Position numbers and translations under genes: made by a program
Shown: positions 1 through 64,000 of the stretch, piece after piece
Layout: each line of letters opens with the position of its first letter
Position numbering within the stretch: position 1 is the first letter of the stretch
Notes under the pieces: model-generated
Database searches by the model: none
What the model saw: only the letters and a program-made list of their open reading frames with translations
Told to the model about the DNA's origin: nothing
Source of the DNA: Aquiflexum gelatinilyticum
Lineage (GTDB): Bacteria; Bacteroidota; Bacteroidia; Cytophagales; Cyclobacteriaceae
DNA: 64,000 bases
Reading direction: 5' to 3'
NCBI RefSeq assembly: GCF_024741135.1
Contig: NZ_JANSUY010000002.1
Location: 186,001 to 250,000, forward strand

Positions 1-1438
1 TGTCGAGCATTTTTTTGCTGAGTTGGCTGTATTCTGCCAATCCATGAAGTGCAAATTCCATGAAGAATTCCTTTTCTCTTTCGGGTAATGCTTTAACCTG
101 TTTAGTCACGATGCTTTCGAGACCCGGAACCTGATGCAGGAGTGTCTTGTATTCTTTGTCGCTTTGCGAAGCCAATAAATCAAGGGTATTTCCTTCTCCA
201 AACCATGATAGCGGCAGGGTGTATAAGTTGTTTGCCTTTTCTTTTTTCTTCAGTTCAGGAGATGGGAAGAAGTCTGTAAAGAGTGTGCGGATGGCTTTGC
301 CGATCAGGGTATATGCTACCAGACCAGCGCCCTCTTGTTCTCCTTCATAGACGAGTTCCACCTTTCCTGTGATGGCCGGAATGACGCCAATCAGGTCCGA
401 AATTCGGACAACCGTATTTTCCTCATTATTCATATAAATCCTTCTTTCGGCAGCGGAAATGAGGTTTTCATAAGCCGAGATAGTCAGTCGGGCTGATACA
501 CCGCTTTTCTCATCCACATATTCACTCTTTCTCGCCTCCACGGCAATCTGCTCGATGAGGTCTTTCATCAGCACCGGCACATGGATTTTGTCCAAGGGCT
601 TTCCGTCCAGTTTTGCTTCCTGGGCTGTGATTCTTTTGCCGATTTCAATGCTCTTGGGATAATGCGTGATGATCTGACTTTCGATCCTATCCTTCAGCGG
701 CGTGACGATAGAACCTCGGTTGGTGTAGTCCTCCGGATTGGCGGTAAATACAAACTGAATATCCAGCGGCAATCTCAATTTGAAACCACGGATTTGGATA
801 TCGCCTTCTTGGAGGATGTTGAAAAGCGCCACCTGTATCCTTGCCTGAAGATCCGGAAGTTCGTTGATGACGAAGATAGAACGGTGGGAGCGGGGTACTA
901 ATCCGTAATGGATGACGCGCTCGTCGTTGTAAGAAAGCTTCATCGTTGCGGCTTTGATAGGATCGACATCCCCGATAAGGTCAGCTACCGATACGTCAGG
1001 CGTTGCAAGCTTTTCGGTGTATCGGTCATCCCTATGCCACCATGTGATGGGTGTATGGTCGCCTTTGTGCTGTATGAGTTCTTTTGAAAAAGTCGTCAGC
1101 GGAGCAAAGGGATCATCATTGAGTTCGGAGCCTTCCACCACAGGAATGTACTCGTCCAACAAGTGCGTCATCTGTCTCGCAATCCTGGTTTTGGCTTGAC
1201 CGCGGAGACCGAGGAGGTTGATATTGTGACGGGAAAGGATGGCCCGCTCGATGTCAGGAATGACTGTATCTTCATATCCCCAAATGCCTTCGAATACGTT
1301 CTCCTTGTTTTTGATCTTGTGGATCAGGTTTTGGCGGAGTTCTTCTTTGATGGATTTGGATTGGTATCCGGCGGCTTTGAGTTCGCCTAGGGTTTTTATC
1401 TTCAAAAGGTCTTTTCCTGCTAGTTTGCTGTAATCCAT
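1..1438 (-). CDS. MoxR/Mg-chelatase (ChlI-like) AAA+ ATPase, 3' end outside window
   Basis: About 479 residues are visible with no stop before the window edge, so the C-terminus is missing. A P-loop of the form GxxGxAKT lies at residues 77-84. The Walker B position reads IFVINELPDL, with Asn-Glu in place of the usual Asp-Glu; from memory this Asn form is usual in this ChlI-like subfamily. A sensor-like FTANPEDY segment and a DR follow. Translation starts at the ATG at 1438, 3 bases after the stop of the upstream von Willebrand factor A gene, so the two are almost certainly co-transcribed. By analogy with ChlI/ChlD and MoxR/VWA pairs, the ATPase would power a chelatase or chaperone-like complex with the VWA protein. 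The substrate cannot be told from sequence. Confidence 0.85.
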   Translation of the reverse strand, partial: MDYSKLAGKDLLKIKTLGELKAAGYQSKSIKEELRQNLIHKIKNKENVFEGIWGYEDTVIPDIERAILSRHNINLLGLRGQAKTRIARQMTHLLDEYIPVVEGSELNDDPFAPLTTFSKELIQHKGDHTPITWWHRDDRYTEKLATPDVSVADLIGDVDPIKAATMKLSYNDERVIHYGLVPRSHRSIFVINELPDLQARIQVALFNILQEGDIQIRGFKLRLPLDIQFVFTANPEDYTNRGSIVTPLKDRIESQIITHYPKSIEIGKRITAQEAKLDGKPLDKIHVPVLMKDLIEQIAVEARKSEYVDEKSGVSARLTISAYENLISAAERRIYMNNEENTVVRISDLIGVIPAITGKVELVYEGEQEGAGLVAYTLIGKAIRTLFTDFFPSPELKKKEKANNLYTLPLSWFGEGNTLDLLASQSDKEYKTLLHQVPGLESIVTKQVKALPEREKEFFMEFALHGLAEYSQLSKKMLD

Positions 1439-1441
1439 GTG

Positions 1442-2542
1442 TTAAAATTTTTTGGTTCGGTTTCTTTTATAATCTTCAAAAATCAGGTCTCCAAGACCTT
1501 TGAGGCTACTGTAATAGGCATTTCCGTTGTTGACTTTGGTAAATTCCTTGACAAATTCCTTCAGGTAAGGATCCGAAGCAATCATAAATGTGGTGACAGG
1601 AATCTTCAGTTTGCGGCATTGTGCGGCAAGCTTGAGCGTTTCATTGAGGATCTTGCTGTCGATGCCAAAGGCATTTTTATAGTATTTGATCCCGACTTTG
1701 AGACAGGTGGGTTTACCGTCGGTAATCATGAAAATCTGCTTGTTCGGATTTTTCCTCTTTCTCAATAAATCCATCGCCAACTCCAGTCCTGCGACGGTAT
1801 TGGTGTGGTAGGGCCCGACCTGAAGGTAAGGCAAATCCTTGATTTCAATCTGCCAGGCATCATTTCCAAATACTATGATATCTAGGGTATCTTTTGGATA
1901 TCGGGTTTTAATGAGTTCGGCAAGTGCCATGGCGACTTTTTTAGCCGGCGTGATTCTGTCCTCACCATACAAAATCATCGAATGCGAGATGTCAATCATC
2001 AGCACAGTGGAAGTCTGGGAGCGGAATTCATTCTCGACAACTTCCAAATCATCTTCGGTCAAAAGATAATCCCCTCCAAAACCGTGGTTTACCTGTGCAT
2101 TTCTGATTGAATCTGTCAGCGCAATCTGATCAAGGTTGTCCCCAAAAGTGTAAGGCCTGCGGTCAGTTCCTTTCTCTTCACCCTGACCTGAGTGAGTGGT
2201 GCGGTGTTGGCCGCTTTTGCCGCGCTTGAGTTTGCCGAAGATTTCTTCCAACGCACTTTTCCGTATAGTCTGCTCGGCTTTGGAAGTGATCTGGAATTCT
2301 CCTTTTTGATTTTCCTCAGTGAGGTAGCCTTTGGTTTTGAGGTCTTCTATAAAATCACCGATGCCGTAACCGGGATTGGTCATGTTGTAGCGCTTGTCGA
2401 GGTTGGTCAACCAAGACAATGCCTCTGCCACATCTCCACCGGTCATGGTCACGAGTTGGAGGAAAATATTGAGCAGGTTTTCGAAGGTATTTTTCTCCGG
2501 ATCGTTGGGCGGTACGTACTGTGTAAATCGAAATCCTTTCAT
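1442..2542 (-). CDS. von Willebrand factor type A domain protein (ChlD-like partner)
   Basis: This 366-residue protein has an N-terminal helical part and a C-terminal VWA domain. The VWA domain carries a MIDAS motif DxSxS (DISHS) near residue 190 and a conserved TDG (ITDGKPT) further on. A charged, low-complexity linker (KRGKSGQHRTTHSGQGEEKG) separates the halves. I chose the ATG at 2542 because the longer frame to 2560 needs a TTG and adds only six residues. It is the first gene of a two-gene minus-strand unit with the AAA+ ATPase 3 bases downstream. No membrane segment or signal peptide is visible, so the pair probably works in the cytoplasm. Confidence 0.85.
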   Translation of the reverse strand: MKGFRFTQYVPPNDPEKNTFENLLNIFLQLVTMTGGDVAEALSWLTNLDKRYNMTNPGYGIGDFIEDLKTKGYLTEENQKGEFQITSKAEQTIRKSALEEIFGKLKRGKSGQHRTTHSGQGEEKGTDRRPYTFGDNLDQIALTDSIRNAQVNHGFGGDYLLTEDDLEVVENEFRSQTSTVLMIDISHSMILYGEDRITPAKKVAMALAELIKTRYPKDTLDIIVFGNDAWQIEIKDLPYLQVGPYHTNTVAGLELAMDLLRKRKNPNKQIFMITDGKPTCLKVGIKYYKNAFGIDSKILNETLKLAAQCRKLKIPVTTFMIASDPYLKEFVKEFTKVNNGNAYYSSLKGLGDLIFEDYKRNRTKKF

Positions 2543-2785
2543 AGCAAAGTCATAACACAATCAAGGCAAAGCTGGTTTGGATTCGGGAAAAAATAATTGG
2601 GTGGGGATTATTTGGTTTTTGGTGAGAGGTTAAAGGTTATTTGGTTATTGAAGTCTGAAATGGTTTTGACCTATAAAAATTTGGCAAAGATGGAATTTTA
2701 TCCAAATTTTATTTCTAAATAATGCCATTCCATTGCCAAAGGACACTTACCTTAGACTCTGAAACCCAAACATTCAGCAACTTGT

Positions 2786-3858
2786 ATGGAAAAGAACTTG
2801 CCCGAATCCAACCAAAAAATCAAGATCAACCCTGTTGTCTATCATTCTCTGCAATTGCTTGCGCTAGGTCTGATATTGGTTTGGTGTTTTTCATCCTTGA
2901 GCCATTTATCACACCTTTGGTTTGGGCAGCTGTTTTGGCGACGACATTTTACCCTCTTCATGTCAGGCTTTCACGCAGGTTGAAGGGAAAAAATGCACTT
3001 TCTGCCACCATCATTGCGCTCACGCTGCTGTTGCTAATCATCGGGCCGGGAGTGTGGTTGCTGATCGCGACTGCGGATGAGTTCAAGGAGTTAGTCAATG
3101 CCTACCGAAGCAATGACCTGCATATACCTCCTCCGGCCGACAAGGTGGCAGAATGGCCGATAATCGGGAAAAAGATCTATGGTCTGTGGGCTGAGGCTTC
3201 GGCAAGTCTTTCGCAAACCCTGACCAATCACCAAGAAGAAATCAAACCCTATTTGCTGAAGTTTTTGGATCTCTTGAAGAGCAGTGCAAAGGGATTGTTG
3301 CTGTTTTCATTGTCCATTGGCATCAGTGGGGTGATGCTCGCCTATGCCAAGGAGGGCACGCAAATGCTCAAAACGATTTTCACCAAACTTGCAGGAAAAA
3401 TGGGTGAGGATATGGCAGAAATTGCGGAAGTGACAATTCGGAACGTAGTCAAAGGAATATTGGGAGTGGCGCTGATACAGGCAATCTTTGCAGGAGTAGG
3501 TCTCGTGGTTGCAGGAATTCCATTTGCAGGAGTTTGGATTTTGATATGTCTCATTTTATCGATTGTGCAAATAGGCATTCTTCCGGTTTCGATCGGGACC
3601 ATTATCTATATCTGGGGGACAGCGGACAGCCTGACAGCAACCCTATTTACCGTTTGGATGATCGCAGCAGGATTGTTGGACAATTTTCTCAAGCCGATCT
3701 TATTGGGCAAAGGCGCACCTGCACCGATGGCCATTGTATTTATGGGTGCCATCGGGGGATTTATATTTTCGGGATTTATCGGTCTTTTTACGGGAGCCAT
3801 CATATTGACACTTGGATACAAGCTTGCGGTGGGTTGGCTTGCAGGCGAAAGTGAATAA
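2786..3858 (+). CDS. AI-2E family transporter with apparent -1 frameshift
   Basis: The frame from 2786 gives a plausible AI-2E family start (MEKNLPESNQKIKINPVVYH, then a hydrophobic helix). It then loses homology at a T run at 2887-2891. The rest (FILEPFITPLVWAAVLATTF, later several membrane helices and a glycine-rich C-terminal half) continues in the other frame to 3858. One extra T would restore a continuous protein of about 357 residues. The open frame from 2722 in the second register has an unconvincing N-terminus. The family (PF01594) comprises multipass exporters with varied substrates, so the autoinducer name should not be taken literally. The break may be a homopolymer sequencing error, a real mutation or slippage on the T run. 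Confidence 0.75.
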
Positions 3859-3997
3859 GTCCGGTCCTGAATATCACAAGGATTACAGACCTATTCCATC
3901 CCCAATCCCACAATGATCGGCTTTCTGATTTGGATTGGAAGCAGATGCAACAATCGGTTTTGATTTTTTGTTATCAGGATATAAAACATTGATAGCC

Positions 3998-4204
3998 ATG
4001 AAAAACTACCTCTTTCCTGTTTATTTGGTGACCGCGGTTTTGATCGTCTATGTGACAGCCATTCAGGTCAACCTTGCCACTTCTTTGATACTGTTTGTAT
4101 TTTCTTTTTCGCCGGCCTTGGTTCTTTGGATGGTGTATAGGGTACTTACCGCAGATGTGGAAGTAACCTCTACTTTCGAAGAAAAATGGTATGAAGATCA
4201 ATAA
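3998..4204 (+). CDS. small two-helix membrane protein, unknown function
   Basis: A 68-residue protein starting at the ATG at 3998 (MKNYLFPVYL). The longer open frame from 3935 adds 21 uncharacteristic residues. Two hydrophobic segments are visible (about residues 4-22 and 26-48), followed by an acidic tail ending FEEKWYEDQ. It overlaps the acylphosphatase gene by 14 bases, which suggests translational coupling. I do not recognise the family. Confidence 0.6.
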   Translation: MKNYLFPVYLVTAVLIVYVTAIQVNLATSLILFVFSFSPALVLWMVYRVLTADVEVTSTFEEKWYEDQ

Positions 4205-4463
4205 GCAAATCAAAGTTTCAGGCCGGGTTCAGGGCGTTTTCTTTCGGAAAAGTACCCAACAAAAAGCCTTGGAGCTGGGGATTAAAGGTTGGGTGAAAAA
4301 TGAGCCGGATGGGTCCGTCCTGGTAGAAATGGAAGGTAATCTTTCTGCTATGATGGAAATGGAAGAATGGCTGAGAAATGGACCTCTCTTGGCCAAAGTT
4401 GAGTTTCTTGAAATATCAGATGGTGAAGTTTTCAACCATGCTGATTTTTTGATTCTAAGGTGA
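4191..4463 (+). CDS. acyP: acylphosphatase
   Basis: This 90-residue protein matches the acylphosphatase family over its full length. It has the phosphate-binding loop GRVQGVFFR with the catalytic Arg at residue 19, and GWVKN with the catalytic Asn at residue 37. The C-terminal strand also fits the ferredoxin-like fold. Acylphosphatases hydrolyse the carboxyl-phosphate bond of acyl phosphates in the cytoplasm. The gene starts inside the end of the preceding small membrane protein gene (14-base overlap). Confidence 0.92.
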   Translation: MKINKQIKVSGRVQGVFFRKSTQQKALELGIKGWVKNEPDGSVLVEMEGNLSAMMEMEEWLRNGPLLAKVEFLEISDGEVFNHADFLILR

Positions 4464-4657
4464 GTTTCTTTTAAATTACTTTTTTCATTTTTGCCAGATT
4501 ATATTGCCGGAGGTTGATAAATAAAAGTAATAATCGATCTATCAAACCTTCTCCGTAAATCTTAAAATCCGGAGGGAAAAAGCATAAAAAAAACCTTCCG
4601 GTGAACCTTAACTTATTGTGTTGGTCGTTAGGAACCCGGAAGGAAAAAAAAGAAACT

Positions 4658-4903
4658 TCAGTTGCAGGCGCCTTGGGTATACGAAAGAACACCGGCGTTA
4701 ATAGCGACGCAGCTATTCCCATAAGTTTTTTTGTCGCAGCCACAAACAGGATCATATAGCATGATGCAGGCGGCGGAAGTATTTATCTTGGAAGTATCGA
4801 TGCATCCATCGATAATTCTCTCTGCCGGACTGACTTCCTCGCATTGAAAGGAGAAAAGCATGATGGCTGAAAATGTGAGGATTAAAGGGAAAATCTTTTT
4901 CAT
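4658..4903 (-). CDS. exported Kazal-type protease inhibitor domain protein
   Basis: An 81-residue protein from the ATG at 4903 (MKKIFPLILTF). It has an N-terminal signal sequence ending near a Cys (FSFQC, a poor lipobox). The C-terminal half follows the Kazal pattern: a Cys, then DPVCGCDKKTYGNSC, then a closing Cys after YTQGA. Such domains usually inhibit serine proteases, and in bacteria small secreted versions occur in many Bacteroidota. A longer reading from 4942 only adds an implausible prefix. It is a lone minus-strand gene between acyP and the carbamoyltransferase, with about 190 AT-rich bases upstream that should hold its promoter. Confidence 0.8.
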   Translation of the reverse strand: MKKIFPLILTFSAIMLFSFQCEEVSPAERIIDGCIDTSKINTSAACIMLYDPVCGCDKKTYGNSCVAINAGVLSYTQGACN

Positions 4904-5097
4904 AGCATATTGATTAGAATAAACCCAAGACGTTCCTACCAAGGAAAACGCGACTTGTAATTGGAAAACTATCTTTGGTTTTTTTTAGAAAAATTTTTGG
5001 ATTAAAAAGAGATTTTTTTTGATTTTTATTTCTATTTTTCAATCCCAAATTATTTTATAATCCGTATATCACCCACTATACGCCCAATTTATTCTTT

Positions 5098-6858
5098 ATG
5101 GTTATACTAGGCCTGAATTATTATTTTCATGATTCTACTGCATGCATTGTAGTAGACGGAAAGCTTGTCGCTGCTATCGAGGAGGAGCGACTCAACCGTG
5201 ACAAACATACCAAACTTTTTCCTGAATTGGCTATTGCACGTTGTCTGGAGATTGCAAAACTGAAGTACAAAGACATTGACCACATTGCCGTATCTATCAA
5301 GCCTAGCCATAATCTTGGCAAAAAGCTGTTGTATGGCGTCACCCATGTCAAGACTATCCGACATTTTATCAGTCATGAGTTTGTGCATTCATACCGAAAA
5401 CAAAAAGGATTTTGGAAATGGTACAAAGGTATCTTTGGGTCAAAAAACTTAGGCCCGAGAGTGCACTTCATTCCCCATCACTTTTCACATGCTCCGGGTT
5501 CATTCTTTGTTTCTCCTTATGAGTCTGCCGCCCTTTTGGGAATAGACGGGTCCGGCGAATGGGCCACCACATGGTTGGGCAAAGGAGAAGGCAACAAAGT
5601 CGAAGGCTTTGGAGAAAGTTTCTTCCCACATTCATTGGGTTCTTTTTATGAGGCGGTGACGCAGTTTTGTGGCTTCAAGACCAATTATGATGAAGGCAAA
5701 ACCATGGGACTTGCTCCGATGGGTGATCCTGAAGTTTTCAAAAAGGAAGTTGAAAAGATTGTTTCTATCGACAAAGAAGGCAGGGTAAAACTTGATTTGA
5801 GTTACTTCAATTTCCAAAATATGCAGTATAATCCTTTGAAATTCTCTCATCTGTCACCAAAATTTTCAGAGGTTTTTGGAAGTCCGAGGAGACCGGGAGA
5901 GGACTTCAAAAAACACCACATGGACGTGGCGGCTGCTTTTCAAAGGGTTTTGGAAGACCGTGTTTTAGAAATTTGTGAAATCCTCCACGAAAAAACCAAA
6001 GCCAATTATCTTGTCATTTCGGGAGGTGTTTCCCTTAACAGTGTCATGAACGGACGGATCGTTCGCGAAAGCAAATTCAAAGATGTCTACGTCATGCCGG
6101 CTGCAGGAGATAACGGTACCGCGATCGGTGCGGCTTATTACCTATACAATGGCATTTTGAAAAACCCAAGGAACTTTGTCCACCTCAACCCATATGTAGG
6201 GACAAGCTATTCCAATGAAGAAATTGAGAAAATCCTTAAAGGCTGTAAACTTAACTATTCACAGCATGAGGACATCTGTGAAGTAGCAGCAAGATTGCTG
6301 GAAAGCGGAAAAATCATAGGCTGGTTTCAAGGTCCTATGGAAATCGGTCCACGGGCATTGGGTAGCAGGAGTATCCTTGCCAATCCGGCATTCCCTGATA
6401 TGAAAGCCAAAATCAATTCGGAAATCAAATTCAGAGAAGCTTACAGGCCCTTTGCACCTTCGGCCATCGTGGAAGCTAAAGACATGTTTTTTGACCTAGA
6501 GGTAGAGGCGCCGTTTATGCTCAAAGTATGTAATGTACTCAAAGACAAACAAAGTGTTATCCCTTCTGTGACCCACGTGGATGGAAGTGCGAGGTTGCAG
6601 ACTGTCAGAAAAGAACTTCATCCGAGATATTATGACGTCATCAAAAAACTCGGAGAAAAAACCGGCGTACCGGTCGTGCTGAATACAAGCTTTAATATAC
6701 AGGGTGAGCCTGTAGTAGAATCCCCGAAAGATGCCATCAGGTGTTTTTATTCCACAGGACTTGATGCATTGGTGATCGGCAACTTTATTCTCCATAAGAA
6801 AACTGTAAACCTTCCTGATTCTTCTATCAAAAAAGAAATGAGCTTCGCTTATAAATGA
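5098..6858 (+). CDS. carbamoyltransferase, NodU/CmcH family
   Basis: 586 residues, the usual length for this family. The N-terminal Kae1-like half starts ILGLNYYFHDSTACIV and has the metal-site histidines in HHFSHAPGSFF. A glycine-rich GGVSLNSVMNG and DNGTAIGAA follow. The C-terminal domain carries the signature GPMEIGPRALGSRSILA and a VVLNTSFNIQGEPVV block. These enzymes make carbamoyl-adenylate from carbamoyl phosphate and ATP and pass the carbamoyl group to a hydroxyl on a sugar or small molecule. No glycosyltransferase or secondary-metabolite gene is adjacent, so the acceptor is unknown. It is monocistronic, ending in a strong terminator. Confidence 0.92.
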   Translation: MVILGLNYYFHDSTACIVVDGKLVAAIEEERLNRDKHTKLFPELAIARCLEIAKLKYKDIDHIAVSIKPSHNLGKKLLYGVTHVKTIRHFISHEFVHSYRKQKGFWKWYKGIFGSKNLGPRVHFIPHHFSHAPGSFFVSPYESAALLGIDGSGEWATTWLGKGEGNKVEGFGESFFPHSLGSFYEAVTQFCGFKTNYDEGKTMGLAPMGDPEVFKKEVEKIVSIDKEGRVKLDLSYFNFQNMQYNPLKFSHLSPKFSEVFGSPRRPGEDFKKHHMDVAAAFQRVLEDRVLEICEILHEKTKANYLVISGGVSLNSVMNGRIVRESKFKDVYVMPAAGDNGTAIGAAYYLYNGILKNPRNFVHLNPYVGTSYSNEEIEKILKGCKLNYSQHEDICEVAARLLESGKIIGWFQGPMEIGPRALGSRSILANPAFPDMKAKINSEIKFREAYRPFAPSAIVEAKDMFFDLEVEAPFMLKVCNVLKDKQSVIPSVTHVDGSARLQTVRKELHPRYYDVIKKLGEKTGVPVVLNTSFNIQGEPVVESPKDAIRCFYSTGLDALVIGNFILHKKTVNLPDSSIKKEMSFAYK

Positions 6859-6879
6859 CAAGTGATTGGCTCAAATTAA

Positions 6880-6925
6880 ACAAATCCGTAGGAGAGCATT
6901 TTCCTACGGATTTGTTTTTTATTTT
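6880..6925 (+). terminator. intrinsic terminator of the carbamoyltransferase gene
   Basis: A perfect 13-bp stem (ACAAATCCGTAGG at 6880-6892 with its complement at 6903-6915) surrounds a 10-base loop and is followed by a T-rich tract. It begins 21 bases after the stop codon. Confidence 0.9.
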
Positions 6926-6931
6926 TAGGGC

Positions 6932-7216
6932 ATGGGAGAAAAAAAATGCCCCACCTGCGGCAAGTGGTCTTCTTGGACTAACAATATCCACGAATCATGC
7001 GATCACTGCGGTGCATCTCTAGGGGGAAAAGACTTGGAATATCACCTCATCCGGGAAAAAGAAGCCAAGGCAAACCATGAAAAATGGATTTTCTTTATCA
7101 AAGAAACAGACAGTCCTTTTGTCAAAAACTCTAAAATTGTCGGAAACTTTTTTTACACCATCTATATGGCTATCATCACTTTTATTGTTTGGCTGATCGC
7201 CATGATGCCGGGCTGA
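6932..7216 (+). CDS. zinc-ribbon membrane protein, unknown function
   Basis: A 94-residue protein whose first 25 residues form a zinc ribbon (CPTCGKW ... CDHCGASL), with two CxxC pairs. A polar linker follows, and the C-terminus has one membrane helix (about residues 68-91). It starts seven bases after the T tract of the preceding terminator, so its promoter must overlap that region. Its stop shares bases with the start of the next gene (TGATG). It looks like the first gene of a three-gene unit ending in prmC. No specific function can be assigned. Confidence 0.7.
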   Translation: MGEKKCPTCGKWSSWTNNIHESCDHCGASLGGKDLEYHLIREKEAKANHEKWIFFIKETDSPFVKNSKIVGNFFYTIYMAIITFIVWLIAMMPG

Positions 7217-7581
7217 TGGCTATTTTCAAAAACCCTTTTTTCATCATTCCCTGTATTGTTTTTTGGATCAATCAATACCTGGAAAAAAAACAAAACCTTT
7301 TCATTCCTTATGTCCATGCTTATTTGGACGACCTGATGGCGATGCCTGTCGTACTTGGGATTACGCTACAGGTTTTTAGATGGATCCATCCGATGAAACA
7401 ATCATTTGTATTTACCAAATTCCAAGTCTTTATTGGATGGGCTTATTTCTCCTTATTGTTTGAATTTGTACTTCCAATCTGTTCAGACATTTATAAAGCA
7501 GATATCTTTGATGTCGTTTTTTATGGGATTGGTGCTGTGGTTTTTTTTAATTTTATAAATGTAAGCAAAGAGAAAATATGA
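7216..7581 (+). CDS. integral membrane protein, unknown function
   Basis: 121 residues from the ATG at 7216, which overlaps the previous stop as TGATG. A longer frame from a TTG at 7189 is less likely. Around four hydrophobic segments are visible (FFIIPCIVFWI, MPVVLGITLQVF, FIGWAYFSLLFEFVL, VVFYGIGAVVFFNF). Conserved-looking polar positions sit in the loops (YVHAYLDDLM). It overlaps prmC by four bases (ATGA). I do not recognise a characterised family. Confidence 0.65.
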   Translation: MAIFKNPFFIIPCIVFWINQYLEKKQNLFIPYVHAYLDDLMAMPVVLGITLQVFRWIHPMKQSFVFTKFQVFIGWAYFSLLFEFVLPICSDIYKADIFDVVFYGIGAVVFFNFINVSKEKI

Positions 7582-8420
7582 CAACGCTACAAGGGCTTTT
7601 TAAGGATTATGTTGCAAGACTACAAGAGCTCTATCCCAAACAGGAAGCCGAGAGCCTCGTTTTTTGGCTATTTGAAGCCTATCTGGGAAAAAAAAGAATG
7701 GATCTTTTGAAGAATGAAGGATTGGATAAGGAGCCTCAGGAACTGTCTCAAGCACTTGAAAACCTGTTGCAAGGCATGCCCATCCAATACATTCTTGGCA
7801 AAGCGCCATTTTATGGAAGGGAATTTTTTGTTTCTCCTGCCGTATTGATTCCGAGAAATGAGACAGAGGAACTCGTCCATTTGATCATCAAAGAAAACCC
7901 AAATGAAGGACTGTATATCTTGGATATCGGAACAGGATCGGGATGTATCCCGATTACCCTTGATCTCGAAATGAAAACGCCAACAGTCTTAGGCCTTGAC
8001 ATCAGTGAGGAAGCTTTGGATATAGCCAAAAAGAATGCTAACCTATTGCAGTCCAAAGTTGATTTCTTTCAAATAGACGTATTAAATGAAGAACTTCCAT
8101 TTAAAGATTTTGACATCATTGTCAGTAATCCACCCTATGTCCGACATTCAGAAAAAGACCTGATGCATACCAATGTTTTGGCCTATGAACCGCATTTGGC
8201 GTTGTTTGTATATGATGAGGATCCCCTACTGTTCTACAGAACCATTTCTCAAAAAGCCCTGAAAACCCTCAAATCAGGAGGAAAAATCTATTTCGAAATC
8301 AATGAGGCTTTTGGAAAGGAGACCAAAGAACTGATGGAAAATTTGGGATTTGAGCAAGTCAAAATTTTCGAAGACTTAAATGGAAGGCAAAGAATGATCC
8401 GGGGTATCAGGTATTCATAA
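7578..8420 (+). CDS. prmC: peptide chain release factor N(5)-glutamine methyltransferase
   Basis: 280 residues, the expected PrmC length, with an N-terminal helical domain. The SAM-binding motif I DIGTGSGCIP is at residues 116-125 and the catalytic NPPY at 184-187. The segment RNETEELV before motif I is also typical. The enzyme methylates the glutamine of the GGQ motif in RF1/RF2 and so aids termination. The start overlaps the preceding gene by ATGA, which points to coupled translation with two small membrane proteins. Its 3' end overlaps the convergent gene on the other strand by 14 bases. Confidence 0.95.
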   Translation: MTTLQGLFKDYVARLQELYPKQEAESLVFWLFEAYLGKKRMDLLKNEGLDKEPQELSQALENLLQGMPIQYILGKAPFYGREFFVSPAVLIPRNETEELVHLIIKENPNEGLYILDIGTGSGCIPITLDLEMKTPTVLGLDISEEALDIAKKNANLLQSKVDFFQIDVLNEELPFKDFDIIVSNPPYVRHSEKDLMHTNVLAYEPHLALFVYDEDPLLFYRTISQKALKTLKSGGKIYFEINEAFGKETKELMENLGFEQVKIFEDLNGRQRMIRGIRYS

Positions 8421-9021
8421 ATTCTCCGATCCAAAAAATCCCGTTTCCTTTGATGATGGTCGTTCCTTCTTCTACTTCGATAAAGGTGGCATGTTTGACC
8501 TGAACCATTTCATTTCCCTCAGGGGTTTGCACTTCCAATATTGTCCCTTCGGGAGCGTGGAGTTGTAGTGAAGTTGCTGGTAACCATTTTTTGAACTGTC
8601 CATTTTTGATTGGAAAATAACGGATCGGACCATCCCAAACCACAATATCCAAAAACTCCAACATCGGCTCAAGTTCAAAGACTTTCAGGTGATCAAGGCC
8701 AATGATATTCACCGCCCCATGTTTGGAAGCAATCAGGTACTGAAGTCCCTCTTCAAGGAAATTTTCTTCCTGCACACCCAAAAACTTCACAGGATATTGT
8801 TCTTCAAGTAGGTGGTAATGGGATTTTTGAAAATCCATTTCTGCCAAAATCAAGTCAATCTTGACGCCCCAAGAAATGACAACAGGCACTTCATCCTGTA
8901 CCACCAAGATGGTGGGGACCCATTCCAACAAGGGCGCTATCTGCTCAAAACTGATTCCGGCAGTATTCAATATCAGCAAAGCCGGCTCTTGTTGTTCTTT
9001 GACAAAATGGTGGGAGGACAT
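8407..9021 (-). CDS. probable thiamine pyrophosphokinase-like protein
   Basis: 204 residues from the ATG at 9021 (MSSHHFVKEQQEPALLILN). The open frame to 9078 runs through repeats and is unlikely to be translated. The segment ISWGVKIDLILAEMD and the alternating beta strands resemble the Rossmann-like half of thiamine diphosphokinase, and from memory similar Bacteroidota proteins carry that label. The C-terminal half (ATSLQLHAPEGTILEVQT) would be the beta-sandwich part. If correct, it would transfer pyrophosphate from ATP to thiamine. No other thiamine gene is nearby. It lies convergent to prmC. Confidence 0.5.
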   Translation of the reverse strand: MSSHHFVKEQQEPALLILNTAGISFEQIAPLLEWVPTILVVQDEVPVVISWGVKIDLILAEMDFQKSHYHLLEEQYPVKFLGVQEENFLEEGLQYLIASKHGAVNIIGLDHLKVFELEPMLEFLDIVVWDGPIRYFPIKNGQFKKWLPATSLQLHAPEGTILEVQTPEGNEMVQVKHATFIEVEEGTTIIKGNGIFWIGEFMNT

Positions 9022-9099
9022 AAGGGATTGGAAAATTGAAAGATTGAAAGATTGGAAAATTACAAAATTATTTACCAAATTGATTTATCCACAATCCTA
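9022..9099. repeat. short imperfect repeats of GATTGGAAAATTGAAA type
   Basis: Positions 9027-9062 consist of tandem variants of GATTG(G/A)AAA(A)TT. They sit between the kinase-like gene and oxyR, are low-complexity, and have no coding signal. Confidence 0.6.
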
Positions 9100-10032
9100 T
9101 CATTTAAACCGGACTACCTTTCCATAGGCTTTGGACGTCATGTGTTGAGGAATAGCTGCCGAGATTTCATGGTATAGCAATTCCACCAGTTTCTTTTTCA
9201 AAAAACTCCTAGTCAGCACGATACTTACCTCCCTCACGGGCGTCTCATCACTGAATGACCTCAGGCGGGATTTTTCTTCTTCATTTAGGGAAGCTGTGGC
9301 CAATTCCGGCAACAGCGTGATACCGGTATATTGGTTGACCATGTTCTTCAGCCCTTCGAGGGAACCGCTTTCATAATGGAAATTCATTCTTTCGAATTTG
9401 GTCTGACTGCAGAGATTCAATACTTGGTCTCTAAAACAATGGCCCTGCTGTAGCATCCACATGTCATCTGTTTCAAGGTCTTTGACCAATAGTTTTTCCT
9501 TGGATAGCAAAGGATGGCCCTTTGACAGGTATGCAAAAAACTTTTCGTAAAACATCGGCTTTTCCACAATCCCGCTTTCATCCAAAGGAGTGGCCACAAT
9601 CCCGAGATCGAGTTCATCATTTTTCAATTTTCTGATGATTTCCTCCGTTATCGTTTCTTCTACCTGAAGCTTTACATGGGGATATTTTTCAAGAAATGAC
9701 CTGATAAATCGGTGGAGTAGGTACGGTGCCAAAGTGGGAATTATCCCCAATTTGATCACACCGCTGATGTCGCCTTTGAGTTGGGAAACAAGCTCAAAGA
9801 TCCCTTTACTTTCGGAAACGACCCTTTTGGCCTGTTCAATGATCTGTGTTCCGATTTCCGTAGGAATCACCGGCATTTTGGAACGGTCAAATAATATTAC
9901 TTCAAGTTCCTTCTCCAACTTACTTACTTGCGCACTCAAGGTAGGCTGTGTCACGAAGCAGGACTCCGCCGCATGTCCAAAATGCCTGTGTTTGTCCACA
10001 GCAATGATATATTCAAGTTGTTGTATAGTCAT
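9100..10032 (-). CDS. oxyR: LysR-family peroxide sensor OxyR
   Basis: 310 residues. The N-terminal LysR helix-turn-helix (residues 1-60, HFGHAAESCFVTQPTLSAQV) is followed by a substrate-binding-like domain. The two redox cysteines of OxyR are present and even keep the E. coli numbers: Cys199 and Cys208 in GHCFRDQVLNLC. By family knowledge they form a disulfide on contact with hydrogen peroxide and switch on catalase and peroxiredoxin genes. None of those targets is adjacent here. It stands alone on the minus strand, with 134 bases to the stop of the permease gene upstream. Confidence 0.93.
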   Translation of the reverse strand: MTIQQLEYIIAVDKHRHFGHAAESCFVTQPTLSAQVSKLEKELEVILFDRSKMPVIPTEIGTQIIEQAKRVVSESKGIFELVSQLKGDISGVIKLGIIPTLAPYLLHRFIRSFLEKYPHVKLQVEETITEEIIRKLKNDELDLGIVATPLDESGIVEKPMFYEKFFAYLSKGHPLLSKEKLLVKDLETDDMWMLQQGHCFRDQVLNLCSQTKFERMNFHYESGSLEGLKNMVNQYTGITLLPELATASLNEEEKSRLRSFSDETPVREVSIVLTRSFLKKKLVELLYHEISAAIPQHMTSKAYGKVVRFK

Positions 10033-10166
10033 ATAGGGAGTTATATGGAGATAATATGTGAATCCAAAAAAGCACTTTCTGGTTCGGAATTAAAGTGAAA
10101 TTCTTTTTCTTTTGATTTTAATTGAAAAATGAAAGAATTAAAAAGGAATTTCCCATCATAGGAAAT

Positions 10167-11165
10167 TTAAACTCCCGAATAGACAATCAGCCCCAACCCA
10201 ATCACAAACAACAAAAACATTCCTGCAATCAGGTTGCCCGTACCTTTGGGTGCTTTTTTGAATTCCTTCCAAATAAATACTCCCCAAAAAGCGGCGACCA
10301 TCGTAGCCCCCTGACCCAAACCGTAGGAAATGGCAGGACCTGCTTTTTCTGCTGCGATGATGCTAAATGACATTCCCACACACCAAATTATCCCACCCAT
10401 GATTCCAAAAAGGTGCACGGGAAGCTTGCCGGCAAAATAATTCGGTGCTTTTAATGCGGGTCCTTCGATGGGTTTTTTCATCAGGAAAGTATTGAACATA
10501 AAATTGCTCAGCAGGATCCCTATCGAAAAGACAAATACTGCACCATAGGGGGTAAATTTCCCGCCTTCAGGAGTGGAGAAGTCAAGCGACATGGATTGTG
10601 CCACAAAGAAGTAAAAGAAAGACATCAAAAATCCACCTACCAAAGCCAAAACCAATCCTACTTTGGGGTTTTTTTGGTTGGTCGAGGCGAGCTTCCGGTA
10701 GGCCATCGCATCCAATACTATGGCCACTACCACCAAAGCCACCCCTGAAAAGAGCATGACAGGATCTCCCTGCTGGTTGGAAACATAATTGACGATGACG
10801 CCCAAAACCAAGGCGAGTCCGATGCCGACAGGAAATGCCACCGACATACCGGCATAGGCAATTGCGGCCACGATGAGGATGTTGGCGAGATTGAAGATCA
10901 CCCCGCCGATAAAGGCAAGCGAATAACTCCTGCTGCTAGCCTGAAACAAATCTTCGGTAAATCCCCTTCCTGCCTCTCCGCTGCTTCCCAAGGTATAGCC
11001 AAAAACCAAAGAGAGGATAACAATCCCGATGACATAATCCCAATAAAACAATTCAAACCGCCATGAAGAACCGGCCAATTTTTGGGTATTGGCCCAAGAA
11101 CCCCAACAAAACATGGTGATGATACAAAAGACAACCGCTAGGGAATAAGATTCTATGATGTACAT
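10167..11165 (-). CDS. DMT-superfamily sugar/nucleoside permease (GRP/ureide permease-like)
   Basis: 332 residues with about ten hydrophobic helices. An N-terminal CWGSWANTQKL segment and repeated glycine-rich helices (GVIFNLANILIVAAIAYAG; AAFWGVFIWKEF) fit glucose/ribose uptake (GRP) or ureide permeases of the drug/metabolite transporter superfamily. It starts 8 bases after the nucleoside hydrolase stop and is the last gene of a minus-strand unit with the ADP-ribosylglycohydrolase and, further upstream, ribokinase. That setting suggests uptake of ribose or a nucleoside product across the inner membrane. The exact substrate is inference. Confidence 0.8.
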   Translation of the reverse strand: MYIIESYSLAVVFCIITMFCWGSWANTQKLAGSSWRFELFYWDYVIGIVILSLVFGYTLGSSGEAGRGFTEDLFQASSRSYSLAFIGGVIFNLANILIVAAIAYAGMSVAFPVGIGLALVLGVIVNYVSNQQGDPVMLFSGVALVVVAIVLDAMAYRKLASTNQKNPKVGLVLALVGGFLMSFFYFFVAQSMSLDFSTPEGGKFTPYGAVFVFSIGILLSNFMFNTFLMKKPIEGPALKAPNYFAGKLPVHLFGIMGGIIWCVGMSFSIIAAEKAGPAISYGLGQGATMVAAFWGVFIWKEFKKAPKGTGNLIAGMFLLFVIGLGLIVYSGV

Positions 11166-11173
11166 GGGAAGGA

Positions 11174-12202
11174 TTATTTTGGATTGACGATTTGGTAATC
11201 GATAAAGGATTGGTAAAAATCATCCATGACAGCATCACGGTCAAAATTCTCCCAAAGGACTATTTTCCTAGAGTTTTCGGGCCTTTCTACCCATTGGTTT
11301 TCAATCAGGATCGGGCATGAAATCTCTCTTTTTTCTCCCCAAACAGGATTTTTCAAAATCGCTGCCGCGACCATGTCAAATAAAGCACGCGAAGGTGGAT
11401 CGCCATGGTATTCGATATGCTCAAACAAGTTGACCGCATAGTCCCCAAAATTGTGAAACTCTCCCCCATGCCGGCCAACAATCGGAGTTTCTATCTGTGG
11501 TCCCAAACCGGGCATGCGGCTGTTGATTTCAGCTTGGGTGACCTTGACCGCATCTGTTCCTGAAGGTTCACCATAACGGACAGTGACCATTTCAAAGGGA
11601 ACCTGCGTATTCAACACATAATTCATAGACACGGTATCGTTGTCCTGATTGTATTCGCCGGGTTGTGGATAATTGGATCCCAACCAAACCACCCTCATTT
11701 TGGAGGCAATGGATGGGTCTTTTTCCAAAGCCAAAGCGACATTGGTCAACTTCCCAACAGCAAGTAGGATGAGTTCTTCCGGATTGTCGTCATTTGCCTG
11801 TTCGATGATGAAATCCACCGCCTCCTGACCATCAAAATTCCCGCTTGCGACGGTACCCTGGATCTCGGCAAAAGATCCATTGGCCCCTTTGAATAAAGGA
11901 ATCTTTTCATAACTGAGACCAAGTTGCATGATCCTTTTTGCCTCCTCATAATGTCCGTTGATATCCCCGCCGCTTTTGGTCGCATTGACAGTGACGCCTT
12001 CAAGATCAAAAGTCTCCCCGTTGAGCAAAAGGTAAATCAGGGCAAACTGGTCATCCAACTCATTGTTTGCATCTGTGTCATAAATGAGCCGCACTTTATT
12101 TTCAACAGGTAAAACTTCCTCTTCGGTTGTATCTTCTACTTTTCCGGTACAGGAAAAAAGCAGAACCATCAGATAAAGGAAAATGGGGAAAGTCTTTTTC
12201 AT
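11174..12202 (-). CDS. nucleoside hydrolase lipoprotein
   Basis: 342 residues from the ATG at 12202 (MKKTFPIFLYLMVLLFSC). The lipobox Cys marks it as an exported lipoprotein; the longer frame to 12283 lies inside the preceding gene. The mature part opens with the calcium-binding aspartate cluster DTDANNELDDQ typical of inosine-uridine preferring nucleoside hydrolases, which split N-ribosidic bonds to base plus ribose. Later blocks (LLAVGKLTNVALAL, VWLGSN, MNYVLNT, FDMVAAA) match the family. It lies 10 bases after the ADP-ribosylglycohydrolase gene and 8 before the permease. Periplasmic location fits release of ribose for import. Confidence 0.9.
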   Translation of the reverse strand: MKKTFPIFLYLMVLLFSCTGKVEDTTEEEVLPVENKVRLIYDTDANNELDDQFALIYLLLNGETFDLEGVTVNATKSGGDINGHYEEAKRIMQLGLSYEKIPLFKGANGSFAEIQGTVASGNFDGQEAVDFIIEQANDDNPEELILLAVGKLTNVALALEKDPSIASKMRVVWLGSNYPQPGEYNQDNDTVSMNYVLNTQVPFEMVTVRYGEPSGTDAVKVTQAEINSRMPGLGPQIETPIVGRHGGEFHNFGDYAVNLFEHIEYHGDPPSRALFDMVAAAILKNPVWGEKREISCPILIENQWVERPENSRKIVLWENFDRDAVMDDFYQSFIDYQIVNPK

Positions 12203-12212
12203 AATTTTGGGT

Positions 12213-13796
12213 TTAATAGTTTTTATTGCCCGGATCAACAGAGGAATAGTGGATGGCCTCGTTGACATTGACACGGTATCCACTAGGGATGTCGAGGGCT
12301 ACAAGTCTGACAGCATGGTCTCCTTCCTTCAGGTCATAATTCCAAAAAATCTCATGCTTCCTGCTTTGGAAGCTTGTGGACATTTTGACCTTTTCCATCA
12401 GCAAGTTATCCACATAGACCTCCAACTCCAAGACTGCGTCAGGAAGTGAGGCATCTTTGACCGCCTCTCCGGTCAGTACAAATCCATTTCCTGTGGTTGC
12501 AAATTCAACAATGGAGTTTTGTTGGTTCAGAGGCTTAAAGATGGAAGCCCTTTTGGTGGGATAAATTCCTTCAAAACCAATTTCCAGAGGTTTGGTAACG
12601 GGCTTTTGGTATTTGATGGTAATGCCGTCGGCAGTTTCTTCGCCTCCGTTTCTTTTGACCATTTGGATCGCATGATCCATACCGACCTCATATACTTTGT
12701 TGAGAGACATGGTGGTATACTTGAAATTCATGTTTTCCACTTTGTCGATTCCCTGTTTCCAATAATCGGGAATATTGCTGTATCCGATCATGGTTCCCAA
12801 AATCCCTCCTGCATTGGCCGGATTACAGTCTGAATCATAGCCACAGCGGGTGCTGATGTCAATGGTTTTGCCATAATCACCATCACCATATAAAAGCCCG
12901 ATGACAATGTAGGCGGCATTGATTTTGGCATCAATGTTAAAAGCTTTGAAAACCCCATCAGGACAGCCTTTTTCTTTGGTCCATTTCTTTTGGGCTTCAA
13001 ACCAAGTCTGCTTCCAATCCTCAGGATATTGCTTGTGCCAACGGATAATGTCAGCAATACATTGGTGAAATTCACTTTCCGCCGGAATGGTCTTCAGGGC
13101 TTCCTCCACCACAAATTCCATATCATCGTGGACAAAGGCTAAGGCATACATCGAAGCCACATAAATCCCGCCATAGACACCGTCCCCATAATTCATGATA
13201 TGGCCTATCCGGTCACCGACGTTTGCGGCAGCATTGACCATTCCCGGCGCCATCAATCCGGCGAAATCTGCTTCGATCTGAAAATCGATGTCATCGGAAT
13301 GTGGGTTGTTTTTCCAATACCCGGAAGCCGGAGGCATCATGCCGTTGAGGATATTGTAGCGGGCGGCTTGGTTGGCATGCCAAAGCTGGTATTCCGCATT
13401 GGCAAAGGCAAAGGCGTGTAGGGAATCTGCAGCGTCCAAACCGTGTTTTTCAAAGATATCCACAAAAGTCAGGTCCATGTAAACATCGTCATATAGGCCT
13501 GGAGAGTTTTCGTACCACCACAGCATCTGGTTTTCATCCCAAGGAATGGGAACATGGTCGCCTATCATGGTGCCGTTGAACCGGAATTCTGTTGGTCCGC
13601 CATAAGTACAGCCGATCACCTGACCTGCCCATCCTCCTTTGATTTTATCCTGAAGTTTTTCTTTACTGATGGCAATGGTAGCGCCTTCTTCATAAGTAGC
13701 AGGAGCTTCCACTTCGGTTACAGTTTCCTTTTGACAAGAAAAAAAGACCAATCCAAAAAGGACAGGGGCAAAAGTTATCCACAATTTGGTTTTCAT
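12213..13796 (-). CDS. ADP-ribosylglycohydrolase family lipoprotein
   Basis: 527 residues. The signal peptide ends in the lipobox FFSC. The ADP-ribosylglycohydrolase fold follows, with GGWAGQVIGCTYGGPTEF near the start, an acidic metal site YDDVYMD, and a C-terminal CGYDSDCNPANAGGILG that corresponds to the family's second metal-binding loop. About 130 extra residues at the C-terminus look like a beta-sandwich (LTGEAVKDASL ... LEVYVDNLLMEKV). Family members cleave ADP-ribose or related N/O-ribosides. Here the neighbours are a nucleoside hydrolase, a permease and ribokinase, so a catabolic role on an extracellular ribosyl compound is likelier than protein demodification. The substrate is unproven. 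Confidence 0.87.
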   Translation of the reverse strand: MKTKLWITFAPVLFGLVFFSCQKETVTEVEAPATYEEGATIAISKEKLQDKIKGGWAGQVIGCTYGGPTEFRFNGTMIGDHVPIPWDENQMLWWYENSPGLYDDVYMDLTFVDIFEKHGLDAADSLHAFAFANAEYQLWHANQAARYNILNGMMPPASGYWKNNPHSDDIDFQIEADFAGLMAPGMVNAAANVGDRIGHIMNYGDGVYGGIYVASMYALAFVHDDMEFVVEEALKTIPAESEFHQCIADIIRWHKQYPEDWKQTWFEAQKKWTKEKGCPDGVFKAFNIDAKINAAYIVIGLLYGDGDYGKTIDISTRCGYDSDCNPANAGGILGTMIGYSNIPDYWKQGIDKVENMNFKYTTMSLNKVYEVGMDHAIQMVKRNGGEETADGITIKYQKPVTKPLEIGFEGIYPTKRASIFKPLNQQNSIVEFATTGNGFVLTGEAVKDASLPDAVLELEVYVDNLLMEKVKMSTSFQSRKHEIFWNYDLKEGDHAVRLVALDIPSGYRVNVNEAIHYSSVDPGNKNY

Positions 13797-13933
13797 AGGG
13801 TTAGGGGGGTTGGAAGGGTTGTCAGATTTGCGTTGTCGGGTTGTAGGGTTGTAATGGTTATAATGGTTGTAGTTGTTGTAATGGTTGTAATGGTTGTCGG
13901 GTTATCTGCTGCGCGTTGTCGGGTTGAGGATTT
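13797..13933. repeat. tandem TTGTAATGG / TTGTCGGG-type microsatellite
   Basis: From 13806 to about 13926 the plus strand is built from short GT-rich units (variants of GGTTGTAAT, GGTTGTCG and GCTGCGCGTTGTCGGG). The same units recur at 22283-22600. It separates rbsK from the ADP-ribosylglycohydrolase gene and has no coding character. Confidence 0.75.
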
Positions 13934-14009
13934 CGTCATTCTGAACCGAAGCCTGCGAAGGTGAAGAATCTCCCTTAGCTGAGACTCTTCACTACGTTCA
14001 GAGTGACGT
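13934..14009. repeat. 76-bp palindromic intergenic element
   Basis: The ends are inverted (CGTCATTCTGAAC at 13934-13946; GTTCAGAGTGACG at 13996-14008). Inner arms AAGAATCTC and GAGACTCTT also pair. A partial relative of the left arm occurs near 20712-20750. It resembles dispersed REP-type palindromes seen between genes in many bacteria. Confidence 0.7.
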
Positions 14010-14038
14010 CCGATTTCTCGTCTCTCGCTTCTCGTTTC

Positions 14039-14947
14039 TCAAAGTTCTTCCAAATACGGTATCGACGTCTGCGCACCAAATCTCTGCACGGAGAGTGTGG
14101 CGGCCTTCAAAGCAAATACAACTGCATCTTGGATGTTTTTCCCGGTTCCCAAGGCTACAGCCAATGCGCCACAAAAAGTATCCCCGGCTGCAGTGGTGTC
14201 GATTGCCTCCACTGTTGTAGTCGGTATAATTCCCTGAAAGCTATCGGTAAACAAAAAAGCTCCAAGAGCACCCATCGTAATGATGATTCTTTGGACTCCC
14301 ATGTTGCGCAATCTGGAGGCCGCCTGATAAGCAGAGGCTTCGCCGATGACTTTGATCCCTGTCAAGAACTCGGCTTCGGTTTCATTTGGAACTATAAGGT
14401 ATAGAAAGCGAAACAAGCTTTCAGGCAAATCCATTGCAGGCGCTGGGTTGAGGATTACCCTTTTACCCAAGCCATAGGCTTTTTGGCATGCTTCCACCAC
14501 AACAGGTAATTTGATTTCTAGCTGAACAAGAATGATATCTGCCTGCTGAAAAGCTTTGGACGCACTTGAAATTTCGGCTTCCGAAAGTGTATGATTTGCT
14601 CCTGGAGCGACGATAATGGTGTTTTCGCCAGAGTTATCCACAGTAATCAATGCCACACCGGAAGGTTGATCGGGATTTTGTGTTATGAGTGAGGTATCTA
14701 TTCCCTCTCTTTTGAAGTTCTCTAAATTCCGGTCTCCAAAAAGATCTTTTCCCAATTGGGTAATGAAGCAGACATCACCTCCAAGTCTTGCAGCAGCCAC
14801 TGCTTGGTTGGCACCTTTTCCACCGGGAATCAATGAAAATTCTCCTCCCATTATAGTTTCACCGGGAACAGGAAAATGATCGGTTCGGATCACCATGTCC
14901 ATATTGGCTGATCCGATGACGAGTATTTTGGGTTTTTTTTTGTCCAT
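14039..14947 (-). CDS. rbsK: ribokinase
   Basis: 302 residues, the usual ribokinase length. PfkB-family signatures are present: an N-terminal GSANMDMVIRTDHFPVPGET, the glycine pair in GGKGANQAVAAARLGG, and a C-terminal DTTAAGDTFCGALAVAL with the catalytic Asp. The ATG at 14947 follows AAGGTG, a fair ribosome-binding site; a GTG one codon earlier is possible. Ribokinase phosphorylates ribose to ribose 5-phosphate in the cytoplasm. It is upstream of, and in the same direction as, the ADP-ribosylglycohydrolase, nucleoside hydrolase and permease genes, separated from them by 242 bases of repeats. Confidence 0.95.
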   Translation of the reverse strand: MDKKKPKILVIGSANMDMVIRTDHFPVPGETIMGGEFSLIPGGKGANQAVAAARLGGDVCFITQLGKDLFGDRNLENFKREGIDTSLITQNPDQPSGVALITVDNSGENTIIVAPGANHTLSEAEISSASKAFQQADIILVQLEIKLPVVVEACQKAYGLGKRVILNPAPAMDLPESLFRFLYLIVPNETEAEFLTGIKVIGEASAYQAASRLRNMGVQRIIITMGALGAFLFTDSFQGIIPTTTVEAIDTTAAGDTFCGALAVALGTGKNIQDAVVFALKAATLSVQRFGAQTSIPYLEEL

Positions 14948-15139
14948 CACCTTACAAATAAGAAAACATGGCTTTCATCAAACTAACCTATTCCAAGACT
15001 GAATTATAGTAGTTTAAACTTTTATGAAAGCCCGATTTAAAGTAATATTATATTGTGCTTATCTAAAAATAGCAATTTACCCTGAGATAATCCAAATTTA
15101 CCTTGAAGGGGTATTTATTAACAATAAACCCAAAAGAAA

Positions 15140-16447
15140 ATGAAAAAAAACTTTCCCCAAATTTCCAGGAGGAAATTTTTAGGAGCCTCACTTCTGAGCG
15201 CTGCAGGCCTTTCTTTTTTGCCAGGAATCAGCATTGCCTCTAATCAAATCCAATCCGGCGACATCCATCAGATTCGATTGGGATTTATTGGCGTCGGGCG
15301 TCAGTCTATGGGAATACTGAATGGCATGATGCGCATTCCCGGGGTGGAAATAATGGCTTGTGCGGATGTATATGAAATCAAAAGAGAAAGATTCAAACTC
15401 AGGGTCAATAAGATCAGCGGGGAATTAGGCAAAACGCCTCCCCAAATTGATGTATACTCTAATTATAAAGACTTATTGGCTAGAAGCGATATCGATGCTG
15501 TTGTCATTGCCTCCCCTGATCATTGGCATGCCCTCATGGCGATTGATGCCTGCAAAGCCGGAAAAGATATTTACCTCGAAAAACCGCTTACCCTCACCAT
15601 TCATGAAGGTCAGGAATTGGTCAAAGCAGTTAGGTCCAATGGTACTGTTCTAGCCGTCGGGAGTCAACAGCGCTCGGATGTCAACTTCCAACATGCTGCC
15701 CGTATGGTATTGAAAGGAAGAATCGGAAAGGTGAAACAGGTGCTCGTCCATGTCGGCCAACCGGAACACCCTGTTCCCTATGACCTTGAAAAACAAGAAA
15801 TACCTGCAGGTTTGGATTGGAAAACATGGCTGGGTCCTTTGCCTGAACTCCATTACAATGAAAAGCTCAATCCACCCATTTCACTCGAACCTGAACAAAA
15901 TGAAAAGCTTTGGGGCGCGTGGCGATCTTACAAAGAAACCGGCGGAGGGTATATGACCGATTGGGGCGCGCATATGTTTGACATTGCTCAATGGGGCTTG
16001 GGTATGGACAGAAGCGGTCCTGTCAAAGTCGTTCCGGCCAAAGACGGAAAACCATTGACTTACCATTATGCCAACGGAGTAGAAATGGTCGTCGGGCCTT
16101 TTGACGGCAACAGGCAAGGCGTTCAGTTTATTGGCGAGGAGGGTTGGATCAAGGTTTCAAGGGGCAATTTTGATTCCTCTGACAAAAGTCTCAAGCCCAC
16201 CATGGAGTTGCCCAAATTGGGTTATCCACCGCATTATTGGGATTTTATAGATTCAGTCATCAAGAGAAAAGATCCGATCGTCCCTGTAGAAGTCGGCCAC
16301 AGCACCTGTGTCGTCTGTACGATCGGCAACATTGCTGCCGAATTGGGTCGTCCCTTGGATTGGGATCCAAAAAGCCAGACTTTTCCACATGATCCTGAAG
16401 CCAACGACAAAATGCATTACAATTACGAAAACGGATATAAACTTTAA
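15140..16447 (+). CDS. Tat-exported Gfo/Idh/MocA family oxidoreductase
   Basis: 435 residues. The N-terminus carries a twin-arginine signal (SRRKFLGASLLSAAG). The NAD(P)-binding Rossmann domain follows with IRLGFIGVGRQSMGI. The family's EKPLTL motif lies in GKDIYLEKPLTL, and a GGGYMTDWGAHMFDIAQWG block is typical of periplasmic Bacteroidota members. Such enzymes act on sugars or inositols; exported members probably fold with their cofactor before Tat transport. It is 12 bases before the sugar isomerase gene. The substrate is unknown. Confidence 0.9.
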   Translation: MKKNFPQISRRKFLGASLLSAAGLSFLPGISIASNQIQSGDIHQIRLGFIGVGRQSMGILNGMMRIPGVEIMACADVYEIKRERFKLRVNKISGELGKTPPQIDVYSNYKDLLARSDIDAVVIASPDHWHALMAIDACKAGKDIYLEKPLTLTIHEGQELVKAVRSNGTVLAVGSQQRSDVNFQHAARMVLKGRIGKVKQVLVHVGQPEHPVPYDLEKQEIPAGLDWKTWLGPLPELHYNEKLNPPISLEPEQNEKLWGAWRSYKETGGGYMTDWGAHMFDIAQWGLGMDRSGPVKVVPAKDGKPLTYHYANGVEMVVGPFDGNRQGVQFIGEEGWIKVSRGNFDSSDKSLKPTMELPKLGYPPHYWDFIDSVIKRKDPIVPVEVGHSTCVVCTIGNIAAELGRPLDWDPKSQTFPHDPEANDKMHYNYENGYKL

Positions 16448-16459
16448 ACCCATCATATC

Positions 16460-17320
16460 ATGAATAAAAGAAGAGATTTCTTAAAAATATCAGGCGCGTT
16501 GGCATTGGGAAGTATCCTTGCCCCCAAGGATTTATTTGCTGCACCGTTTGCCAAAAAGCCAATAGGACTGCAGTTATATTCTGTACGAAAGGCCATGACC
16601 GATGATCCTCAGGGCACTTTACGCCTTGTATCTTCTATTGGATACAGACACCTTGAAAATGCGAGTTACAAAGATGGATTGATTTACGGAATGGAACCGC
16701 TGTTTTACAGAAAGTACATTGAAGATTTGGGAATGAAACTGCAAAGTGCCCATGTTGGCGGACCGCAATATGATCCTGCCAAGAAGCAGGAAGCTTTGGA
16801 TTGGTGGAAAAAAGCTGCCGATGACCATAAAAAGATGGGCGCCAAATACCTCATCAAACCTTCTATGCCTATCCCGAAGACTTTGGCAGAATTGGACGTG
16901 TGGTGTGACTATTACAACGCTATAGGGGACGTGGCCAAAAGATCAGGGATGATGTTTGGTTTTCATAACCACTCCCGAGAATTTGAAAAAATAGAAGGAA
17001 CCATCATGATGGATCACATGATCAAAAATACCGATCCAAAGCTTGTCTGCTTTGAACTTGATGTGTATTGGTCCCAAAAAGGTGGCTATCCGGCTGTGGA
17101 TTACCTCAATAAATATGCGGGAAGGTTTCCTCTTCTCCATATCAAAGATGAAGAAGAAATCGGGGCAAGCGGAACCATGGATTTCAAACCCATCTTTGAG
17201 GCTGCCTATGCCCAAGGAATGAAGGATTTCTATGTTGAGGTTGAAAAGTACAATTATGAGCCTATCGAAAGTGTCCAAAAAAGCTTTGAATACCTCAACA
17301 AGGCGGCATATGTAAAATAA
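16460..17320 (+). CDS. Tat-exported sugar phosphate isomerase/epimerase
   Basis: 286 residues with a twin-arginine signal at the start (KRRDFLKISGALALGSILAP). The TIM-barrel follows with xylose-isomerase-like features: IGLQLYSVRKAM, a metal-ligand region MFGFHNHSREFEK, FELDVYWSQKGG, and LLHIKDEEE. It is the second gene of a two-gene unit with the oxidoreductase, a pairing common in Bacteroidota sugar-modification loci. Both proteins carry Tat signals, so they probably act together in the periplasm. A terminator follows at once. Confidence 0.88.
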   Translation: MNKRRDFLKISGALALGSILAPKDLFAAPFAKKPIGLQLYSVRKAMTDDPQGTLRLVSSIGYRHLENASYKDGLIYGMEPLFYRKYIEDLGMKLQSAHVGGPQYDPAKKQEALDWWKKAADDHKKMGAKYLIKPSMPIPKTLAELDVWCDYYNAIGDVAKRSGMMFGFHNHSREFEKIEGTIMMDHMIKNTDPKLVCFELDVYWSQKGGYPAVDYLNKYAGRFPLLHIKDEEEIGASGTMDFKPIFEAAYAQGMKDFYVEVEKYNYEPIESVQKSFEYLNKAAYVK

Positions 17321-17327
17321 GCTAGTC

Positions 17328-17367
17328 AAAAGGCCTGCCCATTCTTCGATTGGAGAGGCCTTTTTTT
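17328..17367 (+). terminator. intrinsic terminator after the sugar isomerase gene
   Basis: An 8-bp stem AAAAGGCC / GGCCTTTT with a 21-base loop is followed by a T run, starting 7 bases after the stop. Confidence 0.75.
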
Positions 17368-17380
17368 AAATCCCAAACCT

Positions 17381-18586
17381 ATGAAAAAACATCACTTATC
17401 CACATTTCTGATTGTTCTGAGCATGGCTTTTTTAGGAGCTTGCGGTAAACAGGAATCCTCAGAAGAAAAAGAGACATCACAGGATTCCACCACGGTATTC
17501 ACTCCCAATCCACAGGAGATGACGGAACAGCCTGTTGGAAAATTGGCAATCGGAGATCAAGCCCCCTTTTTCAATCTGCCTGATGTAGAAGGTAAAATGG
17601 TCTCGATCGATAACTTCAAAGATGCCGATGTATTGGTCATCAACTTCACCTGCAACCACTGCCCGACAGCACAGGCCTATGAGGACAGGTTTATCAACAT
17701 GGTTAATGAATACAATGGGAAAAGCGTTGCTTTCGTGGCTATTTCCCCAAACAGTCCCATTGGAATTTTACCGGAAGAATTGGGCTATACCGACCTAAGT
17801 GACGATTACAAAAGCATGCAGATCCGGTATGTGGATAAAAAGTATAATTTCCCTTACCTATACGATGGCGATACCCATCAATATTCCTTGGCTTATGGCC
17901 CGACAGCTACCCCACAGGTTTTTGTATTTGACAAAGAAAGAAAACTCAGCTACTCAGGCAGGATAGATGCTTCCGAAAAACCCGGCACGGCCAATGGAGA
18001 AGACCTCCGAAATGCCATCGAAAAAACTTTGGCCGGAGAACCGCTGCCTGTGGATAAGTCTATCACGCCGGCCTTTGGATGCTCCACCAAATGGGCTTGG
18101 AAAAATGAATACACCATCAAAACCAATGAGGAATGGAAGAAAAAGCCGGTGGAAGTCCAAAAGATATCCACAACCGAATTGGCTGACCTGCTCAAAAACG
18201 ACACTGACAAATTATTGCTGATCAATTTTTGGGCGACTTGGTGTGGTCCCTGTGTGATCGAATATCCCGAGTTTATTGAAATCCAAAGGATGTACATGGG
18301 CAGGGATTTTCAGTTTGTCTCTTTGAGTATGGACAACCCCAATCAGGAAGATAAGGTCTTGAAGTTTCTCCAAAGCAAATATTCCGCTGTCCCCAATTAT
18401 CTCATAGACACAGAAGACAAATATGCCGTCATCGATGTGGTCAAAAACGGTTGGGACGGAAGTCTCCCTATCACCTTATTGATCGAACCGGGAGGAAAAA
18501 TGGCTTACACAAGAATGGGTGAAATCAATGCCTTGGAACTGAAAAGGGCAATTGTCGACCATCCTATGATTGGGAGGTATTATTGA
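17381..18586 (+). CDS. lipoprotein with two thioredoxin-like domains
   Basis: 401 residues. The signal peptide ends MAFLGAC, so it is a lipoprotein. Domain one (about 55-205) is AhpC/redoxin-like with the unusual pair CNHC in NFTCNHCPTAQAYE. Domain two (about 250-395) is TlpA/ResA-like with WCGPC in NFWATWCGPCVIEYPEF. Both have the cis-Pro regions (TATPQVFVF; LPITLLIEP). It probably works as a periplasmic thiol oxidoreductase. It has its own terminator and begins 60 bases after the previous gene. The fusion may let one domain pass electrons to the other, which is inference. Confidence 0.85.
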   Translation: MKKHHLSTFLIVLSMAFLGACGKQESSEEKETSQDSTTVFTPNPQEMTEQPVGKLAIGDQAPFFNLPDVEGKMVSIDNFKDADVLVINFTCNHCPTAQAYEDRFINMVNEYNGKSVAFVAISPNSPIGILPEELGYTDLSDDYKSMQIRYVDKKYNFPYLYDGDTHQYSLAYGPTATPQVFVFDKERKLSYSGRIDASEKPGTANGEDLRNAIEKTLAGEPLPVDKSITPAFGCSTKWAWKNEYTIKTNEEWKKKPVEVQKISTTELADLLKNDTDKLLLINFWATWCGPCVIEYPEFIEIQRMYMGRDFQFVSLSMDNPNQEDKVLKFLQSKYSAVPNYLIDTEDKYAVIDVVKNGWDGSLPITLLIEPGGKMAYTRMGEINALELKRAIVDHPMIGRYY

Positions 18587-18640
18587 TTGGTTAATGGGTT
18601 AATAGTTATTGGGTTAATTGGTTAATGGTTAGTTGTATCA
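18587..18640. repeat. TTAATGGG/TTAATTGG short repeats
   Basis: Imperfect tandem units of GGTTAAT(G/T)G fill the space between the stop codon and the terminator. They are non-coding. Confidence 0.55.
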
Positions 18641-18641
18641 T

Positions 18642-18673
18642 AAGCCCTTCTGAATTCGGAAGGGCTTTTTTTT
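18642..18673 (+). terminator. intrinsic terminator of the double-thioredoxin gene
   Basis: A 9-bp stem AAGCCCTTC / GAAGGGCTT with an 8-base loop is followed by eight T's. Confidence 0.9.
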
Positions 18674-18750
18674 CTTTACCACCAAAGTCCAATAAATAAC
18701 ATAAAAGCCTTCAGACTTGGTGGAAGAATTTCCAATTTGAAATTAATTTC

Positions 18751-18779
18751 CTTTGTGTCTTCGTGGCTTTGTGGGATTA
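18751..18779. repeat. CTTTGTGTCTTCGTGGCTTTGTGG-type dispersed repeat
   Basis: A short copy of the 'CTTTGCGxCTTTGCGxG' family that also fills 20529-21107 and, inverted, 32598-32700. Confidence 0.6.
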
Positions 18780-18783
18780 ATTT

Positions 18784-18825
18784 TTGTTCATAAATAATAT
18801 TTCCATAAATTGAATTGTGAACAAT
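18784..18825. promoter_or_regulatory. candidate MarR operator: inverted TTGTTCA/TGAACAA and ATTGT-GA-ACAAT
   Basis: A 7-bp inverted repeat (18784-18790 and 18818-18824) and a compact palindrome ATTGTGAACAAT (18814-18825) lie 14 bases before the marR start. Position and symmetry fit an autoregulatory operator. This is inferred from sequence alone. Confidence 0.4.
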
Positions 18826-18838
18826 ATATCTTGTCTAT

Positions 18839-19288
18839 ATGCCAAATTTACCAAACCTTCAAAATGACCTCGGATTTGACTTTTATGTAGCTTCTAGGTT
18901 GGTTTCACAAGCTTACAGAGAACCGCTACAGGAATTAGGATTAACTTATCCACAGTATTTGGTGATGCTGGTACTGTGGGAGGAAGATGGGCAGATGGTT
19001 TCACAAATCGGAGAAAAGCTTCAATTGGACTCAGGGACACTCACACCTTTGCTCAAAAGATTGGAATCTGCCAACCTTATCCACCGCAACAGGAGCGAAA
19101 GTGACGAGCGAAAAGTGGTGATAGAACTTACCTATCCCGGAAAAGCCCTTCAAGCCAAAGCAAAAGATATTCCTGAAAAAATAGGCACATCTCTCAACAG
19201 TTGGGAAGAAAATGAGTTAACCAATTTGTCAACACTGACCAAAAAACTGATCAAAGACTTTACCCAAACGAACTCATGGAAAAAATAA
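18839..19288 (+). CDS. MarR/OhrR-like regulator lacking any cysteine
   Basis: 149 residues, aligning well with OhrR in the winged-helix part (GLTYPQYLVMLVLWEEDG; LQLDSGTLTPLLKRLE; SESDERKV). In OhrR the peroxide-reactive Cys15 sits in an LxNQLCF context. Here the same place reads LQNDLGFDF, with Gly at residue 12, and the whole protein contains no Cys. It overlaps ohr by 13 bases, so it is surely co-transcribed with it. It should still bind DNA as a dimer, but cannot sense hydroperoxides by the known thiol mechanism. Confidence 0.9.
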   Translation: MPNLPNLQNDLGFDFYVASRLVSQAYREPLQELGLTYPQYLVMLVLWEEDGQMVSQIGEKLQLDSGTLTPLLKRLESANLIHRNRSESDERKVVIELTYPGKALQAKAKDIPEKIGTSLNSWEENELTNLSTLTKKLIKDFTQTNSWKK

Positions 19289-19695
19289 ACATCAGCTACA
19301 CAGCCACAGCCATCAACACAGGTGGAAGAAGAGGTCATGTCCGGACAGATGACGGCATGTTGGATTTTGATGTGGCCATGCCAAAGGAAATCGGCGGTCC
19401 CGGGGGCAAAACCAATCCTGAACAGCTTTTTGCTGCAGGATATGCGACCTGCTTTGGCGGAACTTTGGCTGCTATAGCACAGGGAGTGAGTCTCATGGAT
19501 TCAGAAATCACTGTGAAAGTTCATACCGGAGAATCAGACAAAGGTGGCTATGCTTTGGCAGTAGACATCGCTGTCAGCATTCCAAAGGCTTCCTCCAAGT
19601 CAGAAGCACAGGAATTGGTCGAGGCTGCCCATGCGCAATGCATGTATTCCAAGGCTGTTAAGGGAAATATCGAAGTAAGGGTGAAAGCGGTTTAA
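19276..19695 (+). CDS. ohr: organic hydroperoxide resistance protein Ohr
   Basis: 139 residues, the standard Ohr/OsmC length. The peroxidatic Cys59 (NPEQLFAAGYATC) and resolving Cys122 (AHAQCMYSKAV) are both present; the second motif has Met where most Ohr proteins have Pro. Ohr reduces organic and fatty-acid hydroperoxides, usually drawing electrons from lipoylated proteins. The start ATG lies inside the marR 3' end, so translation is coupled. Confidence 0.94.
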   Translation: MEKINISYTATAINTGGRRGHVRTDDGMLDFDVAMPKEIGGPGGKTNPEQLFAAGYATCFGGTLAAIAQGVSLMDSEITVKVHTGESDKGGYALAVDIAVSIPKASSKSEAQELVEAAHAQCMYSKAVKGNIEVRVKAV

Positions 19696-20015
19696 ACCAG
19701 GAATTTCTCTTTCAAAAAAATAAGGTGAAAAATCCCAGAAAAATTCCCATAAAAATACGGTTCCGTACTTTTACTTGGTTGAGATGAGATTTTCCACCTG
19801 AACTGTAGCTGTGGCCGGCAAGACGTGGGAATTTAGAACATTCTTTCGAATATTTCAAAACTTCGATAGGAATAATAGTTTTTTGATTTAAAAAGCCGAA
19901 AAAACAAAATCCAAGCTATAGATTTTCGACATGATTGAATTTTCTATACAAGGAAGACCAATAATATTCCGCTGATTTGTGATCGCCAATTCAATCTTGA
20001 ATGGTTATTCATTGC
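19696..20015. other. 320-bp gene-free interval between ohr and an NTF2-like gene
   Basis: The two flanking genes converge here. No open frame, RNA gene or clear hairpin terminator was recognised. Confidence 0.5.
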
Positions 20016-20480
20016 TTATTGCTGCATGTATTTTTTTAGCAGAGATTGGGATTGGCTTTTGATTTTGTTTTGGACTATTGGTGACCAACCCAACAACGTG
20101 CCTTTGATTCCCAAGGCCATTCTTGACCATTTCCACAAGTCAAAGCTGTCTTTATGTTTGATGATTTTTCCGTCCTTGAATTCAAATTCGGCTGTGATTT
20201 TGTTGTGGACCATTCTTTTGTACGGACCAAATGGATAAACTGCCTCCCAATGCGCTTCGCCTGAATTCCTAACCACTTTGATATCTGAGAAAGATACCTT
20301 CAGGTTGCCTTTGCTTCGTTCGATGAGCATTTTCCACATACTTTTGACCTGTTCGCCCCTAAGCTTTCCAAAAACAGGATCTTCAAAGACTATATCCTGA
20401 TGGTAATAAGAAACCATTTCATCTGCTTTTCCTTTGGCAAATGCTTTGTAAAAATTGTGGATAACTTTTTCATTGTCCAT
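20016..20480 (-). CDS. NTF2-like / SnoaL-type protein
   Basis: 154 residues. The order of elements fits the NTF2-like cone fold: an N-terminal helix KVIHNFYKAFAKGKADEMVSY, then YHQDIVFEDPVFGKLRG, then beta strands with WEAVYPFGP and FEFKDGKIIKHKDSFD. Such proteins are often polyketide cyclases, isomerases or small-ligand binders, and the family label gives no specific reaction. It is monocistronic on the minus strand; its upstream side is a 647-bp repeat region. Confidence 0.75.
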   Translation of the reverse strand: MDNEKVIHNFYKAFAKGKADEMVSYYHQDIVFEDPVFGKLRGEQVKSMWKMLIERSKGNLKVSFSDIKVVRNSGEAHWEAVYPFGPYKRMVHNKITAEFEFKDGKIIKHKDSFDLWKWSRMALGIKGTLLGWSPIVQNKIKSQSQSLLKKYMQQ

Positions 20481-20528
20481 ATAGTATGAAGTTAAGTTGT
20501 ATCAAAAGTTAATCAATAAAGTGCTATT

Positions 20529-21107
20529 TACCGCAATGGCCGCGAAGGTTTCGCCATGGACGGAATGGGGTTTCTCCGCGACTTTGAGGGAGATATTTTT
20601 ACCGCAATGGACGCTATAGTTAAGCAAAGGATCGCAATGGCTTTTCACCAAGATGGGGCCAATTTATTTTACCAAAATAGAAACAAAGAAACTAATGAGG
20701 GTTGTTCTACCGGCATTCTGAACCGCCTCCTGCGAAGGTTTAAAATCTCTCTTATTTCATTTTTCTTTGCGATTTTGCGCCTTTGCGGGGAACTTAATTC
20801 CTTACTTGAATTTCTTTTCCTTCGTGTCTTTGCGACTTTGTGGGAACCATTTTCTACCGCAATGAACGCAAGGTTTTCGCCATGGACGCAATGGGCTTTT
20901 CTTTGTGTCTTTGCGACTTTGCGGGATTGAAAAATGATAGTCTGACGGCTTGAAGCCATCCGACTGATTTGCGGCTTTGCGACTTGGTGTGAGATAATAA
21001 GTTATCCAGCTTCTGGAGAAGCAGGACAATGGGAAACACTATTTCTTTGCGTCTTTGCGCCTTCGCGGGACTTATTGCCTTTGTGTCTCAGTGTCTTTGT
21101 GGGATTA
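20529..21107. repeat. repeat-rich intergenic region (CTTTGCG / CCGCAATGG families)
   Basis: The interval 20481-21127 has no convincing gene. It is filled with variants of CTTTGCGACTTTGCGGG (for example near 20767-20790, 20825-20842, 20911-20928, 21043-21070) alternating with ACCGCAATGGACGC (near 20529, 20600, 20860). A partial CATTCTGAACCG arm lies at about 20712. Open frames across it encode only repeat-like peptides. Confidence 0.8.
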
Positions 21108-21127
21108 TGTTTTTCGAGCTTGCGAGC

Positions 21128-22261
21128 TTATTTATCCATGAACATGTCCCTCATCTCATCCAAGGGCAATTCCTCCAAGACCTCCCTTTTGGAGATTCCG
21201 TCTTCCTCTGCCCACCGGACAAGCCTTACAAATCCGTCAGCGATCTCAATCCCCGAAATACTATTGTCGCTGTAGCAGCAGCAGCCGGAGTTGAAGTAAG
21301 TGGGCTTGTATTTCGGCAAATCGGCCACTCCAAGCGTACATTGGCTTGGGTGTCTTTTGATCTTTTCTTCCAATTCAGCTACTTTATCCACATCCCCGTT
21401 TTTCTGTGCCTCTTCCAATTGCGCACGAAGCTGTTGGATGTGGCTGTAAGAGTGAAAAATGGGCTGATGGGTATGTCCGGTTACCAAGACCACATTTTCC
21501 TGTTGCTGACTCCATTCGTACATGAGTTTGTTGTGGAGGGTTTTTTCCTTTTGGCTGAGGGCAGGTGTGTTGATGTTGATATCCAAAAATGACTGCAAAG
21601 GCCCCCAAATATAAGCCACAAACCAAATCGAAAACTTATTGCCATCACTCCTTTTGTCCCCCTGATGGCCATGTGTACAAAACATGTCAACATGCCTCCC
21701 GTCAAGATATTTTACCCTGACCACAATGCCCCCATAGATATTGATGGCTTTGTCATAAATCTCCCTGAGGTACATTTTGGAAAATGGATCAATCTTCCAA
21801 AAAAGGTCATGGTTGCCGTAGATTTTGAAAAAGGCATTCCGCTCCACAAACTTCCTTTCTGCCTCAAAAGTCTTTTTGTTGTGCTGCATGATGGAGAAAA
21901 TGTTGAACTTCCAAAACTCCTCACTGTCGCCCAAATTGATGTAAAAAGACCCCTTTTCATTATAGTGTTCCAAAGCAGTAAGGTAATTGTTCTCCGCATG
22001 ACGGAACTCGTCCCTGCCTTTCCTATTCCCTTTGTGCACATCGCTGAAGATGATAAAGCTGTTGTTGCGCATGTCGAGATTGTAGAGTGCACCTTCTTCC
22101 GGTTCGGAGTTTTGGGTGATATCCCAGTATATTTCTGTCAGACGCTTGAAAACAGATTCCCTATCCGGCGAGGAAGAAATCTTCTTGGAAAACCATATAG
22201 TCGGCTTGCGCAATACAAAAACAATCGGGGCTTTGAGGATTTGAAAGAATCGTTGGAACAT
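21128..22261 (-). CDS. calcineurin-like metallophosphoesterase
   Basis: 377 residues. The metallophosphoesterase motifs appear in order: FSDVHKGN (DxH), NLGDSEE (GD), YGNHD (GNHD), CTHGHQGD (H), and TGHTHQP (GHxH). The insert between the last motifs is charged and helical (QLRAQLEEAQKNGDVDK). A GCCCYSD segment near the C-terminus is unusual. The N-terminus begins with a short hydrophobic helix but no clear signal peptide. Substrate unknown. It sits alone between two repeat-rich regions. Confidence 0.88.
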   Translation of the reverse strand: MFQRFFQILKAPIVFVLRKPTIWFSKKISSSPDRESVFKRLTEIYWDITQNSEPEEGALYNLDMRNNSFIIFSDVHKGNRKGRDEFRHAENNYLTALEHYNEKGSFYINLGDSEEFWKFNIFSIMQHNKKTFEAERKFVERNAFFKIYGNHDLFWKIDPFSKMYLREIYDKAINIYGGIVVRVKYLDGRHVDMFCTHGHQGDKRSDGNKFSIWFVAYIWGPLQSFLDININTPALSQKEKTLHNKLMYEWSQQQENVVLVTGHTHQPIFHSYSHIQQLRAQLEEAQKNGDVDKVAELEEKIKRHPSQCTLGVADLPKYKPTYFNSGCCCYSDNSISGIEIADGFVRLVRWAEEDGISKREVLEELPLDEMRDMFMDK

Positions 22262-22282
22262 GGGGCTAAAAATAGGGAAAAA

Positions 22283-22600
22283 TTTAGAGTGGTTGTAGTT
22301 ATTGTCTGCTTCGCGTTGTCGGGTTCTCGGGTTGGAATTGTTGTAGTGGTTGTAGTGGTTGTAATTGTTGTAACTGTTGTAACTGTTGTGAACTTACCTG
22401 CTGCGCGTTGTCAGGACTGCAAACTGAAAACTGAGACTGCATACTGGAATTGTTGTCAGCTTCGCGTTGTCGGGTTGTCAAGTTGTCGGGTTGTCTGAGG
22501 CGCGTGGTTAGGTCTGCAAACTGAAAACTGAGACTGCATACTGAAATTGTTGTCTGCTGCGCGTTGTCGGGTTGTCGGGTTGTAGGGTTGTCGGGTTGTG
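22283..22600. repeat. GT-rich microsatellite with 65-bp direct repeat
   Basis: Short units of GTTGTAGTG and GTTGTCGGG type run through this stretch. Within it, 22415-22479 is repeated nearly exactly at 22512-22576 (65 bp, offset 97). The repeat carries TGCAAACTGAAAACTGAGAC followed by the CGCGTTGTCGGGTTGTC unit. The same units appear at 13806-13926. Apparent frames here encode only Thr/Gln/Pro-rich repeat peptides. Confidence 0.8.
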
Positions 22601-22603
22601 GAA

Positions 22604-22674
22604 AACCCCGAAGGGGTGGTAGGATTATAGAAAAATGGATTTGATAGTAGGGTAGGCAAAACCCCGAAGGGGTG
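22604..22674. repeat. pair of AACCCCGAAGGGGTG palindromes
   Basis: The palindrome ACCCCGAAGGGGT occurs at 22605-22617 and 22661-22673, 56 bases apart, both in GAAA/CAAA-led contexts, the second followed by GACATATTTATAG. This resembles REP-type hairpins common in Bacteroidota. No RAYT transposase is present in the window. Confidence 0.65.
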
Positions 22675-23339
22675 ACATATTTATAGATCAGAATCAGCCG
22701 GGAAGTCAGGTCTGGTTTTGGCTAATTTGATGACCAAATTTGAACATGGCTTTCCGCCAAAACAAGGAAGGGATTGAATGCGTGCTGGGTAAAAAGACTA
22801 TTGCTGATGGTCTTGGAAAAGTACAAGCAATTAAATTGTCGGAATAATTATATGGTTTCTTGGAAATTGGTCAAAAGGTAACGAATGGGTAAGGAGGGTG
22901 TAACGGGTGGGTAGGAGAAGGGTAAGGGAAGGGTAGCGGAAAGTGGGGGGAAAATGCTGATTTTTGGAAATATTATTGAATTATTTCTTTTAGAATTGAT
23001 TTATTTTAAGTTGGGGTGAATTGTTTTATTTTGGGAAATGGCTTGGAAATACGGCTAGATCTTCTTCTTGTCCGGTAGAAAAGTTAAAGATTTTTTTTCA
23101 TTTGGAACCATAATAACCTGTCGTTGGAAAATGACTAATTGGATTCATCATTAATGCTGTTGATTTAGAAAATGTAAATTACAAAATGTTAATCGGGTAT
23201 CAATTTTCATTTGACGAGGGGGTAAGCTCGCAAATCCTTCGGTTTTATAATGGAAAGTTTGAAATCGATTAAAGTATTAAATAATATTTTTCTCTTTAGG
23301 AATCAATCCATCACCTATAGGGTTGAGGTTACCAACCTT
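22675..23339. other. 665-bp gene-free interval with a G-rich tract
   Basis: No convincing gene. A G-rich run with eight tracts of three or more G's occupies 22887-22950. A 33-codon frame at 22746-22847 is too short to support. The rest is AT-rich. Confidence 0.5.
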
Positions 23340-23771
23340 TTACTCTTCATTTTTTCCCCCAGACACAAAAAAATAACCCAAGGTACCGGTAACAAATGCC
23401 TCAAAGAAAGTTTGAATGTAATTTGACTTATTGGTAATAAGGTGGATTGTTTCCAAAGAAGAATTGGTTTGGGTTTTTAGAATGAAAATAATAATTAAAA
23501 GAAAATATGAACTTGATACCCCTAAAGTGATGTAGTAATAAAATTTTTGAATGTAAATTTTATTTTGATTATGTGGGCTTTTAATAGCGAACATAGCGGT
23601 AATAATCAGGGTATTGAAGGGAAGCGTGGACCTTGTATACCAAGACCATATTGCCTCATTGTTTTCAATGATCACTTCCGAACTAAACGAAAATAAAAGT
23701 AAGCCAATGACGATAGTTAAACTTATCCACAATATTGTCAATTGTTTTTGTGCTTTAAACTTTTCAACCAT
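23340..23771 (-). CDS. four-helix membrane protein, unknown function
   Basis: 143 residues from the ATG at 23771 (MVEKFKAQKQLTILW). A 12-residue upstream extension is possible but overlaps the preceding gene. Four hydrophobic segments are visible (ILWISLTIVIGLLLFSF, LPFNTLIITAMFAI, YYITLGVSSSYFLLIIIFIL, FFEAFVTGTLGYFFV). The N-terminal part is basic. It starts 7 bases after the stop of the thrombospondin-repeat lipoprotein gene, so both are one unit. AT-rich codon use differs from the chromosomal genes on either side. No family recognised. Confidence 0.65.
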   Translation of the reverse strand: MVEKFKAQKQLTILWISLTIVIGLLLFSFSSEVIIENNEAIWSWYTRSTLPFNTLIITAMFAIKSPHNQNKIYIQKFYYYITLGVSSSYFLLIIIFILKTQTNSSLETIHLITNKSNYIQTFFEAFVTGTLGYFFVSGGKNEE

Positions 23772-23778
23772 GTTTGCT

Positions 23779-24720
23779 TTATTTAAATAACAATTTGAAG
23801 TAATCAATTTTGGTGTTTAAAACTAACTTGGGCACTCGACCCGGATAAGTTTCATATTCATAAGCAAGTAATGATACTGTATATCCACGTGCGGAAATAG
23901 GATTATTGTAAATATCCCGAACATAGCTATTATCAAGATTAATATATCCACGATTGATATACTTCATAATATCATTGTATTCCTTAATATCATTGGTTGT
24001 CCTTAGCCCCTTTCCATTATTTACCACAAAAGCAAAAAACACATATCTACCGCTCGGTTTCCCGTAAAGGCAATGTAAAATATTTAAAATGCTACATCCT
24101 CCCTTTTCAATTTCTATTGGGAGAGACAGCCTGGTTCCAGAATCATTGATTCTTTCTAAATTAGAAAAAACTACAAAACCATCTTCTGGAACATACATAA
24201 CCCTGTTAAACTGATTTCCCTTTTTTTGTAAATGTTTCCTAATTTTGCCGTAGACAGCTTCTAAGGAATCATCAATTCCAATAAACTGATCTGTAATGTC
24301 TTCAATGTATGTGGGAGTGGGAATAGGCCAAAACTGGTCTGACCTATTGGGATCTCTTGGATTTAATGCCTCCATAAGCTCCTCAACGGGACAACCATTA
24401 GTGCTAGCAGGTCCTGGTACGAATGGACATTTATCCAAATGGTCAGCAATTCCATCTCCATCGCTGTCTAACATTCTGCCTTGACTATCCACTCTAGCCC
24501 CAATTGGTGTATTAGGTTCCAGATCCAAATAATCAGGCACCCCGTCTCCATCACTATCTTTCAACATCTCTGTTAACTGGCCACGCAATTGAGCGATCTC
24601 TGAATTCATTTCTTGTTTTAGGTTTATTAAATCCTTTTTTGTGGCACATGAAAACAATACTGACCAAATGATTAAAAACAAAAAAATCTCCAAGCATTTT
24701 TTAAAATGAGAATCCTTCAT
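23779..24720 (-). CDS. lipoprotein with thrombospondin type 3 calcium-binding repeats
   Basis: 313 residues. A signal peptide ends in the lipobox VLFSC, followed by a short coiled-coil-like stretch (LKQEMNSEIAQLRGQLTEML). Two DSDGDGxxDxLD repeats follow (about 55-67 and 85-97), then KCPFVPGPASTNGCP, all as in OmpA-linked TSP3 regions of Bacteroidota. The C-terminal 200 residues have no OmpA motif and no recognisable domain. It probably binds calcium in the periplasm or at the cell surface. It is co-directional with a small membrane protein gene 7 bases downstream. Confidence 0.75.
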   Translation of the reverse strand: MKDSHFKKCLEIFLFLIIWSVLFSCATKKDLINLKQEMNSEIAQLRGQLTEMLKDSDGDGVPDYLDLEPNTPIGARVDSQGRMLDSDGDGIADHLDKCPFVPGPASTNGCPVEELMEALNPRDPNRSDQFWPIPTPTYIEDITDQFIGIDDSLEAVYGKIRKHLQKKGNQFNRVMYVPEDGFVVFSNLERINDSGTRLSLPIEIEKGGCSILNILHCLYGKPSGRYVFFAFVVNNGKGLRTTNDIKEYNDIMKYINRGYINLDNSYVRDIYNNPISARGYTVSLLAYEYETYPGRVPKLVLNTKIDYFKLLFK

Positions 24721-25117
24721 ATTTATAAGCTTTGTTAACTAAAAGAATTTTAGAAAAATGTTTTATCTAATGAATATCTAAAAAAAAGAATAATTTGTCA
24801 GTAAGCAAAGGATAAATCCTGATTCAAGAAAAAATGCTCATTTCAAAATAATATTCTTCAAAATCCTAGAAATAATTCTTCGATAAAAGAACTTTTAATT
24901 TATGCTACTGGAGAATATTTTAGCTAGAGAAGCACTGTTTGGAAAAATTGACACCACAACTAGTATCATTTTTGACCAAAAATCACAATACCTATCAGGA
25001 TTTGGTTTTCCCTAAATAAACGGCAATAGCCCTTCAGTTTCTTTTACTTTGGAGTTGGTTAGGTATTATTCTAGCAGGTCCATGAAAGGACTTTTAGAGC
25101 CGCTTATTAGGAATTAT
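24721..25117. other. 397-bp AT-rich gene-free interval
   Basis: Between the lipoprotein start and the stop of the methyltransferase-HIT gene. No gene or RNA recognised. It must hold the promoter for the minus-strand lipoprotein pair. Confidence 0.5.
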
Positions 25118-25990
25118 TTAAAGATAAATTTTCTTTTCAGGGATTACTTCCCTAACGCCACCAATCGGATTATCCACATCTCCAGCATATCGGGGAATAA
25201 GGTGAATATGAACATGGTCAACAGTCTGTCCTGCCGATTTGCCGATATTTATCCCTATATTAAATCCATCGGGATCATTCTTTTTTTGGACAATTTCTTT
25301 TACATAATTAAGCATAAAAAAACAGGCAGATTGTTCCCGAAAGCTCAAATCAAAATAGTTATCCACATGTCTTTTTGGAATAATTAAAGCGTGTCCATTT
25401 GAAACAGGAAATTTGTCATAAATGGAAAACGCTGTCGCTGATTCGGCTAAAAGTATACTATCTGAAGATGGATTACAAAATGGGCAAGAATCCTCTAATT
25501 GGTCTATTAACCTTATATTAAACGGCTTATACTCATAAATTTCGCAGTTTTCATTTCTGAAGATGGAGAAAAAAGGAAGGATCACGTTGCATTGATAGGT
25601 TGGTTTTTGATGGATTTTATGTGTTCTGAAACCTTCAAAAGTGATGTCCCTTCTAACAGCAAAATAGGCTTTTCCGGTAGGTTTTAACAGTTGTGAAATT
25701 TCCATCAGTACTCTTGTTTGTTCTTCCTGCATCAGGACATTGAGTACATAAAGACAGATAATGGTATCGAATTGCTTTTGTGGATAACTTGGAAAATAAT
25801 GCCTGTCATATCCGACAATATCAATCCCCTCTTCCTTCAAAACCTCCACATCCTTCCCAAAACCACATCCAAAGTCCAAGACCTCTCCCATTAACAATCC
25901 CTTGTTCAAAACATGCCTTGCAGGAAAAGAAATTGAATCCCGTTCTTTGGCGGTGAGGTGGTTATAGGAGTTTAATTTTTTGGATTCCAT
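25118..25990 (-). CDS. methyltransferase-HIT domain fusion protein
   Basis: 290 residues with two clear domains. Residues 1-150 are a SAM-dependent methyltransferase: motif I DFGCGFGKD (39-47), an acidic GYD after beta-2, and DTIICLYVLNVL. Residues 165-290 are a HIT domain: a CPFC pair (169-172), ALIIPKRHVDNYFDL, and the histidine triad HVHIHLIPR (His259, 261, 263). HIT proteins hydrolyse or transfer nucleotides. The gene overlaps the HNH gene by 19 bases, so the two are translated together. The fusion suggests modification plus nucleotide-linked chemistry on one substrate, which is inference. Confidence 0.88.
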   Translation of the reverse strand: MESKKLNSYNHLTAKERDSISFPARHVLNKGLLMGEVLDFGCGFGKDVEVLKEEGIDIVGYDRHYFPSYPQKQFDTIICLYVLNVLMQEEQTRVLMEISQLLKPTGKAYFAVRRDITFEGFRTHKIHQKPTYQCNVILPFFSIFRNENCEIYEYKPFNIRLIDQLEDSCPFCNPSSDSILLAESATAFSIYDKFPVSNGHALIIPKRHVDNYFDLSFREQSACFFMLNYVKEIVQKKNDPDGFNIGINIGKSAGQTVDHVHIHLIPRYAGDVDNPIGGVREVIPEKKIYL

Positions 25991-27090
25991 TCTTCAAAAC
26001 CTCTTGTTGAAATTAAATATTGGCAAGTCTCCTTAAGTTTTTCTATCGCCGGTTTCTGCCAATTATCAAAAGTAGAGTTTCCCAAAAGAGTAATTCTCAT
26101 TTCTTTTTCAAATCTCTCTGGCAAACTTTTTTGAATCAATTCCCAATAATGAAGAATTAAATCTCTCCTATCTTCAATCAATTGAGTTGAAGGAATCTTA
26201 TCTCTTTTTGAATTATTGATTTTTTGACTTGAAGGAAGGAGATTCCATAAATCGTTGTTTTTCCATACTGAAAAGGGAATTAAATGGTCGATATCATATG
26301 AATCAATAGAATGGCCAGTCCAAACGCATTGGACTTTACCATCTTTATTCAATATAGATTGATATATTTTTTTTGATTCCCTGATATCTCTTTCTGTAAT
26401 TGGGCTTATTAATACATCATGAAGAACCTTTTCAAAAGGTAAAATATTCTTGGAAGCATTAACTGAAAATTCTGCCCATTTAAACAGAATAGAATCTTGT
26501 CCACTTAGAAAGCTTCCTAAAATCTGAAATGCGTCATGATACTCAATAGGGATGGAAAATTCCCCAAAATTTGAAATCAAATAGGATAAATCGATTTTAA
26601 TAGGATTTTGAATCCTTAAACCAGGATGATATTGGAAAATGGAATAATAATCAGGGTTAATTGAACGACCAATATATTTCATCGGATTTGAGGTAATTGT
26701 ATCCTTTAACTTCTTAAGAAGTTTTAAGAAATTCTCATGTTGATCCCTAGGAATTCCATTTTTCCTAAGGTCATTGTAAAATACCGAAAAACCTCCTTTG
26801 TCATTGTAATCAGCAATAATCTCTTTGAAAAGGGTTTCAAAAGCTAGTTTTGTTTCCCCATGAATTTGGGGGATGAATGATTTGGATGCTAAAATTGGAT
26901 AATAAAAAAGCAGCCATTTTTCGATCAACAGACCTAGAGGAATATAAATCCTTGATTCTTTTTGAACGATAAATGGAGAGTTTTCAAGAATAACATCTAT
27001 TGTACCTCTTAACAAGGCGAACTTATAAGTTGAGACTTTACTGTCTCTCTCAATAATTTTATTGATGTTTGAAAATATTTCACTTCTCAC
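25972..27090 (-). CDS. HNH endonuclease domain protein
   Basis: 372 residues from a GTG at 27090; no in-frame ATG lies near the start. The first 250 residues are helical and of unknown family. The C-terminal part has an HNH-like motif: CVWTG, then DIDHLIPFS (His269), NLLPSSQKINNSK (Asn283, Asn292/293). Only one Cys of a possible zinc knuckle is present. It is AT-rich compared with the sulfatase gene upstream. It is the first gene of a tight pair with the methyltransferase-HIT gene. A nuclease beside a methyltransferase fits restriction-like defence or RNA/DNA processing, but neither is shown. Confidence 0.82.
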   Translation of the reverse strand: MRSEIFSNINKIIERDSKVSTYKFALLRGTIDVILENSPFIVQKESRIYIPLGLLIEKWLLFYYPILASKSFIPQIHGETKLAFETLFKEIIADYNDKGGFSVFYNDLRKNGIPRDQHENFLKLLKKLKDTITSNPMKYIGRSINPDYYSIFQYHPGLRIQNPIKIDLSYLISNFGEFSIPIEYHDAFQILGSFLSGQDSILFKWAEFSVNASKNILPFEKVLHDVLISPITERDIRESKKIYQSILNKDGKVQCVWTGHSIDSYDIDHLIPFSVWKNNDLWNLLPSSQKINNSKRDKIPSTQLIEDRRDLILHYWELIQKSLPERFEKEMRITLLGNSTFDNWQKPAIEKLKETCQYLISTRGFEEWNPKN

Positions 27091-27176
27091 ATATAATGAT
27101 TTAAAAGTTTAAGTGAAAAATAGTAAAATCTTTTTTCTAATGGAAAAATTATTAAAGTAATTAACTAAAACAAGTC

Positions 27177-28697
27177 TCACTCCTCCAAACACCCAATCCC
27201 CTCCTTACTATACTTTCCAAAAGGAGGAAGGATGCGGTAGGCTTCGATGCGTTGTTGGATGGGGGCGTCTTCCATTTGGTAATTTGGGGTGTAGCGGAGT
27301 TGGTCCCAATAAGTGGACTTTGGGTCGGTGGCCCTGAGGTCGCCGGTTTCGGTCATCCAAGACAATAGTTGGGTTTTCAGCTGTTCTTTGGCTGCCTGAA
27401 ATTCAGGTTGGGCAGCGAGGTTGTTTAATTGATAAGGATCATTTACTACATCATACAGTTCCTCTTCAGGCCTTAGTCCAAAGGACAGGGCAAAGTAATC
27501 CGGTTGGCTGGATTTGGCTTTTCCTTCCTGATTCATGATCAGAAACTTCGTGATGGAATGGTCCACATCTCCATATTGGCCGACAGATTGGTGGACGGTC
27601 GGGTCTCCGGCAGGATTGCGCTCGGGAATGGGGTTCCAGATATAGAGGTATTGGTGGTTTCTGACTGCCCGCATGGGATAACTGAGGTTTCCTTTGCGGA
27701 CATTGGCATGCCGCTCGCGCTCGAGGAATACCTGATCCCGGTTTTGTTTTTTGCCTTCCAATAGGGCCCAAAGAGACTGTCCACTCATGTCAGGGACCTC
27801 CTGACCTGCCGCCTCGATAAAGCTCGGGGCAAAGTCCACAAAATTTACAAAATCGTCAATGACAGTTCCGCCTTTGGCTTTTTCAGGCCAACGGATGGCC
27901 AAAGGCATACGGGTTCCAAGGTCATAGAGGTTGGCTTTGGCCCGTGGAAAAGGCATGCCGTTGTCACTTGTCATCACGATGATGGTATTGTCGAGTTCGC
28001 CGATTTCCTCCAGCTGTCGGATGAGTTGTCCACATTCCCTGTCAAATCGCTCTATCTCAAAATAATAGTCAAGGATATCATTCCGTACACAGTCGTTGTC
28101 AGGAAAAAATCCGGGGACGATGACATCAGACAGCTTCATGCCGCTTTGAATTCCGGTGTTGGGTTCATACTCCCGGTGCGGATCGCTGCTGCCAAACCAA
28201 AAGGTAAAAGGTTGGTCTTTGGGTCTTTGGTCCAAAAAGGTCTTGAAATCTTCGAATTGCTTTCCGGCAGGATTGTGGGCAAGTCCTGAGACTGCAAACT
28301 CTCCCGGTCCCCAACCTTTGCGCGTGGAACCTGTGAAGTAACCGGCTTGTTCGAGGATGCTGACATAGGTGGGATACTGGGCGGGAAATTCTGACCATAG
28401 ATTTCCCCCGGCTTCGTTTTGGTGTGGATATCTTCCAAGCAAAATCGAGGCGCGCGAAGGTGAACAGGATGGGGAGGCGGTATAGGCATTGGTAAACAAA
28501 GCGCCTTCTTTGGCAAGTCTATCGAAATTCGGAGTCTGGACCACCCGATCACCATAGACGCCGGCATGTGGATAAGACCAATCATCCGCTATCAAAAAGA
28601 GGATGTTTGGAGGCTTTGGAGAGGCCTTTTCCAATTCTTTCTTTCCACACGAAAAAAGGAGGATCAAGGAGAAAAAGAGGAGTTGGAAAGATTTCAT
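27177..28697 (-). CDS. sulfatase lipoprotein (heparan N-sulfatase-like)
   Basis: 506 residues. The signal peptide ends LLFSC, marking a lipoprotein. The sulfatase core begins NILFLIADDWS with the metal-binding Asp38/Asp39. The formylglycine motif CSPSR is at Cys78 (SPSCSPSRASILLGRYPH), so it needs an anaerobic- or FGE-type maturase. MTSDNGMPFPRAK provides the second metal site. The sequence resembles the N-sulfoglucosamine sulfohydrolase group. No SusC/SusD or glycoside hydrolase gene is nearby, so its carbohydrate target is unknown. It lies 71 bases after cydB on the same strand, probably with its own promoter. Confidence 0.9.
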   Translation of the reverse strand: MKSFQLLFFSLILLFSCGKKELEKASPKPPNILFLIADDWSYPHAGVYGDRVVQTPNFDRLAKEGALFTNAYTASPSCSPSRASILLGRYPHQNEAGGNLWSEFPAQYPTYVSILEQAGYFTGSTRKGWGPGEFAVSGLAHNPAGKQFEDFKTFLDQRPKDQPFTFWFGSSDPHREYEPNTGIQSGMKLSDVIVPGFFPDNDCVRNDILDYYFEIERFDRECGQLIRQLEEIGELDNTIIVMTSDNGMPFPRAKANLYDLGTRMPLAIRWPEKAKGGTVIDDFVNFVDFAPSFIEAAGQEVPDMSGQSLWALLEGKKQNRDQVFLERERHANVRKGNLSYPMRAVRNHQYLYIWNPIPERNPAGDPTVHQSVGQYGDVDHSITKFLIMNQEGKAKSSQPDYFALSFGLRPEEELYDVVNDPYQLNNLAAQPEFQAAKEQLKTQLLSWMTETGDLRATDPKSTYWDQLRYTPNYQMEDAPIQQRIEAYRILPPFGKYSKEGIGCLEE

Positions 28698-28768
28698 ATA
28701 TGAGGCTTTTGGTTTTTCCTTAACAGTGTCAGGTACCTAATTTAAATGTAAATCATGATTGTAATAAA

Positions 28769-29788
28769 TCACTTTTTTGCCAAAGGCTGAAAGGGCTTCT
28801 TCTGAAAGCTATAGATGAGGTAAAACAAAGAAGGAAGGATAAAAACACTTCCTACAAGGAGGGCAATGCCTAGGCTGTTCATGGTGGCAGGACCTGCGGC
28901 AGCGTCTTTCAGGATCAGAACACTGTTTTTGAAAACCATAAATGCAGGATGAATACTGTAAAACAGGGCAAAGAGGATCATACTAACCTGAAAACCTACC
29001 AGGATCCTTGCCCTCATGTGAAAATTTTCCCTCAAATACTTCCATGTCAATGGAAGGGAAATACTAGCCAAGACCAATGCTAAAATCGTGATGGGATGAT
29101 CCAACATGCCTGCCAACAATGGAATGCCCTCCAAGGTGGCAGCCAAAAAAACCAAAGCCCCGGCAACCACTGTCAGGACATTCATTCTGATGGCTTTTTT
29201 TCTGAACAGCATTTGGTCTTCGTGAGTTTGGGCTTCACCAATCAAAAAGACAGCAGCCAAATACCCGCAAATAGCCACAGTAAACAAGCCTACACTGATC
29301 GGGAAAAAGGCCAACCATGGAAACAAGTAGGCCTCAGGGAAAGAAGCTGCCTCTAAGTCTATTCTTCCCGAGATGATCGTCCCTGCCAGGATGCCTAGAA
29401 AGAGCGGACTGAGGAAAGAAGAATAAACAAAAATAAGGTTATACAAGGGCTGAAATTTTCCCTGATCCGGATCATAATGCCTGAAAATAAAGGCTGTTCC
29501 CCGGGCAATTATGCCGAGCAACAGCAAGGAAACAGGGATATGGAGGAAAATGGAAACAGTCGAGTAAACTTTTGGAAAGCCCACAAAAAGGATGACGATG
29601 GTGATGATGAGCCACATGTGGTTTGCTTCCCAAATGGGACCGATCGCCTGATAAGTAAGCAGCCTTGTGCGGTCTTTTTTGGCATCTGAGGTAAAAAACT
29701 CGATGATGCCTGCACCAAAATCCGCCCCTCCGAAAAGCAGGTACATCAATAATGACAGGTACAAAAAAGCAATGATGATATCTACCAT
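28769..29788 (-). CDS. cydB: cytochrome bd-type quinol oxidase subunit II
   Basis: 339 residues with about eight to nine membrane helices. The typical CydB opening (LLMYLLFGGADFGAGIIEFF) is present, followed by AIGPIWEANHMWLIITIVILFVGFPKVYS. With CydA it forms a quinol oxidase reducing oxygen to water at low oxygen. The start is 4 bases after the cydA stop, so the two are one operon. Confidence 0.95.
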   Translation of the reverse strand: MVDIIIAFLYLSLLMYLLFGGADFGAGIIEFFTSDAKKDRTRLLTYQAIGPIWEANHMWLIITIVILFVGFPKVYSTVSIFLHIPVSLLLLGIIARGTAFIFRHYDPDQGKFQPLYNLIFVYSSFLSPLFLGILAGTIISGRIDLEAASFPEAYLFPWLAFFPISVGLFTVAICGYLAAVFLIGEAQTHEDQMLFRKKAIRMNVLTVVAGALVFLAATLEGIPLLAGMLDHPITILALVLASISLPLTWKYLRENFHMRARILVGFQVSMILFALFYSIHPAFMVFKNSVLILKDAAAGPATMNSLGIALLVGSVFILPSLFYLIYSFQKKPFQPLAKK

Positions 29789-29792
29789 GGGA

Positions 29793-31118
29793 TCAGGACG
29801 TTTTGGGTGAAAGTTGCTCCGTTTCCTTATCCAAAGCCTTTACCTGCTTTGCCAGCAACGCGCCTACGATCAGGGATAATGACAAGTACACTGCCACATA
29901 AAGCCAGAATGAATACACGATTCCCGGCATTGGGGTCACCGCATCAGCTGTCCGCATGATACCATACAGGATCCAGGGCTGCCTGCCTACCTCAGTCACT
30001 ACCCAACCTGCCTCCACGGCAATAAACCCCAAAGGGCTCAATAGGGCTAGCAAAGCTAAAAACCAGGGGGCATGTAAATAGGGGGCTTTTTTCCACAGCC
30101 CAAACAACCAAATCAATCCAACCAGCATCAGCAACATGCCGATGCCTACCATGATCTGAAATCCATAGTGGGTGATAGCCACCGGTGGATGTTCATCTTG
30201 GGGGATATCCTCAAGCCCCTTGACCTCTGTGACAAAGTCACCATGGATCAGGTAACTCAACCCACCCGGGATTTTGATGGCATAATTTACGGTTTGGGTA
30301 GCTTCGTCCGGAATTCCTCCGATGATCAAAGCCGCTCTTTCTTCGGTGTGAAAATGCGCTTCCATTGCCGCAAGCTTTGCCGGCTGCCGATGGGCTACAT
30401 CTTTGGCAGCATGGTGCCCGCTCAGCGGCATCAGAATGGCGGCTACAGCGCCGATAGTCAGGGAAATCCTGAGGGCAGGGATGTGGATATCTTTGGATTT
30501 TCCCTTCCTGATCATCCAGGCATGGATCCCACCTACGGCAAAGCCTGTTGCGACAAATGCTGCCAGCGTCATGTGCAAAGCCTGACTGAACCAGGCTTCA
30601 TTAAACATCGCGGCGATCGGGTCAATATTGGTATAAACCCCATCGATGATATCAAATCCTGTAGGTGCATTCATCCAGGCATTGGCTGCAACGACCAATA
30701 TGCCTGAGGCCAAGCCGCTGACCCCTACTACTACTCCGGTAAACCAATGGAACCAAGGGTGGAATTTTCCCCAACCATAAAGGAAAAAGCCCAATGCTAT
30801 GGCTTCGATAAAAAAGGCCGTTCCTTCCAAGGAAAATGGCATTCCAAAAATCGGTCCTGCCTCTTCCATGAATTTGGGCCAAAGCAGACCAAGTTCAAAA
30901 GAGAGCATCGTTCCTGAAACTGCACCTGTAACAAAAAAGATTGCCACGCCTTTGCTCCATGCGACGGTCAGTTTCTTGTAGGCTTCCTTTCCGGTTTTGA
31001 GATAGATGTAATGGGAAATAGCCATAAAAAACGGCATGATCATTCCAATACAGGCAAAAATGATGTGAAAGCCCAGAGATAAGGCCATCTGAGACCTTGC
31101 AGCTAAAAGATCATCCAT
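29793..31118 (-). CDS. cydA: cytochrome bd-type quinol oxidase subunit I (short form)
   Basis: 441 residues, shorter than E. coli CydA (522), which fits the short-Q-loop, CioA-like type. The haem-ligand His near residue 18 (LSLGFHIIFACIG) and the conserved GRQPWILYG segment near the C-terminus are present, as is ATGFAVGG in the helix core. It is the first gene of cydAB. The upstream 470 bases contain no gene and should hold the promoter; no operator was recognised. Confidence 0.95.
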   Translation of the reverse strand: MDDLLAARSQMALSLGFHIIFACIGMIMPFFMAISHYIYLKTGKEAYKKLTVAWSKGVAIFFVTGAVSGTMLSFELGLLWPKFMEEAGPIFGMPFSLEGTAFFIEAIALGFFLYGWGKFHPWFHWFTGVVVGVSGLASGILVVAANAWMNAPTGFDIIDGVYTNIDPIAAMFNEAWFSQALHMTLAAFVATGFAVGGIHAWMIRKGKSKDIHIPALRISLTIGAVAAILMPLSGHHAAKDVAHRQPAKLAAMEAHFHTEERAALIIGGIPDEATQTVNYAIKIPGGLSYLIHGDFVTEVKGLEDIPQDEHPPVAITHYGFQIMVGIGMLLMLVGLIWLFGLWKKAPYLHAPWFLALLALLSPLGFIAVEAGWVVTEVGRQPWILYGIMRTADAVTPMPGIVYSFWLYVAVYLSLSLIVGALLAKQVKALDKETEQLSPKTS

Positions 31119-31585
31119 TTGGGAGGAGGTTTTGGTAAACAGGATGGCTAAGTAATTTACATTAGCAGTTTAAAAGTAGGGTATTTTTTTGAATGAAACC
31201 AGGTGGGGAGTGGGTAAAAGGTTGGAAGTTTGAGGTCGGGAAGGATGGAAGAATGATGTTTGGGAGTTGGGGTGAGTAGGAAGCTCTGGGATGCCGGTCA
31301 ATGAACGGAAAGCAATAGCATAAACAGTAATTTTGGGATGGCATTATTCCCTTTCTCTTTGATCCATTCTGTCAATCTCTTTCTGTACTTCGGCGATTAA
31401 TTGTTGCTCTGTGCGGAGGTATAATTGGTATTTGATAAGTAATGATGGTGCGCTCAAAATCTTTCTCGCAATTAGCAGCTACCTGTCTTTAAATTCATCC
31501 TATTCAAAAATTGAGGCTTTGATAGTCAGATTCCAAGGGAAAAATCCGAAATTGATGTTTGCATTTATTTACAACCCAAAAGACC
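31119..31585. other. 467-bp interval between divergent cydA and an SMP-30-like gene
   Basis: This interval holds both divergent promoters. The part 31195-31290 is G-rich on the plus strand. On the minus strand, 31344-31482 reads as about 45 codons ending EVQKEIDRMDQRERE, a coding-like tail with no start, perhaps a gene remnant. Confidence 0.45.
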
Positions 31586-32590
31586 ATGAAATATTCCATC
31601 GTATTTTCGTTTTTTATTTTGATTGCCATTTCCTGCACCCAACCCAAAAACACCATGAAAGCAAACAGTTCGATAGAAATTCTAGATGAGGCAGCGTTGA
31701 GTTTGATAAATCCTGATGCACAGATCGAAGTCATTTCTCAGGGCTATGCCTGGACTGAAGGGCCACTTTGGCTGGAAAAAGAACAGAAGTTGTTGTTTTC
31801 GGATATTCCCAACAACTCCATATTTCAGATTGATGCAAAGGGTGAAACAAGTCTTTATCTGAAACCTTCGGGCTATACAGGAGATGCTGCCCGTGGCGGA
31901 GAGACAGGTTCCAATGCCCTGATTTTGGATCCGCAGGGGAATTTGGTGCTCTGCCAACATGGAGACCGCAGGATGGCAAAGATGAATGCGCCTTTGGATC
32001 AGCCCAAAGCAGATTTTGTCAGCATTGTGGATAACTATCAAGGAAAGCGCCTCAACAGCCCCAACGATGCCATCTATGACAAGGCGGGAAATTTGTATTT
32101 CACCGACCCACCTTATGGCTTGGAGTTCAATGTGGATGACCCGGCGAAGGAATTGGATTTTCAGGGAATCTATTGCCTCAAGACTGATGGGGAACTATTG
32201 CTTGTGGATTCCATCTCTAGACCCAACGGCATCACTTTTTCCCCTGACCAAAGCAAATTGATTGTCGCCAACTCCGATCCTGAACATGCGGTGTGGTACC
32301 AATATGACATTGTGACCCCGGGTGTGGTGGAAAATAAAAAGTTGTTTTTTGAGGCAACATCATATGTAGGAAAAGAAGGCTACAACGGACTTCCTGACGG
32401 GATGAAAATGCACAGTTCCGGAAATCTGTTTGCAACAGGACCGGGAGGTGTTTGGCTTTTTGATGAAAACGGGAAGGCTTTGGCTAGGATTGCGACTGGG
32501 GAAGCTACCTCTAATTGTGCTTTCTCTTCGGATGAAAAGACGCTTTATATTACGGCGGATAATTATGTGTTGAAAATGGGGTTGAAGTGA
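31586..32590 (+). CDS. SMP-30/gluconolactonase-like lipoprotein
   Basis: 334 residues from the ATG at 31586 (MKYSIVFSFFILIAISC), with a lipobox Cys. A longer frame starts only at a TTG. The mature part is a six-bladed propeller: WTEGPLWLEKEQKLLFSDIPNN, LNSPNDAIYDKAGNLYFTDPPYG, and RPNGITFSPDQ carry the Glu, Asn and Asp metal-site positions of SMP-30 lactonases. It likely hydrolyses sugar lactones in the periplasm. A repeat-containing gap follows. Confidence 0.87.
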   Translation: MKYSIVFSFFILIAISCTQPKNTMKANSSIEILDEAALSLINPDAQIEVISQGYAWTEGPLWLEKEQKLLFSDIPNNSIFQIDAKGETSLYLKPSGYTGDAARGGETGSNALILDPQGNLVLCQHGDRRMAKMNAPLDQPKADFVSIVDNYQGKRLNSPNDAIYDKAGNLYFTDPPYGLEFNVDDPAKELDFQGIYCLKTDGELLLVDSISRPNGITFSPDQSKLIVANSDPEHAVWYQYDIVTPGVVENKKLFFEATSYVGKEGYNGLPDGMKMHSSGNLFATGPGGVWLFDENGKALARIATGEATSNCAFSSDEKTLYITADNYVLKMGLK

Positions 32591-32597
32591 TTCTTTT

Positions 32598-32700
32598 CCC
32601 ACAAAGACACTAAGGCACGGAGGGATCATAAATACCAATCACCCAGAGACGCAAGGCGCAAAATAAGAGAGAATGTGTCCCGCGAAGGCGCAAAGAAAAA
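32598..32700. repeat. inverted copy of the CTTTGCG dispersed repeat
   Basis: CCCACAAAGACACTAAGGCACGG and CCCGCGAAGGCGCAAAG are reverse-complement members of the family at 20529-21107 and 18751. No gene is present between 32591 and 32823. Confidence 0.65.
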
Positions 32701-32823
32701 TGTTTGAGGTGACTTAAAAGGTCAAGAAAATTTAAAGGCTCAAGAACTAGACCATCTACTTAATTAAGATAGGCTTAAACCTTCGACCGAAAAAAGACGT
32801 CTTTAAGTGATCTGTTTAAAGCC

Positions 32824-33369
32824 ATGAAAAGAATCTCTCAGCTTTTATTGTTCTTAATAGTTTCTTTACTATTTGTTTCCTGTTTTACGCCTAGAGCAAG
32901 CTACTCTAAAAAAGTTAGTGAACCTTCCAAGCCGATTAGCAATTTTCTAATCCTGTATTCTGTTCTTCATGATGATTTATTGGACTTGGGAGAACAAAAT
33001 TATAATACCTATCTCAATGGAAAATTCAACAATTTAGAAGATAAGGGTTTCCGTGACAATTTGGTAAATAAGTTTTTAGAATTAGGAAGGGGAACTGATT
33101 ATCGGGAAATTTTCGAGGATTTCCGTGCATATGATTTTTCGGAATTCAACATTCGATTACAAAATAAAGGGGTCGAGTTCATATTGCTTGTTACACAAAA
33201 AAGTTACGTGCATAATGAGGAACTTTCCGATGTCATCAAATATCAGGTTTACTTTTTTGAGTTGGGGAAGGAAGAACCTATTTGGGTTTCTTATGGCTTC
33301 ACTAATGTTTTTGCAGGAAAATTAGCCAAAGGAATTCTAGTTAAATTAAAAGAGGACAAGTTGCTTTGA
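32824..33369 (+). CDS. lipoprotein of unknown function
   Basis: 181 residues. A clear signal peptide ends in the lipobox LLFVSC, so it is exported and lipid-anchored. The rest alternates short strands and helices (NFLILYSVLHDDLLDL, VEFILLVTQKSYV, IKYQVYFFELG). No domain is recognised. It stands alone, with a weak terminator after it, and its AT-rich codons resemble accessory genes more than the housekeeping genes around it. Confidence 0.7.
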   Translation: MKRISQLLLFLIVSLLFVSCFTPRASYSKKVSEPSKPISNFLILYSVLHDDLLDLGEQNYNTYLNGKFNNLEDKGFRDNLVNKFLELGRGTDYREIFEDFRAYDFSEFNIRLQNKGVEFILLVTQKSYVHNEELSDVIKYQVYFFELGKEEPIWVSYGFTNVFAGKLAKGILVKLKEDKLL

Positions 33370-33403
33370 CCAATTTTTTTGTCCAAATAACAATACAAAA
33401 AAA

Positions 33404-33428
33404 AGCCCCCTTTCGGAGGCTAATTTTT
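33404..33428 (+). terminator. weak intrinsic terminator of the lipoprotein gene
   Basis: AGCCCCC / GGAGGCT forms a 7-bp stem with one mismatch and a short loop, followed by TAATTTTT. Confidence 0.45.
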
Positions 33429-33459
33429 CAATATTCTCGTCACTTGTATCTAAATAAGG

Positions 33460-33496
33460 GTAAAACCTTCGAGGTCAAAAAAGACCTCAAAGGTTA
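33460..33496 (-). terminator. hairpin at the 3' end of the S9 peptidase gene
   Basis: A 13-bp stem with one mismatch (33464-33476 with 33483-33495) surrounds a 6-base loop. On the minus strand it covers the peptidase stop and is followed by TTTT, so it works as a terminator for that gene. Confidence 0.65.
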
Positions 33497-35908
33497 TTTG
33501 ACATACTTTTCGAGCCATGTATTCATTTCCCAAAGGGTATGCAAAATGGATTCTTTGCCTGCATAGCCATGGCTTTCGTGAGGTAGGAAAACCAATCTGG
33601 TTGTTGCGCCGTGACCTTTGAGTGCATTATAATACCGTTCGGACTGGATGGGGAAAGTACCGGAATTGTTGTCCGCCTCTCCGTGGATCAATAAGATCGG
33701 GGTTTTTACCTTGTCGGCATTCATAAATGGCGACATCACATTGTACACCTCAGGTGCTTCCCAATAGCTGCGTTGCTCATATTGGAATCCAAAAGGTGTC
33801 AAAGTCCTGTTGTAAGCGCCACTTCGTGCGATTCCTGCTGCAAACAAGTTGGAGTGAGAAAGTAAGTTTGCTGTCATGAAAGCCCCATAAGAATGTCCGC
33901 CTACAGCGATTTTTTCGCGGTCTCCGATGCCCTGACCCACGATGTAATCTATCGCTGCTTCCGCATTGGCCACAAGTTGCACCACAAAAGTGTCATTTGG
34001 TTCATCGTCCCCTTCCCCGACTATCGGCATTTCTGTTTGGTCCATGATCGCATATCCCTGCGTCACCCAATAGATAGGAGAGCCCCAACTCAATCTGGTA
34101 AACTGGTATTTGGAACCGCGAACCTGTGCAGCGGTGGCTGCGGATTTGTATTCCCTAGGATAGGCCCACATCAATACAGGAAGTCTTCCGTCTTTGGCAG
34201 GGTCATAACCTTCAGGGGTATAGACCACGGCAGATAAGTTGAGTCCGTCATTTCTTTTGTAGGTGACGAGCTGCTTGTTGATGCCCTTGATGGATTCATA
34301 AGGATGGGCAAAGTTGGTAATCTGCATCGGGGCGATGCGCTTTCTAGTATTGACCAACCAATAATTGGGTTGGATATCGGTGCTTTCTTTAATGGTGATA
34401 AATTCTGTGGCGTCGGCATTGAGGACTTTGGCTACCCTTTCGTAATAGGGGGCTTGGCTCCTCCAAATGATTTTTTCAGTTTTGGTTTTGGTATTGAAAG
34501 CTGAAAGATAAGGCATACTGCCCTCGGGACTGCCCCCTTCGGAGGTCATAAATACATCGTCTCCTTTTCTCAGAATCACATTTTTGCCAAATGCATTGGT
34601 TGTAAATACAGGATTTCCCGGATCGTTGTAGATATCATCTGAGTTGCGCTCGATGATGACAGCGCCTTTTTCCCCCGGTTTGGAGGGATTGATGACAGAA
34701 ACCCTTTCCTGTCTGCTGGCAAACCATCTTTCGTTCAAAAGGGCAAAATTGTCGTCTGACCAAGAAATGCCTCCAAATCTATAGCCAATGCTAGCCAACT
34801 TTGTTGGTGTGGCGGTAAAAGGAGCGTCCAAAGTATAGATGATTTCTCTTTCCTCCATTTTGACTTTGGGGTCACCGCCGTCCTGTGCTTCGGTCCAATA
34901 AAGGAAAGCTCCTTTATCTGCCCTCCAATTGATGGCTCTTGGTCCTGTAACCGTGGCATCAAAGCCTGTTGGCCTGACTTCATCCAAAGGAATTTGGGCC
35001 AAGGTTTTGACTTTATTGCCTTTGCTGTCCCAAATCTCCACATCATAGGGAAAACGGGAAGCGGGAACAAGGTAGGAGAAAGGTCTTTTGATCAGTTCCA
35101 CAAGGATATAATTTCCATCAGGAGAAAGGTCAACAGAAGAAATCAAGCCTGAGGGACCTACCGCTTGTTTGCCTCCACTTAGGTCCACCAACATCAACTG
35201 CGAATCCATGAAGTAAGCAAACAATGCCTCATCATAAGAGTTGGTCAAGAGATCCTGATAGGTACGTGAAGGAGCAGCATTTCCTGAAGTTTCCTGAATG
35301 ATAGGTCCTGCAGGGGCAAGTGGGGCTTTGGGCATGTTGCCTCGGCTTGGGTTGACTGCTTTGAGAAGTATTTTATTATCCGGTGTCCAGGTGATGGCAT
35401 TTCCATAAACGCCGTTGACAATTTCGTCAGTTAGTTTTTTGGCTTCCAAATTGCTCAAATCCACTACCCAAAGGCTGATGCCGGTGTTGGAGGTATGGGT
35501 CATTGCCACAAATTTTTCATCCTTGGAAAGGGAGAAATTTCCCAATCTCGGGGAAGCAGGAAGGCCTTTGATGTCCTGTTCCATACCGGAACGGGTGTTT
35601 TTTAATTTTACATTTTCCACATATCCTCCACGGCTAGGGCCGTTGGTGGCGGGATTGATACGGATCCCTGCAATCCTCAGTTCGGGCTGTGCAAGTTCTT
35701 CGATGGATGGGTTTCCGGCCCGCTCGAGCAACAACATAAATTCTCCCGATCTGCTAAAACTCGCCTGTGGCGTAATCGGTGCATTGACCAAATCAGCGAT
35801 GGCTTTGGGAGGCGTCTGATAAGTTAAAGCATTCTGTGCATGGGAGGATATGACCTCTCCAAAACCACAGAGGGTCAAAACCAGAATAAATCGGTATATT
35901 TTTTTCAT
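33494..35908 (-). CDS. S9-family prolyl oligopeptidase-like / glutamyl endopeptidase
   Basis: 804 residues. A signal peptide ends around ISSHAQ, so the protein is exported. Residues 30-520 form the beta-propeller part. The alpha/beta-hydrolase part has the nucleophile Ser673 in GGHSYGAF, an Asp in HGEADNNSG and the His in LPHESHGY. It resembles the chloroplast glutamyl endopeptidase group more than dipeptidyl peptidase IV. It is single-gene and probably degrades peptides in the periplasm. Terminators lie on both sides. Confidence 0.88.
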   Translation of the reverse strand: MKKIYRFILVLTLCGFGEVISSHAQNALTYQTPPKAIADLVNAPITPQASFSRSGEFMLLLERAGNPSIEELAQPELRIAGIRINPATNGPSRGGYVENVKLKNTRSGMEQDIKGLPASPRLGNFSLSKDEKFVAMTHTSNTGISLWVVDLSNLEAKKLTDEIVNGVYGNAITWTPDNKILLKAVNPSRGNMPKAPLAPAGPIIQETSGNAAPSRTYQDLLTNSYDEALFAYFMDSQLMLVDLSGGKQAVGPSGLISSVDLSPDGNYILVELIKRPFSYLVPASRFPYDVEIWDSKGNKVKTLAQIPLDEVRPTGFDATVTGPRAINWRADKGAFLYWTEAQDGGDPKVKMEEREIIYTLDAPFTATPTKLASIGYRFGGISWSDDNFALLNERWFASRQERVSVINPSKPGEKGAVIIERNSDDIYNDPGNPVFTTNAFGKNVILRKGDDVFMTSEGGSPEGSMPYLSAFNTKTKTEKIIWRSQAPYYERVAKVLNADATEFITIKESTDIQPNYWLVNTRKRIAPMQITNFAHPYESIKGINKQLVTYKRNDGLNLSAVVYTPEGYDPAKDGRLPVLMWAYPREYKSAATAAQVRGSKYQFTRLSWGSPIYWVTQGYAIMDQTEMPIVGEGDDEPNDTFVVQLVANAEAAIDYIVGQGIGDREKIAVGGHSYGAFMTANLLSHSNLFAAGIARSGAYNRTLTPFGFQYEQRSYWEAPEVYNVMSPFMNADKVKTPILLIHGEADNNSGTFPIQSERYYNALKGHGATTRLVFLPHESHGYAGKESILHTLWEMNTWLEKYVK

Positions 35909-36080
35909 AATATGAAAGTTGATTTTGGTCTAAAATAAGGCAAATCCATGTAACAAAAACTGCTTTTGGGCTTTTTGGTTTGAATTTGGGCTGAATGGGG
36001 AAAAAATTCAGAATGATAAATTAAGAATTAGGAAATGAGGAGGGTTATAAAAATGATTTTTCAGTAAAAAAAGGACATAA

Positions 36081-36112
36081 AAAAAAGGTGTCTTTAGGAC
36101 ACCTTTTTTGTT
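36081..36112 (-). terminator. strong bidirectional terminator downstream of gldJ
   Basis: AAAAAAGGTGTC / GACACCTTTTTT form a 12-bp stem around a 5-base loop, with T runs on both strands, 22 bases after the gldJ stop. Confidence 0.9.
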
Positions 36113-36133
36113 CTGTTAAACACAAACGATACA

Positions 36134-37357
36134 TTATTTTCCTTCAGCACCGATAGAAATCATGGCACATCTGAATCCAATATGGTTGGTAGCAGAGTCC
36201 TGATGGATAAATCTTCTAGTACCCGGAGCAAGCCAATAAGCCATATCTCTCCAAGAACCTCCTTTGTAGACTCTATAGTTATCATCGATCAAGGTAGTAC
36301 CATAAGTTTCAGATTCGTCAAAAATTCCGTCTTTTCTCAATGGGTTGAGGTCATCAAAATCCTGATAAGAAAGTGGTCTGTAAACGTCCTGAACCCACTC
36401 GTTGACATTTCCTGCCATGTTGTACAATCCAAAATCATTTGGTGGGAAATCATATACGTTGGTTGGGATGATTTCACCGTCATTGGTGCGGCTACCTGCA
36501 ATACCTGCATAGTCACCTCTTCCACGCTTGAAGTTGGCTAAGAAGTCACCTTGCTTACCCTGTCTTTTAACATTATATGGGTTTCTGACACCTCTGCCAT
36601 CCCAAGGATAGATTCTTCCAAATTCCTGATTTTCGTCCATATACTGTACGCCGATCATAGCCTTGGCTGCATATTCCCATTCTGCCTCACTTGGCAATCT
36701 GTATTCTGCAAAGGCTACCCCTCTTTCAATCAGTTGGTTTTTTGTAAGTGAACTGTCCAATTCATTTCTTTCTCTCACCAAGTTGGATACAAATTCTGTC
36801 CTCCACTTGGCATAGGTATTTGCCTGAACCCAAGATACGCCTGCTACAGGGTAGAAGTTGAAACCGGGAAATCTGAAATAGTAAGTATCATACACATCAT
36901 TATAGGACAATACCCCACCCCAAACTCCTTCAGCAGGTTCCAATTTTTTGATGGAATCGGCAGAAACTTTCTTTTTCATGTCGAAAAGGAATTCCCTGTA
37001 GTCATTGTTTGAGATTTCTGTTTCGTCCATGAAGAATGATGCAATGGTCACAGTCCTTTCGGCGTTATCCCTGAAAGCCATGACATCCTGTTCCTGAGAA
37101 CCCAAAACAGCACGACCGCCTTGGATAAATTTCAAGTTTGGACCTATTTCCTGCTTTGCAAGTCTGGTGACGACAAAATTAGAACTGTCATTAGCATCGA
37201 AGCTATATTCCGCACCCGTTGTCGGGCTGGCCTTACCCGGTTTGGCAGCTGTTCTTCTGCCGTATCCCGGAGTTTTGTTACAAGACGATAGCAGCGCTCC
37301 TGCTACAAGCAACGCTGAAGCCAAAATTAAACCTGCTTTATTTTTCGCAAAAACCAT
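36134..37357 (-). CDS. gldJ: gliding-motility lipoprotein GldJ (SUMF1/FGE-like domain)
   Basis: 407 residues. The signal ends LLSSC, a lipoprotein lipobox. The rest is a formylglycine-generating-enzyme-like fold: FIQGGRAVLGSQEQD, then RTVTIASFFMDETEISNNDY, YRLPSEAEWEYAAKA, MAGNVNEWVQDVYRPL and KGGSWRDMAYWL. The EQDVMAFRDNAERTVTI segment is more like GldJ than GldK, and no gldKLMN cluster is attached. GldJ stabilises other Gld proteins for type IX secretion and gliding. F. johnsoniae GldJ is longer (561), but shorter forms occur in Cytophagales. The adjacent mfd is divergent in role. Confidence 0.72.
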   Translation of the reverse strand: MVFAKNKAGLILASALLVAGALLSSCNKTPGYGRRTAAKPGKASPTTGAEYSFDANDSSNFVVTRLAKQEIGPNLKFIQGGRAVLGSQEQDVMAFRDNAERTVTIASFFMDETEISNNDYREFLFDMKKKVSADSIKKLEPAEGVWGGVLSYNDVYDTYYFRFPGFNFYPVAGVSWVQANTYAKWRTEFVSNLVRERNELDSSLTKNQLIERGVAFAEYRLPSEAEWEYAAKAMIGVQYMDENQEFGRIYPWDGRGVRNPYNVKRQGKQGDFLANFKRGRGDYAGIAGSRTNDGEIIPTNVYDFPPNDFGLYNMAGNVNEWVQDVYRPLSYQDFDDLNPLRKDGIFDESETYGTTLIDDNYRVYKGGSWRDMAYWLAPGTRRFIHQDSATNHIGFRCAMISIGAEGK

Positions 37358-37537
37358 AATATTTAACTGTTTTTAACCCTCAAATAGAACGCTAATATAT
37401 AATCAATAATATCTTTATCACAATAATTTTTTTGACAAGTCCCTGATGGTGAAATAGGTTTTATGCAAGATTGTTAGAAATAATGCAAATTATTTTTCAG
37501 GAAAAGCAAAAATGATCTTGTTAAAAATTTTCAAAAT

Positions 37538-40500
37538 TTATGCATTTTTCATCTCTTCAAGCCATTTTTTTGCTTTTTCAATGCTTTTCACTTCACTGAT
37601 GATCAAAATAAGTCTGTTTTTAGCCTCTTTGATCTTACAAAGTTTGCCGTGCTTTTGGATGTAAGCAAGGATCTTACCAAATGTATCTGATTTGAAATAC
37701 TTTTCCTTTTCTGAAGGAAGGAAATAGCATTTCATAATCTCTCCTTTGAGTACGAGTTTTTCAAATCCCAAGTTTTCCGCAATCCATCTCAGTCGGACAG
37801 TTTCAAACAAATCCTCTACAGGGGATGGGATCGGACCAAACCTGTCCCTGACAGATTGGATAAAGGTCTGAAGCTCCTCTTCTTTTTTGATGTTGTCCAA
37901 CTTGGCATAAAGACTCAGCCTTTCAGATATATTGCTGACATAAGATTCCGGAATCAACAATTCCAAATCTGTCTCTATCACGCAGTCCTGCACCAAAACT
38001 TCCACCTTTTCTTTCAGGTCTACTTCAAAGAGGTAGGCAAACTCATTTTCCTTCAATTCCTGTACAGCCTCATCCAATATCTTATGGTACATCTCAAATC
38101 CCAAATCGGTGATGAAACCGCTTTGTTCGGCCCCAAGGAGGTTTCCTGCACCACGGATATCGAGGTCCCGCATCGCGACTTTGAAACCATCACCCAAATC
38201 CGAGAATTCTTCCAATGTCTGTAATCTCTTCCTTGCCTCTGCCGTCAATCCCGAAGTCGGAGTGGTCAAAAGGTAACAGAAAGCTTTTTTGTTACTTCTC
38301 CCCACACGTCCCCGCATCTGATGGAGGTCACTCAATCCAAACATATGAGCACGGTTGATAATGATGGTATTGGCATTTGGAATATCGAGTCCGGATTCGA
38401 TGATGTTGGTGGACACCAAGACATCATATTCTCCCTCGATAAATTTCACCATGATGTCTTCGAGCTTTTTTCCATCCATCTGTCCATGTGCTGCAGCTAC
38501 ACGCGCATCCGGCACTAACCTCAAAATAAGGTTAGCGATGGAATCAATCTCCCCGACACGGTTGTGAACAAAGAATACCTGTCCACCTCTTTTCAACTCA
38601 AATGATATGGCATCGCGGATGACTTCTTCTCTGAAGGTATGGATTTCAGTAGTGACCGGCTGTCTGTTTGGTGGCGGGGTGGCAATGACTGACAAATCCC
38701 TTGCACCCATTAAAGAGAAATGGAGTGTCCTTGGAATCGGCGTGGCGGTTAAGGTCAATACATCCACATTGACTTTCATTTCTTTGAGTTGGTCTTTGAC
38801 TTTTACTCCGAATTTTTGTTCTTCGTCAATAACCAAAAGTCCAAGGTTTTTGAATTTGATGTCTTTGTTGACAATCCTGTGCGTGCCGATCAAGATGTCT
38901 ATTTCTCCTGTAGCCACTTGGGCAATGATATCCTTGATTTCTTTGGCTGACCTGAATCGGTTGATGTATTCCACCTTGACAGGAAAATTGGTCAGCCTTT
39001 CTGTAAAAGTATGGAAATGTTGCATGGCCAAAATGGTGGTAGGAACGAGCACTGCTACCTGCTTTCTGTCATTCAAAGCTTTGAATGCTGCACGGATGGC
39101 CACTTCTGTTTTACCAAAACCTACATCCCCACAGACAAGTCTGTCCATCGGATAAGGTTTTTCCATATCGGATTTGACATCGATGGTGGCGGATGCCTGA
39201 TCCGGGGTATCTTCAAATACGAAGGAACTTTCCAATTCCACCTGCATGACCGAATCTGGAGAAAACCTGAAACCGTTGGCCCCTTTCCTTTTGGCATACA
39301 GCGCAATCAAATCCTTGGCAATGTCTTTGACCTTGCCTTTGACCTTCCTCTTTTTATTTTCCCATTCGGGACTGCCGAGTTTTGACATGGCAGGCATTGT
39401 CCCTTCCTGTCCGGAGTATTTGGAGATCTTATGGAGTGAATGGATGTTGACAAAAAGCAGGTCGTCATCCCTAAACACCAAGCGTACTGCTTCCTGGGAT
39501 TTGCCATGGACATCGACTTTTTCCAATCCCGCAAACCTTCCTACACCATAATCTATATGGACAATAAAATCTCCGGGGTGCAAAGTCCTCAATTCCCGAA
39601 GTGTTAGGGCTTTGGATTTACTTGATTTGGCTTTGGTCTTATACCGGTGAAAACGCTCAAAAATCTGATGGTCTGTATAGCAAGCAATGGAAAGGGACCG
39701 GTCCACAAATCCTTCGCGTAGACCGATTTTCAGGTATTGGACTTTTAATGTGGGGTCAAGTTCATGGAAAATGTTCTCCAATCTTTGGATCTGCTTGTCA
39801 CTTTCGGAACAGACAATGTTGAGCATCCCTGTTTTTTCATTTTCGACCAGATTTTGGACAATCAGGTCAAAATTCTTATTGAATGAAGGTTGGGGCTGAG
39901 CGTCAAACTTGGCCGAGACAGCATTTTTCAGGTAAAATTTATTTCCAAATTCAACTTTCCCAAATTTCGAAACCTGGGTAATGAATGCTTCTTCTCCATC
40001 AAATAAGTCCTCAGGTTTGAGCAGCAACTTTTGATTGGAAGTACGGCTGACAATCTGGTCAAACTGGTTTTTGGCTTTTAGGAAATTTTCTTCAATTACA
40101 TCAAGGGTATATTGATAATCCTTGAACCAAAGCATGCTTTCATTTGGAAGAAAATCTAAAAAAGACTGTCTCTGTTCCTGAAGCAATTTGGTCTGCACAT
40201 TGGGAATCAAGCTGATGTGGTCCAAAGACTCCAGGGAAAGTTGGGTTTCGGGGTCAAAAGTCCTGATGCTTTCTATTTCTTTGCCAAAGAGTTCAAGCCG
40301 GTATGGAAGGTCATGTGCATAAGAAAACACATCCAAAATTCCCCCTCTAATGGCAAACTGACCGGGTTCAAAAACAAAGTCAGTTTTCTCAAAATCATAG
40401 GTACTGAGCAATTCGGCTATAAACGCTAGATCCACTTTTTCGCCCACAGCTGCTTTGAAGGTGTTTTCTGTCAGAGATCTTTTGTTGATCACCCTTTCGT

Positions 40501-40891
40501 AAAGCGCCTCTGCGTAGGTGATGATGATCGGGTTTTGAACTTCCCGAGCGAGAAGCTTATTTAATATTTCAGCCCGTTGCAAGACATTGGCGTTTTCCAC
40601 CTCATCATACTGGTAGGGTCTTTTGTAACTGGAAGGGAAAAAGAAAATTGTTCCTTCTCCTAAGAGTTCCTGAAGGTCATTGTTGATATAGGCTGCCTCT
40701 TCTTTGTCATGGGCAATAATGAGGTGACTTCCGCCAAGGGATTTGAAAAGGACTGAAAAAAGTAAACTGTCCAAACTTCCCGACAAACCTTTGATCTGAT
40801 GGTTGCCTGATTTGTCTTTGAGTATGTTCTGGGCAATGGTCTGTACAAAAGGATCCTTTTCGTAAAGAGCAACAAATGCGTTTTTTTCCAA
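37538..40891 (-). CDS. mfd: transcription-repair coupling factor Mfd
   Basis: 1117 residues, the expected size. The UvrB-homology part is at the N-terminus. The RNA-polymerase-interacting region has PGDFIVHIDYGVGRFAGL. The helicase motor has the P-loop CGDVGFGKTEVAIRAA, the DEEQ box VIDEEQKFGVK, TATPIPRTLHFSLMG and QMRGRVGRS. The C-terminal domain ends the protein. It strips stalled RNA polymerase and recruits UvrA. The start is a TTG at 40891, as no in-frame ATG lies upstream nearby; this should be regarded as provisional. Confidence 0.97.
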   Translation of the reverse strand: MEKNAFVALYEKDPFVQTIAQNILKDKSGNHQIKGLSGSLDSLLFSVLFKSLGGSHLIIAHDKEEAAYINNDLQELLGEGTIFFFPSSYKRPYQYDEVENANVLQRAEILNKLLAREVQNPIIITYAEALYERVINKRSLTENTFKAAVGEKVDLAFIAELLSTYDFEKTDFVFEPGQFAIRGGILDVFSYAHDLPYRLELFGKEIESIRTFDPETQLSLESLDHISLIPNVQTKLLQEQRQSFLDFLPNESMLWFKDYQYTLDVIEENFLKAKNQFDQIVSRTSNQKLLLKPEDLFDGEEAFITQVSKFGKVEFGNKFYLKNAVSAKFDAQPQPSFNKNFDLIVQNLVENEKTGMLNIVCSESDKQIQRLENIFHELDPTLKVQYLKIGLREGFVDRSLSIACYTDHQIFERFHRYKTKAKSSKSKALTLRELRTLHPGDFIVHIDYGVGRFAGLEKVDVHGKSQEAVRLVFRDDDLLFVNIHSLHKISKYSGQEGTMPAMSKLGSPEWENKKRKVKGKVKDIAKDLIALYAKRKGANGFRFSPDSVMQVELESSFVFEDTPDQASATIDVKSDMEKPYPMDRLVCGDVGFGKTEVAIRAAFKALNDRKQVAVLVPTTILAMQHFHTFTERLTNFPVKVEYINRFRSAKEIKDIIAQVATGEIDILIGTHRIVNKDIKFKNLGLLVIDEEQKFGVKVKDQLKEMKVNVDVLTLTATPIPRTLHFSLMGARDLSVIATPPPNRQPVTTEIHTFREEVIRDAISFELKRGGQVFFVHNRVGEIDSIANLILRLVPDARVAAAHGQMDGKKLEDIMVKFIEGEYDVLVSTNIIESGLDIPNANTIIINRAHMFGLSDLHQMRGRVGRSNKKAFCYLLTTPTSGLTAEARKRLQTLEEFSDLGDGFKVAMRDLDIRGAGNLLGAEQSGFITDLGFEMYHKILDEAVQELKENEFAYLFEVDLKEKVEVLVQDCVIETDLELLIPESYVSNISERLSLYAKLDNIKKEEELQTFIQSVRDRFGPIPSPVEDLFETVRLRWIAENLGFEKLVLKGEIMKCYFLPSEKEKYFKSDTFGKILAYIQKHGKLCKIKEAKNRLILIISEVKSIEKAKKWLEEMKNA

Positions 40892-41031
40892 TTCTGTGGG
40901 TTTGGCTAATGATGGACAAAGTTAGGAATTTGATTTAGAAACCTATTCCTACTTCTGTTTATGAAATTGTAGTCTATTTGGATGAACCTATGGCTTATTT
41001 AAATGTTTACTGAAATATAACTTCATGACAC

Positions 41032-41640
41032 ATGGAAAAAACAAAGGAAAGCTGGCTACAAAGGGTCGAAAAAATGCATCCCTATCAGACCATGATGTAT
41101 TTGGGAATGTTTGGCAGTGGGTTGATTTTCCTTTTTTTGACAGTAGCCTTTTTGGCTTCGGGCACCGGATATTTTGAGCAATATGGCCACAAGATTCCTA
41201 AAGCTTTCATTTTGAGTACTTTTGTTATTCTATTTAGTGGTTACACTGTTTCCAAGCTATTAATTTATTTCAATGAAGAAAATCTGGAAAAGCTCAAATC
41301 CAACCTCGTATTGACAGCCATACTTGGGGTGATTTTTACTGTCTTACAGTTTTTTGGCTGGCGGGAACTGACAATGATGGGAGTGGATTTCAAGGGTTTG
41401 CCAAGCGGGAGTTTTCTATATATTTTGAGTGGTATCCATATTTTCCACCTTTTGGGGGTGATGATTTTTTCGATAATCATGCTGGTTCAATATAATCAAA
41501 ACGGAAAAAGCGAAATACAGCAGATCCTGATGTTGACCAACCCATTTGAAAAGATGAGGATCAGACTTTTTACCACCTATTGGCACTTTATGGATTTGAT
41601 CTGGCTGGTACTCTTCCTGGTTTTTGTACTAACTTTCTAA
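41032..41640 (+). CDS. cytochrome c oxidase subunit III-like protein
   Basis: 202 residues with five hydrophobic helices. The family marks are YILSGIHIFHLLGVMIF and a C-terminal TYWHFMDLIWLVLFLVFVL, typical of the last helices of haem-copper oxidase subunit III. No subunit I or II gene is near; the next gene is hflK. It could be an orphan subunit of an oxidase encoded elsewhere. Confidence 0.8.
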   Translation: MEKTKESWLQRVEKMHPYQTMMYLGMFGSGLIFLFLTVAFLASGTGYFEQYGHKIPKAFILSTFVILFSGYTVSKLLIYFNEENLEKLKSNLVLTAILGVIFTVLQFFGWRELTMMGVDFKGLPSGSFLYILSGIHIFHLLGVMIFSIIMLVQYNQNGKSEIQQILMLTNPFEKMRIRLFTTYWHFMDLIWLVLFLVFVLTF

Positions 41641-41684
41641 AAATTTGTGGTATTTTCGGCTAAATCGACGTTAAAGAAAGCATC

Positions 41685-42662
41685 ATGAATGAAAACAAGT
41701 ATGAAATAAATATTGACCCGGACTGGATAAAAAAGTATGCAGGCAAAATAATCGGTGGGTTTTTATTAGTGGTTGCCATTTTTACAAGCACCAAAACAGT
41801 CGGGCCTGAAGAGGAAGGTGTCGTGGTTTTGCTGGGCCAATATAATAGGACTGTACAGCCTGGTCTGAATTTTATACTGCCCTTTGGCATAGAAAGCATG
41901 TATAAAATCCCCGTTCAAAGGCAACTTAAGCAGGAATTTGGATTCAGGACAGTCAAAGCAGATCAGCGTACAGAATATGAAAAAGGGACTTTTGGAGACG
42001 AAAGCATGATGCTAACGGGTGACCTCAACCTCACCGATGTAGAATGGGTCGTCCAATATAGGATTGTGGATTCGTACAATTACCTGTTTAGAGTGAGAAA
42101 TGCTGAAAAGACACTCAGGGACATGTCCGAAGCAGCGATGAGAAAAATTGTAGGTGACAGGACAGTCAATGAAGTATTGACTGTGGGCAGACAAGAAGTC
42201 GCCACAAGTGTAGAAGTACTGCTTCAGGAAATGTGTGACGAGTACCAAAACGGAATCCGAATCGATCAGGTAGTTCTTCAGGACGTCAATCCACCGGAAC
42301 CTGTGAAACCTTCCTTCAATGCTGTCAACGAAGCACAACAGGAAAGAGAAACATTAACCAACCAAGCAGAAGCAGAATACAACAGGGTAATCCCCCGGGC
42401 CAAAGGAGAAGCCGAAGAAACCATACAGCTAGCCGAAGCCTATGCATTGAACCGGGTCAACCGGGCCAAAGGTGAGGCTGACAGGTTCAACAGTCTTTTT
42501 GATGCGTACATCAAATCTCCTGAGGTAACCAAGCAGCGGATCTATCTGGAAACAATGGAAAAAGTACTTCCCAAAATCGGGAACAAAATAATCGTGGATG
42601 ATAAGGGAAACAATATCCTTCCACTGCTCAACCTTGACAAAGCTAAAAAAATCAACCCATGA
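41685..42662 (+). CDS. hflK: FtsH protease modulator HflK
   Basis: 325 residues. One N-terminal membrane helix (IIGGFLLVVAIFT) is followed by the SPFH/band 7 domain: TVGPEEEGVVVLLGQYNRTVQPGLNF (first 20 residues suffice to identify it), then VVQYRI and MRKIVGDRTVNEVLTVGRQEV. A charged coiled-coil region rich in AEA/KGEAEE follows. HflK with HflC forms a large periplasmic-face complex that restrains FtsH. It overlaps hflC by ATGA, so the two are coupled. Confidence 0.95.
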   Translation: MNENKYEINIDPDWIKKYAGKIIGGFLLVVAIFTSTKTVGPEEEGVVVLLGQYNRTVQPGLNFILPFGIESMYKIPVQRQLKQEFGFRTVKADQRTEYEKGTFGDESMMLTGDLNLTDVEWVVQYRIVDSYNYLFRVRNAEKTLRDMSEAAMRKIVGDRTVNEVLTVGRQEVATSVEVLLQEMCDEYQNGIRIDQVVLQDVNPPEPVKPSFNAVNEAQQERETLTNQAEAEYNRVIPRAKGEAEETIQLAEAYALNRVNRAKGEADRFNSLFDAYIKSPEVTKQRIYLETMEKVLPKIGNKIIVDDKGNNILPLLNLDKAKKINP

Positions 42663-43597
42663 GAAATAGACAAACCCTCACCTTGGTATTTTTGGCTATC
42701 CTTATTTATACCTTATATAGCAGCATTTTCATTTTGGATGAAACCAAGCAGGCCATCGTCACACTTTTTGGCAAGCCTGTGGGTGAACCACGGACAGAAG
42801 CGGGTCTGAATTTTAAAATCCCCTACTTCCACAAAGTACAGTATTTTGACAAAAGGTACCTGGAATGGGACGGAGCGCGTAATCAGGTTCCTACCAAAGA
42901 CAAAAAATTTATTTTTGTCGATACTTATGCCCGTTGGGAAATCACTAATCCCCTTCAGTTTTTTATCAGGCTGAGAGACGAACGGTCTGCACAGTCTAGG
43001 CTGGACGATATTTTGGATGGTGAAACCCGAAATGCCGTGGCAAGCCATGACTTATTGGATTTGGTGAGGTCTTCCAACAGGGATCCCGAAATCACGGAGG
43101 AGTTTATGGAACAGATAGAAATCCTGGAAGACATCAATGTAGGCCGTGCTAAAATAGAAAAAATTGTGTTGGAAAAGGCCAATGAAAGGACAGCTGACCT
43201 TGGAGTCCGGGTTTTGGACTTCAGGTTCAAAAGGATGAATTATGTAGATGAGGTAAGGGACAGGGTTTATGACCGGATGATCAGTGAAAGGAACAGGATA
43301 GCAGACCAATTCCGGTCTGAAGGACAAGGAGAGGCTAGAAAAATCGAAGGAAACAAAGAAAAAGACCTTGCAGAAATCCAATCAGAGGCATTCAAAAAAG
43401 CAGAGGAAATAAAAGGCCGGGCAGATGCAGAAGCTACCAAAATCTATGCTGCTGCTTATAACCGAAGCCGGCAATCCGTAGATTTTTATAAATTCATCCG
43501 GTCTATGGAAAGTTTTGAAAAATCCCTTGATGAAAATACCACCATCATTCTTTCATCGGATTCCGAGTTTTTCAGGTATCTAAAAAAAGTGGATTAA
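42659..43597 (+). CDS. hflC: FtsH protease modulator HflC
   Basis: 312 residues. A single N-terminal helix and a band 7 domain (ILDETKQAIVTLFGKPVGEP, ARWEITNPLQFFIRLRDE) precede a coiled-coil tail (GEARKIEGNKEKDLAEIQSE). It overlaps hflK by four bases. It completes the HflKC complex that modulates FtsH. Confidence 0.95.
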   Translation: MRNRQTLTLVFLAILIYTLYSSIFILDETKQAIVTLFGKPVGEPRTEAGLNFKIPYFHKVQYFDKRYLEWDGARNQVPTKDKKFIFVDTYARWEITNPLQFFIRLRDERSAQSRLDDILDGETRNAVASHDLLDLVRSSNRDPEITEEFMEQIEILEDINVGRAKIEKIVLEKANERTADLGVRVLDFRFKRMNYVDEVRDRVYDRMISERNRIADQFRSEGQGEARKIEGNKEKDLAEIQSEAFKKAEEIKGRADAEATKIYAAAYNRSRQSVDFYKFIRSMESFEKSLDENTTIILSSDSEFFRYLKKVD

Positions 43598-43653
43598 GGG
43601 ATTTTTAAGCGCAGTACAAAACAAATGAACACATTTTGGACTTAGGTCTAGGC

Positions 43654-44097
43654 ATGAAAATCAATATTGAAACTGCTGTCGGACAAAACTACCTTCAAGT
43701 CAAAGAAGGTTTTGATGAATCCCTGTTTACCAAGCTTAGTCCACCTTTCCCTCCTGTAAAGCTCCTGCGCTTTGATGGATCAAAAAAAGGCGATGAGGTA
43801 ACATTAGAACTGGATTTCATCGTATTCAAACAAAAATGGACAAGCCTGATCACTGAAGACCGTACTGATGAGAATGAATTCTATTTTGTGGATCAGGGAA
43901 CTGAATTGCCGTTTTTTTTGAAAGAATGGAAGCATAAACACAGGATTATAAAAAACGGGTCAGGATCCATCATCAGAGATGAAATCACTTTTAGTGCAAA
44001 ACCGGGATTTTTGGGAATACTTCTTTACCCGGCGATGTACCTTCAATTTTTATACAGGAAACCCATTTACAAAAAATACTTCAAGACCAAGTCTTAA
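43654..44097 (+). CDS. SRPBCC (START-like) ligand-binding protein
   Basis: 147 residues from the ATG at 43654; the earlier start at 43636 is a TTG. The hydrophobic pattern and length fit the SRPBCC helix-grip fold: opening strand MKINIETAVGQNYLQVKEGF, later WKHKHRIIKNGSGSIIRDEI, and a C-terminal helix LLYPAMYLQFLYRKPIYKKYF. These proteins bind lipids or small hydrophobic ligands. It is 56 bases after hflC and may be read with it; it meets the fur gene tail to tail with a 4-base overlap. Confidence 0.68.
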   Translation: MKINIETAVGQNYLQVKEGFDESLFTKLSPPFPPVKLLRFDGSKKGDEVTLELDFIVFKQKWTSLITEDRTDENEFYFVDQGTELPFFLKEWKHKHRIIKNGSGSIIRDEITFSAKPGFLGILLYPAMYLQFLYRKPIYKKYFKTKS

Positions 44098-44564
44098 GCC
44101 AAAGACAGGTTATCACAGTTTTGGATCTGGCAGTCTCCATACAAAACCAAAGAGTGACTGGTAATACCTGACTGAAATTCTTTTCCCATGGCATCTTTGA
44201 TGGAATTGATCCTTTCGTCAGAAAATTCCCTGATTTTGCGGCATTGATTGCAGACATGATGGTCATGATGCTTGTAAGTCAAGGCTTGCTCATAAAGTGC
44301 GACTTTATCCTTAAACTGGTGCTTTACTGCGAGTCCGCATTCTACCAAAAGGTCCAAAGTATTGTATATCGTGGCCCTACTGATGGTATAGCCTTTGTTC
44401 CTCATCAATAAAAAGAGACCTTCAACGTCAATATGTTCGTCTTGAGGCAATGCATAAAGTTCATCCAAAACAGAATACCTCTCAGGGGTTTTTCTGCTTC
44501 CCTGCCTTAACAGGAAGTTTTCAAAAATTTTTTTTGCTTTTTCTACAACTGATAATTCTGCCAT
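44094..44564 (-). CDS. Fur-family transcriptional regulator
   Basis: 156 residues from the ATG at 44564; a TTG at 44579 would extend it five residues. The winged helix (RKTPERYSVLDELYAL ... ISRATIYNTLDLLVECGL) is followed by the metal region YKHHDHHVCNQCRKI and a second CQIQNC pair near the end. The HHDHH motif and CxxC pairs fit Fur/PerR metal sites. The regulon is not visible here. It is convergent with the SRPBCC gene. Confidence 0.9.
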   Translation of the reverse strand: MAELSVVEKAKKIFENFLLRQGSRKTPERYSVLDELYALPQDEHIDVEGLFLLMRNKGYTISRATIYNTLDLLVECGLAVKHQFKDKVALYEQALTYKHHDHHVCNQCRKIREFSDERINSIKDAMGKEFQSGITSHSLVLYGDCQIQNCDNLSLA

Positions 44565-44781
44565 ATTGAATTGTACCAAAAAATAAAGATGGAGTATTTT
44601 TTAGATTTTATCAATTATACTAAGCCATGATTGATTTTACAAAGCCTTATTTAATTTCAGTCCTGATAAAAATTTAAAGAATAGAGGCCACCAAAAATTT
44701 AGAAATAAACAAAAGACGAATGAAATGTATTTATGCTTATATTAAACGACATATAGACCCGAAAAAACGATCAAATTTACT

Positions 44782-46032
44782 GTGCGCCGGTTATTTCTTC
44801 TTATTCTGATTTTTTCCTGCAACATTTTTGCAAATGTTGCTCAGGTACCTGGATTCTATATGAGGGAAAAAAGCAAAAAAGTAGAACTGCCGATAATAGT
44901 ATCCAATAATCTGGTGGTGATTCCACTCTCTATCAACAATGGTCCTCCCGTGAATTTTCTTTTGGATACAGGGGTCAAAACCAATATTCTGTTCAGCAAA
45001 ACTTTTGGAAATTATATCGGGCTGAATTACACAAGAAAATTAGATTTGGTAGGAGCAGATGGACAGACCATCCTGACTGCCTCTGTATCTCCAAATAATT
45101 ATATAGACATGGGTCCATTGGAAGGAATCTACCAAACCTTGTTGGTCTTGGATGAGGATTTCATGGAACTTGAGCAAGTCATCGGGATTCCGGTATTTGG
45201 GGTTATCGGCTACGAATTTTTCAAATACAACCCTGTCAAGATTGACTATGACAAACAAAAAATCACTTTCTATGCTGGTGAAATGATGAAAAGAAAGCCA
45301 TTTGGCTATAAGAAAGTTGACATCAAGCTAGATAACAGTAAACCCTATATTAAGGGTGAAGTAAAACAGGTGGCAGGTTCAGAAATAGAAACCAAACTTT
45401 TGATCGATATCGGAGCCAATCACGGTCTGCTGTTAAACAGGGAAACAAGTGACAAGATTTTCCTGCCAAAAAACCATATAGCGAGTGATTTGGGGAGGTC
45501 TCTTGGTGGGGATCTGTTCGGATACGTGGGCCGGACGTTTCTATTGAATATCAACGGGATCAAATTCAAAGATGTGATCACTTCTTTTCCTGAAGAGACA
45601 GAATTCAGCTATGTAATCCGAGAGAGCGGAAGGCAGGGAAGCATTGGCTCTGAGATTTTGGGAAGGTTGACCGTGATAATGGATTACAACAGGGAGAAAA
45701 TGTACATCAAAAGGGGAGACACATTTGCTGTACCCTTTGAGTTTGATATGAGCGGGATTACTCCTAGGCTTATGCCTTCGGACGAAAAAGTGATTTTTGT
45801 AACCCAGATTAGGGAGGGATCTCCGGCATATGAAGCGGGAATCCGGATGAGGGATGAGTTCCAGGACATCAATAACATACCGATTGATTTTTGGGAGCTT
45901 CCGGATTTGATCAAATTGTTTCGCTCCGAAGAAGGCAGAGAGATCAAAATCACGATGAAGCGATATTTGGGTGATGACTCATCGGATTTTGAGATCAAAG
46001 AGTTTAAATTCAAGCTTAGAAGACAGATTTAA
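44782..46032 (+). CDS. exported retropepsin-like aspartyl protease with PDZ domain
   Basis: 416 residues from a GTG at 44782, which gives a signal peptide (MRRLFLLILIFSCNIFANVA); the next ATG would remove it. Two aspartyl-protease-like lobes follow: FLLDTGVKTNILF (DTG) and LLIDIGANHGLLL, where the second motif is DIG rather than DTG/DSG. A C-terminal PDZ domain has IREGSPAYEAGIRMRDEFQDI. It likely acts in the periplasm; the altered second motif may change activity. Confidence 0.82.
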   Translation: MRRLFLLILIFSCNIFANVAQVPGFYMREKSKKVELPIIVSNNLVVIPLSINNGPPVNFLLDTGVKTNILFSKTFGNYIGLNYTRKLDLVGADGQTILTASVSPNNYIDMGPLEGIYQTLLVLDEDFMELEQVIGIPVFGVIGYEFFKYNPVKIDYDKQKITFYAGEMMKRKPFGYKKVDIKLDNSKPYIKGEVKQVAGSEIETKLLIDIGANHGLLLNRETSDKIFLPKNHIASDLGRSLGGDLFGYVGRTFLLNINGIKFKDVITSFPEETEFSYVIRESGRQGSIGSEILGRLTVIMDYNREKMYIKRGDTFAVPFEFDMSGITPRLMPSDEKVIFVTQIREGSPAYEAGIRMRDEFQDINNIPIDFWELPDLIKLFRSEEGREIKITMKRYLGDDSSDFEIKEFKFKLRRQI

Positions 46033-46162
46033 TATTTGTTATCGATATTTCAAATTTTTCATTTTTAAAGTTGTTAGCCGAAGAATCGTATATTTGGATG
46101 AATGTTTTTAAAGTTGGGATGTCAAAATAGGAGACAAACTCAATGAATTCTTTGATTATTTT

Positions 46163-49100
46163 ATGTCAGAAGGCGCTAAAGTTTCTTTTCAAAATATTCT
46201 GCTTACTTTAAAAAAGTATGACAACGGCAGGTTTGAGCTGCTTTATATATCCTCTGAAATTAGGAATATTCTGACTGAAGGCGAAAAGTTTTACCAAGAG
46301 GATTATTTTGAAAAATCCTTTCCTACATTACCTAAACCTTTTTTTGAATACCTGTTTCAGATCTTGGGAAACGGTGACAAAATCACCTGTCCATTGACTT
46401 GGAAGGAAAAGTATTTCAGGTTTGTCCAAGTGGAAGGTTATGTGATTTCTCAAGAAGACAATTCCTATCTTGTAAACGTCCTTATTTCCCAATTGCCATT
46501 TGACTCAAATGTCAAATTCTCCTGGTTAATGGACAAATCAGAAGATCGTATTTTTACAGGAATCCAATCAGGTCATGATCTCGACCGTGTCTCAGCATGG
46601 AAGGCCTCCTTCTTTTCAAAATTTGATTTCATTCCGGAAGCGGATTTCAATGGCTTCCTGGAAAATAAAAACACCAAAATCCTCCCCATTTTTCCCGGCC
46701 ATATATTCCTAACCAAAAAAATATTGACTGAAAATCATTTGCTTTTGCAGCTTGTTTACGGTCCTAGTCCTTTGGTAGACAAAAATGCATCAAGCACGGA
46801 GGCTTTACAAATCGGTCCAAAGCAGGCTCCTGTTTATTATGAGTATGACTTTAAAAACGACCTGATCAATTTTTCAGGAAACTTGGACGGTATTTTGGGC
46901 TATTCAGCAGAATTTTTTGAAAACTTTACCTCCAAAGATTGGATCAATCTTGTCCATCCCCTTGACCGTCATTACTTTAATATGGGTTTTGACCATGGCT
47001 CGAAAATGATATACAGGGTCAGTCATGCAGATGGCAGCTATGTCTATGTGCAAGATGAGGTAAATAAACTATTGGATGACCCCAATAATTCGGGGATTTC
47101 TTTAGGGATAATTACTGATATCACCGCACTCAAAGAGATTGAAAAGGACATTTTGGAGCATAAAACCATCCTTGACCAACTTACAGGAGTCGTTCCGGGG
47201 ATGGTATACATGCTCAAGGCTTTTCCTGATGGTTCGAGAAAATTCATTTTTGTCAGTGAAGGAAGCAAAAACCTGTGGGAACTTGACCCATCCATGATTA
47301 TGGAAGATGAGGCAAGTATCCGTCGACTTGTTCATCCTGAGGACATCGATCATGTAATTGAGGCAGATAAAACAGCCTTTCAAAAGGACCTCAAGTTTGA
47401 AAGTACTTTTAGGATTTTTACCCCTTCGGGAAAAGCCAAATGGGTATTTGGTGCATCCAACAGACTAAAGCAATTTCCTAGAGAATCTATTTGGGCAGGA
47501 TTTTTTATTGACATTACCTATACCAAACAAAAAGAAACAGAGTCCTTTTTACTTCTCAATAGGTATAAAGTCCTGTTTGATGAAAACCCTCTTCCCATAT
47601 TCCAATATAACAGTCAAGGTATCATCCTTGATGTAAACAAACAGTTTATGGACAAGGTCAATGTGTCTGATTCCACCGAAATGATCGGAAAAAACATGTT
47701 TGAACTGACCAAAGGGCATCCTATTGAAAAAGCATATAGAGACAGCATTGAAAAAGGAAGAGGCTTTTATGAAGGGCCCTACACGAGCCACTTCAACAAA
47801 AAGATGTTTCATGTGCGGGTTAATGCCAAGTCGGTAGAAGATGGAAAGGTATTTCAGGCTATTTTGGAGGACATCAGCGAACAACAATATGTTTCGAACA
47901 TTTTATCAGAACTAACAGAGCGAACATCACGGTACTCGGGTCAGGAGTTTTTTGACGTGTTGACTTCCTTCCTGTCAGAGAAGTTGTTTATGAGCACTTG
48001 CTTTATCGCAGAAGTGGATGAAAAAAATCAATTTGCTTACTCTCTATCATATTTCAAAAACGGACAAAAAGAAAAGAATTTCAAATATTCCCTAAAAGAC
48101 GCACCGTGTTATGATTGTTTAAATTCCAATAGTCCATTTATCATCCCTTCCGGTGCAGCTTCCAAATATCCAAAGGACAAAGGATTAGTTAAAATGGGAA
48201 TTTCCACATACATGGGTGTTCCGATTATTGATATCGAAAAAAACCGTCTCGGTATTTTGGTTTTGATGGATCAAAAAGACCATCCTTATAGTTTTGGTCT
48301 ATCGGGATTACTCTCCGTATTGTCGGATAGGGTGGGAGCAGAACTGAACCGCCTCCATTTTGAAAAAAAGTTGATTTCCTCAGAGTTGCTTTTTAGGAGT
48401 ATTGCAGAAAACTTTCCAAATGGGACGATTGAGATTTTGGACAAAGATTTCAATTATGTATTTACTGATGGAAAAGGATACCAATCCTTGCAGATTGATC
48501 AAAAAAAACTGATTGGAACTCCCCATCTTTCTATATATGATGATGCGACTTCTGAAAAAGTAAAAGAGTTTTTGGAAAAAGTCCTTGCGGGTGAAGCCGT
48601 AATTTTTGAAGTCATGGTCAATAACCAATACTATCTCAAAAACGGCGTTCCACTAACCAACAGTTCTAATAAAGTGGACAGGATACTTTTAGTAACGCAA
48701 AATATTACAGAATCCAAAATAGCAGAATCAGAACGAGAAAGGCTTATAAAAGATCTAAAATCCCAAAATGAAGAGCTTCAGAGATTCGCCTATATCATTT
48801 CCCATAATCTCCGCGCGCCTATTGTTAATATTACCTCACTTCTAGACCTGTACAACAGCCACAATCCTGCTGACCTAGAAAATGTGGAAATCATAGAAAA
48901 TCTGAAAATATCCACCCAAATTTTGAACGGTACACTAGAAGACCTGATAGAAGTAGTATCTATCAAAAAGAACAAACTACCGAAAATTGAACGGGTAAGT
49001 TTCAGAAAACTTCTAAAAAACATAGAAAGGAGTCTGTCCAAGCAGTTTAAGGAATCGGGAGCTGTTATTGTAAGTGATTATAGCACAGCACCTTATATCA

Positions 49101-49462
49101 ATTATATTTATTCACACTTAGAAAATTTTATCATCAACCTGACTACGAATTCCATTAAATACAAACATCAGGACAGGAACCCTGTCATTCAGATTAAATC
49201 CTATCTCGCGGAAGGTTACACGGTGATTGAATTCAGAGACAATGGAATTGGAATTGACCTTGATAGGTATAAGGATCGTCTATTTGGACTCTACCAAAGA
49301 TTTCATTCCCATGTGGATGGCAAAGGATTGGGTTTATACCTGATCCGTGAACAAATCCGGGCACATGATGGCAACCTTAGGGTTGAAAGTACTGTTGGTG
49401 TAGGAACTACCTTTTACATCTATCTCAGAAATATGAAAGCCAATTATCCGGAAGAAAAATAA
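46163..49462 (+). CDS. multi-PAS/GAF sensor histidine kinase
   Basis: 1099 residues. At least four PAS-like domains are visible (roughly 225-335, 340-460, 465-580 and 745-860), with a GAF domain at about 600-740. The histidine-kinase part has the H box with His881 in YIISHNLRAPIVN, an N box NFIINLTTNSIKYKH, and G boxes FRDNGIGIDLD and GKGLGLYLIREQI. No membrane helix or receiver domain is seen, so it is cytoplasmic and needs a separate response regulator. Signal unknown; the neighbours give no clue. Confidence 0.9.
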   Translation: MSEGAKVSFQNILLTLKKYDNGRFELLYISSEIRNILTEGEKFYQEDYFEKSFPTLPKPFFEYLFQILGNGDKITCPLTWKEKYFRFVQVEGYVISQEDNSYLVNVLISQLPFDSNVKFSWLMDKSEDRIFTGIQSGHDLDRVSAWKASFFSKFDFIPEADFNGFLENKNTKILPIFPGHIFLTKKILTENHLLLQLVYGPSPLVDKNASSTEALQIGPKQAPVYYEYDFKNDLINFSGNLDGILGYSAEFFENFTSKDWINLVHPLDRHYFNMGFDHGSKMIYRVSHADGSYVYVQDEVNKLLDDPNNSGISLGIITDITALKEIEKDILEHKTILDQLTGVVPGMVYMLKAFPDGSRKFIFVSEGSKNLWELDPSMIMEDEASIRRLVHPEDIDHVIEADKTAFQKDLKFESTFRIFTPSGKAKWVFGASNRLKQFPRESIWAGFFIDITYTKQKETESFLLLNRYKVLFDENPLPIFQYNSQGIILDVNKQFMDKVNVSDSTEMIGKNMFELTKGHPIEKAYRDSIEKGRGFYEGPYTSHFNKKMFHVRVNAKSVEDGKVFQAILEDISEQQYVSNILSELTERTSRYSGQEFFDVLTSFLSEKLFMSTCFIAEVDEKNQFAYSLSYFKNGQKEKNFKYSLKDAPCYDCLNSNSPFIIPSGAASKYPKDKGLVKMGISTYMGVPIIDIEKNRLGILVLMDQKDHPYSFGLSGLLSVLSDRVGAELNRLHFEKKLISSELLFRSIAENFPNGTIEILDKDFNYVFTDGKGYQSLQIDQKKLIGTPHLSIYDDATSEKVKEFLEKVLAGEAVIFEVMVNNQYYLKNGVPLTNSSNKVDRILLVTQNITESKIAESERERLIKDLKSQNEELQRFAYIISHNLRAPIVNITSLLDLYNSHNPADLENVEIIENLKISTQILNGTLEDLIEVVSIKKNKLPKIERVSFRKLLKNIERSLSKQFKESGAVIVSDYSTAPYINYIYSHLENFIINLTTNSIKYKHQDRNPVIQIKSYLAEGYTVIEFRDNGIGIDLDRYKDRLFGLYQRFHSHVDGKGLGLYLIREQIRAHDGNLRVESTVGVGTTFYIYLRNMKANYPEEK

Positions 49463-49536
49463 TTGCGTATAAAAATCAAACACAAAGGATATTCCCTTCA
49501 ATATTTTAATTTTGAGCATCTAAAACAAATCAAAAA

Positions 49537-50127
49537 ATGAAAAAAGCACTCATTCCTATTTTGATCATTGCCGTAGTGGGCATATTTATGTACACCAAAG
49601 CAGTGGGAGTTTACAATATGTTTGTCCAAAATGAGGAAACAATCAATGGCCAATGGGCGGAGGTCCAAACACAATACCAAAGAAGGGCGGATCTTATTCC
49701 CAATCTTGTCAATACCGTTAAGGGATATGCTGATTTTGAACAGGAAACCTTGACCGGTGTCATTGAAGCCCGTGCAAAAGCCACTTCGATCAATATTGAT
49801 GCAAATGACCTCAGTCCTGATAAAATAGCCCAATTTCAGCAGGCACAAGATCAGTTAAGCGGGGCTTTGAGCAGACTTTTGGTAACGGTCGAAAAATATC
49901 CAGATCTAAAAGCCAATCAGAATTTTCTTGACTTACAAGCCCAGCTTGAAGGGACAGAAAACAGGATTGCAGTTGCGAGAAGGAACTTCAATCAATCTGT
50001 GCAGGCCTATAATTCGGATCTGAGAAAATTCCCTAACAACCTATTTGCAGGTTGGTATGGATTTGAAACCAAGGGATATTTTGAAGCAGCTGCAGGTGCA
50101 GAAAATGCACCGACAGTTCAATTTTAA
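49537..50127 (+). CDS. lemA: LemA family protein
   Basis: 196 residues. An N-terminal membrane helix (LIPILIIAVVGIFMYTKAVGV) precedes the LemA helical domain: VQTQYQRRADLIPNLVNTVK, then ETLTGVIEARAKATS and VAVRRNFNQSV-like residues near the end. LemA proteins are inner-membrane proteins of poorly known role, often beside TPM-domain genes, as here. Confidence 0.93.
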   Translation: MKKALIPILIIAVVGIFMYTKAVGVYNMFVQNEETINGQWAEVQTQYQRRADLIPNLVNTVKGYADFEQETLTGVIEARAKATSINIDANDLSPDKIAQFQQAQDQLSGALSRLLVTVEKYPDLKANQNFLDLQAQLEGTENRIAVARRNFNQSVQAYNSDLRKFPNNLFAGWYGFETKGYFEAAAGAENAPTVQF

Positions 50128-50132
50128 GGATT

Positions 50133-50567
50133 ATGGCAGAAAATCTATTTTCTCAAGAAGACAAAAACAGGATTGTTTCAGCCATTGCAGCAGCTGAAAT
50201 AGCTACTTCAGGAGAAATACAGGTACATATCGAAAATCACTGCGCCTCGGACGTTTTGGACCGGGCCGCAGAGGTTTTTGAAACCCTCAAAATGCATAAA
50301 ACAAAAGAAAGAAACGCTGTACTTTTCTATTTGGCTGTAGCAGACCACAAATTTGCCATCTTAGGAGATTCGGGTATCAATAAGGTCGTTCCGGAAAATT
50401 TCTGGGAAAAAATCAAAGAGGAGATGGCAAAATCTTTTAAACAACACGCTTTTACAGAAGGCCTGTCAAATGCGATTGAAGCATGCGGTCAGCAGCTCAA
50501 AACACATTTCCCTTATGATCAAAAAGGTGATGTCAACGAATTACCTGATGAAATCTCCTTTGGATAA
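50133..50567 (+). CDS. TPM-domain protein (cytoplasmic)
   Basis: 144 residues. TPM-domain features are present: IAAAEIATSGEIQVHIE, then RNAVLFYLAVADHKFAILGD and a C-terminal AFTEGLSNAIEACGQQL. No signal peptide or membrane helix. It lies 5 bases after lemA and 7 before the next TPM gene, forming a three-gene unit. In plants a TPM protein acts in photosystem II repair; the bacterial function is uncertain. Confidence 0.88.
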   Translation: MAENLFSQEDKNRIVSAIAAAEIATSGEIQVHIENHCASDVLDRAAEVFETLKMHKTKERNAVLFYLAVADHKFAILGDSGINKVVPENFWEKIKEEMAKSFKQHAFTEGLSNAIEACGQQLKTHFPYDQKGDVNELPDEISFG

Positions 50568-50574
50568 AAAAATC

Positions 50575-51375
50575 ATGAATTATAGATATTTCCTTTCAAT
50601 AATCATTTTCCTATTGTTTGTCGGTGGTCTGTCAGCTCAGGGGGATTTTCCTGAAGTTCCAAATCCGCCGAAGCTCGTCAATGATTTCACAAATACCCTT
50701 TCTTCAAGTGAGGTTAGAAGTTTGGAAACCAAGCTTGTGGCCTACAATGACAGTACCTCTACCCAGGTGACTATTGTCATGATTCGCTCTGTAGGCCAAT
50801 ATGATATCAGCGACTATGCGTTTCAATTGGGTGAAAAGTGGGGAATAGGCCAATCAAAGCTTGACAATGGCGTGTTGATTTTGGCAGCGATGGATGACAG
50901 GAAAGTATTCATTGCTACAGGATATGGGATGGAGGGTGTATTGCCTGATGTGTTGGCAAAAAGGATTGTCGACCAATTAATTGTTCCAAATTTTAAAATG
51001 CAGGCCTATTATGATGGTCTGGATAAGGCAACTGAAATGATTTTCAAGTTGGCTTCAGGGGAATATGAAGCTGAAAAAGTTACTTCAACAGGAGAACATG
51101 GCGGAGCCATAATATTCTTTTTGATCTTCATCTTTATTTTTGTTATCCTTCCAATGATCAAAAACAGGAAAGACAATGACAACCACATGGGAGGCAAAGG
51201 TGGGGGAATTGACTTGTTTACCACAATTATGCTCGCCAACATGCTCAAAGGAAGTGGGAAAGGCAAGTTTGGAGACTTTTCATCCGGCCGTGGTGGATTT
51301 GGTGGCGGAGGCGGCGGCTTCGGTGGTTTTGGAGGTGGTTCATTTGGTGGCGGCGGTGCAGGAGGAAGCTGGTAA
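50575..51375 (+). CDS. TPM-domain protein with Gly-rich C-terminus (YgcG-like)
   Basis: 266 residues from the ATG at 50575 (MNYRYFLSIIIFLLFVGGLSAQ, a signal peptide). The TPM domain has LVNDFTNTLSSSEVRSLETK, VTIVMIRSVGQYDISDYAFQL and KVFIATGYGMEGVLPD. A membrane helix (GGAIIFFLIFIFIFVILPMI) and a Gly-rich tail (GGFGGGGGGFGGFGGG) follow. This layout is typical of YgcG-like proteins linked to LemA. The domain is predicted outside the membrane. Confidence 0.9.
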   Translation: MNYRYFLSIIIFLLFVGGLSAQGDFPEVPNPPKLVNDFTNTLSSSEVRSLETKLVAYNDSTSTQVTIVMIRSVGQYDISDYAFQLGEKWGIGQSKLDNGVLILAAMDDRKVFIATGYGMEGVLPDVLAKRIVDQLIVPNFKMQAYYDGLDKATEMIFKLASGEYEAEKVTSTGEHGGAIIFFLIFIFIFVILPMIKNRKDNDNHMGGKGGGIDLFTTIMLANMLKGSGKGKFGDFSSGRGGFGGGGGGFGGFGGGSFGGGGAGGSW

Positions 51376-51556
51376 ATTTGAGTTTTCGAATCTTTGAAGG
51401 CATTTTCCATTGGTACTTGGTCAAAATCTCACCTTGATTTGAGTCTTTAAATATTTCATGCTTTCTTATTTTGTTATAAGCCTTTGTTCAAAAAACTGCG
51501 TTGATTCAATCAGGAGGCACTTAATTTCTGTTGTGAAAAATTTAATTAATCGCAAT

Positions 51557-52255
51557 CTATTGATTCTTTCCTGCTGCGATGACGGCTAAGTCTACCAATT
51601 GACAACCTTTTTCTAAAAGGACATTGGCGCAAGTGATCAATGTTGCTCCTGTGGTCATAACGTCATCCACGAGCAGTAGCCTTTTTCCATTTACATCTTT
51701 CATCAAATCAACATCAAAGACCTCGGCCACATTTTCTATCCGTTGCAATCTTGATTTTTTGGTTTGCGTTTCCGTGAACTGTTTCCTGATCAGAGACAAG
51801 ACAACTGGAACATCCAAAGCCTCTGAGAGTCCTATTGCAAATTGCTCACTTTGGTTATAGCCCCTTATTTTCTGTTTTATTGGATGTAAAGGAACTGGCG
51901 TTATTTGATCCCAATTATTTGAAAAACCATTTTGGTAAAGAATATTCCCATATAATCTTCCTAATTCGACTCCGATTTCTGGCTTGTTTTTGTATTTGAG
52001 TTGGTGGAGAAGAATTTGGCTTCCTCCTTTTTTGGAAAACCTCAAAAAAGACATTGCTAAATTGGGTTTTGTAAGCCCCATTATTTTGGTGACCAATTCA
52101 TTGTTTTGAGGTCTAAGGTGGTAATTGGTGACTGGAAGCTCCGCTATGCATATTTTGCACAACTGATCTTCAAAGTCAAAAAGACTTCTTTTACATAAAC
52201 AGCAGGTTTTTGGAAAAACCAAAGCCAAAAAATCTTCAAAAATCTTAGAATACAT
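51557..52255 (-). CDS. ComF family phosphoribosyltransferase-like protein
   Basis: 232 residues from the ATG at 52255; a TTG at 52261 is the alternative. An N-terminal zinc-finger-like cluster (CCLCKRSLF ... CKICIAELP) leads to a phosphoribosyltransferase core with ITPVPLHPIKQKIRGYNQS and the PRPP loop LLLVDDVMTTGAT. ComF proteins are linked to DNA uptake or to recombination. It is a lone minus-strand gene in a plus-strand region. Confidence 0.92.
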   Translation of the reverse strand: MYSKIFEDFLALVFPKTCCLCKRSLFDFEDQLCKICIAELPVTNYHLRPQNNELVTKIMGLTKPNLAMSFLRFSKKGGSQILLHQLKYKNKPEIGVELGRLYGNILYQNGFSNNWDQITPVPLHPIKQKIRGYNQSEQFAIGLSEALDVPVVLSLIRKQFTETQTKKSRLQRIENVAEVFDVDLMKDVNGKRLLLVDDVMTTGATLITCANVLLEKGCQLVDLAVIAAGKNQ

Positions 52256-52334
52256 TTTCAAAATGAGGAGATCGAACTGAATGACTGTAAATACCTGTTA
52301 TATTTGCAATTGACTAAAACCATCTTAAAATTTA

Positions 52335-52691
52335 ATGAATTTATTAGAAGAATTCAATGCCTATAGGAGCGAAATGAATGAAAAAATCATGGCTTCAGAC
52401 AATAAGGTCATCAAACGTTTTTTCAACCTTGATACCAATACCTATGCGGAAGGGGCATTGGATGTGAAAACGAAGGAAATGATCGGATTGGCATGTTCTA
52501 TGGTCCTGAGATGTGATGATTGTATCAAATACCATTTGGGCAAATCATTTGAGGCAGGTCTGAATAAAGAGCAGGTCTTTGAGGTTTTTTCAATCGCAAC
52601 CATTATTGGTGGGTCAATTGTAATACCCCATTTGAGAAGAGCAGTTGAATATTGGGAATTATTGGAAAAAGAAGGAAAAGCAGATGTTTAA
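52335..52691 (+). CDS. carboxymuconolactone decarboxylase/AhpD-like protein
   Basis: 118 residues, all helical. The CxxC of AhpD-like proteins is present as RCDDCIKYHLGKSFEAG, with ALDVKTKEMIGLACSMVL before it. Members reduce peroxide-linked disulfides or act as small decarboxylases. It overlaps the next gene by eight bases. Confidence 0.85.
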   Translation: MNLLEEFNAYRSEMNEKIMASDNKVIKRFFNLDTNTYAEGALDVKTKEMIGLACSMVLRCDDCIKYHLGKSFEAGLNKEQVFEVFSIATIIGGSIVIPHLRRAVEYWELLEKEGKADV

Positions 52692-53046
52692 GAAAGACCT
52701 TGATCTGGAAAAAAGATGGAGTAAACTGCTGAAGGGCATGGAAGAGCTTATCGGGAAAAAGCCCAATGACTTAAATGGGGTTTTATTTTTGATAGGAGTA
52801 CAGGAACTTGGACAGGGAAACAAAAATTTTTCGAAAGAACAAAAGCAGGACTTGATGCATATTGGGATTTGCAGGGTGTTGAGCCAAGTTGGGTTTTATG
52901 AATTGGATTATATAGACCAAGATGGTTGGCCCCATTGGAAACTTGTAAACAAACTTCCTCATTTTGACGTGTTAGAGCAGGAGAAATTGTTGAAAATACA
53001 GGTTTTGGAATATTTCGAAACAGAATTTCAAATAGAAATCAAATAA
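52684..53046 (+). CDS. conserved hypothetical protein
   Basis: 120 residues from the ATG at 52684, which overlaps the AhpD-like gene. The longer start at 52645 lies fully inside that gene. Features include RWSKLLKGMEELIGKKPNDL, GVQELGQG and a WPHWKLVNKLP patch. No domain or membrane segment is recognised. The close packing suggests co-expression with the AhpD-like and xthA genes. Confidence 0.65.
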   Translation: MFKKDLDLEKRWSKLLKGMEELIGKKPNDLNGVLFLIGVQELGQGNKNFSKEQKQDLMHIGICRVLSQVGFYELDYIDQDGWPHWKLVNKLPHFDVLEQEKLLKIQVLEYFETEFQIEIK

Positions 53047-53061
53047 TAAACGAATTCAAAA

Positions 53062-53838
53062 TTGAGTGATCATAGTAACATAAAAGTCGTATCCTATAAT
53101 GTAAACGGAATCCGTGCGGCACTTACCAAGGGCTTTGCTGACTGGTTAAAAGCAACAGATCCAGATATTATTGGGTTACAGGAAATCAAAGCTGAAGAGA
53201 ACCAAATTGACCGGTCTATCTTTGAAGATATGGGATACCACATTTATTGGTATCCAGCTGCAAAGAAGGGATATAGTGGTGTTGCCATTTTGAGTAAAAT
53301 AAAACCTAACCAAGTTGAATATGGAATGAGTTTCCCTCTTTATGATGATGAGGGAAGAATTATAAGGGCAGATTTTGATGGCTTTTCATTCATTTCTGCG
53401 TATTTTCCCTCAGGGACAACTGGTGATATAAGGCAAGATTTCAAATATCGCTTCTTAGATGACATCTTCGGGTATACCCAAGACTTGGTTAAAGGATACC
53501 CTAATTTAATTCTCAGTGGCGATTACAATATATGTCACAAAGCAATCGATATCCACAATCCAGTGTCAAACAAGAATTCATCAGGTTTTCTTCCTGAGGA
53601 AAGGGCTTGGATGGACAAGTTTACAGAATCAGGTTTTGTAGATACATTCCGGTTGTATAATCAAGATCCACATCATTACACTTGGTGGAGTTATAGGGCA
53701 GGCTCAAGGTCTAAAAATCTCGGTTGGAGAATTGATTACCACATGGCCACATCACATATGAAAGAAAAAGTGAAGCGTTCTATTATCCTACCAGAGGCAC
53801 ATCATTCGGACCACTGCCCAATAATGATAGAATTATAA
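53062..53838 (+). CDS. xthA: exodeoxyribonuclease III / AP endonuclease
   Basis: 258 residues from a TTG at 53062; there is no ATG between this and the upstream in-frame stop at 53047. The exonuclease III motifs are in order: VVSYNVNGIRAAL, LQEIKAEE, LSGDYNI, and a C-terminal HHSDHCPIM. It removes 3' blocks and cuts at abasic sites. It is in line with the genes before and after. Confidence 0.95.
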   Translation: MSDHSNIKVVSYNVNGIRAALTKGFADWLKATDPDIIGLQEIKAEENQIDRSIFEDMGYHIYWYPAAKKGYSGVAILSKIKPNQVEYGMSFPLYDDEGRIIRADFDGFSFISAYFPSGTTGDIRQDFKYRFLDDIFGYTQDLVKGYPNLILSGDYNICHKAIDIHNPVSNKNSSGFLPEERAWMDKFTESGFVDTFRLYNQDPHHYTWWSYRAGSRSKNLGWRIDYHMATSHMKEKVKRSIILPEAHHSDHCPIMIEL

Positions 53839-53875
53839 AAATATTATATTTAACGTTTATATCAACATTATTTTC

Positions 53876-54274
53876 ATGAATTCCATTAAAATTTCTATTC
53901 CATCTCTAATTGAGAATATAAAGATCGTTGAAAGCTTTATAGATAATGCTAGGGAGAAATATCCTATTAATGAAGATATCTATGGGAATATCATGATTTC
54001 TGTTACAGAATGTGTGACTAATGCCATCATTCATGGAAACCAAATGGATGGAAATAAAAAAGTAAACCTTGAATTGCATCTTGATGAAAATCAAGTTGAA
54101 TTTGTGATATTGGATGAGGGAAAGGGTTTTGATTTCGAGCATTTGGTAGATCCGACAGCACCTGAAAATTTAGAGAAAACAGGAGGGCGTGGAATATTCA
54201 TTATGAAGCATTTGGCAGATGGAATTAAATTTGAGGAGAACGGTAGAAAAACCATACTAACTTTCTACATGTGA
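53876..54274 (+). CDS. RsbW-like anti-sigma factor/serine kinase ATPase
   Basis: 132 residues of a single HATPase domain: N box VTECVTNAIIHGNQ, G1 LDEGKGFDFEHL, and G2 GGRGIFIMKHLADG. This fits RsbW/SpoIIAB-type switch kinases that phosphorylate anti-anti-sigma factors. No antagonist or sigma gene is adjacent. It starts 38 bases after xthA and 1 base before ybeY. Confidence 0.88.
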   Translation: MNSIKISIPSLIENIKIVESFIDNAREKYPINEDIYGNIMISVTECVTNAIIHGNQMDGNKKVNLELHLDENQVEFVILDEGKGFDFEHLVDPTAPENLEKTGGRGIFIMKHLADGIKFEENGRKTILTFYM

Positions 54275-54275
54275 T

Positions 54276-54698
54276 ATGGCAATTCTTTTTTTTGAAGAAG
54301 ACATAAAATTTTCCCTTCCGGAAAAGAACAAAAAGAAAAAATGGTTAAAAGAAATAGCCAATCTCGAAGGATTTAAAATTGGAGAACTTAATTACATTTT
54401 TTGTTCCGATGAATACCTTTATCAAATCAATGTTGACTTCTTGAACCATAAAACCTACACAGACATTATTACCTTTGACAATTCAGAAAAAGAAAATCTA
54501 ATAGAAGGAGACATTTTTGTCAGTGTAGACCGAATTAAAGATAATGCCATTAAAGAAAGTGTGTCCTTTGAAAAAGAACTCTCAAGGGTTATGAGCCATG
54601 GGATTTTGCATTTAATGGGATATAAGGACAAAAGAGAAGAAGATATAATCAGTATGAGAAATATGGAAAATAAAGCCATTTCTTTACTGGACAAATGA
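54276..54698 (+). CDS. ybeY: endoribonuclease YbeY
   Basis: 140 residues, typical YbeY length. It has LNHKTYTDIITFDN and the metal-site segment SHGILHLMGYKDKREED; the third His of the usual HxxxHxxGYDH is replaced by a KDK form, which I believe is normal in Bacteroidota. YbeY matures the 3' end of 16S rRNA. It ends three bases before the first parS site. Confidence 0.93.
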   Translation: MAILFFEEDIKFSLPEKNKKKKWLKEIANLEGFKIGELNYIFCSDEYLYQINVDFLNHKTYTDIITFDNSEKENLIEGDIFVSVDRIKDNAIKESVSFEKELSRVMSHGILHLMGYKDKREEDIISMRNMENKAISLLDK

Positions 54699-54700
54699 AA

Positions 54701-54716
54701 CGTTCCACGTGAAACA
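54701..54716. promoter_or_regulatory. parS site 1 (ParB-binding palindrome)
   Basis: CGTTCCACGTGAAACA differs from the Bacillus parS TGTTCCACGTGAAACA at only the first base. The CACGTG core is intact. It is directly after ybeY and 57 bases before mnmG. The match to a long, known palindrome is unlikely by chance. Confidence 0.9.
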
Positions 54717-54740
54717 CTATTCAGATCCAATTGATAAAAA

Positions 54741-54756
54741 AGTTCCACGTGGAACA
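54741..54756. promoter_or_regulatory. parS site 2 (ParB-binding palindrome)
   Basis: AGTTCCACGTGGAACA has the same core with perfectly paired GTTCCAC/GTGGAAC arms. Its centre is 40 bp from site 1 and its end 17 bases before the mnmG start. It may also affect mnmG transcription. Confidence 0.9.
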
Positions 54757-54773
54757 AACCAAAAAAGAAAATT

Positions 54774-56639
54774 ATGTTTCCAATATATGATGTGATCGTT
54801 GTAGGAGCAGGGCATGCAGGCTGTGAAGCTGCGCATGCAGCAGCAAAGATGGGTTCCAAAGTCCTTCTTTGTACAATGAATATGAATACCATTGCACAAA
54901 TGTCATGTAACCCGGCAATGGGTGGCGTAGCAAAAGGTCAAATTGTGAGGGAGATTGACGCCTTAGGAGGAATGTCAGGGATAATTTCTGACAAATCCAT
55001 GATCCAATTCAGGATGTTGAATAGGTCCAAAGGTCCTGCTATGTGGTCTCCAAGATCGCAAAATGATAGAATGTTATTTGCAGAAGAATGGAGATTGGCT
55101 CTTGAACAAACACCCAATGTTGATTTTTGGCAAGAAATGATAAGTGGGTTATTAATTAAAGACAATAAAGCTGTTGGAGTAAGGACAGGAATTGGGATAG
55201 AAATCCAATCCAAATCAGTGGTTCTTACCAATGGAACATTTTTAAATGGCATAATTCATATCGGAGAAAAACAATTTGGGGGAGGAAGAACAGGAGAAGC
55301 AGCGGCAAAAGGAATAACCGAACAACTCGTCCAATTGGGTTTTGAAGCGGGAAGAATGAAAACTGGAACACCTCCAAGGGTTGATGGACGTTCATTGGAT
55401 TACAGCAAAATGGAAGTACAGTACGGGGATGAAAACCCTGAGAAGTTTTCCTTCTCTGACGCTACATCAACTTTAAAAAATCAAAGAACATGTTGGATTA
55501 CCTATACCAACAAAGAGGTACACAATACACTAGAAACAGGTTTTGACAGATCCCCTATGTTCAATGGCAGAATCCAAGGTCTTGGACCAAGGTATTGCCC
55601 ATCTATAGAGGATAAAATCAACAGATTTGCCGAAAGAGAAAGACATCAGATATTTGTAGAACCTGAAGGATGGAACACTGTTGAAATGTACATCAACGGT
55701 TTCTCCACTTCATTGCCTGAGGATGTACAATACCAAGCTTTAAGGAAAATACCAGGTTTTGAAAATGCTAAAATGTTTAGACCAGGTTATGCCATAGAAT
55801 ATGATTTCTTTCCCCCAACACAATTAAAACTAAGCTTAGAGACACATTTAATAGAAAACCTATTCTTTGCCGGACAAATCAACGGAACGACAGGCTATGA
55901 AGAAGCCGCCTCCCAAGGATTGATGGCGGGAATAAATGCTTCTAGGAAAGTACATGAAAGGGATCCATTTGTTTTAAAAAGATCCGACGCATATATAGGT
56001 GTATTGATAGATGATCTGATCAATAAAGGGACTGAGGAACCATACAGGATGTTTACATCTAGAGCCGAATTCAGATTATTGCTACGTCAGGACAATGCAG
56101 ACTTGAGATTAACCCAAATGGGTCATAAAATTGGTTTGGCAGATGATACGAGACTAGAAAAAATGCAGGACAAAAAATCTGATACAGCTAAACTGATCAA
56201 TGATTTAAAACAAAAAAAATTGTCTCCTGATATAATTAATGAAGGCTTAGAAGGATTTGAAACAGCGACCATTAAAGAAAAGGTCACGGTTGAAAAGCTT
56301 TTGAAAAGGCCTCAAATTGGATTAACAGAAATTATGGACTTAGACCAGGACATAAAAAATTATCTTTCCAAATATAAAAAAGAGGTTCTAGAACAGGCAG
56401 AAATTCAAATCAAATATGACAGCTATATAGAAAAAGAACAGCAAATGGTAGAAAAATTGAATAATATGGAAGACTATAGAATCCCGATACAATTTGATTA
56501 TCTAACAATAACTGCACTTTCGGCTGAAGGAAAACAGAAATTAAATAAAATAAAACCCGAAACACTCGGTCAAGCATCAAGAATTAGTGGTGTGACCCCT
56601 GCAGACCTTTCTATTCTCACCGTTTATTTAGGAAGATAA
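54774..56639 (+). CDS. mnmG: tRNA uridine-5-carboxymethylaminomethyl enzyme MnmG (GidA)
   Basis: 621 residues, the usual MnmG length. The FAD site VVGAGHAGCEAAHAAAKMGS opens the protein. Later marks are PAMGGVAKGQIVREIDALGG, then KTGTPPRVDGRSLD, and a C-terminal helical domain with RSDAYIGVLIDDLINKGT. With MnmE it modifies the wobble uridine of tRNAs. The gene sits just after two parS sites and near the putative origin, a place where gidA is often found. Its stop overlaps the next start (TAATG). Confidence 0.97.
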   Translation: MFPIYDVIVVGAGHAGCEAAHAAAKMGSKVLLCTMNMNTIAQMSCNPAMGGVAKGQIVREIDALGGMSGIISDKSMIQFRMLNRSKGPAMWSPRSQNDRMLFAEEWRLALEQTPNVDFWQEMISGLLIKDNKAVGVRTGIGIEIQSKSVVLTNGTFLNGIIHIGEKQFGGGRTGEAAAKGITEQLVQLGFEAGRMKTGTPPRVDGRSLDYSKMEVQYGDENPEKFSFSDATSTLKNQRTCWITYTNKEVHNTLETGFDRSPMFNGRIQGLGPRYCPSIEDKINRFAERERHQIFVEPEGWNTVEMYINGFSTSLPEDVQYQALRKIPGFENAKMFRPGYAIEYDFFPPTQLKLSLETHLIENLFFAGQINGTTGYEEAASQGLMAGINASRKVHERDPFVLKRSDAYIGVLIDDLINKGTEEPYRMFTSRAEFRLLLRQDNADLRLTQMGHKIGLADDTRLEKMQDKKSDTAKLINDLKQKKLSPDIINEGLEGFETATIKEKVTVEKLLKRPQIGLTEIMDLDQDIKNYLSKYKKEVLEQAEIQIKYDSYIEKEQQMVEKLNNMEDYRIPIQFDYLTITALSAEGKQKLNKIKPETLGQASRISGVTPADLSILTVYLGR

Positions 56640-57538
56640 TGTCACAGGAAAGATTAAACAAATGCCCACTATGTAAAAGTGGGCTTTTTCTTAATCATTT
56701 GGAAGTTAAAGATTTTTCAATAAGCAAGGAAAATTTCTTGTTGTGTAAATGTTCATCTTGCCAATTGATATTTACAAACCCCCGACCGGATAAAGAAAGC
56801 ATAACACCATATTATCAATCGGAAGACTACGTTTCTCACCAAAACAAAACCACAAATTTCACAAACCTACTTTATAAATGGGTAAGGAATATCACTATCA
56901 GAAAGAAGGTAAAATTGCTAAATAAATATACTGAAGGAAATAAAACACTCCTTGATTACGGATGCGGAACAGGATATTTCTTAGCAGAAGCAAAAAAATC
57001 AGGATGGAAAACTCAAGGAATAGAACCGAATAAAACAGCGAGAAAAATATCCAAAAGCAAAAAACTTAAAATTAAGGGCAAACTTGAGGAGATCGAAAAA
57101 GATACTAAATTCAATGCAATCAGTCTTTATCACGTTCTTGAACACATACATAACCTGAGAAAAACAGGGAAAAAAATTGTGGACTTATTGGAGGAAAACG
57201 GTACAATCTTTATTGCAGTTCCAAATAACAATTCCAATGATGCCAAACAGTATGGCACTTTCTGGGCAGCATTGGATGTACCAAGACACCTGTATCATTT
57301 CAATCAAGATACAATTAAGGTTTTTGCAGAAAAAATGGGGCTCAAAATTGTAGCTATTGAGCCAATGAAATTTGATAGCTATTATGTTTCAATCTTATCT
57401 GAAAACTACCTAAACCCTAACAAAGGAACAATAAGCAAATTGATAAACGCTTTTATAAATGGTTATAAATCAAATACTTGGGCCAAAAAAAACAATTATA
57501 ATTACTCAAGCTTATTGTTTATTTTAAAGAAAAAATGA
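56639..57538 (+). CDS. zinc-ribbon SAM-dependent methyltransferase
   Basis: 299 residues. An N-terminal CxxC pair (CPLCKSG ... CKCSSCQLIF) precedes the methyltransferase domain with motif I LLDYGCGTGYFLAEAKKSGW, then NAISLYHVLEHIHNL and a PRHLYHF segment. It belongs to the Methyltransf_23-like group common with cell-envelope sugars. It shares bases with mnmG (TAATG) and overlaps the next gene by ATGA. Confidence 0.87.
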   Translation: MSQERLNKCPLCKSGLFLNHLEVKDFSISKENFLLCKCSSCQLIFTNPRPDKESITPYYQSEDYVSHQNKTTNFTNLLYKWVRNITIRKKVKLLNKYTEGNKTLLDYGCGTGYFLAEAKKSGWKTQGIEPNKTARKISKSKKLKIKGKLEEIEKDTKFNAISLYHVLEHIHNLRKTGKKIVDLLEENGTIFIAVPNNNSNDAKQYGTFWAALDVPRHLYHFNQDTIKVFAEKMGLKIVAIEPMKFDSYYVSILSENYLNPNKGTISKLINAFINGYKSNTWAKKNNYNYSSLLFILKKK

Positions 57539-59220
57539 AACATTCAAATTACCTATTAGGCATAATATTACTTTTTACTGTCGTTTCATGTGCGAAACAA
57601 GGAACGCCAATGGGAGGACCCAAAGATGAAGATCCACCAAAACTTTTATCCATAAATCCATCAAATGAAAGCACAAATGTCAAACCCTCAATTATAGAAC
57701 TTGAATTTGACGAATATGTAAAAGCGGAAACACCAAACAAACAAATTATCATAACTCCAAGAATCAATAAAGATGAAATGGAGGTAACGACAAATAAGAA
57801 TAGAGTAATTATTAACCTAAACCAAGAACTTGAAGACAGTACAACTTATGTATTTAACTTCCAAAAATCCATAAAAGACATCACCGAAAACAACATTCCG
57901 GACAACCTCAAACTTGTTTTTTCGACGGGACCCAACATCGACAGCCTTAGTTTTTCAGGAAACGTTTCATACATTCTCCCCCAAAAACAGAAGAATATTA
58001 CCGATGTTTTGGTAGGGCTATATGCCGAAAATGACACAACCAATGTTCTTACCGCCACACCCTATTATATTGGACAAACCGATTCAATAGGAAATTTCAA
58101 TCTCAGCAATATAAAAGCAGGGAATTATAGAGCATATGCTTGGCATGACCAAAACAACTCTTTAAAAGCAGAAGAAAAACAAGAGGAATACGGATTTATA
58201 TCTGATACAATCAGCATTTCAGAAAACGTAACAGATGCGAAACTCTACCTTTCAAAGGCGGACTTATCTGCATTCAAAATTAACAGAGCAAGTGCATCAG
58301 GGCAGAATTTCGACATCTATCTCAGCAAATACCCAACAGACATCATCATTGATCATCAGGATATAAACAAAAGCTTGTTTTACAGGCAAAATGAAAAAAC
58401 AATTAGATTATACCATACAAGTATAATCAATGACAGCACAGCTGTAAAATTGATGTTAAGAGACTCTGTTGGATTCAAACTTGATACAATCGTTTATGCA
58501 AAATTTGAGGAAAGTGACAGAAAAAATGAAAAGTTGGAAACCACTGTAAAAGCCAAAAGAAACTTTTTGAAAGAAATTGAAGCAGAAATTAAATTCAACA
58601 AACCAATAAACAATGTAAATTATGATTCACTATATATAAAATACGACAGTGCTTCTTACATTCCGATAAAACCTGAAATGCTTTCATTTAAAGACAGCTT
58701 GGACAGAACATTGATTTCCATCGCAGTAAATGTCCCAGACTCCTTAAAACAAGAAGAATACACCTTATATGCGATGGACTCAACATTCCAAGATATAGAA
58801 GGGGAATTCAATACAACAAAAATTGAAAACCTATTCAGAAAACTTGACCCAGAAACTTTGGCTGAAGAAATAAAGATTACAGTAAACACCGAAAACTTAC
58901 CAATCATAGTCCAGATTATTGACAAAAAAGATGAAGTAGTAGCAGAACAATACTTAACTGAAACAAACGTAGCAATATTCAAAAATTTAGAAGCAGCTAC
59001 ATATTATATCAGAGCAATCTTGGATTTAAATAAAAACAGACGATGGGATACTTCCAATATGAATGAAAATCGACAAGCAGAACCAATATATTACCTAGAA
59101 AATAAAGAAAGCGATAATCCAAAAGACACAATAATTAGAGGGGGATGGTCACTTGATGTCACGATAGACCCTCAAAAAATACCTGGAATACCAAAAATTA
59201 AAGAAAATATTATGAAATAA
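57535..59220 (+). CDS. Ig-like (Big_5 type) domain lipoprotein
   Basis: 561 residues. A signal peptide ends VVSC, a lipobox. The mature N-terminus has a GTPMGGPKDEDPPKLLS pattern followed by an Ig-like Big_5 domain (NPSNESTNVKPSIIELEFDE, TTYVFNF, LKLVFSTG). The middle and C-terminal parts are beta-rich with carboxypeptidase-like strands (GNFNLSNIKAGNYRAYAWHD; YYIRAILDLNKNRRWD). It is conserved downstream of mnmG in this family, as far as I recall. It is exported; function unknown. It overlaps the methyltransferase by four bases. Confidence 0.82.
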   Translation: MKHSNYLLGIILLFTVVSCAKQGTPMGGPKDEDPPKLLSINPSNESTNVKPSIIELEFDEYVKAETPNKQIIITPRINKDEMEVTTNKNRVIINLNQELEDSTTYVFNFQKSIKDITENNIPDNLKLVFSTGPNIDSLSFSGNVSYILPQKQKNITDVLVGLYAENDTTNVLTATPYYIGQTDSIGNFNLSNIKAGNYRAYAWHDQNNSLKAEEKQEEYGFISDTISISENVTDAKLYLSKADLSAFKINRASASGQNFDIYLSKYPTDIIIDHQDINKSLFYRQNEKTIRLYHTSIINDSTAVKLMLRDSVGFKLDTIVYAKFEESDRKNEKLETTVKAKRNFLKEIEAEIKFNKPINNVNYDSLYIKYDSASYIPIKPEMLSFKDSLDRTLISIAVNVPDSLKQEEYTLYAMDSTFQDIEGEFNTTKIENLFRKLDPETLAEEIKITVNTENLPIIVQIIDKKDEVVAEQYLTETNVAIFKNLEAATYYIRAILDLNKNRRWDTSNMNENRQAEPIYYLENKESDNPKDTIIRGGWSLDVTIDPQKIPGIPKIKENIMK

Positions 59221-59691
59221 TTGTAGATAACCTAAACAAAACATGTGCATAAGTTCCCACAACTTGGGTATAAAAGGAGACTTATCAATAACAACCAAAA
59301 TTTGAACCATCAAAAAATTGGACAAAGGGAATAACCCATCATTCATCCACAGTCATTCACAATTACAGACACAGCAAAGAACACACATTTATATATTTTC
59401 ATTTTCCCACAACAATAAATCCTTTTTTTCAATACGATTGAAATTCAACAAATTAAAGTAAAAACGACTGTGGATTAAAAGTGGAGAAAGTGATGAAAAC
59501 TAAACACAAATATGTGGATTACTTCAACCAGATTTTTTATCCACAAATCCACACCTTAATAACAACAGTAGTTTTATTTAAATAAATAATATATTAAATA
59601 TATAAAGGTGTGGAAAATTCTTGAATTCCCGTTTTTTGGTTTACTGCAAGCTTTTATCTAATTTCAAGAACCTTATTAACCCAAGATAATC
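59221..59691. other. candidate replication origin (oriC)
   Basis: A 471-bp gene-free, AT-rich stretch. DnaA-box-like sites: TTATCCACA at 59537-59545 (perfect), TGTGCATAA at 59244-59252 (TTATGCACA on the other strand, fitting TTATNCACA), and one-mismatch sites at 59343-59351, 59469-59477, 59513-59521 and 59609-59617. An AT-only tract (59571-59606) is a plausible DNA-unwinding element. parS sites and mnmG lie within 5 kb. TTATCCACA also occurs singly within genes here, so clustering is the argument. Confidence 0.68.
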
Positions 59692-61449
59692 ATGCAAATC
59701 CACAGACTCTTCGACCTGATCAATTTCCAAATTGCAACATATGACAAGCCAGTTGCCTTAGCCCAAAAAATCAATGGTTCTTGGAAAACGTATTCAAGCA
59801 GGGATTTAAAAAAAATAATTGATAATATCAGTTTGGCATTTTTAAAAAATGGCATCAAAAAAAATGAAAAAGTTGCCATTATATCAAACAACAGACCTGA
59901 ATGGAATTTTATTGACCTTGCATTGCAACAGATCGGTGCGATTTCAGTACCCATGTATCCAACCATTTCAGCCGAAGATTACAATTACATTTTCCATCAC
60001 GCTGAAGTAAAAAAAATATTTGTGGGTGATGAAGAAATCTTCCAAAAAGCCAAGGAAGGATCTGCTGACATGGAAGCGCAGATAATTTCGTTTGACAAAA
60101 TACAGGGTTGTGACTATTGGGAGGATTTTATGGCAATGGGTGAGGATGGAGACCTTGCAGAGCTTGAAGACATCAAAGACAAAATAAAATATGAAGACAT
60201 TTTTACAATCATCTATACTTCAGGAACTACCGGTAGACCAAAGGGTGTGATGCTTAGCCACTCCAATGTCATCAGTAATCTTTATGCTATTGAAGATAGG
60301 ATGATTATCCCTAGAGGAGAAGCCAAAGCGCTAAGCTTTCTTCCGTTATGTCACATCTATGAACGAACGGGATCATTTTGCTTTATGTTTATGGGAGTAT
60401 CCATTTACTATGCAGAAAGCATGGAAGCAATTGGAGAAAACCTCAAAGAAGTACAGCCGCATATTTTCAATACTGTTCCAAGGCTTTTGGAAAAAGTCTA
60501 TGACAAGATTGTTTCCAAAGGATATGAACTTACAGGTGTAAAAAAATCTCTTTTCTTTTGGGCGTTAAATCTTGGTTTGAAATATGAACCAAACAAAAAC
60601 CAAGGCTCTTTTTATAATTTTCAGTTGAAACTTGCCAATAAAATAATTTTCAGCAAATGGCGTGAGGCATTGGGAGGCAATGTGATGCAGATCAATTCCG
60701 GTGCTTCTGCATTGCAGCCAAGATTGGCAAGGGTGTTTTGGAGTGCAGGTATTCCTGTCAACGAAGGTTATGGACTTACTGAAACTTCCCCTGTTGTTTC
60801 TGCCTCTATCTGTAACCATCAGGATATCCGGATTGGCATGGTAGGGAAAATCGTCAAAGACGTCGAAGTCAAAATAGCCGCTGATGGAGAAATTTTGGTC
60901 AAAGGTCCCAATATCATGCAAGGATATTACAAGCAGCCTGAATTGACTGCTGAAGTATTAGAGCAAGATGGATGGTTTCATACGGGAGATATAGGTGAAC
61001 TTCATGAAGGTAATTACCTCAAGATTACTGATAGGAAAAAGGAAATGTTTAAAACATCCGGAGGTAAATACATCGCCCCTCAGCCAATGGAAAACAAGTT
61101 CAAGGAATCATCTTTGATTGAACAGGTTTTGGTAGTAGGGGAAAATAAAAATTACCCGGCGGCTTTGATTGTTCCAAGTATTTTGGGTCTTCAGGATTGG
61201 TGCAGACACAAGGATATTCCTTATACCACTGATGTTGAAATGCTTCAAAAACCCGAAATTCTTGATAAATTTCAAAAGGAAGTAGATCATCTCAATAAAT
61301 ACTTTGGCAAATGGGAGCAAATCAAAAAGTTCAAAGTTCTGACACAACAATGGACTATCGAATCAGGTGAACTTACTCCAACCATGAAGTTAAAAAGGAA
61401 AGTAATCCACCAAAAATTTGCTAAAGAAATCGATTCCTTATACGCTTAA
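59692..61449 (+). CDS. long-chain acyl-CoA synthetase (AMP-binding)
   Basis: 585 residues. The adenylation signature YTSGTTGRPKGVMLSHSN is complete, followed by GYGLTETSPVVSASI and the hinge GWFHTGDIGELHEG / ITDRKKEMFKTSGGKYI. This fits the long-chain group that makes acyl-CoA from fatty acid, CoA and ATP. It is followed by a perfect terminator, then by the MarR/FadN pair, so the three serve fatty-acid breakdown, though this gene is separately transcribed. Confidence 0.93.
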   Translation: MQIHRLFDLINFQIATYDKPVALAQKINGSWKTYSSRDLKKIIDNISLAFLKNGIKKNEKVAIISNNRPEWNFIDLALQQIGAISVPMYPTISAEDYNYIFHHAEVKKIFVGDEEIFQKAKEGSADMEAQIISFDKIQGCDYWEDFMAMGEDGDLAELEDIKDKIKYEDIFTIIYTSGTTGRPKGVMLSHSNVISNLYAIEDRMIIPRGEAKALSFLPLCHIYERTGSFCFMFMGVSIYYAESMEAIGENLKEVQPHIFNTVPRLLEKVYDKIVSKGYELTGVKKSLFFWALNLGLKYEPNKNQGSFYNFQLKLANKIIFSKWREALGGNVMQINSGASALQPRLARVFWSAGIPVNEGYGLTETSPVVSASICNHQDIRIGMVGKIVKDVEVKIAADGEILVKGPNIMQGYYKQPELTAEVLEQDGWFHTGDIGELHEGNYLKITDRKKEMFKTSGGKYIAPQPMENKFKESSLIEQVLVVGENKNYPAALIVPSILGLQDWCRHKDIPYTTDVEMLQKPEILDKFQKEVDHLNKYFGKWEQIKKFKVLTQQWTIESGELTPTMKLKRKVIHQKFAKEIDSLYA

Positions 61450-61513
61450 CAATTATTTCAATTAAGAATCTTCTTTTGGGATAATCTCCAATTATCTATT
61501 CTAACCAATATTT

Positions 61514-61553
61514 AAAACTATATTCTGTAAATATTCAGAATATAGTTTTTTTT
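61514..61553 (+). terminator. intrinsic terminator of the acyl-CoA synthetase gene
   Basis: A perfect 14-bp stem (AAAACTATATTCTG at 61514-61527, complement 61536-61549) with an 8-base loop and a run of T's. Confidence 0.93.
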
Positions 61554-61580
61554 ATTTACCCAAACCCTAAACTTAATTTC

Positions 61581-61623
61581 TTATGCATGCATAACTTTTT
61601 TTCAATTTAGTATGCATGCATAC
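61581..61623. promoter_or_regulatory. two ATGCATGCAT palindromic operators before marR
   Basis: TTATGCATGCATAA (61581-61594) and GTATGCATGCATAC (61610-61623) are perfect 14-bp palindromes with a shared 12-bp core (TATGCATGCATA) and centres 29 bp apart. They lie 38-80 bases before the marR start. This layout fits tandem operators of the adjacent MarR protein. Confidence 0.65.
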
Positions 61624-61660
61624 AATATTTTTATTACATTAGGCGTACTAAAATACACCT

Positions 61661-62137
61661 ATGAAGCGCGAAGAGACAGTTGACTATCATATCAAGAGTG
61701 CCTGGCATGCGATTTCCAGGATGTACAATCAAAAAGCAGCACAGGAAGATTTTACCACAGCTATTGGATTTGTATTGATCAATATCAACTCAAAAGAAGG
61801 TACCCCGGCTACAAAAATTGCCCCGCTGATGGGCTTGGAAGCAAGAAGCCTTACCCGCATGCTGAAGAGCATGGAAGAGAAAGGGCTGATTTACAAGAAA
61901 CCTGATCCCATTGACAAGAGATCGGTGAGGATTTTTCTGACTCCGGAAGGAAAGAGGAAAAAGGAAATCTCTGTGCAGACGATCATGGAATTCAATGAGC
62001 AGGTAAGAGAAGTGGTCAGTAGCGAAGAATTGGAGACCTTTTTTACTGTTTTCCAAAAGATCAATCATGTCATAGATAATTTACAAACAGAAACTATAAA
62101 CCCCAATGAATACAACAGTCAGTTGTATGAAATTTAA
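61661..62137 (+). CDS. MarR-family regulator of the fatty-acid degradation unit
   Basis: 158 residues. The winged-helix region has GTPATKIAPLMGLEARSLTRMLKSMEEKG and the wing DPIDKRSVRIFLTPEGK (long segments seen over these positions, residues about 45-100). It is 14 bases before the fadN-like gene and so controls it and itself. The palindromic operators upstream are its likely sites. The ligand may be an acyl-CoA, which is inference. Confidence 0.87.
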   Translation: MKREETVDYHIKSAWHAISRMYNQKAAQEDFTTAIGFVLININSKEGTPATKIAPLMGLEARSLTRMLKSMEEKGLIYKKPDPIDKRSVRIFLTPEGKRKKEISVQTIMEFNEQVREVVSSEELETFFTVFQKINHVIDNLQTETINPNEYNSQLYEI

Positions 62138-62151
62138 AACCAACACATTTT

Positions 62152-64000
62152 ATGAAAAGAACCATTAAGAAAGTAGCCATTTTAGGTTCAGGAGTGATGG
62201 GGTCAAGGATTGCCTGCCATTTTGCCAATATCGGCGTGCAGGTTTTGCTTCTTGATATTGTCCCCAACGAGCCTAATGAGGATGAAAAGAAAAAGGGCCT
62301 GACCGTCAGTGATAAATCCGTCAGGAACCGGATTGTGAATACTGCGCTTGACAATACCTTAAAGGCAAAGCCTGCGTCATTGTATGATGCTTCTTCGATC
62401 GCGAGGATTACCACAGGAAATTTTGATGATGATTTGTCAAAAATCAAAGACTACGATTGGGTAATGGAAGTAGTCGTCGAAAGGTTGGACATCAAGCAAT
62501 CACTTTTTGAAAAAGTAGAAAAATACCGCAGACCAGGAACTTTGATCACTTCCAATACTTCGGGCATACCGATTCACATGATGAGTGAAGGAAGATCAGA
62601 AGACTTCCAAGCCAACTTTGCAGGAACCCACTTTTTCAATCCGCCAAGATACCTCAGGTTATTGGAAATCATCCCCGGACCAAAAACAAATCCCGGAGTC
62701 ATCGACTTCCTCATGGATTTTGGGGATAGGTTTTTAGGCAAAGAAACTGTTTTATGTAAAGATACTCCTGCATTCATCGCCAACAGGATTGGGGTGTATG
62801 CCATCATTTCAGGGATGCATGCCATTGAGAAAATGGGGCTGAGTGTCTCAGAGGTAGACAAACTTACCGGACCTATTATCGGTCGCGCAAAGTCGGCTAC
62901 TTTCAGGACCATGGATGTTGTCGGTCTCGATACAACAGTCAATGTCTCCAACAACCTTTACAAGACCTTGACCCACGATGAATCAAGAGATAAATTTCTT
63001 CTTCCAAACATTGTCAAAGTATTGTATGACAACAAATGGTTAGGGGACAAAACAGGTCAGGGATATTTCAAAATGATCCGCCATAAAGACGGGACCAAAG
63101 AACTGAAAGAACTTGATCTGAAGACTTTTGAATACAAAGACACTGAAAAACCAAAATTTAAAGCCCTTGAGGCATCCAAAGAAATTGAGGACCTAAAAAA
63201 GAGAATCAAATTCCTTGTGAACTTCGATGACCGTGCGGGTGAATTTTACAGAGCATCTTTTTATGACCTCTTCAAATATTGCTCCCACCGGATCCCCGAA
63301 ATCTCCGATGAATTATACAGAATTGACCAAGCCGTTTCAGCAGGTTTTGGTTGGGAATTAGGTCCCTTTGAAACATGGGACATCCTTGGCGTCAAAGATA
63401 CGGTGGAGAAGATGGAAGCTGCAGGAGAAAAAGCCGCTGCTTGGGTACATGAAATGCTTGCTGCAGGACATGCATCTTTCTATAAAGTGGAAGGCGGACA
63501 GCGTAGATACTACGACATTCCTTCTAAATCCTATTTGCCAATACCCGGCGTGGAAGATTTTATCATCCTTGACACACTCAAGGCAGCCAACAAAAAACTT
63601 TGGGGCAATGCCGGAACTACCGTTTATGATTTGGGGGATGATGTCATCGGTTTGGAATTTCATACAAAGATGAACTCTATCGGTCAGGAAGTAATCGAAG
63701 GCATCAATACTGCGATCAACATGGCCGAAAAATCATATAAAGGCCTTGTCATCGGAAATGAAGGAGGAAACTTCTCCGCAGGAGCTAACCTTGCCATGTT
63801 GTTCATGTTTGCCGGAGATCAGGAGTTTGACGAAATCAACTTGATGATTGCCGGATTTCAAAACACCATGATGCGTGCACGGTATTCTTCCGTTCCGGTT
63901 GTGGTAGCACCCCATAATATGGCCCTTGGAGGAGGTTGTGAACTTTCGCTTCATGCAGATGCCGTACAGGCCCATGCAGAATTGTATATGGGTTTGGTGG
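62152..64000 (+). CDS. fadN: 3-hydroxyacyl-CoA dehydrogenase/enoyl-CoA hydratase, FadN type, 3' end outside window
   Basis: 616 residues are visible and the frame runs off the window. The N-terminal NAD domain opens AILGSGVMGSRIACHFANIG. The hydroxyacyl-CoA dehydrogenase region has GTHFFNPPRYLRLLEIIPG and KDTPAFIANRIG. The hydratase domain is C-terminal: GNEGGNFSAGANLAML and ALGGGCELSLHADA. This dehydrogenase-then-hydratase order is that of Bacillus FadN, not of FadB. It follows marR closely and would usually be followed by a thiolase gene. Confidence 0.92.
   Translation, partial: MKRTIKKVAILGSGVMGSRIACHFANIGVQVLLLDIVPNEPNEDEKKKGLTVSDKSVRNRIVNTALDNTLKAKPASLYDASSIARITTGNFDDDLSKIKDYDWVMEVVVERLDIKQSLFEKVEKYRRPGTLITSNTSGIPIHMMSEGRSEDFQANFAGTHFFNPPRYLRLLEIIPGPKTNPGVIDFLMDFGDRFLGKETVLCKDTPAFIANRIGVYAIISGMHAIEKMGLSVSEVDKLTGPIIGRAKSATFRTMDVVGLDTTVNVSNNLYKTLTHDESRDKFLLPNIVKVLYDNKWLGDKTGQGYFKMIRHKDGTKELKELDLKTFEYKDTEKPKFKALEASKEIEDLKKRIKFLVNFDDRAGEFYRASFYDLFKYCSHRIPEISDELYRIDQAVSAGFGWELGPFETWDILGVKDTVEKMEAAGEKAAAWVHEMLAAGHASFYKVEGGQRRYYDIPSKSYLPIPGVEDFIILDTLKAANKKLWGNAGTTVYDLGDDVIGLEFHTKMNSIGQEVIEGINTAINMAEKSYKGLVIGNEGGNFSAGANLAMLFMFAGDQEFDEINLMIAGFQNTMMRARYSSVPVVVAPHNMALGGGCELSLHADAVQAHAELYMGLV

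Follow-up and report, generated by a model that had tools for sequence, protein, structure and literature searches.

Whether titration of DnaA on the chromosome acts as a replication timer has been debated for decades. In Bacillus subtilis and Streptomyces, short and intergenic box clusters outside oriC are thought to limit initiation; the box nests described below likewise lie outside oriC, but mostly within genes. According to the initiator-titration model, the early replication of boxes close to oriC brings down the level of free DnaA just after initiation (PMC5835720, PMC12371093). Olivi et al. (2025) report boxes to be over-represented near oriC in E. coli and Salmonella against uniform as well as permuted-motif nulls and propose titration, noting that experimental evidence had been lacking until their own E. 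coli work (PMC12371093). The enrichment in these species is described as broad, appearing in windows of 2-10 centisomes and with partly degenerate motifs (PMC12371093). In addition, E. coli harbours datA, DARS1 and DARS2, box loci off oriC that affect initiation and that are presented as compact and non-coding, with an IHF site in the case of datA (PMC5835720, PMC4585315). For Bacteroidota, neither DnaA-box nests nor titration were found in the open-licence literature, among the matches listed.

The window analysed here is a 64-kb stretch of DNA (C12:186001-250000) from the 4,999,169-bp draft genome, in 57 contigs, of a freshwater bacterium of the family Cyclobacteriaceae, order Cytophagales (G000). 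A sequence-only reading had proposed an intergenic gap in it as the chromosomal replication origin. Boxes were scored against the consensus TTATCCACA with at most one mismatch, unless called perfect. The relatives used for comparison include four complete genomes (G114, G085, G096, and G047; the first two in a single contig), as well as G064, which belongs to the same genus as G000, whereas G085 represents a different one.

The predicted origin

The gap (Table 1) contains seven boxes, one above the number given by the sequence-only reading, compared to a mean of 0.30 and a maximum of three in 1000 dinucleotide shuffles, none of which reached seven, and it is the densest 471-bp box stretch of the window (scanned in 10-bp steps). 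The single perfect box that had been pointed out is present (59537, plus strand), as is an A/T-only tract, at 35 instead of about 36 bp. The least stable 50-mer of the entire window begins at 59557. Visual inspection of the A/T-rich tract shows A-centred triplets on both of its strands, but no clear DnaA-trio run as described in the literature (for the polarity of DnaA-trios, see PMC6669920).

Table 1. Coordinates of the features discussed, in positions of the window.
Feature	Position	Strand	Remarks
Nest 1	9085-32034		17 perfect TTATCCACA (10 +, 7 -), within ordinary genes and the gaps between them; 27-50 kb upstream of oriC
ybeY	54276-54698	+	PF02130 / TIGR00043
parS-like site GTTCCACGTGAAAC	54702-54715		sequence
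parS-like palindrome GTTCCACGTGGAAC	54742-54755		ybeY-mnmG gap; carries the word TTCCACGTGGAA
mnmG/gidA	54774-56639	+	TIGR00136, 857 bits
Ig-like (Big_5) protein gene	57535-59220	+	PF13205
Predicted oriC	59221-59691		471-bp gap between Ig-like protein gene and acyl-CoA synthetase gene
DnaA box TTATCTACA	59222-59230	-	1 mismatch; sequence scan
DnaA box TTATGCACA	59244-59252	-	1 mismatch; sequence scan
DnaA box TCATCCACA	59343-59351	+	1 mismatch; sequence scan
DnaA box TAATCCACA	59469-59477	-	1 mismatch; sequence scan
DnaA box TAATCCACA	59513-59521	-	1 mismatch; sequence scan
Core pair	59537-59553	+	perfect TTATCCACA overlapped by AAATCCACA (2 mismatches), then conserved CCTTAATAAC
Putative DNA unwinding element	59572-59606		35-bp A/T-only tract, longest A/T run of the gap
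DnaA box TTTTCCACA	59609-59617	-	beyond the A/T tract; GTGGataa in the 30-gap consensus
Acyl-CoA synthetase (AMP-binding) gene	59692-61449	+	PF00501

Orthologous origins were located via the upstream Ig-like gene, which was matched in 138 of 148 family genomes, and the best-scoring loci of these 138 provided a set of 30 gaps (own genome and 29 relatives), the first and last blocks of whose alignment were compared. Conservation of the boxes in relatives had been set as a check beforehand and was found for the core: all 30 gaps have, with few changes, TTATC.ACAaATCCACAcc.TAATAac and an A/T-rich tract behind it, the core pair being the best-conserved stretch in the compared parts of the alignment. 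Several outer boxes come back at similar offsets across the orthologous gaps. The number of boxes per origin ranges from 2 to 10 among the 30, and the cluster is weak in some relatives, including G114. The acyl-CoA synthetase gene follows in 21 of the 30 loci and was not detected in the other nine (tblastn, within a 1.5-kb flank). In seven out of seven more distant family genomes, for which stretches of 11-20 kb were inspected, the densest box cluster lies directly downstream of the Ig-like gene and comprises 3-12 boxes per 500 bp, with G028 as the weakest case.

A turn of GC skew at the gap, as expected of an origin, is seen in two relatives, the contig itself giving no clear signal. For each of the two single-contig genomes, skew was sampled in 20 stretches, each 20 kb long. 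In G114, it is negative at 3.80-4.67 Mb and 0-0.97 Mb and positive at 0.975-3.42 Mb (the stretches next to the switch being 950-970 kb and 975-995 kb), with the orthologous gap at 983.8 kb, while the opposite flip falls between 3.42 and 3.80 Mb, an interval that brackets the antipode. The sign change is also seen in G085 (locus at 1.183 Mb), which resembles G114 but is noisy, with several near-zero or contrary stretches. On the 510-kb contig of the own genome, cumulative skew shows no clear minimum at the gap (+0.008 to its left, +0.029 to its right).

The gene order around the gap is ybeY, a pair of parS-like sites, mnmG, a methyltransferase gene, the Ig-like protein gene, the gap, the acyl-CoA synthetase gene, and a MarR regulator gene; both genes next to the gap run in the same direction, as had been cautioned. 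The two sites between ybeY and mnmG are parS-like. The word TTCCACGTGGAA in the second of them is single in the own genome, 4.5 kb upstream of the gap, and was found in five of nine genomes searched, at one or two places each: it adjoins the locus in G000, G114, G047, and G096 and lies about 26 kb from it in G049, whereas it was not found in the other four (G064, G121, G085, and G010). A further caveat, namely that dnaA is absent from the window, is likewise correct: the gene resides on contig C3 and, in G114 and G085, about 1 Mb from the origin locus. One DnaA with a domain-IV match above the Pfam cut-off was detected in each of 20 out of 20 genomes searched, and that of the own genome contains the stretch GGRDHSTVIHA, presumably the signature of DNA binding by DnaA. 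In three of the 20 genomes (G085, G047, and G028), the record begins no more than about 1.5 kb from dnaA. Records beginning at dnaA start about 1-1.4 Mb off the predicted origin, and the assumption that dnaA marks the origin would mislead in Cyclobacteriaceae.

Because of the skew switch in two relatives, the conserved core with its A/T tract, and the adjacent parS-like sites, and with the box density pointing the same way, the gap is read as oriC and is very probably the chromosomal replication origin of this bacterium. In type it is ordinary, that is, another DnaA-dependent bacterial origin: it shares with these the clustering of boxes in either orientation, an A/T-rich tract towards which a box pair points, the skew switch (in relatives), and parS-like sites close by, and differs in its distance from dnaA and in consisting mostly of one-mismatch boxes. 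An oriC separate from dnaA is described for E. coli as well (PMC8287927).

Within the same order, the 0.7-Mb genome G280 has six perfect boxes in about 350 bp (C1:32612-32967) next to a long A/T-rich tract; they may possibly constitute its oriC, in this case with strong boxes.

Nests of perfect boxes

The sequence-only reading had also noted that the box recurs inside genes and had counted this against an origin. The recurrence itself is real, with 17 of the 18 perfect TTATCCACA of the window outside the gap, in what we call nest 1 (C12:195.1-218.0 kb). As counter-evidence, however, it fails, since this number is far above chance; the 17 boxes represent a feature of their own near the origin and not noise. 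A second nest of 20 perfect boxes is located at C14:70.8-90.0 kb (C14 is unplaced relative to oriC). Of these, 19 lie inside ORFs and extend over 19 kb, unlike the compact, non-coding datA and DARS, and they are found in either orientation and in more than one reading frame of genes that are unrelated to each other. The genome as a whole contains 99 TTATCCACA compared to 42 copies of the reversed word, very unevenly distributed: C12 outside the nest has 2 boxes in 266 kb (2.90 for the average permuted word), and TTATNCACA was not found in the 20 kb around dnaA. When the 1679 other permutations of the box letters were counted in the two stretches, which had been chosen for their density, the means were 0.25 (nest 1) and 0.23 (nest 2) and the maxima 8 and 10, so that none of the words reached 17 or 20. 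The top permuted word, TATCCACAT, is a one-base-shifted overlap of the box; this null is conservative because words overlapping the box are raised as well.

Perfect boxes also pile up around oriC in the four complete relatives, the origins of which were placed by marker-gene matches (with rounded genome lengths for G096 and G047). In the 250 kb to either side of oriC, 59 boxes were counted against a uniform expectation of 11.2 in G114, 25 against 10.7 in G085, 52 against 12.1 in G096, and 53 against 11.2 in G047, a 2.3- to 5.3-fold excess that is weakest in G085 and that refers to maps of the first 100 of 113 (G114), 128 (G085), 116 (G096), and 128 (G047) sites, the rest being at the far coordinate end. 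If a nest is defined as at least four boxes with gaps of at most 4 kb, nest centres are 13-279 kb from oriC in G114 (six nests), G096 (five), and G047 (four), and 101, 401, and 558 kb from it in G085 (three); altogether, 16 of the 18 nests lie within 280 kb. Their size varies from 1 to 26 kb, the larger ones having about one box per kb and up to 22 boxes in 24 kb. Far stretches are poor in boxes, with one in 280 kb of G114 and none in G096 or G047 (60 kb per genome). Two further genomes are less clear-cut: G082 has 19 boxes no further than 100 kb from oriC, two stretches 20-60 kb off accounting for 15 (3 of 1679 permuted words reach 19), and G036, as a weak case, has 11 within 100 kb on either side (8 of 1679 reach 11). 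A bias of box orientation with fork direction was sought in G000, G114, G096, and G047 and showed no consistent sign.

Nest and origin boxes differ in motif. Of 200 perfect boxes from nests and origin-proximal stretches, 68 % are directly preceded by C or G and 72 % have an A at the next position further upstream, and the extended motif A[C/G]TTATCCACA accounts for 112 of the 200, compared to 1216 of 12526 permuted words. The 30 origins, on the other hand, comprise 191 boxes with at most one mismatch, of which 15 are perfect, and 16 of the 30 origins are devoid of any perfect box; the extended form occurs in one of the 15. Judged by the match to the consensus, we read the nest boxes as strong and those of oriC as weak.

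Several other sequence features were observed along the way. The window contains nine copies of the G-rich repeat GTTGTCGGGTT, all on one strand and with a 97-bp tandem duplication (13832-13925 and 22315-22599). At C12:116021-116126 of the own genome, a compact element consists of two to three tandem boxes 10-21 bp apart and an inverted box at a distance of about 95-97 bp to the first. Copies within the family are found in the own genome, G114, G096, G047, and G085 and continue into the nearly conserved CTGTAAATGAG, and the box layout recurs in G219 and G196 from another family; the element is intergenic in G114 and syntenic between G114 and G096. Its layout makes it a candidate for a datA- or DARS-like element. 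Finally, a survey of 391 genomes of the order revealed that TTATCCACA exceeds the reversed word 2.5- to 3-fold in some genomes of other families (e. g., 297 vs. 109, 225 vs. 78, and 144 vs. 57 genome-wide; examples are G201, G289, and G162).

Conservation of the nests

Boxes of the nests stay identical between species where the flanks have diverged. When the expected number is adjusted to how similar the 90 flanking bases are, and with positions 1-59220 of the window as query, that is, without the oriC box, 10 of 11 aligned perfect boxes are identical in G064 (4.74 expected) and 12 of 12 in G121 (3.20 expected), the remaining sites of nest 1 falling in unaligned stretches. For nest 2 and its neighbours, 16 of 18 boxes are identical in G064 (3.55 expected) and, across the genus boundary, 6 of 13 in G085 (0.90 expected). 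One-mismatch boxes were rejected as nest members, as they showed no clear conservation excess in the same four comparisons, with 11 of 20 (6.79 expected), 6 of 16 (3.91), 2 of 16 (3.83), and 1 of 11 (0.91) kept.

A nest at the photolyase gene allowed for a broader view, and 42 of 80 photolyase loci were examined along with 40 control words. In 25 of the 42, 6-18 boxes were counted compared to 0.05-0.4 for control words; these belong to Cognataquiflexum, Aquiflexum, Belliella, Mongoliibacter, Cecembia lonarensis, Arthrospiribacter, and most Algoriphagus and kin. The other 17 have 0-2 boxes and comprise Cecembia rubra and Algoriphagus sediminis, which are box-poor although sister species have nests, Mongoliitalea, Nitritalea (short locus), Lunatibacter, Pleomorphovibrio, and Cyclobacterium, as well as Runella, Thermoflexibacter, three other Bacteroidota, and four cyanobacteria. 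Among codons for the same amino acid, 103 of 118 are identical in the 11 nearest loci under the boxes of the window's genome, compared to 1715 of 3407 elsewhere in the gene, counts that come from related sequences and thus do not represent independent events. In 15 Algoriphagus-like loci, which keep partly different box positions, the figures are 53 of 103 under the boxes of the window's genome and 1950 of 4208 outside, and in five genomes lacking a photolyase nest they are 3 of 18 and 587 of 1369. One box position is common to 25 of 32 photolyase genes and missing in the window's genome. Given this turnover of positions, single boxes therefore come and go while the density stays.

A fixed nest locus was considered and discarded: the photolyase nest is present in G000, G114, and G085, but not in G096, and a search of G047 yielded no photolyase match at E 1e-100. 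The photolyase locus of G096 (379 kb from oriC) has one or two boxes nearby while the nests of this genome lie in other genes, so that no single locus is bound to hold a nest. The idea that the boxes came with a mobile element or a repeat was dismissed as well, since no longer repeat is common to the 18 sites of the window when their 25-bp flanks are compared by eye and the genes with family matches are ordinary metabolic or regulatory ones.

Alternative explanations

Most of the boxes are in the coding sequence of ordinary genes, and one might take them for a by-product of codon usage, gene content, or local composition. This is hardly credible in view of their occurrence on both strands and in several frames of unrelated proteins, of permuted words that never attain the counts of the two own nests, of a conservation that exceeds the flank-matched expectation and extends to same-amino-acid codons in the 11 nearest loci, and of the non-random bases directly upstream. 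Similarly, a regulatory region that happens to carry DnaA boxes, with the true origin elsewhere, would agree with the indistinct skew of the own contig and with the distance of about 1 Mb that separates dnaA from the locus in G114 and G085; the skew switch at the orthologous site of two complete relatives, the conserved core and A/T tract, and the parS-like sites next to it make this very unlikely.

Greater weight is due to the idea that the gap is indeed oriC, but that the nests dock DnaA or a nucleoid protein in order to fold or anchor the origin domain rather than to titrate. Dispersed sites on both strands over up to 26 kb, around both oriC and parS, would suit such a structural domain, and nucleoid-occlusion proteins with their dispersed chromosomal sites are comparable. 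Since the nest motif is exactly the DnaA box that builds oriC, we nevertheless regard this as rather unlikely, while another protein that reads the same 9-mer might conceivably be the binder. It is more doubtful still that the nests act catalytically in the manner of E. coli datA and DARS, switching DnaA between its ATP and ADP forms. The compact element on C12 with its datA/DARS-like arrangement of tandem and inverted boxes speaks for such a system, yet it is separate from the nests, the larger of which are kilobases long, irregularly spaced, and mostly within genes (up to 26 kb), whereas datA and DARS are described as compact and non-coding (PMC5835720, PMC4585315). What remains common to both is that they are box loci off oriC.

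A putative titration domain

The reading that we favour is that of an oriC with box-guided opening, which is probably flanked by a domain near the origin where boxes within coding sequence titrate DnaA. In the gap, the box array would be bound by DnaA, which the core pair would guide onto the A/T tract, where the duplex would open, while segregation would make use of the parS-like sites at a distance of 4.5 kb to hold the origin. The titration domain would consist of dozens of perfect boxes, over half of them in the form A[C/G]TTATCCACA and mostly in ordinary genes. Nest boxes should fill with DnaA before those of oriC because they are closer to the consensus than oriC's own boxes, and oriC would fire only once newly made DnaA exceeds the nest boxes. 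Duplication of the nests right after initiation would then lower free DnaA again and block a second start. The anatomy, the clustering near the origin, the conservation at the nucleotide level, and the different motifs of nests and oriC are direct results of the sequence comparison; from these we infer DnaA as the binder, the perfect boxes as the stronger ones, and timing as the purpose.

By analogy, the nests fit the initiator-titration design, and dense, conserved in-gene boxes around an oriC with weak boxes come near to its textbook form. A known parallel is the E. coli and Salmonella region, with which they share the over-representation near oriC against uniform and permuted nulls (PMC12371093). 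Origin-proximal box enrichment was thus already known from E. coli; in contrast to the broad enrichment there, the present nests are tight and perfect, have an extended consensus, and are conserved site by site across species and genera in part of the family. In-gene nests that combine an extended consensus with conservation down to the codon were not found in the open-licence literature, among the matches listed.

For the bacterium, this means that the conserved nest sites may soak up DnaA and help to time each round of copying. For Hda, no match over the cut-off was obtained in five out of five genomes searched; in the control, one of 14 genomes exceeded it. We tentatively suggest, as a possibility with nearly as much for it as against it, that a large part of the Cyclobacteriaceae may control initiation mainly by stoichiometric titration of DnaA, in which dozens of high-affinity in-gene boxes around oriC, selected at synonymous sites, would outcompete a weak-box origin. 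More generally, the nests suggest that protein-coding sequence can carry a kilobase-scale layer of replication control.
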